The notes under the pieces are model-generated. The model was not told the DNA's origin and ran no database searches. It was given only the letters and a program-made list of their open reading frames with translations. From Asterionellopsis glacialis (taxonomy: Eukaryota > Bacillariophyta > Plagiogrammaphyceae > Rhaphoneidales > Asterionellopsidaceae), in the NCBI GenBank assembly GCA_014885115.2, contig WKLE02002181.1:1-64000 (forward strand): 64,000 nt of DNA. The letters run 5' to 3'. Each line of letters starts with the position of its first letter. Position 1 is the first letter of the stretch. Position numbers and translations under genes: made by a program. This document shows, one piece after another, positions 1 to 64,000 of this stretch.

Positions 1-891
1 ACATAGTGAGAAGAGTGAGGATTCTTGTTTAGATTTGTTGGAAAAATCCATCAGTCAACAAAAAATATCATGGCAGTAAGAAATGTTGCTTATTCTATGA
101 ATCTATGGTGTTTCAAATGATTACATTCCTTTTTCAATGGAGGAAATACATCCTGATGTTAAGAAGAAGTTTACTTTTACTTCAATGAATGAAGAAACAG
201 AAGATGTGTTATCATTTACATAATCTATAATCAATATTTTTCCCCTATATTTGCATCATGAACAATTCAGAACATCATCTGGTTTTGTGACCTCTTTAAT
301 TTCATACAGAAAAGTTCTTTACAACATGGATATGCAGTGTTACTAAATGGAAGTACTCAAAGAATGGATTATTACAATACATCATAACATCATGTCCTAA
401 GAGCAGGATTTACAAGTCACCTAAAAAATGAAAAAATGAATTCTGGCAGGATTTAAATAGGCAGTGTATTGCAACCCATGTTAAGAAACAGAGATTTTTA
501 AACAATAGGAATGGCTCTCTTGTCACCAATGCATACACCTGGCCTTTAAAAATGATCAATTAGGGTCTAGACCATTAACAAGTAATGACATATGCAAGTT
601 TATAATGGCTGTATATGTTGATACTAAGAAGGACATGTATCACAACAAATATGGGACAGGTTGTTCTTGTCACAATGGTCATCCAAAGCTGCAATCAAAT
701 GAAGTGGTCCCCACAAGATAGTCCTCAGGCCTTGAAAGTACTAACAGAAATGAACAAGGCCCAATGTACTATTCCAAAAAACCTGTAGACAAACTTATTC
801 TTTAAAAAGAAAGATACACATTTACATCATCAAACATATCTTCTTACCTTAGCAAGATCTACAATGTGACACCCAGTATGCATAATGGGAA

Positions 892-1345
892 ATGAACTCA
901 TGTGTAGAATTGTTGAAAGTACTTTCATCACAAAAGGGAATAAGATACATGACATTCAGCCACATCAATCCAACTATATGTAAGGATCACTCCATACCAA
1001 ACATCAGAGGTAGTAGAACAAGAGAAAAGGAACTATTGAATATGAAATCAATTTTGGTAACACAGAGGAGAGTACTCAAGTTAAATTTACCTTTTAATAT
1101 GAACATATTTTGAAGTTATCAAGTCAATTCACTCTATAAGAAGAGATATGACAATTGATGAAAAGAATTCTGTATTAATGGTGGGGCTTGTGGTTGGACT
1201 ACTAGTACTGAAGAACAAAGTCTATTCAAATTTTTCTCTGAAGTTTTAATTGCAGATGCAACACATGGTGTTCTATAAACAGATAGAGAAGACCATTGTT
1301 TATGCTGTATGCAAGGGATAGTAACAGAAGAACATTCATTCCTAC
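892..1345 (+). pseudogene. Decayed transposase-like coding remnant
   Basis: Frame 1 reads as protein-like sequence through 892-1113, then continues in the same frame beyond three TGA codons to about 1345. The part at 1195-1278 contains a stretch (WTTSTEEQ followed by FSEVLIADATHG) that resembles the region around the first catalytic Asp of Mutator-like (MULE) DDE transposases, where a pattern like fPEVl-DaTy is usual. The first stops are TGA, which CpG deamination of CGA arginine codons would produce; a later one is TAA and is not explained that way. The family assignment is by eye and tentative. It is clearly not functional. Confidence 0.3.
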
Positions 1346-1664
1346 ATAAATATTAATTCCCAATGAATATGGATTTTTAATATGTTTTTTCTCAATGTAG
1401 TATTCCAGAACTATTGAGGGAGGAAGAATGTACAGAGGTCAAATTAATCATAAAACAGATGATGACAATAACACATATATCGAGCATTTGATCAATGTCA
1501 GCCCTCTATATATATTCTATATTTAATAGCTAGGATAAGAAGGTGTCTTTATCACTTAATCTTCAAAATTTTTCAGAGTTAATACTAAACTTTGCTGATC
1601 TATCACCAGTTGGACCAAAAGTTTTTTCTAATGTAAAGCAATTGTTACATAATTTGTCATCCTA

Positions 1665-1883
1665 TCCTGAAACTGAAGAGAAAATCAATTTTCAAAGAAT
1701 TCTTTGCAAGATCTATATCATGTTAGTCTAGTAAGAAAAATCACATTACCAAAATGAAATAACTTTCTACAAAACTGTCCTGAAACTGAAGAGAAAATCA
1801 ATTTTCAAAGAATTCTTTGCAAGATCTATATCATGTTAGTCTAGTAAGAAATATCACATTAGCAAAATGAAATGACTTTCTAC
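1665..1883. repeat. Tandem duplication of a 106-bp unit
   Basis: Positions 1665-1770 and 1778-1883 are the same 106-bp sequence with three mismatches, separated by 7 bp (period 113). The high identity against a heavily decayed background implies a recent local duplication. Confidence 0.9.
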
Positions 1884-2768
1884 ACTTTATCATGGGTATA
1901 CCACATTATGATAAAAGGACAACATTTCCTTCAGAAGGGAATAATGGTGCCATGAAGAAGTCACATACTACTGGAATAAATCAAACTGTACAAGCTTTGT
2001 CAAGAGCAGACTCTGACCCCTCTCTGCCTGCACACATTTTTGCAAAAAGCTGGCATCCTCTACTCTCATAACAATGATGATCACTTTACCACTGGCTGCC
2101 AGCTCATTCTTGCTCAAGTCAACAATTCTCTTTATATGCATATAACAACAATCTTCCTAAGACACTAACTCACTGATGGGATGGGTATTTAGTATGGCCT
2201 TTTATGTTTAATTGATTGATTGCTGATTATTATTGATCTGGTACATTACACTGGTAGTGTTGCTAGGTGATGTGGTGTTCTATCTGGCCCAACACTCTTG
2301 CAAAGAGTTACATCTGCATTTAAGTTGATGCTTTGTTGTCTGGTGGACCATAATTGTATCCTTCCCTCCCTTCTAAAATGACAATAAGAAGCAATGTATT
2401 TTAAGGCCAATTAATGGGTTTTTGGCTATTGTAGTCAGCAATGCCTTTCTAATCAATAAGCTTGATTTTCCTGATTTTTCCAATGTAGAATACTGTCACT
2501 TTGACATTTGAAAATAGGTACTAATGAGCTCATTTTTGTGTGGAGTTTCTCACATAAAAAATTATTGTGGGGAAATCCATGAGAAGGAGGGGGGAATAGT
2601 CTGCTCTGGTATGAACTCAGATAAACTAGAAACTTCTACTGGCAACATTTTTAAGTACTTCCATTAATTTTTAGTAAGAAAGGGAAAGTCAGCATACCAG
2701 CTGATATCAAATCCTACATGTTCAATTACTTGCACACCTACTAATTTGACTATAATGAGGCAGAAAAG

Positions 2769-2792
2769 ACTCTGACTCTGACTCTGACTCTG
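2769..2792. repeat. Hexanucleotide microsatellite (ACTCTG)4
   Basis: Four perfect copies of ACTCTG followed by a degenerate fifth, inside the CpG-depleted tract. Confidence 0.9.
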
Positions 2793-2817
2793 AATCTAAT
2801 TAAATCTCAATCCTATT

Positions 2818-3162
2818 ATGGTTACAGGATTACCTCAACTGAATAGTATGTTGGAAAGGGAAAGTAGGAATGACTGTATACAATGCCTACAACCCAGTTT
2901 TGAGAGGTGTGAAACTGAAATATTCTTGAGTGGAAGATATGAGATACATGGTATTGGTTATCAGCATATCATTCATATATTTGGTATATATAGACTTCAT
3001 CTATATTATATCACATTATCTTTATCTTGCAAAACCATGAAAATTTATGTGAATGGTTTATGCAATAGTATCCAAAATATTGATGCATTTCAGTTTGCTA
3101 ATAATGTATTTATAGAACTAAAATCAAAACTAGTTGCAGCAAATTGTTCTCCAATAAAATGA
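2818..3162 (+). pseudogene. Unrecognised 114-codon open frame in the CpG-free tract
   Basis: This is the longest ATG-initiated frame in the first 5 kb. The predicted peptide has several Cys and a middle rich in Ile, His and Tyr, and matches nothing I recognise. It contains no CpG at all, like its surroundings. It has no good start context and no visible partner exon. It is best regarded as a leftover of a mobile element, or chance, rather than a gene. Confidence 0.2.
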
Positions 3163-5231
3163 ACCATTTAAGATAAGTGAATGCATCAGCAAGAGAAAAG
3201 ATATCAGAAGAATTATAATTTATCAAGAATTTGGATTACTTCTAATACACCTATGTATTAAAGAAAAAATATAAAAGATTGAAGTCATTACCTGAACATG
3301 TCCTCATAATGGCACAATTGAGAATATTTAAAAATGAATGAGATTATTCTTATGGCATATCCAAAAATGCCCCATCAGAAACTTCAAATATCAAAGTTTC
3401 AACATTTTTAAGATTGACAAATCCCTCTGGGGTATATAAAAATTGCAACCCTAGATCATTCATTGTATGTACTTTTATTTTGTTTCCCCCCACTAGAAGG
3501 ACACATTATATAGGTTTGGATGTTCTATGCCATACTTTCTAATTCACACATCTATATACTAGAGCTGATGTCTACTTCTGATCTACTGTAAAACATTCCT
3601 CCTCAGAAAAATCTCCCATCTCAAAAAAGTCTAAAATCATATTATCTACATCAAAGGAAATATCTAGAAGAAGAATGGACTATAACCTATCTCAGTAAAC
3701 TTGTGCTATCATATTCAGTAAGGCCTCTATGGATATTTTTTTTGTTTCCATTTATATCAGCCCTGGAATTAATACTCCAGTTGTAAGAGTACAAGCTTGA
3801 TGCTCAGATAAATTTGGAACATTATACATGTTCTTGGAGCAGTATAGTTTTTCAACAGTTCCAGAGGAGTTCCAACCATTCCTGCAAGCAAGGGAGACAT
3901 TGAATTAGATGAGATTTTTGAGAAATGTATGGATATAGATGGTATTCCCTGTAATTTTGAACAATACCAAAATATTTTCCATCTTTCTCCATGCCCAACT
4001 GTGACTTTGATTGTCTTGTTAACTCCAGCATCATACCATAAGCAATTAATTATAGAAACCATCCTCTGAATCTCTTTTCTTACCCTTCAGTACAAGACAT
4101 TAACAAAGATGCAATATATACAGATGATTATTTGATGGACATGCTGGTGCAATCCAAGAGTTCCAACCATTCCTGCATATGAATATCTTTGCAATTCATC
4201 ATTGACTGTATTGCTCATAAGGGATCTATGAAATCTTGAATCAAAAGTAATTCATTGGTCATGACATGTCATAGAATACTAGAATGTATGACATGCTATT
4301 ATAGAGGAGTACTACTGCCATTATTGTTGAGTTCATTTGTAACATGTAAATCTACTATTTTTTTCAATATTTTTTCAATTTGAATGCAAGTTCTTGAGTC
4401 TAACTTAGGAAAAAAATAACTTTGAGCAATCCTTTGCTGTTGTGTGTTTATTAGAATCACAATACTGTTCTTCTAGCTAGTTTCCTACATGGTGACCTTC
4501 AATTAAAGAAGGAATATTTACATTCTCATTATGCCAGTTTGATTTCCATGGATTATGTGATCTTTTGGTTACAACAGATTGATAATAATAATTATTGCCT
4601 TGCAATCAACATGAATTCATATCTTCTTGTGAGAAATGATGAAAAACAACTATTACAATATCTGGGGAAAAGAATCTTCTGCCATGACCATATATATTCC
4701 AACTTTGCAATAATCCTTTTATCCTGCTGGATTATCCACTAAATAGCAATTCTCTTCTCTTCAATGTTATTGAAAAACAACCAACAAAGTTTGGACAAAA
4801 CTCCAGTATTCTTTTGTCCATCCCCTAATATCATTCTTAACCTGTTTCTTTAAGCACATCTTTGCACTAAACAAAATGTATGTTTTATTTCTCATTTAAG
4901 CATACTTTTCACACTGGGAGTCAAACAATTCCTCCACCATCAATTCATAAACAAATGGCTAACAGTGGCATGCAGAACATAACAGCAACAACAATTCATA
5001 CTGCAGAAGTTGGACAGACCAAACAGTAGAAAATGGTGAACACATCTTTGAGTATCCAAACATACAATGATGAGAGAAACTCTATGACAAATGTGTAATT
5101 CATTTCATCAATTAACTCCTTTGAATGAAAATGTGTCTACCTCTGATTAAAAATCCTTAGGCAAACATACTGCACTGGACCTGGAACACTCCATTAGTGA
5201 AACCAACAATACCTCCCACTCAGAAGACCCA

Positions 5232-5778
5232 CGATGCGCGACTCCAAAAAGCATTTGATGAGCAAACAGCCATCGGATGGCAGGCATAACCTTATGAAAG
5301 GATGGCTCTCCAACAAGTGGATACTTGCCCAAGATGCTTTTCTTCCAACATCAAAAGCTACAAGATCCTACTACTGATCACAACAAGAAAAATGGCATAA
5401 TGTGGGGCAAATAACTCGTAAGTGGATTACACCATATCATACGAAACATGGATCCTTAGAAATAAGGATATCCACGGTCACAACAAGACTGAAGAAAACC
5501 AAACACGACTGGAACGTCTCCGCCAGAAAACTTGCAACGTATATATTCGAGTATGTATACGATAAAAGACTTACCCGGTACGTTTCCAACTGTGATTTTT
5601 TTTTCAAACTGCCATCCATCTCAGCAAGTTCGAAAAGTACGAAAGCGAAGGTATTGAGAGGAGAAGGACTCGATTCTGACAGCTATTGTACGAGTAGCTT
5701 TGAGTAAAGCAATGCACCACAAACTACAATCCCAACAAGCACATAGCAAACTGTCAATCAAATAGCACGTCTCTCACC
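5232..5778. other. Upstream region of the TMEM43-like gene
   Basis: CpG frequency returns to normal at 5232. Frames here lack a convincing ATG-initiated coding pattern. The last 100 bp before the ATG at 5779 are A-rich and probably 5' UTR and promoter. No TATA box or other motif is obvious. Confidence 0.5.
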
Positions 5779-7446
5779 ATGTCAGACACAGGAAATGATG
5801 ATGCAGAAGTAGGAGGAGGGGAAGAGATAGGAGGAGATGTTGATGTAGCTAACCGTGACTTTGAGATGACTGAAACGTCGTATCAGTCTTACTGCGGCAA
5901 AATGGGAGATTCATGCAAAGGACTTTGTTTTGGAATGATTCTTTTTGTAGTGTCTATTGTCCTCCTTGTCTTCAACGAAGGTCGTGCTGTCCGTCGCGCG
6001 AAAGACCTAGAGGAAGGACAAGAAATCGTTGTAGATATTGATCTTTCGGAATTTAGTAAGACAGTGAATGGAAACAACAATGAACTAATTCACGCTGTAG
6101 GAAAACTCTCTACGAACAGCACTTTGACCGATGACATCTTTGGAGTAACGACCGGTACGGCCGAAGAGGTAAATGATATCTTCGAAGTGACAGATACGAA
6201 TGTTTCAACCAGCGAGAACAACACGACAGCTGCGAATGTATCAACCAGCGAGGTCGTAACAACAACGAATGACTTCGCACTTCGTCTCAAACGTAGCATT
6301 GAGATGTACCAGTGGAAAGAGAGGTCAACTAAAAGAGAAGTCAAAACATCGAACGGTGGAACTAGAACTGAGACAACATATTCTTATGACAAGGTTTGGT
6401 CAAGTACTTTCATAAATTCGAATTCTTTCAAAAACCAAAATACCCAAACTCAGAATCCAAGGTCCTTTCCCTTCGAACCTCTCGAATTGAAAGCTGAAAA
6501 TATCCTTTTGGGAAATGTACTTGAAGTGTCTACACCAGTAATCGACAAATTTACTTGGTATGAGCCAATTGACAGTGTTGAAGTCAAAAACATCCCCGAT
6601 GTTCAACTACAACAGAGGATCGAGAAGCAATCTCAAAACAAATTTTATTACTATGCAAACCCACAATCTATCAATATTTCCACGGGCTCAGAAATTGGTG
6701 ATACCATTATTTCTTTTGATGTTGTGGAACCGGTGATTATTACTATCGTTGCACTTTTGGAGAATGGAAAGTTGAGTGAATTTCAAACAAGTCGCGGAGG
6801 AGAATTACTTCTCATAAAGCGTGGTGAATATACATCTGATGAAATGTTCCAACAAGCAAATGAGGAAAATGAGCAACTCACATGGGTTCTAAGATTTGTT
6901 GGATTTTTCCTCATGGTAGTCTCGATCCTTCTTTTCCTTCAACCTATTGCAACTGCAACAGACATTATTCCCTTTGTTGGTGATTGTTTGGGTGATGGTT
7001 TAGAGGGGTGCCTGTTCCCTATAATTGCTGTCATCATTGCTTTGCCGATATCTCTTCTTGTCATTATGATTGCATGGTTGGCTTATCGTCCGATCATTGC
7101 CATCCCACTTGTGATTGGTTCTGGTGCAATCATTATCTGCTTGTGTATGCGTGTTCGTAAGAGCCAGGCAAACAAGCCCGACAAAACGGATGATGAAGAT
7201 AACAAGCCAAGTTATGCATCTGGAACACCCTACACCTCGAGTGCGCCACAAGCCCAAGCCCAAGCCCAACCATACTACCATCAATCGAAACCTACAGCCC
7301 AAATCCCCACTAACGACGTTCCATTTTCTCAAGCATTGGATCTACCACCTCCAAGTCAACAACAGCAGCACGCGATGCCTTTGCCTTCTGCTGAACCAGA
7401 AGTGGTGGTGAATCCACCATTCGTCCCTCAAATCTACAAACCTTAG
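5779..7446 (+). CDS. TMEM43 (LUMA)-family membrane protein
   Basis: Single-exon gene of 555 codons. After an acidic N-terminus, residues about 48-66 form a membrane segment running into FNEGRAVRRAKDLEEG, the hallmark start of the TMEM43 domain. A long lumenal region follows (about 70-365), with the family-typical EMYQWKE near residue 180. Then comes a hydrophobic C-terminal cluster at about 366-390 and 408-457 that includes LTWVLRFVGFFLM and DIIPFVGD. The C-terminal tail is cytosol-like, with a repeated Ala-Gln stretch and Pro/Gln-rich sequence absent from animal TMEM43. Animal homologues sit in the ER and inner nuclear membrane; that location is inferred here. The insert at about 95-175, Thr/Asn/Ser-rich with many N-glycosylation sequons, also looks lineage-specific. 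Confidence 0.87.
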   Translation: MSDTGNDDAEVGGGEEIGGDVDVANRDFEMTETSYQSYCGKMGDSCKGLCFGMILFVVSIVLLVFNEGRAVRRAKDLEEGQEIVVDIDLSEFSKTVNGNNNELIHAVGKLSTNSTLTDDIFGVTTGTAEEVNDIFEVTDTNVSTSENNTTAANVSTSEVVTTTNDFALRLKRSIEMYQWKERSTKREVKTSNGGTRTETTYSYDKVWSSTFINSNSFKNQNTQTQNPRSFPFEPLELKAENILLGNVLEVSTPVIDKFTWYEPIDSVEVKNIPDVQLQQRIEKQSQNKFYYYANPQSINISTGSEIGDTIISFDVVEPVIITIVALLENGKLSEFQTSRGGELLLIKRGEYTSDEMFQQANEENEQLTWVLRFVGFFLMVVSILLFLQPIATATDIIPFVGDCLGDGLEGCLFPIIAVIIALPISLLVIMIAWLAYRPIIAIPLVIGSGAIIICLCMRVRKSQANKPDKTDDEDNKPSYASGTPYTSSAPQAQAQAQPYYHQSKPTAQIPTNDVPFSQALDLPPPSQQQQHAMPLPSAEPEVVVNPPFVPQIYKP

Positions 7447-7785
7447 TTGATAGTATATTGTGTCTGCTGGAACAAATTGATGTTATTTTCTATATATATA
7501 TATATATGTCCTCTTCAAATGCCCATGCATGTTAAAAATATGATAAACATTTTATTTATCACAAACCCTAGAGAATCCAAGCCATATAGTTTCAATATTC
7601 GCTGCACACGCGCACTTTCACAATTCTTTGCAATTCAGTACATTTACTTTGGTGAGGAAACTGCCCAAATGTTTAAAAAAAAACGATAGTCCTCAGCTTA
7701 GATTCCTATATTTAGGTATATAATATATAACTGAGGAAGGTGAACCAGAAACCACCAATTAGACTAGACTATCCAGCTTCCAAGT
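7447..7785. other. Convergent 3' intergenic region
   Basis: Lies between two gene ends pointing towards each other. It holds a short TA microsatellite around 7490-7508 and is otherwise AT-rich with no coding signal. Confidence 0.6.
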
Positions 7786-9024
7786 TCATGACAAAGGTTT
7801 GGATGCTACTGCTAGAAATAAGATGAGCACCCAGCAAACTTTGTTTGAAAAGGCTGATGATCCTTGGTCTTCGGAAGAGCATTTCTTTGGAGGGAAAAAA
7901 GCCTCAACCGCCTTTAGTGCATTTTCTACCTGCACGCAGTCATTGATAGAGATTCTATCCCCTAAAACTTCTCCAGTTGTGGGATGTACAACGCTTTCTC
8001 CTACGATTACACGACAAGTTGCAGAAATGGCTTCAGCGGTACTCTTGAATGTAAATGCTGCAGATGACGTAGAGGTTGCTGCGTCGTCTTTCCCGATCGT
8101 GGGGGAAAACATGCCTTTCAAAACAATAAGCAATGACTTTGGGAGTCCTAGTGATTGAACGGTGTAGCCGTTGTAGTTGCCACCATCCACTAAAAGAGCA
8201 AAGGCGTGATTTAAGACACCATTATTCATATGGGCTCTTTTTGTTTGTCCGTTAGATTCTGAATGACCTTCTCCACAGATGAAAGATGACGAACCTGTTC
8301 GACCTGCAGCTCCGAAGCATTCAGGATTCCACATGTCTCTTGCGGGGCACATGTCAGAGTCACAATTGGAGCCAACTAACCAGCGTTTTGAGTCTTCGGT
8401 ACCAGCAGACCCCTCGATAAAAACGAAGGAATTTTCTCCGTATTTTGAGCACCCACCATCGCGAGGGGTGTTAGGTGTAGGTGGAGATCCATATTCTTGA
8501 ACTGAAAACCCTATAATGTCTGCAAATGCTTCCGCAACCGCCCACTCCTCTGCAGTCCGTTTTGGTTGGAGCCCAGCCATGAATCCATACCCATGCCCCC
8601 ATTCGTGTCCAACCCAAAAGGCAGTGGACATCCCGGGACAAAAGACGGTGCCGTAATGGCCACTTGAATCGATGGTAAAGTAGGCGTCGTTGTATGAGCA
8701 TGCTTGATTTGGAGGTCTCAACCTTGTGCTTACGCTATCTACAACACCAAACATGGTATTGTTGATTTCTGTTGGATTCCATCCCGGTTCAAGCCCAATC
8801 ACGTTGTAGAAAATACTGTAGGTTAGTTCAGTAAATTCTAAGAAATCGTCGATAACTTGGACTCCCGTTGGAAACAGGTCTCCTTCCTTCCAATCCGGGC
8901 TATCAACATTATAATTATTAAGCCATACTTTGCGATGAAGGGCTCCATTAACTACAAACGGATGCAAGATAACGGCAATTTTAATCAGCGAGAGAAGATA
9001 ATAATTTTCTTGTAGAAATTTCAT
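7786..9024 (-). CDS. Secreted or surface M4 (thermolysin-type) metallopeptidase
   Basis: The frame opens at 9123, but the ATG at 9024 gives a clean signal peptide (MKFLQ, then a hydrophobic run ending VVNGA), so I take 9024 as the start (412 aa). The zinc site HEWGHGYGF (His140, Glu141, His144) is followed 21 residues after the second His by AEAFADIIG, supplying the third ligand Glu165, the M4 spacing. Further on, KRAHMNNGVLNHAF matches the region around the catalytic His231 of thermolysin. The N-terminal FTLP/PepSY propeptide usual in bacterial M4 enzymes is missing. The C-terminus ends in a hydrophobic segment (CWVLILFLAVA) preceded by small residues, resembling a GPI or membrane anchor. 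Substrate unknown. Confidence 0.85.
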   Translation of the reverse strand: MKFLQENYYLLSLIKIAVILHPFVVNGALHRKVWLNNYNVDSPDWKEGDLFPTGVQVIDDFLEFTELTYSIFYNVIGLEPGWNPTEINNTMFGVVDSVSTRLRPPNQACSYNDAYFTIDSSGHYGTVFCPGMSTAFWVGHEWGHGYGFMAGLQPKRTAEEWAVAEAFADIIGFSVQEYGSPPTPNTPRDGGCSKYGENSFVFIEGSAGTEDSKRWLVGSNCDSDMCPARDMWNPECFGAAGRTGSSSFICGEGHSESNGQTKRAHMNNGVLNHAFALLVDGGNYNGYTVQSLGLPKSLLIVLKGMFSPTIGKDDAATSTSSAAFTFKSTAEAISATCRVIVGESVVHPTTGEVLGDRISINDCVQVENALKAVEAFFPPKKCSSEDQGSSAFSNKVCWVLILFLAVASKPLS

Positions 9025-9277
9025 TTCGATCGTGTTCTTGTCAAAGAAGAAAATGTGATCTCGAGATCGCTTGTCAGGGAGATATGAAAATGAGAAGCCG
9101 CAACCATCAACCAGCCAGGACATGTGTACCGGTACCTGTAGACGGGTACCTGGTAGGTATATGAAGTACTAGAGGGCTTCTCCCGATGGTAGTACTCAAG
9201 CAACGTAGGATCTACATACGAATGAATTCATTTTCTAGCTCCTACTACAAGACACAAAGTGGGACTTGCACAAGAAG

Positions 9278-9367
9278 AAAAGGAGGGAATAGAGCAGGAG
9301 CGCCTTACAAGCGAAAGAAAGAAAAGGAGAGAACAGAGCAGGAACGCCTTACAAGAAAGAAGAAAGA
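9278..9367. repeat. Two-copy 45-bp minisatellite
   Basis: Purine-rich units starting near 9278 and 9323 share most positions (for example AGAGCAGGA-CGCCTTACAAG in both). The 45-bp period keeps the same frame, so the overlapping Lys/Arg-rich open frame (9186-9440) is explained by composition and is not called as a gene. Confidence 0.7.
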
Positions 9368-9396
9368 ACAGAAGACAAGAATCGACAAGTCCATCG

Positions 9397-10780
9397 ATTT
9401 GAATACAAAAAAAAAGTTATTGGGTGTTGCAGAAAAATAATGCTCCACCTTCAATACTTTTGTCCCAAATTACTCCAGAAATTAAAAAGGGCAATGTTTT
9501 CTTTTGAAGCAGAATTTTTATTACATTATTGCCACCACCAGCATTCTTACCAAAACCATTATCAGTAGTTGCAACAGAAGCAGTAGCACCACCAAAATCA
9601 CCAGCAATTGTTGTAGAGTTGACAGAACCAGCAGCAATATCACCAGAATCAGCACCTTTCTATCTTGTCTAAATAAAGACTCTATATGAGTGACTTTTTT
9701 AGAGTAATTTATATATGAAGGTACAGTATTTCACACTCAATAATGAGAACAGACAATTGATCTCAATTTTGTTTTGTTGGATTCACTATTTTTTCATAAA
9801 ACATTGTTCTTGCATCCTTATTTTTTGGTTATTGAATTATGGTGTTTAAAAACCATATATTGTATATTGACTCCCTCATGACTTTTCAAAGTAAGCAATT
9901 TGGATTCAAAATACAATATAGTATATCATGAGTTCTATAATCAAACAATCAACCAAGAACATTCTTATTTTGTTTACTAGATTAATTATTTTTCTCCCAA
10001 GTTGCTGCTTTTTTTAATATTAATTTGATTTGCAAAGTTGAAGACTGTGACATAGTTCTCATATATTACTTGACTAGGAAGTATATAATTTTATCAAAAA
10101 GAAGATTTGCAACAATTGAAACTTATTCTGTTCCATTATGAAGAACTCTGGAGTCTGTATTACTTGTTATAATCTCAAGAAGTTCTTGCAAAATATATAA
10201 ATTTGATTCTTGGGAACCAAATGACTTTACAACACTCATATAGGAACAATGGATGACAATTTTCTTGATAATTCTTGGTTAATTCAAATCAACTGTCACA
10301 TTATTATACTAAAAAATTATCCAAGAGGGTGATGCTATAATATAGTAACTACTAAAAGTACTGATCAATTAAATAAATCAGCATTACTGACCATGTATGT
10401 CAAGACTTTTTCCACATTGTCATCATTAAAGCTTGACAGTTCTATGCAATATGTGATGAAGACTTGAGGTCTTGACAGTGCCTGAAGCTTGTTAGTATAC
10501 CTACTTTTACTGGCTTGGCCTGTTTAACTGATTATTTTGAGATCATTTCTTTTTCAACCCATGAACAAAGAAATGATGGAAATAATTCATGTTTAGTTTG
10601 AAGTAAAGTCAACTAGTTCAGAATACTATTGGAGAAATTCTAATGTTAGAATGTGTATTCAATGCAGTAAGTGCAATGCATGGTAGAGCTTCAACTAGTC
10701 CAGAAAACTATTGGGAGAAATTCTATGATCTGATGCACACAGCCTTGTTTCTGCTTGTTTTTTGCACTCAAGTTTTGATT
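9397..10780. other. Second CpG-free block
   Basis: No CG dinucleotide between 9397 and 10780 (1,384 bp), while CpGs flank it at 9383, 9395 and 10781. Composition is AT-rich like 1-5231. Apart from the minus-strand remnant at its left end, only short frames exist. This is probably another methylated, decaying insertion. The absence of CpG is seen directly; the cause is inferred. Confidence 0.75.
9421..9665 (-). pseudogene. Gly/Ala/Thr-rich coding remnant
   Basis: Read on the minus strand from about 9660 to the TAA near 9424, one frame stays open for about 80 codons. It starts with a low-complexity Gly/Ala/Ser/Thr/Asn-rich stretch using GGT and GCT codons, then turns into ordinary hydrophobic sequence. 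An in-frame TAG lies just upstream and there is no start codon. It may be the tail of a repeat-rich surface-type protein captured in the decayed block. I do not recognise the family. Confidence 0.25.
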
Positions 10781-11387
10781 CGTTCTGGCTTTGTCTTACT
10801 ATCTCGTATCATTCTCGGTAGCAGTCCTTGTCCTACCCGCTTCGTCATGACAAACAAAAAAACATATAAACAAAATACCAGCTAACAATGTGATTGGACA
10901 ATGCGCATAGCTTCGTGTTTTTTTCAAATGTTTAAGCTTCGTATATGAATATTCATATACAGCTAATTTTTTGTCTGTTGTGACGTAGAATTAATTCAAA
11001 TGTGGTAATTAAAAGTATTTATGAGCTAATACTTTTTTAAAAAATATACTTAAGCCGTTACAGACAATGAAAGTGCAGAAGACAAAAGCGAACGCCGAAA
11101 GCCAGCCAGCCAAGCCAATCCATCCTTTCTTGTCTTCCATGATGAGTGTATTATTTCAAAAAAGTAGGACTTCAAATTATCAGGTGCGTAGAAAACCTGC
11201 ACGGATGACGGTGGAATCACAATACCGCACGATCGATCTACTGTACCTGCGTTACATACCCGGTACAAAGGGTCGTCAACGGAAATAATTTCGACAACCA
11301 CTTCGTCGTTCTCGTAGTGCTAGCACTCGAAGCGGAATAGCATAGAGGCACATTAGACGCAGCATTAGAAAGTAATTCGAGATAAAC
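10781..11387. other. Intergenic region upstream of the small membrane protein gene
   Basis: CpGs reappear at 10781. The region contains AT-rich sequence and a GTAC-rich patch around 11241-11273 resembling the palindromic patches seen elsewhere in the window. No gene is supported. Confidence 0.5.
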
Positions 11388-11896
11388 ATGACTTATAGAT
11401 CAAGGGGACGATCAGTATTCGAGGTTGTTTTGGTACGTCCCTTTGTTGGTTTCTGTAGTCCATAATATCGATGTTGAGGATTTGGTATTATTTCTTGCGC
11501 ATTGCGCATTGGCAGCCGCAATGTCGTGTGCCTCCATTATTTGTTTACATGCTTCTCTTTCCCATATTTGAATTCTTGTCTGAATTTTTGACTGCACTTA
11601 ATTGAATGACTGATGTTTGTGAAAAATTAATGACATGGATATAGGCAATTTGCTTTGTAACATTCTTGGTGGGATTTATTACGGTATTGTGCATTGGTAA
11701 TTACTTCCGAGCGAAGAGAGCACAAGAACGACAAAGACAGCGTCGATTGCAGAAAGTGGGACAGGATGCAGGAAGTGCTCATCCCACCTCATCTAGATCA
11801 GGTTATGCTACCGATTCAAGTTATCCATCTGCAGCTGGAGGAGGATCCTACGAGGCTCCTTCAGTTGCAAGGGGAGGCAACGGTGTTTCGGCATAA
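11388..11896 (+). CDS. Small single-pass membrane protein, two exons
   Basis: Built from two exons. Exon 1 is 11388-11432 (MTYRSRGRSVFEVVL), ending at a GTACGT donor. The 212-nt intron ends with ATATAG at 11644, and exon 2 is 11645-11896. The join is in phase 0 and gives 98 aa: a basic N-terminus, a hydrophobic segment at about residues 13-32, a strongly basic stretch (FRAKRAQERQRQRRLQK) and a Gly/Ser/Tyr-rich tail. The exon 2 frame is closed by TAG directly upstream of the acceptor, which is why splicing is invoked. The polarity (basic cytosolic side after the helix) suggests a type I or tail-exposed membrane protein. Family not recognised. Confidence 0.5.
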
Positions 11897-12293
11897 TAGA
11901 CAATAAATTGAATTCTCTACAAAAATCTACCACAGCAACCGACACATCATCATACCATACGCGTCATATTCTAAAGACTATACTTCTTGTGGCCTAATCG
12001 TCAACTTTTTATTCCAAAAAAGAATATAATATATGCATATGATCTGGATGTTGAAGAAATGAATGAATGGACTGAGAGATTCTTATATTTTCCTGGCTCA
12101 TATGTTGAAATGTACAATACAACACTTTTAGGTCACTCCATTATTATTACTATTTACACTAAAACTATCTACTTGTTTGTGAAACAGTGTCCAGGATGCA
12201 TCAAACCAGAAAGCGCAAGTATCATGTGTTTTCTCCATAATTGTTGATCTCTGGATAGTCTCTTTGTTTCAGTGTGCTTCAATTCGGTCAATA
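11897..12293. other. Convergent 3' region with a short CpG-free patch
   Basis: 12001-12212 has no CpG and carries a short open frame of unknown nature. CpGs are present on both sides. It may be a small relic of the same kind of decayed sequence as the larger CpG-free blocks. Confidence 0.4.
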
Positions 12294-13070
12294 TTAGACC
12301 TCGCTCTTCTCGGGATCCTCTCCATTCTTGTTTTCATTTTTATTGTCGTCGAAGACATCTGAATGAAGTTGGTTGGTTAGTCCACAGTAATTCATCCAAA
12401 TCAGAAGTGAAACAGCTGCCCAAACGGTCATGAACGCCAAATGGTACTTGAACGAAGTTCCTGATGCGACTCCCAAAACCAAATCAACTACAAACCAAGA
12501 TGCGTGGGTTCCGACAATCGAACCAGCCACATAGGAACCCTCGACAGCAAGGATCAGTCTTTCAGGAAGATCCTTCGACGAAGAAGTAACAATCTCACAG
12601 CTTGCCTGCAAGGTAAAGAGTAGGCTATTCAACACAATTAAAATAGCTGAAGTGGAAATCAGTGCCCAAATAAAGGATATAATCACGGTCATTTTCAATT
12701 TTTCATTCAGATTTTCAGATGCATGTCCACTATAGAGCCAAAGTGCTTGAACTCCAATATCGGCAAGGACTGTAAAGGAAGTAATTACTAAACCAAAGAA
12801 TGCACAGCAGAAGCAACACATTCTCAAATTAATGAATAACTTTGTTTTCGTTTCATTACTGTTTGAACTGGGCTTTTTCAAATCAAGTTGCTGCTGCAGC
12901 TGATGTGAATCATCGTTACCTTCCCTTAATAAAAGAGGCCCTTCTGCCGTCTTTTCACTGACGTTAATTTCCTCTACATCATTCATGTTCTTGCATCCAT
13001 CATTGGTATCAGGGGCATAGCTGGGATCCTGAAGAAGAGGTTCCATGATACTTAATTTGCTTAAACTCAT
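12294..13070 (-). CDS. Four-TM membrane protein of unknown function
   Basis: Single-exon frame of 258 aa starting at an ATG at 13070. The N-terminal 75 residues are hydrophilic and acidic. Four hydrophobic segments follow at about 85-107, 128-152, 180-202 and 209-231, the first containing a Cys cluster (MCCFCC). The C-terminus is acidic and Lys/Asn-rich. The layout looks like a small tetraspan protein with both ends in the cytosol, but I see no tetraspanin CCG motif, claudin signature or other family mark. It is convergent with the small membrane protein gene to its left. Function unknown. Confidence 0.7.
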   Translation of the reverse strand: MSLSKLSIMEPLLQDPSYAPDTNDGCKNMNDVEEINVSEKTAEGPLLLREGNDDSHQLQQQLDLKKPSSNSNETKTKLFINLRMCCFCCAFFGLVITSFTVLADIGVQALWLYSGHASENLNEKLKMTVIISFIWALISTSAILIVLNSLLFTLQASCEIVTSSSKDLPERLILAVEGSYVAGSIVGTHASWFVVDLVLGVASGTSFKYHLAFMTVWAAVSLLIWMNYCGLTNQLHSDVFDDNKNENKNGEDPEKSEV

Positions 13071-13654
13071 TTTTAGAGAACTCTCTGTAGAGACGATTAG
13101 GTTCGTGCTGATTTTTTGTGTTTGAGTATCTCACTAAGTTTTGATTCTATCACGCGTTGCAAACGAAAGAAAAATGCGTGGAACATTAAAATCAAATCTT
13201 TTCACTCGTTGGTTTTTCATCGTGGGTTCGAAAAGTAATCGTGACAGACCTGTGATAAAAAATGTGACTCCAACATTACAACACGGTGGAAAACTTCGTT
13301 CGGAGGATTACCGTATCATCTGAACATTTAGGAATATTTATTTCTATGTAAAGTGACTTACAATACTATTTGAAAGTTCATAAGACTAATATTCAACAGT
13401 AAGAGAATAGTGAGTTTAGTGCATTCATTGCGCGCGAAAAAAATGCACTGTACTGTAACTTGAACCCAAGTGCAAAAATCACCTCACCTCAACAACAACA
13501 AAACCACCCTGTCTTCTTGACTTCTCTAGTCCTAGATCTTGATGTGTTCGGCTGATGTCATCGCTCAAGATCTATCGCTGCATACTTCGATTAATCTTGT
13601 CCCTGTTGAACTCGACACAATTGGCCATCACCAAAACTAGATTGGAAAACATTG
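13071..13654. other. Divergent promoter region
   Basis: Shared upstream region of the four-TM gene (minus) and the plastid protein gene (plus). No motif stands out beyond an A/C-rich stretch near 13490-13510. Confidence 0.5.
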
Positions 13655-14368
13655 ATGATGAGGAATATTTGCGTAAGATCTACGCGCCAATTGCAGCTTT
13701 GTTTAGTAATACTTCTATTGGCTTATAAGAAAAATAATGCAAATGCTTTCGCTGTGAAGAATCATGTTTCGTTCGGACGGTCTCACTCCACTCCTATGGC
13801 TTTGTCATCTTCTTCTGAATCGCCAATCGTCGTAGAAACACTGGAAGGTGCAGACAAGATTTTATCTGAATGGGATAAGCGTTACAATCCAGAAAATAAA
13901 GGTGTAACAGGTGATGAAGACCAAGATGCGGATGAAAATAGACCTCTTTTGCCGGATGCGGTGCGCACTCTCGTTGCATGTGCTGATAAGGAACGTGCCA
14001 TGGACTCCACCAAAGGTCGATGCATGTTGGGTATTTGTGCATCATCTGCAGGAGAGGGTCTTCAAACACTCAAGGCTTGGGTGACCAATCTTGGGTTACC
14101 TCGTGGTCTTTTGCATGGAATGGATAAGGATGGAGTCCCTTTGGAAATCGACGGTGGTGTCTATATCAAGTATAACACTGGTGGTGTTCTAACTTTTTCA
14201 CAAATTCGTGCGACTGGATTGGGGTTTGATGCCTTATGGAAACCTGGTGATGCTATGTTAGAACCATATGATGGAACCTACAGAGGTGTCTACGTACAAG
14301 TGGAACTTGAGGATGACGCGTTTCGACAGTATTTGGTACCTCTTGACACTTTTGTTCTAGAAGGGTAG
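13655..14368 (+). CDS. Plastid-targeted protein of unknown function
   Basis: A TTG precedes the frame; the first ATG is at 13655, giving 237 aa. The N-terminus is Arg-rich, then hydrophobic (LCLVILLLAYKK), then NANAFAV, the ASAFAP-type signal-peptide and transit-peptide junction of secondary plastids. A Ser/Thr-rich transit-like stretch follows. The mature part has well-structured sequence with GRCMLGICASSAGEGL, LGLPRGLLHGMD and GGVYIKYNTGGVLTF, ending in LVPLDTFVLEG. It looks like a compact soluble or stromal protein conserved in heterokonts, but I cannot name a domain. Gene reality is well supported; function is unknown. Confidence 0.75.
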   Translation: MMRNICVRSTRQLQLCLVILLLAYKKNNANAFAVKNHVSFGRSHSTPMALSSSSESPIVVETLEGADKILSEWDKRYNPENKGVTGDEDQDADENRPLLPDAVRTLVACADKERAMDSTKGRCMLGICASSAGEGLQTLKAWVTNLGLPRGLLHGMDKDGVPLEIDGGVYIKYNTGGVLTFSQIRATGLGFDALWKPGDAMLEPYDGTYRGVYVQVELEDDAFRQYLVPLDTFVLEG

Positions 14369-14619
14369 CTACTGGATCATTTTAGAGTTCGCGAAGCACC
14401 AGAAGCTTACATTGAAGGCTTTCGAAGAACGTTTGTACAAACGAAACTTCACCAAAGAACGCAACAAACTTGCTCCCCCAAGCAGTGACTAAATTGTAGC
14501 TTTTAAAAATTAATATTTAAAAGCCATATGTTTCACTGTATTGCTTGTTATGGTGCACGTCCTTAAACCTATATTATTTTTATTAGTGAAAGACAAAAAA
14601 GTGATAAGCTTTATCTACT
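14369..14619. other. Short convergent 3' region
   Basis: AT-rich, between two converging genes, no other feature. Confidence 0.5.
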
Positions 14620-17241
14620 TTATTGATTGTATGCTTTATTTTCATTCTGTCCCTTATGATTTTCATTCACTTCGGCAAGATCTATGCGTGCATTTGTCAA
14701 ATGATTTTTGGCTCTGTTCTTAAACGTATCAATTCCTTCCAATATCGAGTGAAGCTTACCAGCAACATTTGGTTCTAACGCTACATCGCAAACAGTCGTA
14801 CTAGGATCCATTGAGTCACACAACTTTTGTGATTCTTCACGCAAGTCCTTGATAGACTTTTCCCATGAACGACATGTCGAATCCAATTTTTTCAGATAGC
14901 CAAAATATTCAGCTTCCGCCTTTGTGAGCGTCGGAAGAACCATATTACTAGCATCAAGTACAGCAGAACTTCGTTGGGCTAAATCTGCAGCATTTGATTC
15001 GGCAATATTCATATTCTCTTCAATTGTTTTAGACCTCTCCTTTAATACGCGCGTCATCTCCTTCAGATTATTAATTTGAGCTAGCTGACTCTTGTGCATA
15101 TCCTTCAGTTCTTCTAAGCGAGCAGCTGTTACACTTTTCAGCTTTTGCAAAGGCAGAACAACCTCCTTATCACACTTTTCCTTCGTTGCGATTACCATTG
15201 CTAGCGTGCTTGGATCAACGTCTCTCACCGGTGTTGATGCTCCCACAATTTTACCCATTCCGGAGACACCTGCTACAACCTTTTGCATCAAAGGTTCTGC
15301 CAGAGTATGTAGTGCCGGTGTTGCCTCCATTGCTTGAAGCGCCTCATCTGACGCGATTGCTTCGTTACTTTTCAGCTGCTGTGTTTCTTCTGTCTTTGAC
15401 TCGAACAGAGAGTTGGCTTCATGTAAATATCGCGATTCGGTCATATTTACTGCATCCATCTTGCCGTTTGATAGCCGTGTCACCAACACATGGCCCATGT
15501 GGGCATCACTACTAACTCCTGTCCCCACTAACGCAATGCCCCCGACAGATGCGACTTCAAGACAAGACCACGCAGTTGTGCGAATTGTGTCTTTGGATGA
15601 TTTAGAGCCTTTTCCCCTGGGAGACATAAACCCTTGATTACTGGTACGACTTACTTCATTTGCAACTTTGTTACTAGTAACAGTCATTGCGTTGGTATTC
15701 ACCGTTGTTACGCCATTTGCCGAAACCACATGAACCATGGTGTCGATTACAGGATCTTTCAGTAAAACTGACTTCGCCTGGCGTCTACCACTGAGCATGG
15801 AACCATCATTATCTTCCATTTCTACAAGAACACGTTCTACGACCAATCCCATTTCCTGGAGGGCACCATCGAGTTCTAACCGATCATCTCCCTCATACTC
15901 AAAACGTGGCATTATGGCTGTGGGTGGTAGTACACAAAAGTCAACTTGCGGACCAGCCCTTCCAATGGCCATACCCACCAAGTTATTTGCATGGAAAGGT
16001 TCCAAACCAAATGCTGAACGGGAAACCTCGTCAGGACTTGAATCAGAAGCACCCGTCGGCACGGCAGGACCCTGGAGCTGTAAGGGCCATGTTGAAATAC
16101 TTTCCGTATTGTAGGTTGCTTCGATCTTAGCTGTGATATAGTGACTCTCGCCTCCTTTGATATTAAATACTTCCTCAAGCCAAACTTGTGCAGCCTTATA
16201 TTGTCGCCATTTAGCATTTCCTTGAGAATCTAACCGTTGAATTTCACCATCAACAAAATCAAGACCCTTCTCGACAGTAGAGCGTGGCACAACGGCACCA
16301 TTGAACACAACAGGACTTGCCGCAGACACTTCTCCAGAACCCTTCAGTAGCAAAATGGACATGGAGTTTAAAAGTGCCAAGTCGTCATTGTTGGATTGAG
16401 CAAAGCAAAAATCAGTTACTTTGCCTTCATCATCATTGCCATAAGCGAGCTCTTCCATTCTGAATGTAAGTGGAATTGTAACTAGACCACTACCAACATC
16501 GAGTTGCTTATTGGCGTTGCTTTTTGAGGAGGACTGCGGTCCATGATACAAAGCAAGGGCATATTCATTTGTGAGCATTGCCATGGATGCTGGAGGACAC
16601 ATGGTAGCATATCCATCTCGTCGTTGTGGTGCAGGACGGATACGAATAATATGAGTAGACATGGAGGAACCTATCAAATGGGATTCAAAGGGTTCATCCA
16701 CAGAAAGTACCTCACCCTCGATCCGTTGTTCTGTTCCATTTTCCCGAGGCATCGTGTAAGCCAGATGCAACAAAAAGGCTGATTTCCGTGAATAGAGACA
16801 TAACAATGGTAAATAGACTTTTCGTTGAAGTGGATCATGCGATGATTTCTTAGAAGCGGAAGATGATGCATCGCCATCGACACATATAAGCTCAATGGGT
16901 GAATCGTGTTCCAAGCCAAATTGAACCACTTCTGGAAGCTTCGTTACAATTACTGCTGGCAAGTCACTTTCGTAGGGAATATTTTCTAACTCATTCCGTA
17001 GTGGAAGGCTGTGTGATTCGATGCAAACACTGCCATCACTAGCATTCTTGGCAAAGGAATGTATGAATTTCCCATCTGGTGACAAACACGATAACGACAT
17101 TGAAGATCCGTTGCTGCCATCATTCCTGCTGGGTGTTGTTCGACTTTGTTGGTTCGGTGCAAAAGAAGGCGTCATGCCTTCATTTCCACTAAAGCTTGAT
17201 TGAGTTGGAGAAAGAAAGCTCGATGACCCGAAGCGCGGCAT
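14620..17241 (-). CDS. Nucleoporin Nup88-like protein
   Basis: The frame is open from 17286, but the first ATG is at 17241 (MPRFGSSSFLSP), giving 873 aa. The first two-thirds have beta-propeller-like sequence with Ser-rich insertions, for example LSCLSPDGKFIHSF early and IRIRPAPQRRDGYATMCPP. The last third (about residues 690-870) is strongly coiled-coil. Its final segment (LHSILEGIDTFKNRAKNHL) matches the layout of the Nup88 C-terminus, where a helix with a similar Q-SILK-E pattern ends the protein. Nup88 anchors at the cytoplasmic face of the nuclear pore with Nup214. Assignment rests on architecture and weak local similarity; another coiled-coil pore or trafficking protein is possible. Confidence 0.6.
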   Translation of the reverse strand: MPRFGSSSFLSPTQSSFSGNEGMTPSFAPNQQSRTTPSRNDGSNGSSMSLSCLSPDGKFIHSFAKNASDGSVCIESHSLPLRNELENIPYESDLPAVIVTKLPEVVQFGLEHDSPIELICVDGDASSSASKKSSHDPLQRKVYLPLLCLYSRKSAFLLHLAYTMPRENGTEQRIEGEVLSVDEPFESHLIGSSMSTHIIRIRPAPQRRDGYATMCPPASMAMLTNEYALALYHGPQSSSKSNANKQLDVGSGLVTIPLTFRMEELAYGNDDEGKVTDFCFAQSNNDDLALLNSMSILLLKGSGEVSAASPVVFNGAVVPRSTVEKGLDFVDGEIQRLDSQGNAKWRQYKAAQVWLEEVFNIKGGESHYITAKIEATYNTESISTWPLQLQGPAVPTGASDSSPDEVSRSAFGLEPFHANNLVGMAIGRAGPQVDFCVLPPTAIMPRFEYEGDDRLELDGALQEMGLVVERVLVEMEDNDGSMLSGRRQAKSVLLKDPVIDTMVHVVSANGVTTVNTNAMTVTSNKVANEVSRTSNQGFMSPRGKGSKSSKDTIRTTAWSCLEVASVGGIALVGTGVSSDAHMGHVLVTRLSNGKMDAVNMTESRYLHEANSLFESKTEETQQLKSNEAIASDEALQAMEATPALHTLAEPLMQKVVAGVSGMGKIVGASTPVRDVDPSTLAMVIATKEKCDKEVVLPLQKLKSVTAARLEELKDMHKSQLAQINNLKEMTRVLKERSKTIEENMNIAESNAADLAQRSSAVLDASNMVLPTLTKAEAEYFGYLKKLDSTCRSWEKSIKDLREESQKLCDSMDPSTTVCDVALEPNVAGKLHSILEGIDTFKNRAKNHLTNARIDLAEVNENHKGQNENKAYNQ

Positions 17242-17806
17242 TATGATTTCAGACGTTGAATAACAATGCAAAAGGTATCGCAACACCTATTCGGTCTTGT
17301 CGAGATCTGTTCGATGCTTCGATGATTATTGTCGGGATATTTTGTCGTTACTCGCTTGTTTGTCAGTTGTCACGCCGCAAAACACACCGCGGATGAGCGG
17401 AACTCAAATCTCCCAAATTTCAGTCGATTTATTTTTAAAAGAGGGACAGACAGACGTCTAATTCAAGAAAATCTGCAATCCACATAGAAGGATATACGTC
17501 ATGATGACATCACCATTATGGTTAGAGATCTTGATTGGCTGGCGGGTATCAAGACTGCTTCCCACCACTCATATTTTTGCTCCGCCATGGACACGCTCGT
17601 GCAAATCTTGTTTTTTCCCCTTGTCCCTCCTAAAGAACAAAATCTTGTCACAAAAAACGGCTGTAAAGAATACTGTCTGTAGACACAGCATTCAATTCAT
17701 CTGCCAAGGTACTCGGACATATAACGTGGGCCCAAAAAGGACAAATCTTACGAGTCTCCAACTTTAATTTTACTAGAAATAGAAAAAATACTGAATATAT
17801 TGTAAC
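17242..17806. other. Divergent promoter region
   Basis: Head-to-head upstream region of the Nup88-like gene (minus) and the S1/RGG gene (plus). No long frame and no obvious element. Confidence 0.5.
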
Positions 17807-19657
17807 ATGGGTGGAAAAGCTGCCAAGGAACGTCGTCGTTTGCAACGTCTGGAGTTGCAATCCAACGATACTAAAAATGAGAAAAGTGTAGAAAAGAAAA
17901 ATGATGGCGCATCGTCAGATCGAAAGTTCAACAATGATAAATTTGATGGTTCCTTTCGAAATAGCAACCATGGGGGACGTGGTGGCAACAACCATGGTGG
18001 ACGCGGTGGAGGCTTTCCTCAAAGACAAGGAGGTGGTGGCCGTGGTGGATTCGGTGGACGAGGCGGATTCGCAGGAGGAAGGGGAGGAAGAGGTGGCGGT
18101 CGATTTGATGGAGGTAATAGAGGAGGAGGACGAAGTTTCGGGGGTAGTGGTGGTGGTCGATTTGATGGAGGAGGACGAGGTTTCGGTGGTGGTGGTGGTG
18201 GTCGATTTGATAGGGGAGGTAGAGGAGGTGGTCGGTTTGATGGAGGAGGCGGAAGGGGAGGTGGTCGATTTGACGGAGGAGGTAGAGGAGGCGGAAGAGG
18301 AGGAGGTGGTAGATTTTCAGGACCGCCTCCATTCCGAAGAGAAAAGGAAACTGTCCACAAGGTCAAGAAGGAAAAGAAATTTAAGAAACCCAAACATATG
18401 AAACGCAAATTGGAACAAGCCGATGAAGAAACTCGGGATAAAATTATGAATGTAATGCAACAATGGGAAGCTTTGAAAACAGAAATCAAACAAAAGAAAG
18501 AAGATGGTGGCAATGGTGATAATGTCAAGATGTCAGATGGGCCTCAACAAAAGCCGGCAAACAATAAAGCTCCACCTTCTACAAGTTCTTTAAAAAAGGA
18601 TACAACAAACCCATCAACATCTACTCCTACTGTTGAAGATTTTCCAAGAAATAATGCTTCTACTAGTTCTGTCCAACCATCCACATTCGAAACAAAAAGT
18701 GATGCGAAGCCAACTGATGTGCAGAATGACAAGGTTTCTCAAAATAATAAAAAAGTAGACGAATCTGAAGATAAACCATCTGCACCAAAACCCAAAACTA
18801 AAGAAAGCCACAAAGCCAATGATTCCGATTCTGATAGTGATGTAGACTTGGAAGAAAGCATGAAACGTCAAAGAGGCAAACGAAGAAGAGGAAGGAAAGC
18901 TCGCGAACAAGCTAAAGAAGCTGAGCCAAAGGATACTGCCGAATCTTCTGAAGTTCCTCAAAGCACTGTCAAACAACAACAAGAGGCACCACCACTCAAA
19001 GAAGAAGAAGAAAATGACAAACAAGATGCCATCATGAAGGAAAAAGAAACCGATGAAGAGGAAACTAAGGAAAGTAAAAAAACACCAAAAAAAGATGACA
19101 GCCGTCGATGTATTGGAAGAAAGCCAGTGACTGACTTTGTTATTGGTCAGAGATATGATGGTAAGGTTGTGTACTTGAAACCCTTTGGAGCCTTCATTGA
19201 TATCGGGAGCCATTCAGATGCATTCTGTCACGTTTCAAGACTTCAAGATGAATACGTAGAGAACCCCAGTGATATCCTCAAGGATGGTGACAGTGTCAAA
19301 GCACGGGTTGTAGAGATTGATAGAGAGCAAAAGCGTCTTACTGTCAGTCTTCAATCAGATGCAAGAATCGAAGATGAACTCAAGTCAATTCAAGCTAAAG
19401 CAGAAAGAGCTCAGAAGCGCAAAACTCCCAAGAAATCGAGTCATCAGTCGATGCGAGATGACTCTGCCCCTATAGCAACAAAGAAACAAAAACAAGAGGC
19501 TCCTCCCGCTCCTCCAACTCCTCCTGTTGAGAAATTTGACCCCCTAAAACCTATTGACGAGTCCACAATGACTCCAGCTGAAATTAAAAGGGCAAGGAAA
19601 TTAGCGCGTAGAGCTGAAAGACGTGCACAACAAGAGCTGACCGGGGTTTCAGCATAA
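17807..19657 (+). CDS. RGG-box and S1-domain RNA-binding protein
   Basis: Single-exon gene of 616 aa. It starts MGGKAAKERRRLQR, then a Gly/Arg/Phe-rich RGG region (about residues 50-172) built of repeated GGRFDGG and GGRGG units. A basic helix-like region (KKEKKFKKPKHMKRK) follows, then a long charged disordered stretch with acidic/Ser clusters (DSDSDSDVDLEE). A canonical S1 domain lies at about 440-515 (IGQRYDGKVVYLKPFGAFIDIG, later KARVVEIDREQKRLTVSL). The tail is Lys/Arg-rich. S1 domains bind RNA, and RGG boxes drive RNA binding and phase separation, so a nucleolar or ribonucleoprotein role is likely. No specific orthologue is recognised. Confidence 0.8.
   Translation: MGGKAAKERRRLQRLELQSNDTKNEKSVEKKNDGASSDRKFNNDKFDGSFRNSNHGGRGGNNHGGRGGGFPQRQGGGGRGGFGGRGGFAGGRGGRGGGRFDGGNRGGGRSFGGSGGGRFDGGGRGFGGGGGGRFDRGGRGGGRFDGGGGRGGGRFDGGGRGGGRGGGGRFSGPPPFRREKETVHKVKKEKKFKKPKHMKRKLEQADEETRDKIMNVMQQWEALKTEIKQKKEDGGNGDNVKMSDGPQQKPANNKAPPSTSSLKKDTTNPSTSTPTVEDFPRNNASTSSVQPSTFETKSDAKPTDVQNDKVSQNNKKVDESEDKPSAPKPKTKESHKANDSDSDSDVDLEESMKRQRGKRRRGRKAREQAKEAEPKDTAESSEVPQSTVKQQQEAPPLKEEEENDKQDAIMKEKETDEEETKESKKTPKKDDSRRCIGRKPVTDFVIGQRYDGKVVYLKPFGAFIDIGSHSDAFCHVSRLQDEYVENPSDILKDGDSVKARVVEIDREQKRLTVSLQSDARIEDELKSIQAKAERAQKRKTPKKSSHQSMRDDSAPIATKKQKQEAPPAPPTPPVEKFDPLKPIDESTMTPAEIKRARKLARRAERRAQQELTGVSA
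17965..18325 (+). repeat. Repeats encoding RGG/GGRFDGG units
   Basis: Imperfect GGA/GGT-rich tandem repeats within the S1/RGG gene. They create long spurious open frames on both strands (for example 17901-18401 plus and 18019-18528 minus). Confidence 0.85.
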
Positions 19658-20475
19658 TTACCTTTTTAAAAAAGCTAATGATAAGATATCCCTACATTCC
19701 TTGTCTAGAAGTTTTCTAATTTCCACCAATCTTTAAACTTTATTACTGTGAACGGCAAAACAATATCAGACCTGTAACATACATACCAATATTTGTAAAG
19801 AGAGCCAGTCGGAAAATGCACAATGGACACTCGTCATCAAGACTATTAAGACACTTTTAGAATCTATTAAAAGGAAATAGCCAGATGTTTAGGCTAGAGA
19901 TATATTAGACTAGCCATAGAAATATTGCAAAGCTCACACCATCCCTCTCCTCTCTCTATAACTGATTCCTTTGACTATCGATTAGGTTAGGACCTCTTCC
20001 GCATGGTAGGATCTAGGACTAGTCCTAAGGCCCACATACAGGTAGAGAGAGAGGGCGATAGACATCCCTAATCTCATCATTACATCTTTGTGTTCCTATG
20101 TTGTATGATATCACCATCTACGGTACAGCATCGATCACGGCCTATTTGGCGCGCCATCATTCCCAAATTGGCGCGCCATTTTCTTCATAGGTAATTCCGG
20201 GTCCTGGAATTATTCTCCAAGGACACGTCGTTTTCGGGATTTAACAACGATGGATACATCCTTGTTGAAGATTCTACAAACGCGTAGAAAGCATACCAGT
20301 TCATACAGGGGTGGCTTGCGTCCAGCACTCGCTCATGTTGTATCCTTTGGGAGAACATGCTGGGACCTCTCCAGAGAAAATTGCCTCCATGATTCGGGAA
20401 AAACACAACGCTCATCGCCCATACACATAAAAAATACTTTTGTCAGCAGCAGCAAATTAGTGTCTTGTGAGAAAG
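19658..20475. other. Intergenic region with palindromes and E2F-like sites
   Basis: About 800 bp without a gene. It contains a perfect 14-bp palindrome TAGGACTAGTCCTA at 20014-20027 and two TTGGCGCGCCAT sites listed separately. The rest is AT-rich UTR-like sequence. Confidence 0.55.
20145..20179. promoter_or_regulatory. Paired E2F/DP-like palindromic sites
   Basis: TTGGCGCGCCAT occurs twice, exactly, at 20146-20157 and 20168-20179, 22 bp apart. The first is preceded by another T, giving TTTGGCGC, the E2F consensus (TTTSSCGC). They lie about 300 bp upstream of the plastid protein start at 20476. E2F/DP proteins drive S-phase transcription in plants and animals; use here is inference. Confidence 0.45.
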
Positions 20476-21456
20476 ATGAGAGCCGTAACGATTTCGCTTT
20501 GCGTACTATTCGCCATTGTACAAACAAACAATGCTTTTACACCAGCACCAGTTAAAAACCCTGCGGTTGGGCTTTTCGGCGTTCCGAGAACATCCACTTT
20601 TAATGGTTACAAGGCGTTGACGGTTAGCCATAATGACGATATGGATATGGATACACCAAAACTTTCTTTGAAGCAACGAATTAAAAACAGACTTCAATTC
20701 CGCAAGAAAATTCGGCATATGGCTGTAGTTGTTGCGACTGCGCTTGCTTTCAGAGCTGGTTCACCTCAAATTGCTCACGCCAAAGGAGCTGTCGCTACTC
20801 CTGTGAAAGCAAGTGTAGGTAGTATGAAAGGTTTGCCTGCATTTGCAACAGTAACCATTGCTGCAGGAGCAGGAACTGCAGTGGCAACATCAGTCCGTCG
20901 TAATGACGAAAAAGAAAGAGCAGATTCCGATAAGCCAGCCGAGACTGGGTTAATGAAAGCTCTTTTGGCCACTCAAGCTGACAAGGAAACTTCTGCTTCT
21001 GTAACGCGAGAGATGGACGAAAATGAACGTTTGAAAACTAAGCAAGTTGTTGAAAAAATGCTTGAAAGAGCAGAACTAGCTTATAAGGTTTCAAATGTTG
21101 TCGATGAAACACCCGAGCCTGTGGCATCCACCCCCGTACCTGCTCATACTCCTGCTCCTGTCGAAGTACCTGCCCCTCAGCCAGTGCAGATTGAGGCCAG
21201 AACAGAAAAGAATATTGCTGCAGTAGCGGCCACCCACGATCGTGTTCCACCAATAGTGAAAACTGTTCTTAAACCAAAAGCACTCAAGAAGGAAGCCCCA
21301 AAAGTGGGGTTACGCAGTGCTGAAGACTACGCTGCAATGCCTTTGGAAGAAAGGGCATTCAATATCCTTGTGGATCTTGGCATGGTAGAAATAACACCTG
21401 ATCCAACGGACCCAAGCTATGATTCCTCAAAAGATCATTTATTTGTGGGGGAATAA
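20476..21456 (+). CDS. Plastid-targeted protein of unknown function
   Basis: The open frame begins at a GTG, but the first ATG is at 20476 (MRAVTISLCVLFAIV), giving 326 aa. A signal peptide ends at NNAF-TPAP with cleavage predicted before Phe21, the ASAFAP-type plastid import signature. A transit-like basic region follows (LKQRIKNRLQFRKK), then a hydrophobic stretch (AVVVATALAFRAG...AHAKG) that could be a thylakoid-transfer or membrane segment. The middle is Pro/Ala/Val-rich and probably disordered. The C-terminus (EERAFNILVDLGMVE...SSKDHLFVGE) looks like a short conserved module. I do not recognise the family. The paired E2F-like sites upstream may link it to the cell cycle. Confidence 0.65.
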   Translation: MRAVTISLCVLFAIVQTNNAFTPAPVKNPAVGLFGVPRTSTFNGYKALTVSHNDDMDMDTPKLSLKQRIKNRLQFRKKIRHMAVVVATALAFRAGSPQIAHAKGAVATPVKASVGSMKGLPAFATVTIAAGAGTAVATSVRRNDEKERADSDKPAETGLMKALLATQADKETSASVTREMDENERLKTKQVVEKMLERAELAYKVSNVVDETPEPVASTPVPAHTPAPVEVPAPQPVQIEARTEKNIAAVAATHDRVPPIVKTVLKPKALKKEAPKVGLRSAEDYAAMPLEERAFNILVDLGMVEITPDPTDPSYDSSKDHLFVGE

Positions 21457-21995
21457 TTTCATGTTTAATTTATCAAACTAACTAATAGAACTTCATGTTA
21501 TCTTTATGCTCCTGCGGATCATAAGACATCTTCATTAAATAGAACCACTCACGACAACATCTTGCTTTTCGTTTGCCCACATGACGCCTCAATCTGCTGT
21601 TTTGTGTCAAGGATGTTGTGGCAGCACAGACAGACGGTTCGATGAAAACAAAAAATGCGAGAAAGATTTTTTTTGTCATACACCAAATACTGTACCAAAC
21701 TTCCAGATTTCTCCTCTTACCTTTGGCTTCGTACAAGTACCGGTAATTAGGACTACTGGTACCAGTAAAATGTGGACTCTAGCTCCATCAAAGTCGAGCG
21801 ATGAAATGTGTACCGTACGGAGATATTGAAACAAATGCAACTGGCGGACGACGACCATAGAAGTTGTATCCTCGACTCTCCTTCATCTGTTGTTATCCAT
21901 CGTCTGATCACAGTCAACAATCACAGTGTCAAAGTGAATCCTTCGACATACTGGTATCTATCGACGCATCAAAGACTAAAAAGGGGAAATTCAAT
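21457..21995. other. Intergenic region before the sulfotransferase-like gene
   Basis: Contains a GTAC-rich palindromic patch at about 21727-21770 (TACCGGTA and GGTACC). An in-frame upstream ATG at 21864 could extend the next gene by 44 residues, but that peptide looks non-coding. Confidence 0.45.
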
Positions 21996-23567
21996 ATGGT
22001 TGATCGACAGCGAAGCAACAAAAAAAGTAAAGGTCAGAAAAAGACCTTAGAAAGCAAAGACAAGAAACAGATCAAGGATGATACAAATAGTGAAGCACAT
22101 AAGGTGCAGCAATCAGACGAGACTGCTTGGGATGTCGTTCTGAGCCATCCGTTGGGTCAGGTGTTATATCGGATGCTTCCATTTTTCCTTGGTCTTGGGT
22201 TGTATCATCTCTATTTTTACGTGAGATTGCAACGTCCTGATCTTCTTTCGGGTCTCGTCCAACTACGCCCGGCAATATCGGGTACCGACGCACGACAATT
22301 ATTGATTGTTGGAGCCATGAGCAGTGGAACAAAGCAGGTAGCAGTTGATCTTAACAAACACCTAGGTTTGGAAATTGGTCATGAAGAACAAGATGCATCA
22401 TGGAAGTAAGTTATATGCATCCTTTGAGGCTGGATTCGTTTTCCTTTATTTTTGTTTCCCCTCGCTCTAACATACTTTTGCGACTGTGTGCTAATGTCAA
22501 CAAAGTTTTGTCCGTGATGGGACTGTGTCTTGGTTCCATGGATTACGCTTTCTAACTGCTCCAAATGCTGAAGAGAAAGTCCATGCATACAAAAAACTAT
22601 GCCTTGGGAATTACACAAATAATATGGGCTTCCATCCACGAATGTACAGAGCATCCCGACATGGTTGCTCCTCTAGAATCGTGAGAGAAAATTTTGCCTT
22701 TTTTAAAGACGATGCACTTTTTGTTCCTCTTTCCTGACTCTTGACTCTTCTTTTCTGTCAATTAAACACAGACGTGGGACAAATGTTGGGCGCGCGAATG
22801 TATAGAGATTTTAGAAGAAGAATGGGGTTGTGCTTCCAAGCAGACATGTAGTCCAAGGCAAGTTTCAGATATCTTTTTTATTGTTTTCTCCTACTTGAAA
22901 AAGACGCGGTCTTGTGCGTTTTGAACCGATGGCTAACAAACGTCGTCTAATTTATTTTGCGGGGACTCTCCAATATGATAGTAATGAAAAAAATCTTCTG
23001 CAGGTTCGAAATCCTCTTCATACAATTGAAAGTCTGGTTGCTAAGTTTTGTCAAGGTGGACTGAGTGGAACCGTCCATCCCTCATTCCTTCAAATGATAT
23101 CTGGACTGTTTTCACCGCAGGATGATTTAGATACTTATTCGTGTATTGAAGCGGCGTCTTTCTTTGTTGTAAACTGGAATAATGCGCTCATAAATGCACA
23201 TGAACAAGGACTAATTGATAGTTGGTATAAGGTTGAAGAAACCAGTGTTTGCCAAGTGGCTCGTCTTGCTGGGTTGACAGAGACGGAAACAGCAATTTAC
23301 GAACCCAACGTGAAGCATATCCAAAGTATTTGTGAAAGTGATTCGGCTCATCCAGCAAAGGACCCCATGTCCAATGAGGAGCACCGTGTCAATACAGATT
23401 TAGTTACGTTGCAGTGGGATGACTTGAAGGGTGGGGTGCATGGCAGTCAACGTAAGAAGAATGATGAACAAATAATGTCGAGTGTCAGAAGTCTTTTTGA
23501 AGTACTTGGCTACGATTCCAATGCTCACAATGAAAAAGAATTTGAAGATGACTTTCCAGAGTTTTAA
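21996..23567 (+). CDS. Membrane-anchored sulfotransferase-like protein, four exons
   Basis: Exons 21996-22405, 22506-22680, 22772-22857 and 22904-23567 join in frame to 444 aa. Introns are 100, 91 and 46 nt. The third starts with GC (AAG, then GCAAGT), because no GT donor fits the reading frame. A Lys-rich cytosolic N-terminus precedes one membrane segment (YRMLPFFLGLGLYHLYFYV, about residues 60-80), as in type II Golgi enzymes. Then IVGAMSSGTKQVA resembles the 5' phosphosulfate-binding loop, and LLQVRNPLHTIESLV resembles the 3' phosphate-binding VRdPl-r motif of PAPS-dependent sulfotransferases. The substrate cannot be deduced. The ATG at 21996 is preferred; an in-frame ATG at 21864 exists. 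Confidence 0.65.
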
Positions 23568-24147
23568 AATAATTCTATAACATTTTATACTGCAGGAAAA
23601 GCTCGTGGAGTGTACTGTACGACCACTGATTGTACTCGAATACTTTTCGTGTCCTTGATGGTACAATTTATTCTTTCACAGGCTCGATGAGTGACGATTT
23701 CAAAATTATTCGTCATCGGCTTGTGATCATAGGTTTCACAAAAGAATAAAGGGGGCGAGATGCTATGCAAGTGTGAAAAATTAGGTGCAATGACGAAGTC
23801 TCAAGTCTATGCTGCTCTTGTGCGATCAAGTCTGGGCGTAGTTTTTAATTGAGATTTGGTCTATTAGAGTTAGTTGTTTTTGCGAACAAACGTGTGTAAA
23901 CACAGACGTGAACATAATCCTTATCCTTATCCTCACAATGATATCTGACGTGTGCTGCCATGCGAGACCCATCACCCATCACAGAACTCACATAATGTAA
24001 ATAGTAGTGTGTTGTCAGAAGGACTAGGACCTACTCTCGAACTCGTAGTTGTCACCTGTTGTCACCACTTTAGATTCAAATTACTACACGCCTCATCATA
24101 AAAATAAACTTCTGACTTTACACTAGTCGTTGGTGACAAACACGACA
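23568..24147. other. Intergenic region
   Basis: Between two genes in the same direction. It carries a short CTAG-type motif (GGACTAGGACC) near 24021 and no coding frame. Confidence 0.5.
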
Positions 24148-24813
24148 ATGATGCAACACCGTGGACTTTCCCGCTTTTTATTAGCAACCGCCTTATTGGG
24201 CCTTTTCAACGTACAAACATGCAGTGCATTTGCACCTCTGAGCACCAGATTTCAAACCTACGCTTCAGTTAGTCCTTTACCGAAGAAAAAATCAAGCATT
24301 GCAACTCATCGGCACTTGTCTAGTCCTACATCTCACAGTAAGAATTCTGCGCTTTTTGTGCAAAATCAAGAGGACGAACCAAATTCTTCTGGATTGAGCA
24401 CGCTTTCGACTCCTCTTGATCGTCCAGTCCTTGCAATTGTAGATCTATTGTCTTTGTTTTTATTTGCTGGTATTGGCAAAGCAAGTCACTCTGCAGATGG
24501 ATCATTGGATATTGGTGCCGTGTTGATCACTGCATTTCCATTCGTGACATCTTGGTTTTTAACGTCACCACTAACGGGGGTGTACAGCGATGATGACCAA
24601 AGCGAAAGTGTGGTAAAGGATACATTTATCAAAACTGCCAAGGGGTGGATTGTAGCTATTCCATTAGGTTGTGTTCTTAGAGGCGTCATCAAAGGCTATG
24701 TTCCACCGTTACCTTTTGTGATTGTTACCCTGATTGCAACGTTGGTTATTCTTGGTGGTGCAAGAGTTATATTTTCTTTTGCTGAAGATTTCTTTGTTGA
24801 GTTTGTCAACTGA
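24148..24813 (+). CDS. Plastid-targeted DUF3054 membrane protein
   Basis: The frame extends upstream to a TTG, but the first ATG is at 24148 (MMQHRGLSR), giving 221 aa. Signal peptide, then CSAFAPL, a textbook ASAFAP site, then a Ser/Lys-rich transit region to about residue 70. The mature part begins DRPVLAIVDLLSLFLFAGIGKASH, the DUF3054 signature. It has about four membrane segments, including TAFPFVTSWFLTSP and a last one around VIVTLIATLVILGGARVIF. DUF3054 proteins occur in bacteria and plastids with no assigned activity. Location in the plastid envelope or thylakoid is inferred. It ends 74 bp before the converging CPSF2 gene. Confidence 0.8.
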   Translation: MMQHRGLSRFLLATALLGLFNVQTCSAFAPLSTRFQTYASVSPLPKKKSSIATHRHLSSPTSHSKNSALFVQNQEDEPNSSGLSTLSTPLDRPVLAIVDLLSLFLFAGIGKASHSADGSLDIGAVLITAFPFVTSWFLTSPLTGVYSDDDQSESVVKDTFIKTAKGWIVAIPLGCVLRGVIKGYVPPLPFVIVTLIATLVILGGARVIFSFAEDFFVEFVN

Positions 24814-24887
24814 GTGTAGATACCTCCATGTAAAGGAGAGACGACACGAAATACAAAGACACGACTTTTCTAGGAATCTTTTTAACA

Positions 24888-27788
24888 TTATAGAGTTACG
24901 TATTGCCCACATACTACCGAACGAACAGTGAAGAAGTCCTCGCATAACGGTCCTTCAACATCAATTTTGCCAGTCTCTTGATCTTTCTTAACAATAATTT
25001 TGCCATTTACGACCAACTGCGAGTATCCCTGGTGAGCACTATAGTCAGCTTTCATTCCTTGTGGTAATGCAATCAATTCTGTACGGAGATCCGTAAGAAG
25101 AACGTCGCCATTACTCAGCATGACACTTGGACGCTTAAGACTAGAGCCTGCATCGGGGCGGGGTGCCAGTACGATTGAACCATCTAATGCTACTCTTTGC
25201 CCAGTTGCAATGCAGTCCATTAGACTCACAGTACATTCACCAAGCTGTGCTTCAAAAGGCTCTACTGGCTCTGGAGGGTCTTCGTCTTCTGCTTCTAATT
25301 TTTCTTTTTCCTCTCGCGTCAGGTATGGCTTGTTGATAAGTCTCACAGAGTATGCCGCATGACCAACACTGAGTTCTACTGTCTCCCCATCAGATGGTGT
25401 AAAGACAGTGTTGCTATCATCTACGCCTTTAATGTAACCTCGTACAGCATTCGCCAAGAGCATGACTTCATTTTCACCATCGTCCGTGTCGTCTTCCTCA
25501 TTGTTACCACCCAAAACCACAACTTGTCGTGGTTGCAAAGCACGAATCGATTGCCGCGCCGAACGAGTATCTACTCGTCCCTCAAGAGGAACGTAAGCAA
25601 CTTCTGCCAAAACTTCCAACTTCCTTGGAATTGTGGATACTTTGATTGGGGGGCGACCATTACGCCCGCGAATAATGCCAAGTCCTTCAGACAGATCAGA
25701 TGCCTCAAGTGCAGCTTCATCTAATTCCTCTTCTTCTACACCATCTTCTATTTCCCCTCCCCGTCCCGTTGTAGGTCCTCCACTTTTGGAAGCAACAAGA
25801 GCTTTTCCATCTACCCCAAAACCAAAACCTCGTCGAAGGACTTCTTCCCCAATACGGCCAGTTTTACCTCCTCCAGAAAATTTCGATGGATCAACCCCTG
25901 TCACAATATCAGTAAATCGTTCTGGTATTACTGCAATGCCGTACTCATCTTCTAAAATTTCACCTTCTCGGCCAACCGACTCTCCAATACCGTACTTGGC
26001 AGTTGAGTCAGATTGCCCAACACCTACAGCTTCCTCACGTACTTCAAACGTCACTAAAATAATATTATTTTGTGAACCACATCGGATAAGTCAAACAAAA
26101 AACGTATGAGTAAACTACAAAATAAACGGAAGCGCATGAAAGACAGTACAACGATCTCATACGTACAGTGCAATGGTTTGGAGAATTTAATAAAGAGACT
26201 TGAATCAAATCGACTCTTTTTTTTGGGTCGCGATGATGCAGCGTAATTGGACTTAATCGCAGCTGCAGCCTTCGGTGTGGATCGTTTCGATTCTAACGCA
26301 GTATGATCCTCTTCACCAAGACGCAATTGACTCTTGGCCAATTCCACTTCCCGCAACATGGCTTGACGTTCCTCTGCTGCCTTTTTATGTTTCAGAGCAG
26401 CCTCTTCCTGTGCCTGAAATGCCTTAAGCTCTGCTCCCGCCAATGGTGCACGGTGAGGCACTTTGACATCTACTTCTACCATATCATCCATTTCCCTTCC
26501 CTCTAAATGGGCTTCGCACCATTTGAACAACAATTGTGCAGCTGTTGAATAGTGACTGACATCTTGTGGTGCAATGGCCGATCCTACCAACTCAGTCTGT
26601 TCATTATCTGCACCAGTATCATCAGCAGCTACACCGGGTGCCCCAACCGCGTGGTGTTCTTGTTGCGTTGTACTGGTTGGTCCGTACCAGTCTTGCCGCT
26701 TGTGCCTCAATACACATCGTGACGAATCTGTCAGAATAATGGCATGGTCTGGATTGTCTGCAAATCTCAATAATAAATCTCTTGCAATGCCACAATCCAA
26801 ACTTGCGCCAGACGCTATAACAACTGTAGGGTTATTCCCTGATCCTTCTACAATGGCATCCATTTCTTCCAGTGACGAACAAATATGAACATTTTTCAAG
26901 GCGTACGGATGTCCCCGTTGGGAATCAAATTGGGATCCAAGACCAGGATGCATCCATTCCAATTGACTTCGAGCATATTCAATTGTATTTGTCGTCATGG
27001 GACCGACCCAACACAGGTTATATGTAGCCGATAATCTTTGACGATCCCAATGTTGAGATAATAATAAAAGTAATTCTAGGACACGTCCACTAGCATCGAC
27101 AGGTAACAAAACATTACCATCTCGTCGTAACGTACTAAGAATCTGTTCCACCAGGGTGTTTTCAGCCTGTGTCACCAAGGGTGTCGACAACAATGGTTTC
27201 GATGTCCCGTACACCTTGGACATCATTTGCATAGCAGGTCCACCAGGACGTGTCACCAAGACATCTGGCGTCGCCCCATATTTAAGGACAGTCGCAGATC
27301 CCAAATGCATTTCTTTACTAATATGGTACGTACTAGTAACAACGACAGTGGTTTCATCTTGCAGTCGCTGCAAGACATAGAATGCTCCTCCTACAACATG
27401 TCCTGCACGATGTGCAGTTACCGTTAAAGCCGGTGTATTTGTGACTGGATCATTTACTGTAATACTTTGTGCATATTTGATAGTTTGAAGAGATGAAAAG
27501 GCTGAATCAATTTGTTCCAGAGAGTACGGTGGTTGCACACCATCCAAACACAGTGCAGCGTGATGATCATACAATGTCATTTGTCCCATCTTGACGGTAG
27601 GGAAAGTTGCATACATTTNNNNNNNNNNNNNNNNNNNNNNNNNNNNNNNNNNNNNNNNNNNNNNNNNNNNNNNNNNNNNNNNNNNNNNNNNCACGAACGC
27701 CACCATATTCTACTAATGTACACGATGGCTGATGGGCAGCACCTTTTGGATCATGGCGACTCCCGTAAATCGGAGTCACCCGCAACAT
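24888..27788 (-). CDS. CPSF2: Cleavage and polyadenylation specificity factor subunit 2 (CPSF100)
   Basis: Exon 1 runs from the ATG at 27788 to 26167 and exon 2 from 26053 to 24888. The 113-nt intron (GTACGT...TTTTAG) splits a Leu codon in phase 1. Family marks include YATFPTVKMGQM, a metallo-beta-lactamase/beta-CASP region with TAHRAGHVVGG and LLPVDASGRVLELL, and the C-terminal AYVPLEGRVDTRSARQSI followed by LQPRQVVVLGG. CPSF100 is the inactive partner of the CPSF73 endonuclease in pre-mRNA 3' processing. A run of 73 N at 27619-27691 hides the first metal-site region. The frame before and after the gap does not agree if 73 is taken literally, so the true protein length is unknown. Confidence 0.88.
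27619..27691. other. Assembly gap (73 N)
   Basis: Lies inside the N-terminal coding part of the CPSF2 gene. Comparing the flanks with the usual CPSF2 layout suggests roughly 55 residues (about 165 nt) are missing, more than 73. Confidence 0.95.
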
Positions 27789-28356
27789 GGTCCTTGTGTT
27801 TTGTGTTGTGTGTAACTGAGGACTGATCTGAGATGGCTCGGTGAGATGTGTCCGGTAGTGTCCGTGCTGGCTGTGTGCGAGGATGGATCTATCCCGCACA
27901 CAAAAGGATTATCGAGGGTCCGTCCGCCTTCCATTTTGCACCCTAAACTTTTATTTATGAACTCATTGAGAACTGGGGCGAAGTACCCCCAAATAGTTAC
28001 ACTTGTTGACCGGCGACACGTGCGTGGTGGCTTTTCGGACGGTGCTCCGGCACCGTCGATTGTTGAGATGGAGCACCAACCAACAGGTGTTGTTGGAACT
28101 CGCTCAAGAAGACAGAAATAAGCCAGCTAAGTTGTTCTGAATCAATCCCAATACAAGAGAAGGAAAACCACGAGCGAAAGGAAATTGCAGATAGCTATAC
28201 ATCACTGTAGGTGAAAAGCTTTAAACACTACTTACCAAACTATATAGAACAGACGATAAACCCGCTGCTGTAGACCTTCCAAAGTCACAAGACGAAAACA
28301 GTTTTAATTATATATATTTTTACAAGGTCAACAAGAAATAGAAGAACATATTCACC
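27789..28356. other. Divergent promoter region (CPSF2 / TerC)
   Basis: Head-to-head upstream region. Short open frames exist but lack coding character. A TATATATATTT stretch at about 28309-28320, roughly 40 bp before the TerC start, may be promoter or 5' UTR. Confidence 0.5.
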
Positions 28357-29631
28357 ATGCCAACATTGTCAACAAGATGGTTTTCCGTCTGCATTTCTCT
28401 AGCTCTTTTGGTATTGGATGTTGTTCACGGCTTTTCTGTAGTTCCAAATGTTAGAACTCATTTACCAACACGGATGGTACCAGTACAATCTATTTCACAG
28501 CAACGGTCCTTTTCACCGTCGTCCAGCTTGTTGGGTTTACGCATGACCAAGGAAAAGACAGAGGTAACATCATCATCCACTTCTTCAAAACAACAAACTT
28601 CTTTATTTGAACCAGGTGGTGGACCCACAATTGTAATCGAGGACGATGAGAGCCCAAAGGAGATATACCAACAGGCCATTCAACGGACACTGTTCTGGGT
28701 TGTGGCTGCAGCTGTGTTTGGAGGTGCAATTTTTGTGCTTGCAGGACCAGAAACAGCAGAAGAGTTCTACGCAGGATACCTTGTCGAACAGAGTCTATCG
28801 GTTGACAATCTCTTTGTGTTTCTCTTATTATTTGATTTTTTCCGTGTACCACTAAGTTGTCAAGACCGTGTTTTAAATTGGGGAATTTACGGAGCTATTG
28901 TGATGCGGGCCATTATGATTGGAATCGGTGCAGCAGCTTTACATGAATTCCATGCTATTCTCTTAGTCTTTGCGGGTATCTTGGTCTACAGTTCTCTTAA
29001 CGTTTTACTAGGAGGGGAAGATGAGGAGGAGGAAGACATGAGTGAAAATTCTATTGTTCAGTTTAGTAACCGACTGATTGACTCTACTGACGAATTTGAT
29101 GGAGACCGTTTCTTTACCATGGTTGAAGGTGTTAAAAAGGCAACACCACTTTTTATCTGCATGATTGCTGTTGAAATAAGTGATGTCGTCTTTGCCGTTG
29201 ACAGTATCCCTGCTGTCTTTGGAGTCACTGATGTAAGTTTGTTTTGTTTTGTTTCGCAATTGCAATTTCGTGTCTTTATTTCCACCAATTGATAACTAAT
29301 ATTAACCGAATTGTATTTTTGTTTGCCAATATTGCGACAACAACCTACACAACAACAAAACTAGAACCCTCTGGTGGTGTTTTCTTCAAATATGTTTGCT
29401 ATTATGGGGCTAAGAAGTTTGTACACCATCCTTTCCAAGGCAGCGCAAGATTTGAAGTATCTGGAACCTGCAGTTGCTTATGTATTAGGATTCATCGGTG
29501 CTAAAATGATCGGTGAGTATTTTGGCTATAACACTCCAACAGAAATTGCACTTGCAGTTGTAGCTACACTTCTTGGGGGTGGAGTGGGTTTATCTTTACT
29601 AGAGAGACAACAGACGGCCGAAGAAACATAG
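28357..29631 (+). CDS. Plastid TerC-family integral membrane protein
   Basis: Exon 1 28357-29232, a 132-nt intron (GTAAGT...CTAG), exon 2 29365-29631; phase 0 join, 380 aa. A signal peptide ends at VHGFSVVP, an ASAFAP-like plastid import site, followed by a Ser/Thr-rich transit region. The TerC domain starts at about residue 105 and includes GYLVEQSLSVDNLFVFLLLF, the acidic metal-like site, then VEISDVVFAVDSIPAVFGVT, and in exon 2 SSNMFAIMGLRSLY. About seven membrane helices with an acidic loop between them (GGEDEEEED). In plants the plastid TerC protein is needed for thylakoid membrane biogenesis; bacterial relatives handle Mn or tellurite. Plastid role inferred from targeting and family. 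Confidence 0.88.
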
Positions 29632-30761
29632 TGACCGCCAATAAAATAGAAGACTACTTGAAAAGGCAACACTGATACAGAAACAACATTAAAGATTGGT
29701 TTGCGTTGTGTCACTGTAAAGCTACACAAATACTGTAGAATTGTCAAAAATAAAATTTTGATGGACAATATTTATGTTTTTTATGCTTTTCATTTTTGTC
29801 ATCTTTCATGCCAGGATGGCATTTGGAATAACAAGACAGCCTTGTTAATGACACCCTAAAACGTTTATCAGATGTAACATATAACTTCCTTTCTATCCCG
29901 CATCATCATTTCGAAAAGACCACAACTATTGCCTAATGACACATAATGGCCAGTCAGTCATGCTTCAGTAAGCTCTTTCAAGAACCTTTTCTTTAAAAAT
30001 TACCATGTGCTACATCATCAGTGGCCACATGCGGTCATCATGAAAATGAAAGGCAGAAAGTTCATGCATTTGACCTAAATTTTTGTAATTCCAATTGAAA
30101 AAAAATTATCCCATCCGACTGACTGATATGTATTTCACTACTTAACTTCCTCTCTTATTGGGCAAATAATGAAGGAATGATGTCGCAATATTCAATTCTA
30201 CCAAGTTGAATCCAACTAAAAAGCATGGGTATTAATGAGCAAATGATTCCTGAAACAGTATGTCCTTTTTAAAGTGGTACGCGAAACTTGATTTCGTACT
30301 TGCTTGTTGTTGGCAACTTCCTCACCACACCTATGGTGTAGAGTGGTATCTTACAAGCTTGTTGGTATACTGACCAAAATGGCATGAGGCAACAGGACGT
30401 GGCCATTTGACCCAATGGTTGGAGAGCTCGAACATACCAATTCAAAGACAGGAAAATAACGACAACAAGCTCCTCATTCTTCATTCAGAATAAGAAGAAT
30501 TGATATCAAATTTCAGATTTATTCCGGTAAAATTTCTAGCATTGGAAAAGACTTGCTTCTTACTGGAAATGCAGAAATTTCTTTAGATATCCCAGGAACC
30601 ATTCCTGATGAAAATATTCAATACTTTTTGTAACTAAAATAATGAAATACATGGTGCATCTAGTGGACAAATCATTTGTAATATTTTATGAAATCCGTAC
30701 AAATGCCAATACCTCATGCATATTTCTAGCATTTAATGATAAAAATAAATAGAAAAAAAAA

Positions 30762-30829
30762 CACAGCAAAACCCAAAGCGTATGCCCATAAAATATGTTT
30801 GGTGCATAGGCATTGGAAATTTTGCTGTG
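30762..30829. repeat. Imperfect inverted repeat (hairpin)
   Basis: Arms share a perfect CACAGCAAAA / TTTTGCTGTG stem and then a mostly matching CCAA-GC-TATGC / GCATAGGCATTGG part, around a loop of about 15 nt. It could be a folded-back element end or a small hairpin RNA. Confidence 0.5.
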
Positions 30830-30971
30830 CTCAGGACAATGCATAGTCCAAGGTCCTACTATCTACATTGCAGTCAGTCTCTCTAGGTTCGTGATTAAAG
30901 CCTCAAACGAAAGCAGATTTATGTGATGCAATCAATATTTTTTTTCTACTGAAGATAAAAATGATTTTAAG

Positions 30972-31210
30972 TACCTGGTACCTGTACTGTCCGTCTTCGT
31001 ACAGAACCGTCGGTACAGCGACTGTCTACCTGTACATTGCTTTGCCTGGTCCAATAGTACCTGTACCTGGTATATTGGTAATTAAATGGGTACAGTACCC
31101 ACTACGCACGTGGAATTCTTTATTTTTCTCAGCAGTTGATTAGATGATATTTATGCATATGGTAACTGGCATAAAAAAATAATACCCTGAGAATTGTACC
31201 GGTACTGTAC
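30972..31210. repeat. Cluster of GTAC-core palindromic motifs
   Basis: Within 240 bp the sequence repeats variants of GTACCTG, GGTACC and GTACAG many times, ending with the palindrome GTACCGGTAC at 31196-31205. Similar patches occur in other intergenic regions. Confidence 0.65.
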
Positions 31211-32024
31211 AAGATATTGATGACGCAATAAAGTGTTGTTTTTAGGATGCTTCATGAAATCTGAATAAAGAAAATAGGTAGAAATGCTTGAACCTATCAA
31301 ACTTCAAGAGATGCAAATAATCAGGCTTGCGCCGTACCACACTTGTATCTAGAGTTCTCGCATAGAAAGGCCTAATTTCGTGTAATGTGAAAGTCAGTCG
31401 CGGGAGGGGGCGGGGATATCGGTTAATATTATTTTGTACCAGCCTAGAAGTAGTGTGGGACTAGGTCCTAGTCCTAAGGGGAAAAACTGAAAGTTAAGAC
31501 TAGTATTACGAAAGTAGGTCTATGTCACAGTCCAACCCAGACCAAGAAGTATCACGGAATAAAACAAACCGCTGATCTTTAATCGTGGTTAAACCGGCTA
31601 CAGGTAAATTCTTTCACGATGTATTTATTATTTTTTTGTAAATCAGATTTGCGAATAAGCACTCTGTGTTGTCCTGGACCTTCCTCAGTAGGACCTAGGA
31701 ATATATTAGGAGAAAGGTAAGAACAGAGGAGTCCTGTTTACATTTGATGGAGGATGTATGGCACGGATATCATTTTCGAATCCCTTGTGAAGGGATACTT
31801 ATATTTTTCAGAATAGAGTAAGATGTGTTAACAGTTTCAAAGTTTCTAAGATGAATATTTATCTGTTCTGTAAGTATAAGAGCAATATTTCCTAGGAATA
31901 ATAATTAGAAAGATTTTAGAGTAGTGTAGTGTAAGAGTGAAAAGTTTAAAGATATATACTTGGTCTATAATAATTATAACAGCTATACATGCGTCCATGA
32001 TTTCCCCATGACACCAAGGTATTT

Positions 32025-33260
32025 TCATCTTGAATCAATTCTTTCTAGACAACGTTGTGCTTCTCGCGATAGTGCCGCGTGTCTCGAAATACCCACTGTC
32101 TTTGCATTTTCAAGTTCTGTGTATAAGTCTGAGTAACTATGATGTGATTGAGAAATAAGTGGGTACAAGCATTTCGCACTCAAATACGCCATCTGCGGGT
32201 TTTTATTCGCATTTTTGAGCTCGTTATAAAGAACCGGTCGGAGCTGCTCTTGCAACATGGTAGATACTCTCCCATCCGTGACTGACACGGCATTACTCAA
32301 ACAAGTCATAGCGAGAACTCTTAGACCAAAGGTTTCCTCGGGGTCCAATTTTGAGTCAATCACAAAAGACACGACCTTATCACCTACTTCATTGTCAATT
32401 TCAAGCATAGCTAAAGATGCCTTTAGGGCTGTTGAATATCCAATCTTTTTCGGATCGGTGAGGCTTGACAATGTTTGCAGTGCCAAGTAATATGTATCAG
32501 AAACAGGACTGCGCAACATGTTAGCTACAATTTGAAGAGATACCAATGAACCTTCGGAATCTGTCTCATCCTCTGAGTCGGAAACAACTGGAAGTCCTAG
32601 GGACGTTGGGGGAGGTGGAACTGTGCTTTCAATACCTTCAGCTGCATTTAGAATAGCAGTCGTATCAGATTGAAAGTTGAGCGATGCTCCAAATCGGCGT
32701 TGCACTTCCGCAATAATTCCATGACTATACTGATTGCGTCCACGGTAAAGGCGGATTCGAAAGTCCACCTGATCTACTGTCATGCACTTAGCTTTGGCTT
32801 TCACATTATCATAGGTGGCTTGGATTGATCTTTCCTGTAGCACATTGGAGATTCGCGAAGCGACTTTTGGAACGGACGCATGTGGAACAAAAACAGCCGT
32901 TCTCTCTAGAGGGTGAAATTCTGGAAGCGTTGGAACATCGTGTATCTTCCAACCGGAAGGCTGTGTCGATTTTTGTTCTGTTGATTGTGTAAATTGAATT
33001 TGTGGCTTGTTTTGACGAATATTCAAAGTGGGAGAAGGACGCATAGACGGAGAAGGAGCCATTTGGATTGGGCTGAAACTGGGACTTGCGAACCGTGGCG
33101 CCGCTGATGCGATTCCACCACCCACTCTCCGTGTTACTTCCTCGCCAATATCATCTGTGCGTCTAACTTTGATATTCACAGGAGCTGGTCCGACCGCGAA
33201 TGACGGTGTTGGGGGCTTCTTTTGTTGTTTGCCGTTGCTGTTGTCGCTGCTCGAGCTCAT
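32025..33260 (-). CDS. KA1-like and armadillo-type protein of unknown function
   Basis: Single exon, 411 aa, ATG at 33260. The first 115 residues are disordered, Ser/Pro/Gln-rich. A folded block at about 117-210 (RISNVLQERSIQATYDN, then DFRIRLYRGRNQYSHGIIAEVQRRFG) reads like a KA1-type domain, the fold at the C-terminus of AMPK/MARK kinases, with its usual basic strand and later helix. After an acidic Ser linker (SDSEDETDSEG), residues about 240-411 form repeated helices (LQIVANMLRS, LALQTLSSLTD, LRVLAMTCLSNAV), an armadillo/HEAT-like solenoid. No kinase domain is present. Domain calls are by eye; possibly a heterokont-specific scaffold. Confidence 0.6.
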   Translation of the reverse strand: MSSSSDNSNGKQQKKPPTPSFAVGPAPVNIKVRRTDDIGEEVTRRVGGGIASAAPRFASPSFSPIQMAPSPSMRPSPTLNIRQNKPQIQFTQSTEQKSTQPSGWKIHDVPTLPEFHPLERTAVFVPHASVPKVASRISNVLQERSIQATYDNVKAKAKCMTVDQVDFRIRLYRGRNQYSHGIIAEVQRRFGASLNFQSDTTAILNAAEGIESTVPPPPTSLGLPVVSDSEDETDSEGSLVSLQIVANMLRSPVSDTYYLALQTLSSLTDPKKIGYSTALKASLAMLEIDNEVGDKVVSFVIDSKLDPEETFGLRVLAMTCLSNAVSVTDGRVSTMLQEQLRPVLYNELKNANKNPQMAYLSAKCLYPLISQSHHSYSDLYTELENAKTVGISRHAALSREAQRCLERIDSR

Positions 33261-33472
33261 CGTGATTGTTGGTCTTAGATTTTTTTTATGCTTTATAATA
33301 TGGATAAGGCCTCTCTGCGAACACCAACGAAACAGAACCTCCCAGTGTGAAACAGACTGAACTGGGTTTCCATACGCGATTCACTCGTGGTCGGCGCTTA
33401 TGGGATCGTGGTACTCTACTTAACGATTTCTTTTCTGTAGTAGAATTGTACGATAAGTGATGGTACCAAATG

Positions 33473-33486
33473 TACAGGTACCTGTA
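33473..33486. repeat. Perfect 14-bp palindrome
   Basis: TACAGGTACCTGTA equals its reverse complement. It is part of the GTAC-core palindrome group. Confidence 0.8.
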
Positions 33487-35551
33487 TAGACCGGCGGACC
33501 CGCGGGTAGGTCTGGGTCGAGCTAAAAAACTCGCACAACCAGGACTCGAGCTGATATCAAAACACCTCCTTTTGCAATATAGGGGGAATAGAACTTTGCT
33601 CATGCTACAACCAGGACTCGGGTCATGGCAGGATATTGAAGCAAGAAAGGATATTTCGTAAAAATGAAGTATAAATTTGTATCGTCATGTCTGTAGCTTC
33701 AAATCATCAGGTGCGTTACAATATTATATTAGTATGGGGTGGTTGCTTGGAGTTGGAACGGAATAACAGCTTTCTCCGGATTTTACCATGTATGTAGGAT
33801 TTTCAGAAATTAAAATAATAATTAGTAAAAAATAGGACACAGTAGAATTCTGTTTAGCTGGTAATTAGGAAACTTTTCCAGAATCATGACTTTATGTTTC
33901 TTATTTAGGAGTGATTGTTTTCCATCTTAAGTAATTTAGGGCTATAGAAAAGAGCATTGAACACGTAATCGACAGCTGTACCGTCTCATGTGTCAAATAC
34001 GATGTTTGGATAGCAGGCGGTCACACTCATTCATTCTACATCGGTACAGTAGTTTTAATCGTGTAATTTCAACCCGGTATCAAACAGACAAGAGGTTGGG
34101 ACAAAAATTCTATCTACCCATATGATAATTATTTAATGAGAGCTCTCCATTAGACTCACGTACATGGACATTACGTCTTAAATTGTTGCAGTTGATAATT
34201 AAAACTGTAGACTGGAATAATTGTCAACTAACTACTGTACTGCTTTGAAAAGGCGTCGTGGTGCTGGTATATAATTTAAAAAAAAACTGGTACCTAGTAC
34301 CTGTACTCGGAAGACTCTCTATAGAGCTTCGTACCCAGGTATGCTAGAATTACCCGTTATATGATGTACCTGGTAATACGTGCGCGTCCTTAAAAAGGGG
34401 CGCAACCCAATAACGAGAATATAGAATATAGCATAGGCTTATTTTTAACCCAATAAGGTTTAGAACAGATTTAGTTAGTACCTAGTATAATAAATAATAA
34501 TAAGCACAATATCAGTACAAATATCGTCATTAGATTAATGTATTGCCAAAACTTACTTTATTTATAAAACACTTCATGCATATTTCTGATACCAATTTGG
34601 TGGTGATTCGCATCTTTCATGCACGCCGCATCATATATCTCCCAAAACGTGACTTCAAAAATTGAACTAGTCCGGGGCAATTTAAACATTTTTTTTGAAA
34701 ATATCTTTTCTAGTCCTAAATGAATCTATAATATGTCCCGCTTTAGATTATGACCTATCCTGATTTGCGTCAAAGTGAGAAAAAGATCTGATGTGTGTAT
34801 TTATTATGATGTCATGAAAGCGAACAAAGACTGAAAAGTAGCTACAAGCAATTTTTTGTATATGAGTAATACATGTATTATTGATCCTTCATTACTGTAT
34901 AAAGGACATTCTTGTATCCTTTCAGAAAGGTGCCTTCACTGACTGTATTCACCTTTTTCGTAGCCCAAGAACTTCCTGTACTGTACCAGGCACCTGTACT
35001 GGTGGTACCTATTTGTAAATAATATTAGAATCCTCTAAGTCCTGGTTGAAGCAAGACTCGTACTTCCTCGGATATTCCTCAGGACAATCACGAATAAGCG
35101 CCCAATTTTAGCTAATTTTCCGCACATTTCACAAAATGGATAAATAACTGTACTGTGTGGACGAGAGAAAGACCTGTGTACGAGTATGAGTACCGCGGTA
35201 CCTCGAGAATCCGGGAGTAGATTGCACTTGGTATGACTAGAACTTCGCGGAAGTCACAAAAAATCGCTTTACAAGTCCCAGGTTCAATCGTTCCTAGGCA
35301 GTGGGTGAAACCTGTGATAATTAACGTCGACGTTAAAAAAAAAAAAGAGCCTAGGACTAGAAAAGTTTTTATATCTAGTTATTGGTTCTGGTAGGTCTCT
35401 AGAGAGATCTCTAGAGAGAGAGTAAGAAGTTTTATCCGGTCGACCGCCTCCCAACAAAGCGAATGTAAAAAGAGGGGGTAGAGTTAACGACATGTACCTT
35501 CTACAGTAAAAAATCATCATATTCTCTAATCTAAGACTTTTTAAAAATTTA

Positions 35552-35579
35552 GTGAACATGTTTCTGTGAACATGTTTCT
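35552..35579. repeat. 14-bp direct tandem duplication
   Basis: GTGAACATGTTTCT occurs twice with no spacer. Confidence 0.85.
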
Positions 35580-35931
35580 TAAAAAAAATAACTAAGACTT
35601 TACTAGGACCTGAGGACGAAGCAACATGAACAAGTCTTCTTTTCTCTGAACCCATGCCCATGAATCGAGCTTTGATAGACATACACATCAAAAAGAGAAT
35701 TCATACTTACATTAAAATTCGAGCTGTGGTAACTATGAATAACTGTTGGCTTCCACAATTTATAGCTTGGGTAAGCCTTCTGGCGAGAAGAGACTGCAAT
35801 TTGTTTTGTTTTCGAAAGGAGATAATTTCATAATATATGCAATGATAATACTTTCGAGTCTATGCACGAAAAAATCATTTGCTATGAAGAATCCAACATC
35901 ACTTTTAGCAGAAGCCAAATATTTCTTCTTT

Positions 35932-36354
35932 CTACTCACCAAGTCGACTTTCTGCAGCAGCCGCAGAAACACTTCTACGCCTTATCCTTTCGTCCTCGGT
36001 AATATTTTTGACAGGGTTCCTTCCAGCCGCTGAGTGCATGCTGGCGCCTGCAGATACAAATCCTTGATTATCATCGGACGCCCCTTGGACTCCTCCACGC
36101 ATCTGCCTGTCAAATTGCTCTGCAGTAAAACCTCCAAAAATGCTCTTTCCATCTCGATTAAAGACACTGTAAGCGCTGGCGGTTTCCTCGCTCTCAAATC
36201 TCTCTCTCAATCCGAATATCCAAATCGCGAGTAAAACAGAAACAACAAAGGCTACCGTACCCAAACCCATTGCTACAAGCCAAAAAGCAACAATAACCCA
36301 AAAGATGCATCCGAAGTAGAAACTTTGTGTTCTTTCGTTTGCCGCTCGCACCAT
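35932..36354 (-). CDS. SAYSvFN-domain ER membrane protein (SAYSD1-like)
   Basis: The frame runs from 36384; the ATG at 36354 (MVRAANERTQ) is preferred, giving 140 aa. A hydrophobic hairpin at about residues 12-50 (two helices) is followed by SAYSVFNRDGKSIFGGFTAE and RQMRGG, a near-exact SAYSvFN signature. Human SAYSD1 binds stalled, UFM1-modified ribosomes at the ER translocon, so a role in ER translocation quality control is likely. The C-terminal tail is Ser/Ala/Arg-rich. Five codons from the end a GTGAGT splice donor overlaps the stop. Splicing to an AG near 35790-35805 would replace the last residues with a short new tail ending GLPKL. Both versions keep the domain. Confidence 0.75.
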   Translation of the reverse strand: MVRAANERTQSFYFGCIFWVIVAFWLVAMGLGTVAFVVSVLLAIWIFGLRERFESEETASAYSVFNRDGKSIFGGFTAEQFDRQMRGGVQGASDDNQGFVSAGASMHSAAGRNPVKNITEDERIRRRSVSAAAAESRLGE

Positions 36355-37155
36355 TTTAAAGTATGAAATATCTGAACACAACAATCCAACATGAATAAAA
36401 TGCGACTTGCTCAGATCCTCGGTCAGAAAATATTACTATTTATTACCGGGGCAACAAATCTGACAACATTGATTGTAGTCGCTAGTAGAAGAAATATTCA
36501 CTGGTGAAAGAAATAAAGAGACAGCAATCTCGGATAGCAACGACAGCAACAACACCGGGAGAGTTGTGTAGTAGAGAGTCTCTTCCTGACAGGACAGTGG
36601 GAACCTTGTACAGATACCAGGTATAAGGTACCGAGTACTGATACATACGGTACGACTAATAGGTAGGACGAATAGAGGTAGGAATCTGGGACCTCTACTA
36701 GAGACTACAATCGAACCCAAGTCTCTAGGGTCACAGTCCTAGGACCAGAGTCCTCTCTACCGGTAGAGGATGATCTCTTTTGGCGATGCATAGGACACAA
36801 AAAAAGTTGGTGCTGCTTGGATCTGCCACGTCCCTTTGTACCAAATAGCATTCCAACACAGTTTTCATTCAAAGTTTTTGTATGATAATAATTTGTATAG
36901 CGATAGAATTTTCAGAAATTATGCATACATATGTGATTTGAGTTCCTAGAGAGAGGTATTCAGAAGCAAGCAAATGAACTTCAAACTTAATAGGTTGATA
37001 GTAGTACCCACGTTCACACCTCGCAAAGTCACGTGTACAACATTTGACAAGATTCTAAACACAACTCGTTTCGGCACGTGCGCTATGCTTTTGAATGAAA
37101 CAAATAGTATAACTGCAAAAAAATAGTTGCGTTTTCCACCACCCTACAATGCTTC
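36355..37155. other. Intergenic region with palindromes
   Basis: Contains a GTAC-rich patch around 36604-36655 and the perfect 14-bp palindrome CTCTACCGGTAGAG at 36755-36768. No gene seen. Confidence 0.55.
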
Positions 37156-38835
37156 TCATGAAATACTAGAAGAAGTTTCAATTTGCTGAGTTCGGCATCC
37201 AGTAGCTTCATCAACACAAGGTCTAAAAATGGGATCTTTTGCGAGGGTTAGCGGATATTCCCAGTCCGTTTCTGCTTTGTGTTGTTTAACTAGCTCCAAC
37301 ATTTTTATGATTGTACCAGTATGCTCGTTTGGGTCAAGTGGGAACGCTTCAGCAGGATCTTCAATGACATCGAATAGTAGTGGAGGGTCGTGGTATTCCT
37401 CTATGTCCGCATTGTAGTGTGCGCTCTTTGTCCACAGCCAGGCTTTGATGGCCCCCATTTTAACAGCGACAATATCGAAGCGTCCATAAGGTGCTGGTAA
37501 AGGCCCTTCCTGAAAGCCGTCCCTCCAGAAGAATAAAACCCTATTATCGAGCTTGCTATTGTTTTTTCTTCCATACAGCATATTACTGATATCTATACCA
37601 TCAAGATCTTCGCTTGGTTGTCTACCTATTATTGTCAATATTGTTGGTACAACGTCCAGTGTAGATACCATCTGCATTGTTTCGGTACCGGCACTTATGC
37701 GACCAGGCCACTTCGCAAGCGCAGGCATTCGAAGGTTGCTTTCCCAGGCAGATCCTAGTCCTGTGTCTGAACCACAGTGAACGCCATCCAGATCGTTCGT
37801 GTGAGTGTCATTATATTCCAAAATACACCGTCTTGGTCTATCTGGTTGTGGGTCTGGCGTATAACCATGTGGACATGCCGTGCAAGCTTTGTCGACGTTT
37901 TCTTGAAGCCAACGCCCCTCAAAGGGACCTTTAGAACCACTACAGGATTGTTCAGCAACCCATGGGCCATTATCACTAGTGAAAATAACAAGTGTATCTT
38001 CGGCGACTCCCGAGTCATCTAAGGTCTTTAAAATTTGACCAGCAATCCAATCCATTTCTTCCACTGCATCGATAAACGATCCTTTGGGGCTGTTTTCAGA
38101 TGATTGCTTTGATGCCCACTGACATTGTCCCTGTTCTGAACCAAATTTAGGTGCGCATAATTGGTGAACATGCGAAAACGGCATATACAAGAAAAAGGGC
38201 TTCTGTGCCTTGGCATTGGTACGAATAAAATCTGACGCCCCCAAGGCGTATCGTTGAGCGAGATCCTCAACATTTACAGGTTGTTGTATAATTTCAGTTC
38301 CATTGTAAAGGGGTAACCACATTGTTTCGTCGTCATCGAAACTACAGATGTGCTGATCCAAAGACCCCCCCGACATATGGTAGGGGATACCAAACCAACT
38401 ATCGAAGCCTTGTTTCGTCGGTAAAAACGGCTCTCTATGGCCAAGATGCCACTTCCCGACAATCGATGTTGCATATCCTTCTTCCTTTAGATACTCCGCT
38501 AGGGTAATTTCAGAGGGCAGCATTCCGTACTCCGATTCTGGTTTAAAAACTCCGGGGTAAATGCCAGTCTTCATGGGATATTTTCCAGTCATTAGCGTTG
38601 CTCGACTTGCCGAACATAAATGGGCAGCTGAATTCCAATTGTTGAATTTGATTCCCTCGAAGCCGATACTATCAATATTTGGTGTCTTTGCACTAGCAGC
38701 ACCGAAAATTGAGATATCATTGAACCCAAGATTATCGGCAAACAAAAGAACAATGTTGGGTTTCTCTCCAGTCGCAAACGCAGAGTTGTTACATGCAAAA
38801 GCGCAGAATATGACGACCAAGAAGAAATAAGACAT
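37156..38835 (-). CDS. Secreted sulfatase with unusual active-site residues
   Basis: Single exon, 559 aa. A signal peptide ends at NNSAFA. The sulfatase core starts PNIVLLFADNLGFND. The formylglycine motif is Cys74-Ser-Ala-Ser-Arg78 (usual pattern CxPxR) followed by ATLMTGKYP, and the second signature is GKWHLGHREPFLPTKQGF. The late metal site is TSDNGPW. Odd points are Ala for the motif Pro, Asn34 where many sulfatases have the second metal-binding Asp, and GLGSAWESNLRMPAL where arylsulfatases have GKGTTYEGG-R-PA, so the sulfate-binding Lys seems replaced by Leu. A Cys/Pro-rich insertion precedes this site. Arylsulfatase A/GALNS-like overall; substrate unknown, possibly a sulfated polysaccharide. 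Confidence 0.85.
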   Translation of the reverse strand: MSYFFLVVIFCAFACNNSAFATGEKPNIVLLFADNLGFNDISIFGAASAKTPNIDSIGFEGIKFNNWNSAAHLCSASRATLMTGKYPMKTGIYPGVFKPESEYGMLPSEITLAEYLKEEGYATSIVGKWHLGHREPFLPTKQGFDSWFGIPYHMSGGSLDQHICSFDDDETMWLPLYNGTEIIQQPVNVEDLAQRYALGASDFIRTNAKAQKPFFLYMPFSHVHQLCAPKFGSEQGQCQWASKQSSENSPKGSFIDAVEEMDWIAGQILKTLDDSGVAEDTLVIFTSDNGPWVAEQSCSGSKGPFEGRWLQENVDKACTACPHGYTPDPQPDRPRRCILEYNDTHTNDLDGVHCGSDTGLGSAWESNLRMPALAKWPGRISAGTETMQMVSTLDVVPTILTIIGRQPSEDLDGIDISNMLYGRKNNSKLDNRVLFFWRDGFQEGPLPAPYGRFDIVAVKMGAIKAWLWTKSAHYNADIEEYHDPPLLFDVIEDPAEAFPLDPNEHTGTIIKMLELVKQHKAETDWEYPLTLAKDPIFRPCVDEATGCRTQQIETSSSIS

Positions 38836-39429
38836 GATGAAAACCTAATTTCTACCTCCAACTTCTTAGCTGACGCGGAGCTACTGTATTCTTTCCCTAT
38901 TCCATGCCTTTTATTGTCTCGGTCCAAATGCCGGCTGGACTAGTAGAGATAGTGTCGTCTCTAGAGATCTCTTTTTTTTCTATGAAGTCTCTTCCTCCAC
39001 CGTCTGATCTACTGACACCGCGCTTTTACGAATGTATCTCCATGTTTGGAATTTCTGCCTCCCTAACAAAGATCTTTGTTCCGTAAATAGCGTACCAGTC
39101 AACGGCGTAGAAATATGTTTTTCCTCGCGGCGAATCTTTGTCTGTTCTTCGTCTTTCATCTTTCAGTAAGCCTAAACCCTAATCTCAAAGATGCTCCAGG
39201 ATTTTCTTACTGAAAATGCAAAATTTTCAAACCAAGTTTTTTTCCACATCCATCCAATGAACTGCGAACCTCACCACAAACCCGAACCCGAACTCCAGAC
39301 TATCTATTATTTAACTCCAACAAAAGGGGTTGTTTCTTGTGTTAGGAGAGGTCTCACAAAATAAAGTGAGACCGAAATTGCACCTTGCACAACAATCTCT
39401 TTACAAAAAATATATCTAGAGACGACAGC
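38836..39429. other. Divergent promoter region (sulfatase / alanine aminotransferase)
   Basis: Head-to-head region with an AGAGATCTCT palindrome at about 38961-38970 and a perfect hairpin at 39350-39373 close to the aminotransferase start. Confidence 0.5.
39350..39373 (+). promoter_or_regulatory. Hairpin in the probable 5' UTR of the aminotransferase gene
   Basis: GGTCTCAC, an 8-nt A/T loop, then GTGAGACC: a perfect 8-bp stem ending 57 nt before the ATG at 39430. Whether it is transcribed is unknown. Confidence 0.35.
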
Positions 39430-41224
39430 ATGCGCTTGTTATTTGCAGTGCCGCTGATGGCCATGACCTCGCCTACTACGGCATTTGTCACTTTGAAACC
39501 TTTTGGTGCTGTAAACAATCTGATTACCCGACAAAGGATATCAGAGCTGTGTTATCAGCATGGTAATTCCCCAACAAACACATCTGTTGTTCCTTTACAA
39601 AGTGAAGACGTAATGGCCAAATATCCAAAAGATTACCCCAAGAAAAATGGGTTCAAAGTATGCAAGACTCGAAAACGCCTCACAGAGGAAACCATGTGCC
39701 AAACACTCCGTAAGATGCAATATGCTGTGCGTGGTGAGGTCGTGATTGCAGCCGATCGGATAAACAAGGAAATTAAAGTCGATCCGCACTCTCATCCGGC
39801 TTACGATCACATCGTGTATACCAACATCGGGAATCCACACAGCGTTGGTCAACATTCGCTTACATGGCCAAGACAGGTCATGGCGCTTTGTAATCTTCCA
39901 GATGAACTTGGCATTGATCATCCCGATGCAGAGAAATTGTTTCCTAAGGATGCAATTGAGCGCGCTAAGGAAATAAAGCACATAGCAATTGGTGATGTTG
40001 GTACCGGGGCATATTCACATAGTCAGGGTTATCAAGCATTCCGAGAACACATTGCAAATTTTATAGAAGAGCGAGACGGAGGAATTCCAGCAAAGGCTGA
40101 TGATATTTTTATGACCAACGGAGCTAGCAGAGCAATAGACATGGTGTTACAAACATTGTTGGCGGACGAAAACTGTGGAACTATGATTCCAATCCCGCAG
40201 TACCCTTTGTACAGTGCAACTATCGCCTTGCGGGGTGCACATCAAGTGAATTACTATCTAGATGAGAAAAACGGATGGAGTCTCGACATTGATCATCTCG
40301 AACAAGTTCTTGCGAATGCACAAGCACGTGCAATAAATGTAAATAGCTTTGTCTTAATTAATCCCGGTAATCCAACAGGACAAGTTTTGACGCGAGAAGC
40401 TGTCCATGTAAGTACGAATGCTGCCGAATTTTCCTATATTATTTGACACAGAAAGCAACCAATCTCATGTCCTTTCTTCATCACAAACCTTTTCTGTACA
40501 GAATGTTGTCAAATTTTGTGCCAAGCACAAGCTCGTTCTCTTATCGGATGAAGTTTATCAAGATAATGTATATGATGAAAATGCAGAGTTTGTGAGTTGC
40601 AAACAAGCTGCTTATGAAACGGGACTTTTACAGAAAGATGAAATTGAACTCATTTCTTTCCATTCCACAAGCAAGGGTCTGTATGGTGAATGTGGACATC
40701 GTGGTGGATATATGGAAATTGTAGGAATGGACAAGAGCGTGGAAGACCACATCTACAAGTTGGCTTCATCTGTCCTTTGCCCAAACCTTGATGGTCAAAT
40801 AATGATGGATCTCATGGTCAGAGGTCCAAAACCGAGCGATGAGTCTTACGAAACACACGAGCAACAAAAGAAAGAAGTTTTTGAATCATTAAAAAGACGT
40901 GCTAAACTTGTTGTTGATGGACTAAACTCAATTCCCGGTTTCTCTTGCCAGCCGGCTCAAGGAGCCATGTACTGCTTTCCATCGGTCGAGCTACCACGTG
41001 GTGCTATCTTAGAAGCAAGGAAGAGAGGCTCCGATCCAGACACAATGTATGCTCTCTCATTACTCGAAGAAACCGGCATCTGTGTAGTTCCAGCATCTGG
41101 CTTTGGTCAAGAACAGGGAAGGCACGGCTTTCGAACGACATTCTTGCCTCCAGAAAATGAAATGGAACGCGCTGTAGAATTGTTTAAGAAGCACCACGAA
41201 ATGTTTTGTCGGAAGTATGGATGA
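39430..41224 (+). CDS. Alanine aminotransferase (PLP-dependent, class I)
   Basis: Exons 39430-40407 and 40502-41224 with a 94-nt intron (GTAAGT...GTACAG), phase 0, 566 aa. An earlier in-frame ATG at 39385 would add 15 residues, but MRLLFAVPLMAM gives a proper targeting start, with TTAFVTLKP like an ASAFAP site, so plastid import is plausible; mitochondria are the alternative. Family motifs: YTNIGNPHSVGQ, DVGTGAYSHSQGY, MTNGASRAIDM, INPGNPTGQVL, LLSDEVYQDN and the PLP lysine in STSKGLYGECGHRGGY. The C-terminus GFRTTFLPPENEME is typical of ALT/GPT. It interconverts alanine plus 2-oxoglutarate with pyruvate plus glutamate, linking carbon and nitrogen metabolism. Confidence 0.9.
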
Positions 41225-41329
41225 AATCTTTAAAACTCAACATGTGTTTAGAGAGTGTTTTAGAAAATGAGAAAATACATAGCATAACCTGATAGAAAAC
41301 TAATTGCAAAAAATTCTTCTATCAGCGAG

Positions 41330-44300
41330 TTATTGTTGCACCATCCACGAGAGTCTTGCATCTACTGCAGCATGGCGCAACAGTGAAGAAGAGTCATCTA
41401 GTCCTTCCGCCAGAATCGCCACGACAGCTGGCTTGAAAGCGGCCAATCTGTTTTTTGTTCCATTGGGGAGTGTCGTCATATTTAGTAAACACTGCAATGC
41501 CATCAACTTTGCTGGCACTCCTACATCATCACCAAGGAATCCACCCGCAGAGTAAATCAACAGCAGGTTTGGGATTAGTATAGTAAGGTATTCTTGCATT
41601 TTATCAGGGGCTACAGTCATGAGTTTGATGATAGCAGCAATAATCAATTCAATGACCGAAACTACCTCGGTCTCTGAGAGGCTACCACTGTTATTACATT
41701 CCCAAGAATGCGATGAATATGAGGCTAAGCCCCACGTTACGATGGATGCCAATTCGTGTAAGGTAGGCTTACTGATTGATGCAACTTTGCACGAGCAAAT
41801 AATATGACAAGCTATTACGAGTGGACCCAAAGGGGGCGCAGAAACAGCATCACCTTCATTATCGGCAACCGTTCCCTTGTTGTTCGAGCATGCTTCCATT
41901 ACATACTTTGATGCCATGTGTGATATACGTTGGCGCCAAAAGGGGCCACCATGCTCGACAGAAAGAATGGACCCAAAGGCAGAGGACGATGACAGGAAAA
42001 CTGGGGCGGGCCAATTTGCCCATTCGTTACTTGTCCAATTGAGCTCCGACATGTCAACAGCGTACGTATTCTTATTTAGGGATAATTCTGACCTCCCCGA
42101 GCAGGTAATCTCGACAAGAAATTTTGAGATTTGATCAGCTATGATCGTTGAAGACTTTCCCCTGCAGGCAGCAGCTGAAGCTAACAATGAAGCAAGATTC
42201 ATGGAGTCTTTTAATTCCATTAATTGATTTTCGTCTGCAGTTTTGTCTGCGGATTTAGCAACGTTGGTCGTAGTAGCAACAATGGAGGGCAGTACTGTAC
42301 GTGTTAACGCACCCACGGAAAGGCATTCATTGGTGTTATCAAGTTGATAGTCTGCAACTATGGAATGAAGGCAAGATGCTGCTGCGGAGCGAGCACGTAG
42401 AGCGTTGTCGCGGCTCAAAGAGTACCTTGTCAGATCATCGACCATTGTGTGTAAAAGTTCAATCAAAAGTTTTGTATCAGCTTGATCGGATTCCTTGGCT
42501 TTCTTCAAAAATGAATTACCGCTTGTCGCGAGAGCAGCAGACAACAGTGGGAGCGCAACATCTAATTTGACATTGTCCCACTCAGAAAGAGGGGGCAAAA
42601 CCTTCGCGACATATTTTCCCATATCGAAAAGATGGGGATCTGGTACCCATGACTGATATGCTGGAAGAAGTCTAGGTACGATTTCAAAAGCAAGATGAAT
42701 CTTAGAATTCAGAAAAGCAGCTTCTTCTCCAGTTGTTGTAATTAGCGGGAGGCGGCTAAGCTGTGCTGATAGCAAGGCGCGTTTGTCTTCGCTCATTTCT
42801 TCAGGTGGCGAGCACAAGGCATCTATTATTCCCATTGCATCAGAATTATCATGAAAGGCAACAGGAGTGTGTGGTCCTCCGTGACACAACAGAAAGGAAA
42901 GGGCAGTAGCAATTGTCACCGCTGGGTGTTCAGCCATTTCGGGATCCTGGTTGTGGTGAAGTGCACTCTCGAGAGACTCTGTCATACTGCTCATCACCTT
43001 GAGCGATGCACCAAGATTCATTTCACAAGCAAATGCCAAAGTCATCCAATCAAAACGGCTGTGATTGTCCGAATTCTCTGGTGCCTGTTCGGAAATTGCA
43101 GATGCTTTGATTTGGTCCAAGATATTACCTTGAACGAATTTGAGCATGATCTCATTGTCGTCTATGATACAATTATCACTTGCGGTTTCTTTGTTTTTGT
43201 CTTCAACCTCTAACTGTGATGCATAATTCGCTAATGACTTTCCAATAGCTCTTCCAATGGTACAGGCACAGCATTTTGGCCATTCAATCTTCATCTCCTC
43301 GTCTTCTTCTGTAACGTAGGCAATATTATTTTTTGTCTGAAGAATTACACTTGTCATCACCTCAAAAACACGCTTGATCAGTTCAATCGTATCGTCGTGC
43401 AATACCGAGGATGGTGTGGACAACAATACTGATCCCATCGCGCGGACAGCTGCAATGCAAATGCTAATATTAGTGCTTTCCTTGTAATTGATATCATTAC
43501 TGCCGACCCCGGCACCACTCAAGACAACGTTGTCTAATACAATTTGACACAACACATTCGCAACTTTGCCTCCCATATCTTCTAATGGATGAGGATGTAA
43601 TACAACCATATCATTTCCCTCTTGAGCCACATGCGCCCTTCGTCGCTCAAGAGCAGCTCGACAAGATGAAAAGAAGGCACCTAACCCATATGCAGCAGCC
43701 ACAACCTTTTCAGGATCTCCTCCTTCGCCACCTTCGATGTTCCCTTGATTACTGGTTGTTAAGGCTTCCAACAAGGATACGAGACACGCATCTAAACATA
43801 CACGGAGTGTTCGAGTTCCTCCACTTGCTGCAAGACATGCTAAATAGGCAACAGCCGTACGACCTCGTAAACTTTGTGGAGATGTAGATAACAGTGGTGA
43901 TTGTTTTTGTACGGCATCCAATACAAATAATGTCCAAAGAGGTTCTGCTCTCTTGCTACTGTTTCCCTTGTTGCTTCGTGTTGCCATTTCCAAATGATAT
44001 GCCACCATGGATACTAATGTTCGACATGTATCAGCCAGTTTCTTTTGATTGGATCCTTCTACTGTATCTGACGATGACGGAGTTGCCAAACTGGAAGCCT
44101 CTGCATGAACAGAATTTACAGCCACAGATAATTCACTTAATGTTTGTGTATCCAAATATTCACAATTGCTTTTCCTCAAAAGGGCGAATGACGATGAGGA
44201 TGATATGGGCGATGGGAATAATAATTCCATCAAGTCATCAATTGCTTCTTGTTTATCTACAACTGTACTAGACATGGCAGGACTCCCATCTTCTTCTGGG

Positions 44301-45595
44301 GCTGGAGGTACCAACCGTTCAAGGAACAATATGGCACTCAAGTTGAGCATATCTTCTGGATTATTATTGGTTTCGTCATTATTGTCATTATGACCATTAT
44401 TGATATCACCATCATAAAAGCACAATACATTCAGTAACGCCTTCTGAAGTCCTTGTCGTGTAATACCATGAATGTCATTGGGTGGTGGTGTAAATTGGAT
44501 AGGATAATAGGGTGCTACTGCATCAAAGATAGATAAGGTAGGGAATGTTTGTTTGTCATGCAACAATGGTAAGGATGAAGTTTGTTGAACCTTGTGTAGT
44601 AATTCTAAAAGTTGCATTAAACATCTTGGATCCGATTCGCCAATAAGACAATTTGAACAAAAGGTTGCAAACGATATCCATTCTTCTTTTAATGACAATG
44701 ATGAAGAAGTTTTCGTATCATGCTTGTCAACATGTGCAAGTTTGGTAGCGTCAGCCATTATACCCTTTAAAGCTGCATGTAGCAAATTAAAGCAAAGTGC
44801 TCGTCGACTTCGTACCAATGTTGACAGACCACCCTCATTGTTATTGTTACCATAATCTTCGTATCCAGTTTTGTAGGCTATATCATCCATCATATCAGTA
44901 TCCTCAGGAATTGCACATCGACGTTCTACTCCTTCACGAGCCGCATTGAGTCTCCATGAAATGGCCTTGATAATCGTTGTGTTTGCTTCTCCTTCTTCTG
45001 TAATATCTGTATTGGTATTCACCAAAGCTGTTAAACATTCAATGGCTGCATCTCGAACACTATCTTCATTTTCATCTTCGTCATGATCGTTGTCATTGAC
45101 CATCATTGCATCACTAGGAGTCAGACTTAAAGGTCCACAATGTCCCAATAGAAAATTCCCCAATAATGTTTGAAGTGTCCCTGATATTCCACAACATGTC
45201 GTAGTTGTAGAGGATGAACATCCTTGTATGGCACCACAGAGGATGGATAAACCTCGTTGTCTGGTTCGGTACACGTAGGGTGATGATGATGATGACGATT
45301 GGAATAATACACCTAATGATTTAATTAATTGTGATAAGGCTTCATTATGAAATGATTTCGATGTTCGAGAAATAGTAGCACCACTTTTATTACCTAACAA
45401 TTCGGTTTCCAATGAAACTTGTGTAGGTGATTGTGTTAATTTTTCAAAGAAATCTTTGGAAGTTTGTTTCAAAGAAGATGCAGTCGTCGTTGTTGTATCT
45501 TCAGATTGATTTTGTTGTTGTAATGCAGTCTGATTCCATTGGTCAAATGTTATCGTCAATAATGACGTTGAATTCGAATTTGTTGCTGTACTCAT
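41330..45595 (-). CDS. MMS19: MMS19-like Fe-S cluster targeting factor
   Basis: Single exon of 1,421 aa, starting at the ATG at 45595. It is almost entirely HEAT-like helices with Ser/Thr/Asn/Asp-rich inserts. The N-terminal RTRQRGLSILCGAIQG and SVRDAAIECLTALV, the middle ILFLERLVPPAPEEDG, and the C-terminal ALQCLLNMTTLPNGT...LDDSSSLLRHAAVDARLSW fit the MMS19 layout, where the end carries an LP-yk-V-L-LDD-kr-VR-AV-aR pattern. MMS19 delivers Fe-S clusters to DNA polymerases, helicases and TFIIH as part of the cytosolic targeting complex. It ends about 105 bp from the aminotransferase stop (convergent) and faces the HDAC gene. Confidence 0.72.
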   Translation of the reverse strand: MSTATNSNSTSLLTITFDQWNQTALQQQNQSEDTTTTTASSLKQTSKDFFEKLTQSPTQVSLETELLGNKSGATISRTSKSFHNEALSQLIKSLGVLFQSSSSSSPYVYRTRQRGLSILCGAIQGCSSSTTTTCCGISGTLQTLLGNFLLGHCGPLSLTPSDAMMVNDNDHDEDENEDSVRDAAIECLTALVNTNTDITEEGEANTTIIKAISWRLNAAREGVERRCAIPEDTDMMDDIAYKTGYEDYGNNNNEGGLSTLVRSRRALCFNLLHAALKGIMADATKLAHVDKHDTKTSSSLSLKEEWISFATFCSNCLIGESDPRCLMQLLELLHKVQQTSSLPLLHDKQTFPTLSIFDAVAPYYPIQFTPPPNDIHGITRQGLQKALLNVLCFYDGDINNGHNDNNDETNNNPEDMLNLSAILFLERLVPPAPEEDGSPAMSSTVVDKQEAIDDLMELLFPSPISSSSSFALLRKSNCEYLDTQTLSELSVAVNSVHAEASSLATPSSSDTVEGSNQKKLADTCRTLVSMVAYHLEMATRSNKGNSSKRAEPLWTLFVLDAVQKQSPLLSTSPQSLRGRTAVAYLACLAASGGTRTLRVCLDACLVSLLEALTTSNQGNIEGGEGGDPEKVVAAAYGLGAFFSSCRAALERRRAHVAQEGNDMVVLHPHPLEDMGGKVANVLCQIVLDNVVLSGAGVGSNDINYKESTNISICIAAVRAMGSVLLSTPSSVLHDDTIELIKRVFEVMTSVILQTKNNIAYVTEEDEEMKIEWPKCCACTIGRAIGKSLANYASQLEVEDKNKETASDNCIIDDNEIMLKFVQGNILDQIKASAISEQAPENSDNHSRFDWMTLAFACEMNLGASLKVMSSMTESLESALHHNQDPEMAEHPAVTIATALSFLLCHGGPHTPVAFHDNSDAMGIIDALCSPPEEMSEDKRALLSAQLSRLPLITTTGEEAAFLNSKIHLAFEIVPRLLPAYQSWVPDPHLFDMGKYVAKVLPPLSEWDNVKLDVALPLLSAALATSGNSFLKKAKESDQADTKLLIELLHTMVDDLTRYSLSRDNALRARSAAASCLHSIVADYQLDNTNECLSVGALTRTVLPSIVATTTNVAKSADKTADENQLMELKDSMNLASLLASAAACRGKSSTIIADQISKFLVEITCSGRSELSLNKNTYAVDMSELNWTSNEWANWPAPVFLSSSSAFGSILSVEHGGPFWRQRISHMASKYVMEACSNNKGTVADNEGDAVSAPPLGPLVIACHIICSCKVASISKPTLHELASIVTWGLASYSSHSWECNNSGSLSETEVVSVIELIIAAIIKLMTVAPDKMQEYLTILIPNLLLIYSAGGFLGDDVGVPAKLMALQCLLNMTTLPNGTKNRLAAFKPAVVAILAEGLDDSSSLLRHAAVDARLSWMVQQ

Positions 45596-46386
45596 TCTTA
45601 ATGTTTTCTTGGAGATTGATGAGTCTATTCGTGCCTTCTTAAAACGAACAGTCTTTCTGTTGTCTATGTATCACTTTCCACTAATAGAATGTAATCGTCC
45701 GTCAAGAGTATGCTCTCTATTGGAATGATCGATAAGGATAGAACACGAATCCCTTTGATCTTGATGTGCAAGGCGTCTTTCTTTTGAGTCCCCTATTTCA
45801 TAATATATTATTTCTCTCCCGCTCTCGATTTTTTTTCTCTTTTGGCTCCGTGGGGTTCGACGCGGCTGAGATGTTTCCAATGTTCTGTACGGCGTACGTT
45901 GGAGGGACACTTCTGAAGGTTTCTCGTTTGATACCAACACTACTGTACGACTTCTTGAAAAAAATTGGATCTGCTTGAGCTTGCGCATGTCGCGCAATAC
46001 AAAATTATGAGAATTATGAACAACAACAACAAAAAGAGCAATCATTTCAGTACTGATTTCTATGTAGAATGCACTTAGCGAAGTGACATGTAGAGCAAGT
46101 ACATGGCGCGTTGAAGATAGGTATGCACATAGTGCACAATGGCATTTTGCCACACTACCAAAAAGAGTTTGGAAAAGCATACGGTAAGCGCTGTCAGTAT
46201 TTGCTCAGCTTATGGCAATCAATAGGTCTACTCCTCATATTGATGTCAATACAAACGTCCTCTTAGTTCGTAACGCTATCGTCAAAGCATTTCATTGTCA
46301 ATTGGGAGATAGTTAGCAGTGTAAAGCTATTTGAAAAGAAAACAAAAAAACAATCTAGGGAAAAATAAAAGTATTGCACAAAAACA
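45596..46386. other. Divergent promoter region (MMS19 / HDAC)
   Basis: 790 bp between two head-to-head housekeeping genes. Frames here (for example 45671-46180 minus) show no coding character. An A-rich leader precedes the HDAC ATG. Confidence 0.5.
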
Positions 46387-47706
46387 ATGAGTGGCACTAA
46401 CGGAGGTGGCGGTGGTAAAAATGGTGATTCCTCCTCACGTCGTGTAAGTTACTTTTACGATGCTGAAATTGGAAATTATCACTATGGTCAAGGACATCCT
46501 ATGAAACCTCATCGAGTCCGCATGACACATAATTTAGTGGTCAATTACGGATTGTACAGGCGAATGGAAGTGTTCCGTCCTCGTCTTGTGTCACCCACTG
46601 CCATGACACGATTCCATTCCGATGATTACATCAATTTTCTCAAGGTCATTACTCCCGACAACATGACTGATTATACCCGACAACTCCAACGTTTCAATGT
46701 TGGTGAAGATTGTCCTGTCTTTGATGGGATATTTGAATTTTGTCAATTGTACACATCTGGATCCATTGGAGGTGCTGCTCGACTTAATGAAAATCGTGTC
46801 GATATTGTCATCAACTGGGCAGGTGGTCTCCATCATGCCAAAAAGGCGGAAGCCTCTGGCTTTTGTTACGTCAATGATTGTGTCTTGGCCATTTTAGAAT
46901 TGCTTAAAAAGCATGAACGTGTCCTTTACATTGATATTGATATCCATCATGGTGATGGTGTGGAAGAAGCATTCTATGCCACCAACCGTGTCATGACGGT
47001 CAGTTTTCACAAGTTTGGCGAATACTTTCCTGGTACCGGTGATGTTCACGATATTGGATACGCTGATGGTAAAAACTACGCCATTAACTTTCCTCTCAAT
47101 GACGGCATGGACGATAAGGCCTACCGATCTATTTTCCGTCCTGTCATTGGCAAGGTCATGGAAGTATTTGCCCCTGGTGCTGTTGTTCTTCAATGTGGTG
47201 CTGATTCACTTTCCGGTGATCGATTAGGATGTTTCAATCTTAGTATTGATGGACATGCCGATTGTGTCGAATTTGTCCGTAGTTTCAACATCCCCATGTT
47301 GGTCTTGGGTGGTGGTGGATATACTCTCCGTAACGTTCCCAGGTGTTGGACGTACGAAACCTCCGTCTTGACGGGAGATGATATCAAGGATGAATTACCC
47401 TTCAATGATTACTTTGAATACTTTGGTCCCGACTATCGTCTTCATTTACCAGTTAGTAATATGGAAAATCTCAACTCGACCGAGTATTTGGACAGGACCA
47501 AAATTCAACTTTTGGAAATTTTAGGTGATGTCGAACCTGTACCAGGTGTTCAAATTCAAACTGGACAAGTCGATTCCAATATGACACCTCGACCTCTCAA
47601 TATGGAAGTGGATGAACCAACACCCACAGAACAAGTGGATGCGGATAGGAGAGTTACCAGTGAAGATACAGGACGGAAAGAACATCCTTCTGAATTGGCT
47701 GCTTAG
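46387..47706 (+). CDS. Class I histone deacetylase (RPD3/HDAC1 type)
   Basis: Single exon, 439 aa. A Gly-rich start leads into [25 protein letters not shown], the class I opening. The catalytic core contains [22 protein letters not shown], with the tandem His pair, then [17 protein letters not shown] with zinc ligands, and later [17 protein letters not shown] and [14 protein letters not shown]. The size and lack of a long C-terminal extension match RPD3/HDAC1/2. The acidic, Pro/Thr-rich tail probably serves interaction. It removes acetyl groups from histone lysines in nuclear repressor complexes. The 3' flank carries a CA microsatellite. Confidence 0.95.
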
Positions 47707-48951
47707 GAGAAAAACATACACACACACACACACAAAATATATCAAACCAAACCAGAGACTCTAATGATGTGGACAGGATGTGACTAGTATAGTTATCCTC
47801 CTATCTATTGGTATTTTTGTTGGATAGGGTTTCATACTGAACCGAATCGAGTAGTAGTAGTTGGGAAAAATACTATCGATATCATAAAAAAATATCTCTT
47901 GTGTCAAGAGATATGTAGGGGTGTGTTGTGGGAAATTTACTAGTACTTTGTATTTGTTCTTCTTTTCTCTTTTTTTTTTTTCAATGGAATGGAGAAGTAC
48001 TTGATGGTTGAGATTATGAAAGAAAAGGAGGGAAACAAATATTTTCACGAAGCATTGAATTCAAGCAGCAATTCAGCCGTTGGGGCTGCTGTTGTTGTTT
48101 ATATCTCGAACACTTTAGTTTCAATGTTTGTACCCTTTGACGCTTTCCAACTCCAAACAAGATTACTTTAGCATCTGCACTTGATGGAATTCTTAAAAGA
48201 CGTGTTGATTGTTTTTCTCTCACAATAAGATAGTGATAATATCTCTATTGTCGATGTTTTTGGATACGCGGACCTGCAAGCAGTCTTGAATAACATCATG
48301 TAATATATGTATTAGTTTCAATTTTGCCGAGAACGCATTTTTTTTCTTTTTAAATTAAGGGACTTGTGTAAAATCTAAAATCAGACTCGACAACTCGCCT
48401 TTCAGTAATCTAACATTGTTTTTCTTCCATTTTTTATTTCCATGTTATTTTCGCATTGAATGCTAAATTTTAAAAATAGACTCCACGGAAGAGAACAGAC
48501 CATTTTGAGCCATAGTGGGACCCGAATAAGAATTTTTGGCAATCATTACAGTACTTATAGGGAGTGAGTAAATCACACGAGGCAGTCCTAACAATAATGT
48601 CTCAACTACACCCCAAAAAATTCGAGGGGTCAATTTGTGCGACGTGCGAGAGGGAATCTTGCGAAATCTTGAGCATTTCACAGGACTCACAAAACACTTT
48701 CTGTACTTCGTATTGACTTCAACAAAGAACCTGACATCGACGAATAGAAACGAATCTCTGTCATCTAGATCCTGCTCTGTTCGCTGCGACAGAAGCCAAT
48801 AAACTAAACTTGAGATCAACCTTGGGCAGAGAAAAACTAAAGCAATTCACAGCTGCTTCTGTCTATTAGAAAGACGCAAAAGTTGCTCTACTGCATAATA
48901 ATATCGAAAGCGACAAAAAAGGGCCGAGTAAAAGACAATCCTAAGAAAATA
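47707..48951. other. Intergenic region
   Basis: About 1.2 kb. It holds a CA microsatellite (about 47717-47735), a perfect 9-bp stem hairpin at 47892-47914 and a T-run near 47970-47982. The short frames (47989-48171, 48463-48819 minus) are not supported as genes. Confidence 0.5.
47892..47914. repeat. Perfect hairpin downstream of the HDAC gene
   Basis: ATATCTCTT, loop GTGTC, AAGAGATAT. It lies about 185 bp after the HDAC stop, possibly in the 3' UTR. Confidence 0.4.
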
Positions 48952-49953
48952 ATGGAAGATCGATTTGTCAATCTATGCTCAAAACTTGTACTAAACGACC
49001 CAAATATAACAACGATCTTCTTTCATGATCATGGGGGTAAAGATGAAAACATCATTCGTTTATCATCTAGTCTGATGGAAAACACAATGATAAGGAAGCT
49101 TCAGTTAGATCGAACGAGAATAGATGTGGATGCCATTAATGCGATTGGGCAGCTACTCCAAAACAATACAACTATTGAAAAATTAACTTTATGCCCCAGG
49201 CAGGGAGATACAGGTGCCATTGCATTGGGATTAGCTATTCCAAATTTTCAATCCCTCAAAATACTATCCCTTCGAGAAAGTCGCATAGGACCTGACGGTG
49301 GAGAAGCACTTGCTAGGGGACTTGAGCGGAACCAGACAATCGAGGAACTGAATCTTCGTGACAATATGTTGGGGAATCGCGGAGCTGAAGCTATTGCCGC
49401 TATGCTTAGAATCAACCAAAAGATCAATAGTTTGAATGTAAGCTACAACCGAATGACAGATAAGGGAATAGTGAGTATTTGCGGGGCATTCAGTGATCGA
49501 CCCTCATCACAATCTGCTTCTGTTGCCCGCCTTGAGGGTAATGACATTCATGATGAAGGTATCCTTGCAGCCTGTAAAATGATACAATGTAGTCCATCAA
49601 TGAGAGAGATTGCTTTCGATTGTTGTGGGAGTCAAATTGGAACAAAGAAAAAAATCACAGGTGTCATGGAGCAACATTATGCAATTGAATATTGTCATTT
49701 ACGAGGAGCCCCGGATTCATTAAGCAGAGCAGTCCAATTTTATATTTCTTTAAATAGGCTTGGTCGAAAATATATCATGGACGAAAAATTTCTCTCTAAT
49801 TTGTGGCCGAGAGTATTTGCAGTCTTTAATCAAGAGAAAGGTAAAAAGACAAAACTTCAGGGTCCCACTTTCTCGATAATGGCGAGCAAAGAACTGCGTG
49901 TTGAAATGATGCATTACTACGTTCGATGTCAACCTCATTTGTTCAAGATGTGA
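48952..49953 (+). CDS. Leucine-rich repeat protein (ribonuclease-inhibitor type)
   Basis: The open frame begins at a TTG; the first ATG is at 48952 (MEDRFVNLC), giving 333 aa. Residues about 45-200 contain RI-type LRRs of about 28 residues, such as IRKLQLDRTRI, IEKLTLCPRQGDTGAIAL, LKILSLRESRIGPDGGEAL and IEELNLRDNMLGNRGAEAI. The C-terminal part (from about 225) is alpha-helical, with QFYISLNRLGRKYIMDEKFLSNLWPRVFA, a pattern I associate with a diatom family of LRR proteins having a conserved hydrophobic tail of this kind. No signal peptide or kinase. Probably an intracellular protein-binding scaffold; partner unknown. Confidence 0.75.
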   Translation: MEDRFVNLCSKLVLNDPNITTIFFHDHGGKDENIIRLSSSLMENTMIRKLQLDRTRIDVDAINAIGQLLQNNTTIEKLTLCPRQGDTGAIALGLAIPNFQSLKILSLRESRIGPDGGEALARGLERNQTIEELNLRDNMLGNRGAEAIAAMLRINQKINSLNVSYNRMTDKGIVSICGAFSDRPSSQSASVARLEGNDIHDEGILAACKMIQCSPSMREIAFDCCGSQIGTKKKITGVMEQHYAIEYCHLRGAPDSLSRAVQFYISLNRLGRKYIMDEKFLSNLWPRVFAVFNQEKGKKTKLQGPTFSIMASKELRVEMMHYYVRCQPHLFKM

Positions 49954-50150
49954 AAATTGAGGGCAGAGCCAATAAAAGAATAATCTTATTTTAATTCAGG
50001 AGTGACTGACTACTACTACATTCAACTATTGGATTAAACCATTCATTGATTTCGACTATAGCGTTGCATATTTAGGTTAGGTGAGTTTCTCCTTGACCCC
50101 TTGCGATATTCTTTTCTCTGTATTTGTAGCATTTGTGACTATAGATGAAG

Positions 50151-52996
50151 TCAAGGTTTCCAATCCAACAAACGTTGGACCAATTCGGAACTACTACTGC
50201 ATGTGACGTCATATCTTGTGGCGTCCAAAAAGTGGTGCTCCTCGACGACTCCAGATTCGCCCTGCTCAGAAAGACATCGTATTGCTGCTGCACGACAAAG
50301 AGCGGCAAGATCCGCACCACTGAATCCAACGCATTTCGATGCAACTATCTTGCACAAACTTTGGACACTGTCATTGTCAGAGTAACGCAATCGCATCTTG
50401 GAGATGTGAACATTCAAAATATCAACACGCTCGGGATCCGTTGGTAATCCAACATGGACCACTTGATCGAATCTTCCAGGACGGAGAAAGGCGGCGTCTA
50501 CCATCCAGGGGGTGTTTGTGGCGCCAAGGACGACAACACGCGTATTTCTGTGCTGTTCCCACTCGTCACTATTGCCACCGCTATTAACATTTTCCTCTGT
50601 TGTAGTTGCCGTTTTGTCGGCATCTCTCCAATGTGCAACATCATCCAGACATTGCAATAAGGTACTTGTAAGCCGTCCACTTCCGCTCCCAGTGCGTTCT
50701 GTAAACAAGGCTTGAAATTCATCAATAAATACTACTGATGGAGCATTGGTACGAGCAGTTTCAAAAGCATTCACAAGCAGCTTTTCGCTATTACCTACTT
50801 GCGCCTGTACAATATCACTGGCACGAAGAGAAATGAAAGCGCCGCCAACATCACCTACTCCCTGCGAAACTTTGCCTTGAGCAAGTAACTTAGCGATTGC
50901 TTTAGCGAGAAGAGTTTTTCCCGTTCCTGGTGGACCATAGAGGAGAACACCTGTGGGTGGCGAGAATCCAAGTTTTGCCATAGTGCGGCGTTTAGATGGG
51001 TCAAGGGCGAGGGAATCCTCAAGGGCCTGTTTAGCACGCAAGTTACCACCAACAGTGGCAAACAGTTCCTTATTTTGCTGCTTTCTGTTACTATCTGAAC
51101 TCTGTGAAGATGACATGAAAGAAACGTTTGCAGACGATGCCATGGACGAAGACCCCCGTTGAAGTATTGACATGGCAGTCTCCAACTGTTCAACACTGGC
51201 AACGACCACGTCATTGGTGGACTGACTCTTGTTGGTAGAAGCCAAAATCTCCGTAAGCCGCTGAGCCACTCTTTTAAATGTATTCCCCCGTGCTGAAACT
51301 GCTGAAGCGGCAAGGATTGGTAGGCGTGCTTTGGCACTATTGTCCAAGTCAACTTTTGCTTCGTGAAACGCTCTTTGGAATGATAAGAATCGTGTTTTTG
51401 CCGATGGGTCGGGAAGTCTGTAGTGACCCCCTCCTAATGCACCAAGAACGGTGGTATCTGAGTTCCTTGTCGTGCTTGTATCATTAGCACCTCTCGTAGA
51501 CCGCCCACCGTCATCTGGACATGTGACAATTCCAACAAGACAAACTCGAACCGACATGACATGTCCATTTGTGCCTCCTAAATTATAAAGCGGATTCTTA
51601 TTCGACGGAAAGGGGAATTCTTTCCTTTTCGTTAATGTGGTAGAAACTTTATTTAGGTACGAAGCTATAGCGTTCAAAATATAATCAGAAATAAGAATAA
51701 GAAAAGCATAAAATAAAAAGTCAGGTACCATATTATTCCGTCGAGCGCAAGTGCAATGTGTACATGAATAATGTCGTTCGTACCAATTCCATTAAGCACA
51801 GGAACAGCAGCATCCCCTGCACTGCTCTTGCCAGAAAGAGCTGGGGGCAGCATTGCGTCCAACTGGTCAAGAATTATGCACACAGACGCACAACCTTCAC
51901 GAACCGCGGCGCTCATTACAATGCTATGAAGCATTGATTCTAAGGCAGCATCAGCATGAATGCCATATTTGGCAAACAAGGGGGCAGCCTGTATAACATG
52001 GATTGCGCCACAGTGCAGTAAACGTCGCGCAATAGTCTGTACGAGCATGCTTTTTCCTGCTCCGTGAACTGGACTATGTACCACGAGGGAACCACCTTCC
52101 TCCCATAAAAGAGACGGTATTTTACCCAATTCACCGTAGCAATTCGTCGTTGTATGGAGTGCTTGTGAATCTACTTCATGATTTTTGTATTTATCTAGAG
52201 CACGATGTAGTTGTTGACGCTGAAGTTTGCGATTATTATACGTTGTCAAGGCATTTGCTGTAGTTCCGATTAAAATTGGCTGCGACAGCAGCAAAGCCAT
52301 CCGGAGTTTTAGCGAATTCACTGTCTCTTGGTCATGATTGTGAAGAATTTCTAGTTCAGCAGCATTGTTCCAATCTTGTGCCATGTTTACTTCTCCCGAT
52401 AGAAGATCCGTCAATGAATAGTGAGCGTCCGATGCAAGTCTCGCAGTCGGGTAGTCTGCGTTTGAACCCTCCACGCGAGTTGCTTTTTCAGTGGGTAAAA
52501 TACGTATAAGTGTTCGCTGGTCGACCGCTACGTTCTCTATGGTAGAATTTTCGACATAGATCGACTTTGAAAAACCTACAAATGCCCTCAACCAACATGG
52601 ATAGTCCTCTAGTTCTGTCGGGTTTTCACTAGGTAGATACACGATTGGAACTTCCTCATGCTGCCGTTCGTAGGAACCGTCAGCTCTCCTTGTTGACGTA
52701 AATATAAGTGTTGCATCTCTGTCAGCGTTATATTGTATACTCGTTTTCTTTTGTTTGGTTTGGTAAACATTACCCTTACGTACATTTATTCCATCTATTT
52801 TGTTGCTTTTATTTGTTATATTAGAGTCATCATCTCTTGCGCTCAACGTGAGACCAATCGAGTGGTTTAAGGTGAGTTGTTTCAAGTGTATGTGAACCAT
52901 TGGTGCTGATAGCGACGGTGTACTTTCATGATACCTTGGAGTTTTCAACGAAAGCGGAATTACTTCCAAAAGTATTATTGGAATGGATGAACTCAT
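50151..52996 (-). CDS. Tandem AAA+ ATPase with divergent first domain (AFG2/PEX1-like)
   Basis: Exon 1 52996-51784, intron 51783-51665 (119 nt, GTACGA...CTATAG, strong pyrimidine tract), exon 2 51664-50151; phase 1 join, about 908 aa. The N-terminal part (about 1-330) has no recognised domain. D1 is divergent: Walker A SPVHGAGKS and Walker B CIILDQLDAML, with the second-region-of-homology arginines not evident. D2 is canonical: LLYGPPGTGKTLLAKAIAK, VVFIDEFQALF, LGATNTPWMVDAAFLRPGRFDQ and FSGADLAALCRAAA. This pattern, weak D1 and strong D2, fits PEX1 or Afg2/SPATA5-type CDC48 relatives. I cannot decide between them, since neither N-terminal domain is clear. It would act as a hexameric unfoldase. 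Confidence 0.75.
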
Positions 52997-53730
52997 ACAT
53001 ATGCTATTACTGCCAAACATAGTCTTCCTCAGTTTAAGTTTACTAGATTTTGTTCAGAATCAAAATCGAAAAAAGTGCACTCTATCGTCTCAGTTCTGCA
53101 TAGGGTACAGAGATGTTCACTTTCATGGTTTGTTAAACTTATCTAGCTCGTTCTATTTAGTGTAAGGTCACTGATATATTTCTTCTTTGTCGACCTCTGA
53201 GTAGATGAACTTGGTTTGCTTGTGGATGGTGCCTAGCCATGTTGATGTTGCCATCAAACAGGCATCAAACAAGAGATGTGTTCTTGAGTTCGACTGGTTT
53301 TCCACCTGTTGGTTGGCGGCGGATGGAGTCGAATCCTCTGCTTCCAGTTTTGATCTCTAAAGACCCTATTCATTACAAAATTGTCTAACAAGCGTAGAAT
53401 TTAATATTGACCATAAGTGATATTTTTCTTTCATACTGTTTTCCGCTTTGTTCTGATGAAGTGCAGACGGACAGTGTTCAAGCTCTTTCAAAGCTTTCTG
53501 GTCCATTCAGAGCTCGTTTGTACTGAACGCTCTACTCTTTCCCTGTCCATTCAGAGCTCGCGGGAATCAAATTGACAGATTGCAGATTGCGATGCTGTCG
53601 ATGAACAGAGTAATTTTTAGTCGTGGTTCTTCAAATTTTAACCTCACTTTTTTCATTTTTGTTTCAAACTCTGGTCATAAAATTTTGAACCACATCAACT
53701 AGAACCACTTGTTATTTTTTTAAACACTAC
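52997..53730. other. Divergent promoter region (AAA ATPase / SPFH protein)
   Basis: Contains a repeated TCCATTCAGAGCTCG motif (about 53503 and 53547) and no gene. A block near 53320 with GAGTCGAATCC was checked as a tRNA and rejected. Confidence 0.5.
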
Positions 53731-54558
53731 ATGCCAAATCATTCTTGCCAAGTAACAACAGCAATATGCGTACTCACTACCATACTCGTTGGGGCGATCG
53801 TTGGTTTTACAGCTCTAGGAAAGTCTTTTACGACTGTATCACCAGGTGAAGTTGGAATTGTCGTTACGCATGGAAATCTTCGAGCACTTGGACCTGGACG
53901 CCATCAAGTTAGGCCCTTCGTTTCCGAGATTGATCACATGACAACTAAGACTCAATTACTCGAACAGGAACATGTTATCCCCACCAAGGAAGGCCTTGCC
54001 GTACAGCTCGAAACAGCCGTACAGTATCGCCTTGATACTGGCAAGGCCAAAGATGTTTACAAAGAGGTAGGAAAGGAGTATTCCGAAAAGATCATTGCAC
54101 CAGCTGCAGCTTCTACAATCCGCAGCCTTACATCCAACGTCGAAGCAAAGGCCCTCTACACCAACGGCCGGGATGAAATCCAAGCTGACATGAAGGAGCA
54201 GCTTACCGAAGCCTTGGCTCCTCGTGGAATTATTATTGAGAATGCCTTCTTGAAAGGTATTGTACTTCCCCAACAGCTTCGGGCATCGATTGAGCTTAAG
54301 GCCCAGGCAGAGCAGGAGGCAGAACAAATGGAATTCAAGCTTGAACAGGAACGTCAAGAAGCAGAAAGGAAGGCCATTGAAGCTCAGGGCATTGCCGATT
54401 TCCAGAGGATTGTGAGCGAGGGCATTAACAACAACTTATTGAAGTGGAAGGGAATCGAAGCCACAGAAAAGTTGGCTGAATCTGATAATACCAAGCTTGT
54501 CATTATGGGCAACGGTGAAGATGGTCTTCCAGTCATTTTGAATGGCGGTGGAGATTAA
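53731..54558 (+). CDS. SPFH/band 7 (prohibitin-like) membrane protein
   Basis: Single exon, 275 aa. One N-terminal membrane anchor (about residues 8-30) is followed by the SPFH domain: VSPGEVGIVVTHGNLRALGPGRH, then VQLETAVQYRLD and STIRSLTSNVEAKALYTNGR. A Glu/Lys/Gln-rich coiled coil (KAQAEQEAEQMEFKLEQERQ) and a short tail ending NGGGD complete it. This is the prohibitin/stomatin layout: ring-forming scaffolds on mitochondrial inner, plasma or other membranes. No cleavable targeting peptide is evident, as in prohibitins, but similarity to PHB1/PHB2 is not close enough to name it. Confidence 0.85.
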   Translation: MPNHSCQVTTAICVLTTILVGAIVGFTALGKSFTTVSPGEVGIVVTHGNLRALGPGRHQVRPFVSEIDHMTTKTQLLEQEHVIPTKEGLAVQLETAVQYRLDTGKAKDVYKEVGKEYSEKIIAPAAASTIRSLTSNVEAKALYTNGRDEIQADMKEQLTEALAPRGIIIENAFLKGIVLPQQLRASIELKAQAEQEAEQMEFKLEQERQEAERKAIEAQGIADFQRIVSEGINNNLLKWKGIEATEKLAESDNTKLVIMGNGEDGLPVILNGGGD

Positions 54559-55039
54559 TCTAAAGACTGCAATGCAGTCTCTAGAGTATAACCTTTTTAA
54601 AGCTTACATAATATTCATTCACTGAACAAATTCTCTGCAAAACTTTTTTAAAATTGTGAATGGGCCTTTGGTCCTCTTCAGTAAACACTCTTTCGTAGAA
54701 ATGGCACCTGTATTAATTTGTGGTGGGAACGGGCTCAAAGGAAAAAATCGTCTTATTCTAAAATTGGAAGAGAATAATATAATTGTTGTACCTAGAATAC
54801 CATCACGGGCTGTTTCGACAACTGGATGACAAGTAGACAACTACTAATTCCAAAAACCCAGTGAATCTTATATTTCTGTGTGCGTGTTCGTAACAGATTC
54901 TCTAGATAAGCTATAGTCATGAATAGAATATGATAGGCTCTAGTAGCTTGTTTTGACAAACTCTCCCGTTCTATCAAAATTGGTTTCAAACCCACCACAA
55001 TTCTTTACGCAGCTAGCACGAGTGGCAGAGCACCAAATC
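54559..55039. other. Convergent 3' intergenic region
   Basis: AT-rich, between the SPFH gene and the 2Fe-2S gene. Open frames here are out of phase with either gene; nothing else seen. Confidence 0.5.
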
Positions 55040-55591
55040 TTAAAACGTGTTGATTGTGCACTTTCCCTGAGGAATTTTTGCTTGGCATGCTTTGACAATT
55101 CTTCCATCCATTTGAATTTCACAAGTGCCGCAATCACCTTTCTTACAACTGTAGGTAACCTTTGTCCTGGCAGCAGCTAAAACTTGACTGACTTTTTGAT
55201 TGGCCACGGCTTTTACTGGTTTGCCATTGATGGTTACTTCGTTTATTTTTGGACCCTGAAGTGATTATGCAAATGAGAATATCATGTGGACCATCACAAT
55301 TTTGGTGAGAGGAAAAGTGTGATCAAAAGAATCTATCAGGGCATCAAAACGAAACACAAACAAATATATACTTACACCTTTAATGCCTGCATTTTCTTTT
55401 TTCCCCAATGAATCATCATTAGAAAATGCACCTTTTAAGGCGTTACCAAAAAGATTTAAGCTTGTAGAAGAGCTTACAACGTGGGCTTGTTGTTGCGGAA
55501 GTACTGCACTAAAGGCGCTCACTGAAACTGGTGCATAAACAAACCATGATGCTGCAGCTAGAAGAAAAACGCATGAACGCATGGATAACAT
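55040..55591 (-). CDS. Plastid 2Fe-2S ferredoxin-like protein, two exons
   Basis: Exon 1 55591-55376, intron 55375-55256 (120 nt, GTAAGT...CTTCAG), exon 2 55255-55040; phase 0, 143 aa. A signal peptide (MLSMRSCVFLLAAASWF) ends at VSVSAFSAVLP, an ASAFAP-like plastid site. Exon 2 encodes VTINGKPVKAVANQKVSQ, then YSCKKGDCGTCEI and VKACQ, that is C-x4-C-x2-C plus a later Cys, the plant-type ferredoxin ligand set. The domain is shorter than a full ferredoxin and ends soon after the fourth Cys, so it may be a ferredoxin-like electron carrier with a special partner. An in-frame upstream ATG at 55810 exists but MLSM gives the better signal peptide. Confidence 0.75.
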
Positions 55592-56260
55592 GATGGATGG
55601 GTATGATTCTTTGCTACTTGCACAATATTCCTTGTTCCCCCAGGGTGGACGACGCTGCAGAAACAATCTACAACCTTCAAATTGCAAAGTTTCGCGAACC
55701 GAAGACGGAACAAATGCACTGAAACACTTCGTGCGTCGGATTGTCGGGGTTGTGATCTTGATAGGTGCCACAACTCCCAAAAAAAAACATAGCGATGACG
55801 TGTTCCTCATTTTTCTTCATTTTGTACGTTTACCACATGTTTAATAAATACGACGTTTCCTGTATCCAAGACAAAATTGAGATAAATCTGCTTTGGCCGA
55901 CATCCACATTAAAATTTGAGAAAGCAAATTCTGCTTTAGTCAAAAGCCTATTCTGCATACGATAAGTTTTTCATAATATTATGTTCAATCTGAAACAACC
56001 AAGCGCACCAGAGCGAGGACAATATATTAAATGCAGGAATTCCTTCAGTATCACGTCACCACAGAGCTTGAAATTGGGTCCAACGATGATCGTAATTTTT
56101 TTCTTGGCTAGTCCATGAAAATATATTTTCCGTTGCTATTTGTAGAAGAGAAAAAAGTATACGTCAGGTTGTCATGAATATAGATACAAGGTTTTGAGCT
56201 ACTTTTTTCAAGTCAATTATCAATATTTTTGTCATATAATTATATAAATTTACAAATATT
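55592..56260. other. Intergenic region
   Basis: Upstream of the 2Fe-2S gene and downstream of the MFS gene (both minus). AT-rich with no supported gene. Confidence 0.5.
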
Positions 56261-57772
56261 TTATAACACATCCGCAGATTCATCAGCTTCCAATAAATCC
56301 ACATCTTCGATTGCTCCAGGTCCAAGTTCTTTCTCTTCGGTTTCACGCTTCTCTTTGCCATTCATTTTGATAGTTGCAGTAATGACGACGACGATCAAAA
56401 ACGCAACGAGCCCAAAGATGACATAATTTAAAGTTTTCCACCCGTTGATCTCCTCGCCCCCTGCACTGTCGTAAATGTACCCTGTACTAAAGATGAAAGC
56501 TCCACTAAAAAGGAACACCAAACATTCGTTGGCGGCTTGGACTTTTGCCTTTAGATGAGGAGATCCCATATAGGATCGTGTCACCCACATGGATGCACCC
56601 GAAAATCCAAAATTCCAACCAATTCCGAGTAAAATTAACCCTAGATACCAAGGAACGGTAGTATTGTTGTTGTCTTGAGTAGCAAACCCGTTAACACATG
56701 TTGCCAATACAAACATGACAATGGCTACATATGTAGCTTTGATGAAACCATGAGTTTTGATAAAGGCACCACTGAAAAATCCAGGCGCATACATGGATAG
56801 AAAGTGACACTCGATCACTGTTAATGATTGCCTTGCTGTATATCCCATTTCTTTCATTGCCACACGGAAAATTGACATTGGCATTGCCATTATTGACCAT
56901 GTAAGAGTTGCAACCAAGACGGGGAGTATGAAATCTGAATGTTTCAATATTGACTCAAATTCCCTCGTGGGTAGAGGAGGAGGTACCGGTGTTCTATTTC
57001 CACTCTGCGTATGAGTCGTAATGTCTGACTGTTCAGTGTCTGACTTTTCTTTGTCTTCACTGCGACCTTCTATTCTCCTAGGAGTATTCTCCTCCTGCTT
57101 TTCAATGGAGGATGGTGGAAAACCGACAAAACGGACAAATATTGCCTGTGCCAAATTGAAACATCCTGCAACCACAAATACACCAAAATACTCCATATTA
57201 CTCTCATTTCCAAACTTGCCCTTTGTGGCATCGGCAGCTTCTGGACCTGCAAATGAAGCCAAACATCCACCACACAATACCCACGTCATTGCTCGAGATT
57301 GGAATTCCAAAGGAACAACTTCGACTGCCGCAAATCGAAGGTACATTCCAATACCACTTCCAGCACCCAAAAAAAGATTTGCCACCAATATTAGGACCGT
57401 AGACGATAGGTAAACACCGATGCAACTCAAAAGTACCCCCATTAATGACAAAGTACATCCACACCAAAGACCTTTCCGACGACCCCAACGTTGAAAGACC
57501 CAATGTGTTACAGTTAAAGAAACAATGGACATGCCTAAGAAAAAGGCAGCTAATGCAAAAGGTGCGAGTGTAACATCACCACCTACTGATTGGACAACTA
57601 TAGCTCCTGTCCCTACGACCAATGTCATGGCAGCTACTACACAAGAGAATGCTAAAACTAAAAAGATAATATCCAATATTTGTTTTCTTGTCAAAGAGGA
57701 GGAGGTGGTGGATATCGCAACATCGTCATCAGCAACGCCAGTAGGCCGTTCATCTCGCGATGATTCCGACAT
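56261..57772 (-). CDS. Major facilitator superfamily transporter
   Basis: An earlier ATG at 57814 is in frame, but MSESSRDERP at 57772 looks the true start (503 aa). The six-plus-six helix plan is clear: first half from ILDIIFLVLAFSC to about residue 225, a charged central loop (SEDKEKSDTEQSD), then the second half from FILPVLVATLTWSIM. RWGRRKGLWCG is the loop 2-3 MFS motif. GMYLRFAAVEVVPLEFQSRAM with GGCLASFAGPEA after it resembles a bacterial-type MFS subgroup rather than sugar or nitrate porters. Substrate unknown. The C-terminus is acidic and cytosolic. Confidence 0.8.
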   Translation of the reverse strand: MSESSRDERPTGVADDDVAISTTSSSLTRKQILDIIFLVLAFSCVVAAMTLVVGTGAIVVQSVGGDVTLAPFALAAFFLGMSIVSLTVTHWVFQRWGRRKGLWCGCTLSLMGVLLSCIGVYLSSTVLILVANLFLGAGSGIGMYLRFAAVEVVPLEFQSRAMTWVLCGGCLASFAGPEAADATKGKFGNESNMEYFGVFVVAGCFNLAQAIFVRFVGFPPSSIEKQEENTPRRIEGRSEDKEKSDTEQSDITTHTQSGNRTPVPPPLPTREFESILKHSDFILPVLVATLTWSIMAMPMSIFRVAMKEMGYTARQSLTVIECHFLSMYAPGFFSGAFIKTHGFIKATYVAIVMFVLATCVNGFATQDNNNTTVPWYLGLILLGIGWNFGFSGASMWVTRSYMGSPHLKAKVQAANECLVFLFSGAFIFSTGYIYDSAGGEEINGWKTLNYVIFGLVAFLIVVVITATIKMNGKEKRETEEKELGPGAIEDVDLLEADESADVL

Positions 57773-58469
57773 TATTTTTGCAGTATTTTTTATGATGCAC
57801 AAAAAATCTTTCAAATCATATTCAGATTGGATCCTTCAGCGTTCTTTCTGGAGGGAGTTACATATGCTGGTTAATCAAAGTTCGACGTTGAATGTTTGCA
57901 TACACGGTAGGGCGGTGATAAACAATAATGTCAAAAAGATGTTGTAGGTTGTAAACTCGATGGTTGTCTTGGCTGTTGGTTGTTCTTATTATTCGATTTT
58001 CTTTCTCTTTTTTTTTTTTTCTGTCGACGCGCGATTCTGACAATTTTTCAAATACTGTGACGTCATATACTGTAGGTATCGCATCAGTTACATACGTTCT
58101 TTATCGTTTTGACACCAGTACACGTAGGAAACTAACAGAGTACCGCCGGAGTTTGACATTGTTTGTTTCTTTGGAATCTTCTGGATCTTTCAAAAGCAAG
58201 GCCGAAAGAAGCAAGCAGCAACTTACTACAGTATTTTTTTATTGACGACGCACCTTTTTGGCGCAGGTGGCATTGCAGGACACGTCGGCGTGTTTCTTCA
58301 CCAGCTTCACAGATGCGACATGCAAGACATGAGGAATTTAGGGGAATGATAGGTCACAACATCTGGGTTTCTGTTCTTTCACAGTAACAACACAGTCTGT
58401 ACTTCAATTTTGTTTTGAAAGTTGTCAAGCAATTTTATTTTCTATTAGAGAGAAGAACTGTGAATCACA
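57773..58469. other. Divergent promoter region (MFS / Mpv17)
   Basis: Contains a T-run around 58008-58020 and a TGACGTCA palindrome (CRE-like, bZIP core) at about 58059-58066. The rest is unremarkable. Confidence 0.45.
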
Positions 58470-59576
58470 ATGGTATCAACTTCTCTATTTGCATCTTCAC
58501 TCATCATAGCAACAACGTCCGCTTTTGGTCCAAATAATATTCCCAACTCGCGTACATTGCAACTGAAAAGACACCGAGGAAATCATCCATCCTTTCCGTT
58601 TACTCCGAATCCCAACGTCAAGCAAGATGGTGGTGCTGTTCGAACAAAACTTGATTCACGACTTGAAGCAGCTTCTGTAGATGTTGCTTTGACTTTAGAA
58701 GCAATCGACACATTTTGGCAAACTTCACCGTACACTGCAGCAGCAATTGTCTGTGGAGTTAAGGCTTCAGCTGCTGATTTAGTAGTTCAAAATAATCAAC
58801 TGAATAATGATAATGATGACGCCGAACAACCTAAAGATAGTAATGGGGAATCATCAACAACAGCGACCAACTTGGAAGTGACAATTGTAGAGGAATCAGA
58901 AACACAACAGCAAACGCAACCACTACAAGACAAGCGAGTTCTGTTGTACAATCCTAATTTTGACGAAGAAGAGGAGGCAACTGTTGAACTCGACAATCCT
59001 GAATTGGACGTAAAACAGCGAAAAGAGACAGTGATGTTATACGATCCTAACTTGACAAACGAAGATGAACAAGTGGCAGTAGTAGCACAGGATCAACAAA
59101 AACTAGATTTGCTACGAACGTTTGCATTCCTAATGTATGGGTCTGTCTATCAGGGTGCTTGTCAAGAATTCATTTATAATCATTTGTATCCAGCTTGGTT
59201 TGGTGATGGTACTGAAGTTAGTGTTGTATTAACCAAGGTGATCTTTGATTGTCTTATTCAAACGACTTTGGTAACACTGCCAGTGGCCTATCTTACCAAG
59301 GCATTGATTTATAGATATTCCTTTGAAGAAGCCTTTCGAAGGTACATATCAGATATTCAAGAACATGGACTATTGATTAAATATTATTCTCTTTGGTTCC
59401 CAGTGAATTGTTTGACCTTTAGTGTTATACCTGAACACTATCGGGTTACTTGGATAGCATTAGTTTCCTTTTTTTGGCTAATGATTTTGTCTTCCATATC
59501 ATCCAAACAAGATCTAGTTGACAATGAGAATGACTGTACTCTTATTGATGCACAAACATGCAAAATTGATGGATAA
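58470..59576 (+). CDS. Plastid-targeted Mpv17/PMP22-family membrane protein
   Basis: Single exon, 368 aa. A signal peptide ends ATTSAFGPN, an ASAFAP-type site, so plastid routing is expected. Residues about 30-210 are a long hydrophilic insert with two similar units (VLLYNPNFDEEEEATVELDN and VMLYDPNLTNEDEQ). The C-terminal third is Mpv17-like: FLMYGSVYQGACQEFIYNHLYP, VIFDCLIQTTL, and the family end WFPVNCLTFSVIPEHYRV then WIALVSFFWLMILS. Mpv17 proteins form channels in peroxisome, mitochondrial or plastid membranes; substrate unknown. The repeated LY-PN-E unit is unusual for the family. Confidence 0.85.
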   Translation: MVSTSLFASSLIIATTSAFGPNNIPNSRTLQLKRHRGNHPSFPFTPNPNVKQDGGAVRTKLDSRLEAASVDVALTLEAIDTFWQTSPYTAAAIVCGVKASAADLVVQNNQLNNDNDDAEQPKDSNGESSTTATNLEVTIVEESETQQQTQPLQDKRVLLYNPNFDEEEEATVELDNPELDVKQRKETVMLYDPNLTNEDEQVAVVAQDQQKLDLLRTFAFLMYGSVYQGACQEFIYNHLYPAWFGDGTEVSVVLTKVIFDCLIQTTLVTLPVAYLTKALIYRYSFEEAFRRYISDIQEHGLLIKYYSLWFPVNCLTFSVIPEHYRVTWIALVSFFWLMILSSISSKQDLVDNENDCTLIDAQTCKIDG

Positions 59577-60099
59577 AATTGATTAGAAAAACTTTTCAAA
59601 TATGTTTAGCATTATTAGTTGACATTGGAACCTTTGAAATAAACAGATTGAACAAATTATCTCTCAATAAATAGACAATAGAATGCTTTCGATTTTAGCA
59701 TGGAGGAGTGAAGACTGAAAGATTTGTCAACATTACAAACAACGCACCCTGACACTGCTTTATCCTTTATTACTACTTTAACTCAGCAGAGTAGTATGGT
59801 CAAAGGGGAAGTCTCAGCTGTGAATACGTATGCGGCTGTATAAAAACATTGTAGTTGAACCCATCAAGTCAACTTTGTCACGACACAAAAAAAAAATTAC
59901 TATAAATTTTCTAAAGTATGACTGCATAATACTTCAAACAAGTTTTCAATTAAATGTTGAACATAGACCATGTGCACTGTAGTGTTGTAGCCTCAAGATA
60001 GTTTCAGAGTAATTTTTCCATGCCATAAGCAAAAGTTGTGTTTCAACGGAATCAACCAAATTAGCATGTTCAACATTTTGTGCAAACATAGATTATATA
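59577..60099. other. Intergenic region
   Basis: AT-rich convergent region with no coding frame. Confidence 0.5.
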
Positions 60100-60500
60100 T
60101 CATTCATAGTCAACAGCTTTAAACCTCCGGTGTCGCCTGCGCAGAAACAAGAAAGAGATAAACAGTGAATCACATAATGAAGCTTATACCTTGGTCGGAA
60201 GAAGATCCCAAACGTACGTCCAACGGAAAATAGGTCATGAGCTAATGTCAAGGAAGCCTTCCCGAACTGTTCACCACCTTTGGCATCGCCCAATGAACTT
60301 ACCATCACCATTGCATACATAACAAAAGTTGTTGCAACATCTTGAAGTTCAAGACAATCCAGAGGCCTATATCCAGGGCAAACGCATAGCCTGTTTAGAT
60401 GTGTGGCACTTTTTAACGAGTCATGTAGTTTTGTTACTCTTTTTTGTGGGATTCTGTCAAAGACTTTCTCTTGTTCGGTGTATCTTCTTTCTCGTCGCCT
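60100..60500 (-). CDS. Orphan 3' exons of an unknown protein
   Basis: A 53-nt intron (60189-60137) is very clear: AAG, GTATAAGC, a pyrimidine tract and TGCGCAG. It joins FGKASLTLAHDLFSVGRTFGI, then FFRPR, to RRHRRFKAVDYE and a TGA at 60100. Upstream the same frame is open to about 60500 without an ATG until 60320, so either a short protein starts there (57 aa) or an upstream exon is missing. The stretch before it (CLELQDVATTFVMYAMVMVSS) would be a membrane helix. The family is unknown to me. It sits downstream of the glucokinase gene on the same strand. Confidence 0.35.
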
Positions 60501-60751
60501 TGTTCAATATGGTGGATTCTTTTTATATTTTAAATTTTATTCCCTTGATACTTCCTGCATGTTCGTGGAAAAAGACACATTACAATTAACTAAAATTATT
60601 TCAAGATTATTTTACTCTTTACGTAGTATTAGATCATATGGGTTGATTATTTGAGGTGAGAGTTTTCCTTTTAGTGGAGTGACAAGTGAAAACACAAGGT
60701 CGTGAGTGAGAATAGAAGTAATCTAGACAAAAGACAACATTATGTAGGAGA

Positions 60752-62026
60752 CTACATTGGTGGAGCGGATACCTATGCAATGAAGGTGGGTCAAAAGGTC
60801 CTTTTGTAAAAAAAAACTTACCAAAGCTGCACAGTAGTGAGCACCACGAACACCTAAATCTTCCGTCATGACTGCAAAGAGTGGAACTGTATCGAGAACC
60901 TTACTAAGACGACCCTTATCTTTATATGCCTTCATAAACCACGAGTTTTCTCCTCTTATGAAATGGATATTTTTGGGTGTTAGTCCTCCCGTCACGTACA
61001 AACCTCCAGTGGGAATCCACTTGAGTGCACCACTTCCAACTTCAGACCCATATGCACTGTACACAAAATGATTACCAAAGAAGTATTCATAGGGCTTTTG
61101 AGTCAGTATAATAAAGAAAGTTTAACAATTCAAAAAATACAGCGATACAGATGTATTCTGTACGGTCAGAGTACCCACCTGATCATAATGTCCATTGCCT
61201 GATGGCATAAAGTTCCTTCCTTAGCATTGACTGCTACAACTTTGCCTTGCATATCACCAGCCGTTTCAAATTCTTCGTGAACTTTCTTATCAACCTGATT
61301 GGGGTATTCCTTCGATAAGAACTCGTACACATTTGCTAAACCCGTTCCTGATACAACACGTTCAACAGAAATACGTGAATTGTAATCAAATTTGCTCATG
61401 ATGTATTCACGTAACTTAATTTCAACTTCTGTTCGAGGATTGAATTCAACATGTCCGCCCTCACTGGGGAAGCAAGTGTACTCTCCATCACTATCAGGAG
61501 CTAGGAAACATTCGCCCAACCCCGTACCAGCACCAATGCAAACCTTTGGACCAGGATCACTTTCCTTATTTTCCTCCATCATTTTCCATGAACCAGGTGT
61601 AAGTTCTTCAACTTCCTCCTTTTTAAGTGTCAAACATCCATACCCTTGTGCTACAAAGTCATTAATGATTTTGCATACCTTGACAGACTTGAGGTATGTA
61701 TCGGTACTGTGGTTGGCAATAGCATTTCCATCAATTAATTGATCACCAATGTTCGTCATAACGACAGAATTATAACGGACCGCACCAGCACATGCAAGAC
61801 ACCCCACAATGACTGAATCTTCAATGGGTGCAATGTTATCTACAGTTTCCCATGCCATTTTCAAAAAGGGTGCAATAATGGCAAGCTCATATACAGCTCC
61901 TGGCTTGAGATAATCTTGATTACGATAATACTTGACACAAAGCGGTTCATCAGATGAAACATCATACAATCCCATACGACTATTGGTTCCACCAATGTCA
62001 CCGGTAAGGAGGTAGATAGTTGGCAT
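60752..62026 (-). CDS. Bacterial-type glucokinase, three exons
   Basis: Exons 62026-61179, 61056-60822 and 60772-60752 join to 367 aa. Introns are 122 and 49 nt, and the last exon is only 21 nt (VSAPPM and stop). Motifs: LTGDIGGTNSRMGLYD (phosphate-binding loop 1), VGCLACAGAV, INDFVAQGYG (catalytic Asp), IGAGTGLGECF, PSEGGHVEFNP, and in exon 2 SGALKWIPTGGLYVTGG with EDLGVRGAHYCAAL. This is the Glk family of E. coli and cyanobacteria, not eukaryotic hexokinase. It phosphorylates glucose to glucose-6-phosphate. The lack of a targeting peptide points to the cytosol, where diatom glucan breakdown releases glucose. Confidence 0.9.
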
Positions 62027-62461
62027 GTTGGAAGTGATTGCTTATTACGGTCTACTGTTGCTAACTTTGGGTTCTTGGACGATGTTCTGATGTGCACTTG
62101 GCGATCGATTGATCGACTTGGTGCTATGTCCTATGTTGGCGTTTTTCAGTCTTTACTCGTCGAAGATCTTGAGGGAACTGTTCGTGAACCTAAAAAGATT
62201 TTGCCTCTTATTCATGATATACTCTAGGTCCTCTAAACCTACAATTATTACGGTATTGTGCTCAGCTGTACCAGGTATGCGTGCTCTCACGTTCTTTTGG
62301 GGCGGGTCAGAATTCATAATACGGGGTACGTAGTCAAACCCTACTAAACATACATCATTCACAATAAATATTATAGAAGAGGTTAACAAGACAGAATAAT
62401 CTCTGTTGAAACTTCTCCCACACCATGATGTGATCTAACTCAAACTCTACTGTAATTAATT
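62027..62461. other. Intergenic region
   Basis: Between two minus-strand genes; no supported feature. Confidence 0.5.
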
Positions 62462-64000
62462 CTATTTTTTCTTGTCGAGATTAATCCTTATTATTTCGCC
62501 ATCATTATTTGCAACCATCTCATGATACAAATAATCTGAAAAATGACTTTGTGTATGAACAAGTATATCGCACTGACGTACAAGTTGAAATGCAGTTAGT
62601 ATTGCTACAACTTCTTTTCGGGGATCATCTGATGGAATTTGATTTTCATATCCACCAGAACTTCCTTTGAATCGATGTCGATTTAAATACATCCAATGAT
62701 AATTCGTAGTTTTATTGTATTTGAGCAGTGCTTCACCAATAGCGTTTTGATCATCTGTCAACAAAAGGATGTCAGTAACAACATTAGAGTCTCCTTTAAT
62801 ATGATGTGGTGTTTTCTTGCTACTGCTGTGATTATTCTGTTGCTGATACTTGTGCAACGCTTCTATATATTCATCAATATCATAATACTTTCGTTTCCAG
62901 CCCGTTTCTAGTACAACATCACCCCTACGTACATGCATTGCTACACATGGCTTTGGCTTTTTATTATTTTCCTCCATCTTTGCCATTGGTACTGTTTGTG
63001 CCATTGCATACACATCTCGTCGTAACCATGTTTGAGGACGAGTGACATACTCATATATCCACCACCAGAGTCGTTGTTTTTCTGTTCTCCCAGCAGCATT
63101 GGGTGGTTCAGTACCTGGAAAATCATTCGGTGCAAGACTTTTTGTTGGGAATTTTTTTGATGATATTGTTGTTGTTGTTGTTGTTGTTGAATTATTGGAT
63201 GATGATGCAGTTCGTCGTAATCGTTGTCGTTGTCTTTCACCATTCGGCATGGCATTACAGGAGGAAATATTAAGAAAGTAACAAAATATATCCTTCCGCG
63301 GACAAACAGGATGACTTCCATCTTTTTTGGCTGCATAATGCCATGGTTGGTTCTTTTTAGCATATAATTGTATTGGTGTATCACTTTTTACTGCAGAGAA
63401 TATCATATCATTTACCACCGACAAATCGGCTCCCCATCCTTTGGAAAGCAGTTCAACGTATTGTACGTTGGAACAGCCATCACCGCTATTCTTGTAATTT
63501 AGATTGTACATGCGTCGATAAAGACTCGCCTTTATTTCGTTTTGAATTTTTGAAAAACAATAATGCGTTTGATTCTCATTTGATATTGACCATTCTGGAT
63601 GGTGTGTCCACCAAAGATCGGAATCGATCTTCCAGTCAACACAAAATGTTTCATTATTGTTTCCATGATAATCTATGGGCAGAAAGATACCATCGTTGTT
63701 TGCACTTTCTTTGATATCTGTTTTGGAAATTGATTGTGTTGCTGTCTTCCCTTGTCCTCGTAGACCAAAGGTACCATTATTCCTTGTAATTGTAGTGGCA
63801 GCAGGGTCTGTACGATCAAATTGGAAGTCGTCATCGTCACTTATCACTATAGATACCAACTCATCGGAACTTTCACTTTCAAAGCCGATATAATGGACTC
63901 CCGAAATGAAAAATAGTTCTTGGAATTCTTCCCAAAATAAAACAATAATCAAAAGCAAAAAGAATGGTGACAAGTGAAGTAATCGATTAAGAAGCGTCAT
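62462..64000 (-). CDS. Alpha-1,6-fucosyltransferase-like Golgi enzyme (GT23 type)
   Basis: 512 aa from the ATG at 64000, the last base of the window, so further upstream sequence cannot be excluded. It is a type II membrane protein: a short cytosolic end, one helix (LSPFFLLLIIVLFW), then a lumenal domain. WWWIYEYVTRPQ and VAMHVRRGDVVLETGWK match the HxRRGD GDP-fucose motif of FUT8/NodZ-type enzymes. LLLTDDQNAI and ILVHTQSHFSDYLYHEM are the later family motifs. Several N-glycosylation sequons and a poly-Ser/Thr insert (GTT/TTG repeats near 63168-63190) lie between. It probably fucosylates N-glycans in the Golgi; the exact acceptor is inferred. Confidence 0.75.
   Translation of the reverse strand: MTLLNRLLHLSPFFLLLIIVLFWEEFQELFFISGVHYIGFESESSDELVSIVISDDDDFQFDRTDPAATTITRNNGTFGLRGQGKTATQSISKTDIKESANNDGIFLPIDYHGNNNETFCVDWKIDSDLWWTHHPEWSISNENQTHYCFSKIQNEIKASLYRRMYNLNYKNSGDGCSNVQYVELLSKGWGADLSVVNDMIFSAVKSDTPIQLYAKKNQPWHYAAKKDGSHPVCPRKDIFCYFLNISSCNAMPNGERQRQRLRRTASSSNNSTTTTTTTISSKKFPTKSLAPNDFPGTEPPNAAGRTEKQRLWWWIYEYVTRPQTWLRRDVYAMAQTVPMAKMEENNKKPKPCVAMHVRRGDVVLETGWKRKYYDIDEYIEALHKYQQQNNHSSSKKTPHHIKGDSNVVTDILLLTDDQNAIGEALLKYNKTTNYHWMYLNRHRFKGSSGGYENQIPSDDPRKEVVAILTAFQLVRQCDILVHTQSHFSDYLYHEMVANNDGEIIRINLDKKK

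Follow-up and report, generated by a model that had tools for sequence, protein, structure and literature searches.

The window analyzed here is the whole 64,000-nucleotide stretch at the start of contig WKLE02002181.1 of Asterionellopsis glacialis, with an overall GC content of 0.405. It opens on a block nearly free of CpG dinucleotides, whose left end is cut by the contig start at base 1, and continues into a TMEM43 gene of normal CpG density:

1..5231, no strand: CpG-erased block, from CpG counts, cut on the left by the contig start
332..3206, + strand: decayed repeat, pieces of which match locus L006 at 67–78% identity
1481..1482, no strand: lone CpG of the block, from the CpG count
1662..1884, + strand: two tandem 110-bp copies, 96% identical, within the erased block, from a repeat scan
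2030..2618, + strand: short repeat copy with inverted termini, from family matches, termini read by eye in the consensus
3323..4903, - strand: second decayed repeat, pieces of which match locus L005 in opposite orientation at 69–71% identity
3887..4166, + strand: L006-matching fragment (72% identity) nested between two L005-like pieces
4978..5646, + strand: C-terminal relic of a retroelement-like ORF, in a single frame and spanning the CpG edge, from tblastn and nucleotide comparison of both sides
5170..5232, no strand: CpG edge, 95% interval of a change-point model
5779..7446, + strand: TMEM43 gene, CpG density normal, from its ORF and Pfam PF07787
9397..10780, no strand: second, shorter CpG-free stretch, from CpG positions, partly matching repeats elsewhere in the genome

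The block (GC 0.33) contained 1 CpG vs 141.9 expected from its base composition, i.e., an observed/expected ratio (O/E) of 0.007, while the remainder of the window (5232–64000) contained 1980 CpGs vs 2487 expected (O/E ~0.80). Taking 0.80 as the normal O/E, the Poisson probability of ≤1 CpG in the block is 6e-48, and the longest CpG-free run (3751 bp, 1481–5231) compares with a maximum of 248 bp in 10782–64000. The second CpG-free stretch extends over 1.38 kb between CpGs at 9395 and 10781. Both TG and CA exceeded expectation in all five of the first 1-kb bins (bin 1: TG 70 vs 48, CA 95 vs 64), and a milder excess was common in the remaining window too. The original prediction had counted one CpG, at 1481, in 5,231 bp, which is exact, and its normal CpG density from 5232 on and common TG and CA were both borne out, the block ratio lying far below that of its flanks.

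A single-change-point model placed the edge of the block between 5230 and 5232, and logistic gradients performed worse than a step, by ~3 log units at a scale of 100 bp and ~6 at 200 bp. The predicted distance of about 550 bp to a TMEM43-like start was accurate: the first ATG of the ORF, at 5779, lies 548 bp from the edge, and PF07787 (E 1.4e-63) identifies the gene as TMEM43. Its nearest named protein (47% identity, taxid 160619) is from Kryptoperidinium foliaceum, a dinoflagellate with a diatom endosymbiont. The relic at 4978–5646 aligned by tblastn with an open 520-aa ORF at L007 (E 3e-14, 67/226 identical), from which its retroelement identity derives; searched against the proteins of its own genome, the edge region returned, besides itself, weak matches only (best E 0.001). 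Nucleotide comparison of both sides showed this relic to be CpG-bare on one side of the edge only. Because a single retroelement relic runs through it, the edge is not an insertion, foreign-DNA, or assembly junction.

Sequence comparison indicates that the block is a nest of repeat relics, i.e., dead transposons, made up of repeats and the retroelement relic and sharing repeats in part with other tracts; the homologous repeats on which the original prediction depended are thus present. Pieces of the first repeat matching L006, itself also CpG-erased, lie at 332–1164, 1274–1990, 2622–3001, and 3030–3206, and pieces of the second matching L005 lie at 3323–3867 and 4168–4903. When the block was translated in six frames, reading across stops, and scanned against Pfam, the sole match (CT021, E 0.011) fell below its cut-off, and protein-database searches of block regions gave no match at E ≤ 10, so that the repeats at 332–3206 and 3323–4903 remain unnamed. 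Positions 1230–1480, read by eye, may resemble a Mutator-like transposase. Scans for direct and inverted repeats, tRNAs, and Rfam families left the block unexplained.

The short repeat at 2030–2618 belongs to a family with 43 matches on 37 other contigs, which combines short length, inverted termini (by eye in the consensus), and many copies, as MITE-type elements do. Its consensus includes 28 CpGs, and the window copy kept 0 of 27 scorable ancestral CpGs at a non-CpG divergence of 0.162, these sites now reading CA (13), TG (6), TA (1), or other (7). Young sister copies at 1–2.5% divergence kept 25–28 of 28 CpGs, and the eight with CpG-normal flanks kept 25–28 each (215/224 in total), while in five young copies that have a flank poor in CpG 109/140 remained. 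Half-decayed copies also exist, with 15–16 of 28 CpGs at low divergence. The CpGs were lost at the site itself, to a degree that increases with age and depends on the locus rather than the sequence. This divides the predicted long-maintained boundary as opposed to gradual drift into two parts: the sharp boundary stands, the relic running through the edge, while the loss itself appears to have been gradual, as the graded sister copies indicate.

Similar CpG-erased tracts were present in many contigs. In the ~254 kb of the genome that were segmented, 32.5 kb were erased and 30 kb intermediate; CpG O/E was 0.80 in normal segments, 0.25 in intermediate ones, and 0.04 in erased ones. Over the same classes TpG/CpA climbed (1.23, 1.35, and 1.41), GpC stayed steady at 0.93–0.97, and all four NCG contexts fell alike while CHG and CHH contexts did not. 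The loss is thus CpG-specific, and its combination with TpG/CpA gain and the sparing of other C contexts is the footprint of methyl-CpG deamination. Independent CG to TG/CA changes in related copies were found in the short repeat family and between L014 and L019, where 53 sites were discordant for CG vs TG/CA and 12 for TG vs CA, vs 0 for the control pair AC/GT, which points to independent decay. The block and L006 shared 201 identical TG/CA sites, with 10 discordant vs 4 in the control, and L005 and L006 showed no discordance excess (1 vs 3). Since the first discordance is small and the second absent, L005/L006-like elements may have been CpG-poor before separating.

By domains and one PDB chain, from which the DNMT4 and DNMT5 classes are assigned here, the genome encodes predicted DNMT5-type methyltransferases, in which the methyltransferase leads into an SNF2 part, and seems to include a DNMT5b-like gene with a Tudor domain and a DNMT4-like gene with a chromodomain. 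ORFs of L029 match, in order, 349–955 of chain 7r76_A, which we take to be Cryptococcus DNMT5 (the entry itself is labelled Rad8), and L031 matches 185–460 of the same chain. The layout of L026, chromo plus methyltransferase, is like that of some diatom DNMT4s, with Chromo scoring 24.9 bits, below the cut-off of 25.1. A search for UDG found two glycosylase genes.

Taken together, these patterns are very probably best explained by a nest of dead transposons subject to long-maintained CG methylation and deamination, with a stable boundary upstream of TMEM43. The nest would be held CG-methylated, in silent chromatin, through a DNMT5-type maintenance methyltransferase, and deamination would turn methylated CpGs into TpG or CpA until practically all had gone. 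Near 5.2 kb the methylated domain would stop at a stable boundary, one that the unmethylated region 5′ of TMEM43 probably sets, so that CpGs to the right of this line would survive even within the same relic. The methyl-CpG deamination proposed in the original prediction gains support from the CG to TG/CA changes in repeat copies, the CpG specificity, and the DNMT5-type genes. Methylation itself is deduced from its mutational scar, and we infer 5mC as the mark, DNMT5 as its keeper, and the gene as boundary setter, this last role being drawn from a handful of edges.

Some observations count against this explanation. Rate ratios measured on part-decayed copies were 10–35, and a ratio of 30 predicts 11 CpGs in the block vs the 1 seen. 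L038, a copy of the short repeat, kept 28/28 CpGs inside a bare tract, and the small block–L006 and absent L005–L006 discordance also speaks against it. In a simple model, the completeness of the block would imply a CpG mutability of ~40–60-fold or more; in vertebrates it is ~10-fold. Tentatively, and with considerable doubt, these points could be read jointly: methylated CpGs would mutate at least ~40–60 times as often as other cytosines, driving CpG nearly extinct in the methylated compartment, with 5mC-derived T:G mismatches left unrepaired or deamination aided by an enzyme. Methylation would be mainly maintenance, with little spreading (cf. L038, a CpG-rich newcomer intact in a bare tract), and borders would stay fixed to within ~100 bp for very long times, also where they run through a single dead element.

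The excess of erasure over what part-decayed copies predict might instead reflect an active mutator set off by repeats, similar to RIP but specific for CpG, that rapidly converts CpGs in duplicated DNA, perhaps via the L026 chromodomain methyltransferase, whose layout resembles some diatom DNMT4s; DNMT4 is related to fungal DIM2 (PMC9998398). We consider this improbable: copies are not mutated merely because repeated, as near-identical ones (1–2.5% divergent) retain 25–28/28 CpGs, including a copy that lies within a bare tract, others are half-decayed at low divergence, and an edge cutting a relic does not track the repeat. Somewhat less probable still is that the older elements were already CpG-poor at their last move or duplication, from a long-methylated source lineage, with part of the loss predating the locus. 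The TG/CA sites shared by the block and L006 and the lack of excess between L005 and L006 fit such a history, but none of the scorable CpGs in the consensus of the embedded short repeat survive in its window copy, and the edge relic is bare on one side only; prior depletion could cover only part of the block, and methylation-type decay would still be needed.

Erased segments are also AT-richer (GC 0.31–0.38 vs ~0.40), as would be expected if silent, AT-rich DNA avoided CpG without methylation, through a mutation bias of a general kind; with GpC unaffected, TpG/CpA climbing as CpG drops, and copies of one repeat differing by locus, we regard this as very unlikely. Least credible is foreign, organellar, or viral CpG-poor DNA, or a chimeric contig: composition does change abruptly at the edge, and the block lies at the end of a contig, but its repeats recur elsewhere in the genome, one with a CpG-rich consensus, the relic spans the edge in one frame, and similar tracts occur in many contigs.

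Methylation and deamination of dead transposons, the preferred explanation, has counterparts in known systems. In Cyclotella cryptica, CpG-methylated repeat tracts of up to 30 kb lie beside essentially unmethylated gene-rich tracts, an arrangement of repeat-rich and gene-rich tracts like the present one; there methylation was measured, whereas here only its mutational scar is read, carried to near-total CpG loss, and the words "deaminat-" and "mutation" are absent from the main text of that report (PMC5124317). In Phaeodactylum tricornutum, CG methylation falls chiefly on TEs and requires a DNMT5, knockouts of which lose CG methylation mostly in TEs (PMC9998398). Our genome likewise has predicted DNMT5-type genes, and unlike P. 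tricornutum, which lacks DNMT4 and DNMT5b (PMC9998398), it seems by domains to have DNMT5b-like and DNMT4-like genes. In Cryptococcus neoformans, DNMT5 provides maintenance without de novo activity (PMC9246332); L038 similarly looks like an unmethylated newcomer in an erased tract. Unlike in C. neoformans, some new methylation is suggested here, because L042 and L033 lost about half of their CpGs at a divergence similar to that of L038.

Vertebrate genomes are also depleted in CpG by methylation and deamination, with TpG/CpA excess and CpG-normal gene starts, as here; their O/E is ~0.2, vs 0.04 in the erased tracts and 0.007 in the window block. Fungal RIP mutates repeated sequences very frequently. 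Like RIP, a C-to-T scarring of transposons tied to a cytosine methyltransferase (PMC9246332), the decay seen here marks transposons, but near-identical CpG-rich copies persist and the loss is graded.

Binary diatom methylomes were already known, and what is unusual here is the completeness of the loss and the sharpness of the boundary after so much decay. The predicted unusually complete erasure holds, but it is no unique case, the block being one among many such tracts in the genome. Plain genome sequence seems to preserve past methylation positions at ~100-bp resolution over evolutionary time, which would allow boundary stability, maintenance vs new methylation, and what 5mC costs in mutations to be tested on ordinary assemblies, with no need for methylation data, in a group whose methylation is kept by DNMT5, not DNMT1.

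The idea that every edge is the end of an element was rejected for the window, where the in-frame relic crosses the edge. At L049 there is a hint of another edge inside a copy, with 1/15 CpGs left on one side vs 5/12 on the other (Fisher P 0.06, not significant), while an element-end edge may hold at L052, where the CpGs cease no more than ~130 bp from the end of the repeat.

Loss of CpG from the first 5231 bp of the window is nearly complete, as originally noted: a single CpG (at 1481) is left in this block vs 142 predicted by base composition, while positions 5232–64,000 hold 1980 vs 2487 predicted. The block is cut on its left by the start of its contig, C754. On the right, the change in CpG is step-like, with a best position of 5230/5232 and a 95% interval of 5170–5232. 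We judge the pattern to be a real, strong and widespread scar of the methylation type, whose sharp boundary crosses an element. Within 5232–80,000 of the contig, the sole other erased segment (1.34 kb) lies inside a second CpG-free stretch in the gene-rich part (9397–10,780, 1.38 kb), the left end of which is similar to repeats found on four further contigs; another part of this stretch matches contig C642. An ORF with a Peptidase_M4_C (thermolysin-type) match (7789–9168, minus strand, E 2e-7) adjoins the TMEM43 gene.

The block is not unique in this genome. We sampled 20 further stretches of 10 kb (three surrounding nucleotide hits to the edge region, two from the window's contig, and 15 contig starts chosen by contig number) and segmented about 254 kb, window included, into three states by CpG observed/expected ratio (O/E): normal (191 kb, O/E 0.80), intermediate (30 kb, 0.25), and erased (32.5 kb, 0.04, a value biased downward because the segmentation itself chose these segments). 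Across these states TpG/CpA climbs from 1.23 to 1.35 and 1.41, with GpC steady at 0.93–0.97. Among the number-picked contig starts, a sample probably biased toward repeats, erased segments were found in 4 of 15 and erased or intermediate ones in 7 of 15, corresponding to 6.7% and 18.6% of 144.5 kb. Two long half-eroded tracts in other stretches (L013:1–10,000 and L014:1311–9989, O/E 0.23–0.29) are apparently en route to erasure. Internal stops were TGA in 27/51 cases across 50 RVT_2 matches and 85/163 across 148 RVT_1 matches (counts entered by hand), which agrees, in direction only, with CGA to TGA change.

The block itself is a mosaic of decayed repeats:

Between 332 and 3206, plus 3887–4166: pieces matching L006, another stretch of this genome (sequence match)
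3323–3867 and 4168–4903: pieces matching L005, likewise another stretch, in opposite orientation (sequence match)
2030–2618: copy of a short MITE-like repeat with inverted termini (match to the repeat on other contigs)
4978–5646: retroelement-like relic (tblastn match to an open ORF in L007, a further stretch of this genome)

L005 and L006, relatives of the block repeats, are likewise CpG-erased. The TG/CA discordance is small between block and L006 (10, control 4), stands at 4 vs 0 in the control between block and L005, and shows no excess between L005 and L006 (1 vs control 3); because it is small or absent, the older elements may have been CpG-poor already before separating. A tandem duplication at 1662–1884 (spacing 113 bp, 96% identical over 110 bp) is apparently younger than the surrounding decay.

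The edge is neither the end of an insertion nor a join made in assembly, because one relic runs through 5231/5232: the L007 ORF matches 4978–5646 in one frame (E 3e-14, 67/226 identical), although this test rests on that one relic. The L007 ORF (7687–9246, minus strand; 520 codons, retroelement-like by eye) adjoins a heavily eroded tract, has normal CpG density (48 vs 65 expected), and gave no match in a Pfam search. In nucleotide alignment, the window keeps 0/9 of the L007 CpGs left of the edge and 4/14 right of it, at 44% and 58% identity, respectively. It is plausible that the boundary is set by the gene. Edges lie at these distances from neighboring ORFs:

Window: 548 bp to the TMEM43 ATG
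L006: about 580 bp to a DER1-family ORF
L005: about 410 bp to an M50-peptidase ORF; other edge >1 kb
L011, another stretch: about 230 bp to an unnamed ORF
L012 and L019, also other stretches: ORF 3' ends about 60 and 590 bp away, respectively

Of 51 rows listed in the genome search, 43 are matches to the short repeat, spread over 37 other contigs. We compared the best-scoring 20 of the 43, fetched with flanks, using a consensus (28 CpGs) built from 12 CpG-rich copies, a choice that favors CpG in the consensus. Since copies retain different CpG counts at different loci, one sequence has different CpG fates by location. By our own age and flank classes, eight young copies with both flanks at O/E of at least 0.49 keep 215/224 CpGs, and five young copies with a flank at or below 0.30 keep 109/140 (of 28 each, L033 16 and L042 15, both at divergence 0.029, L043 24, L044 26, and L038 28); these sums exclude older copies L034 (22/28), L046 (14/27) and L048 (13/26), and the old L049–L052. 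L049 keeps 6/27 at divergence 0.21, and L050, L051 and L052 keep 2, 0 and 2 at 0.24–0.27; the window copy keeps 0/27 scorable CpGs at a non-CpG divergence of 0.162. The intact young copy (L038:633–1273; contig C584, about 28.7–29.4 kb) has bare flanks (0 CpGs vs 17.3 expected and 1 vs 16.8), a small CpG island in a CpG desert. If it shared the mutability of L042 and L033, such retention would have a probability of about 1e-13, a value resting on few mutations. It carries 10 private non-CpG changes, some of which could stem from an unsampled subfamily.

PF00145 has eight matches on six contigs. ORFs in L029 match chain 7r76_A in order (residues 349–955), and L031 matches residues 185–460 and a Tudor domain; the entry calls this molecule Rad8, and we take it to be Cryptococcus DNMT5. 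A cytosine methyltransferase gene in L026 (contig C398, near 28–29 kb) has a chromo-plus-methyltransferase layout, with the Chromo score slightly below cut-off, like some diatom DNMT4 proteins; chromodomains are reported in nine of these, and Tudor domains in some diatom DNMT5b proteins (PMC9998398). P. tricornutum DNMT5 knockouts reportedly lose CG methylation, mainly in TEs (PMC9998398), and C. cryptica is described as having a binary methylome (PMC5124317). The scar would be what a known diatom system is expected to leave behind, taken to an unusual extreme. Among the matches listed for diatom/DNMT5 methylation, CpG depletion, deamination, and repeat-induced mutation, in a search with most subscription journals outside its coverage, no title or abstract opening mentions CpG erasure in diatom transposons.

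Equilibria simulated with rates from the window's short-repeat copy leave 21, 11, 6.5 and 3.5 CpGs in a block-like sequence at CpG rate ratios (CpG mutability relative to other cytosines in the compartment inferred as methylated) of 15, 30, 50 and 100. Depending on the model, the block's 1 CpG has P 0.0001–0.003 at ratio 30 and 0.01–0.1 at ratio 60. The other erased segments (35 CpGs vs 827 expected) fit a ratio of about 45–60, read between grid points, and part-decayed copies give 10–35, with wide intervals. We attribute this difference to the part-decayed copies having been methylated for part of the time; a different and stronger process could also produce it. Dividing 0.162 by the P. tricornutum mutation rate of 4.77e-10 per site per generation (PMC6604790) dates the short-repeat insertion to about 3e8 generations ago, with the borrowed rate making this an order of magnitude at best.
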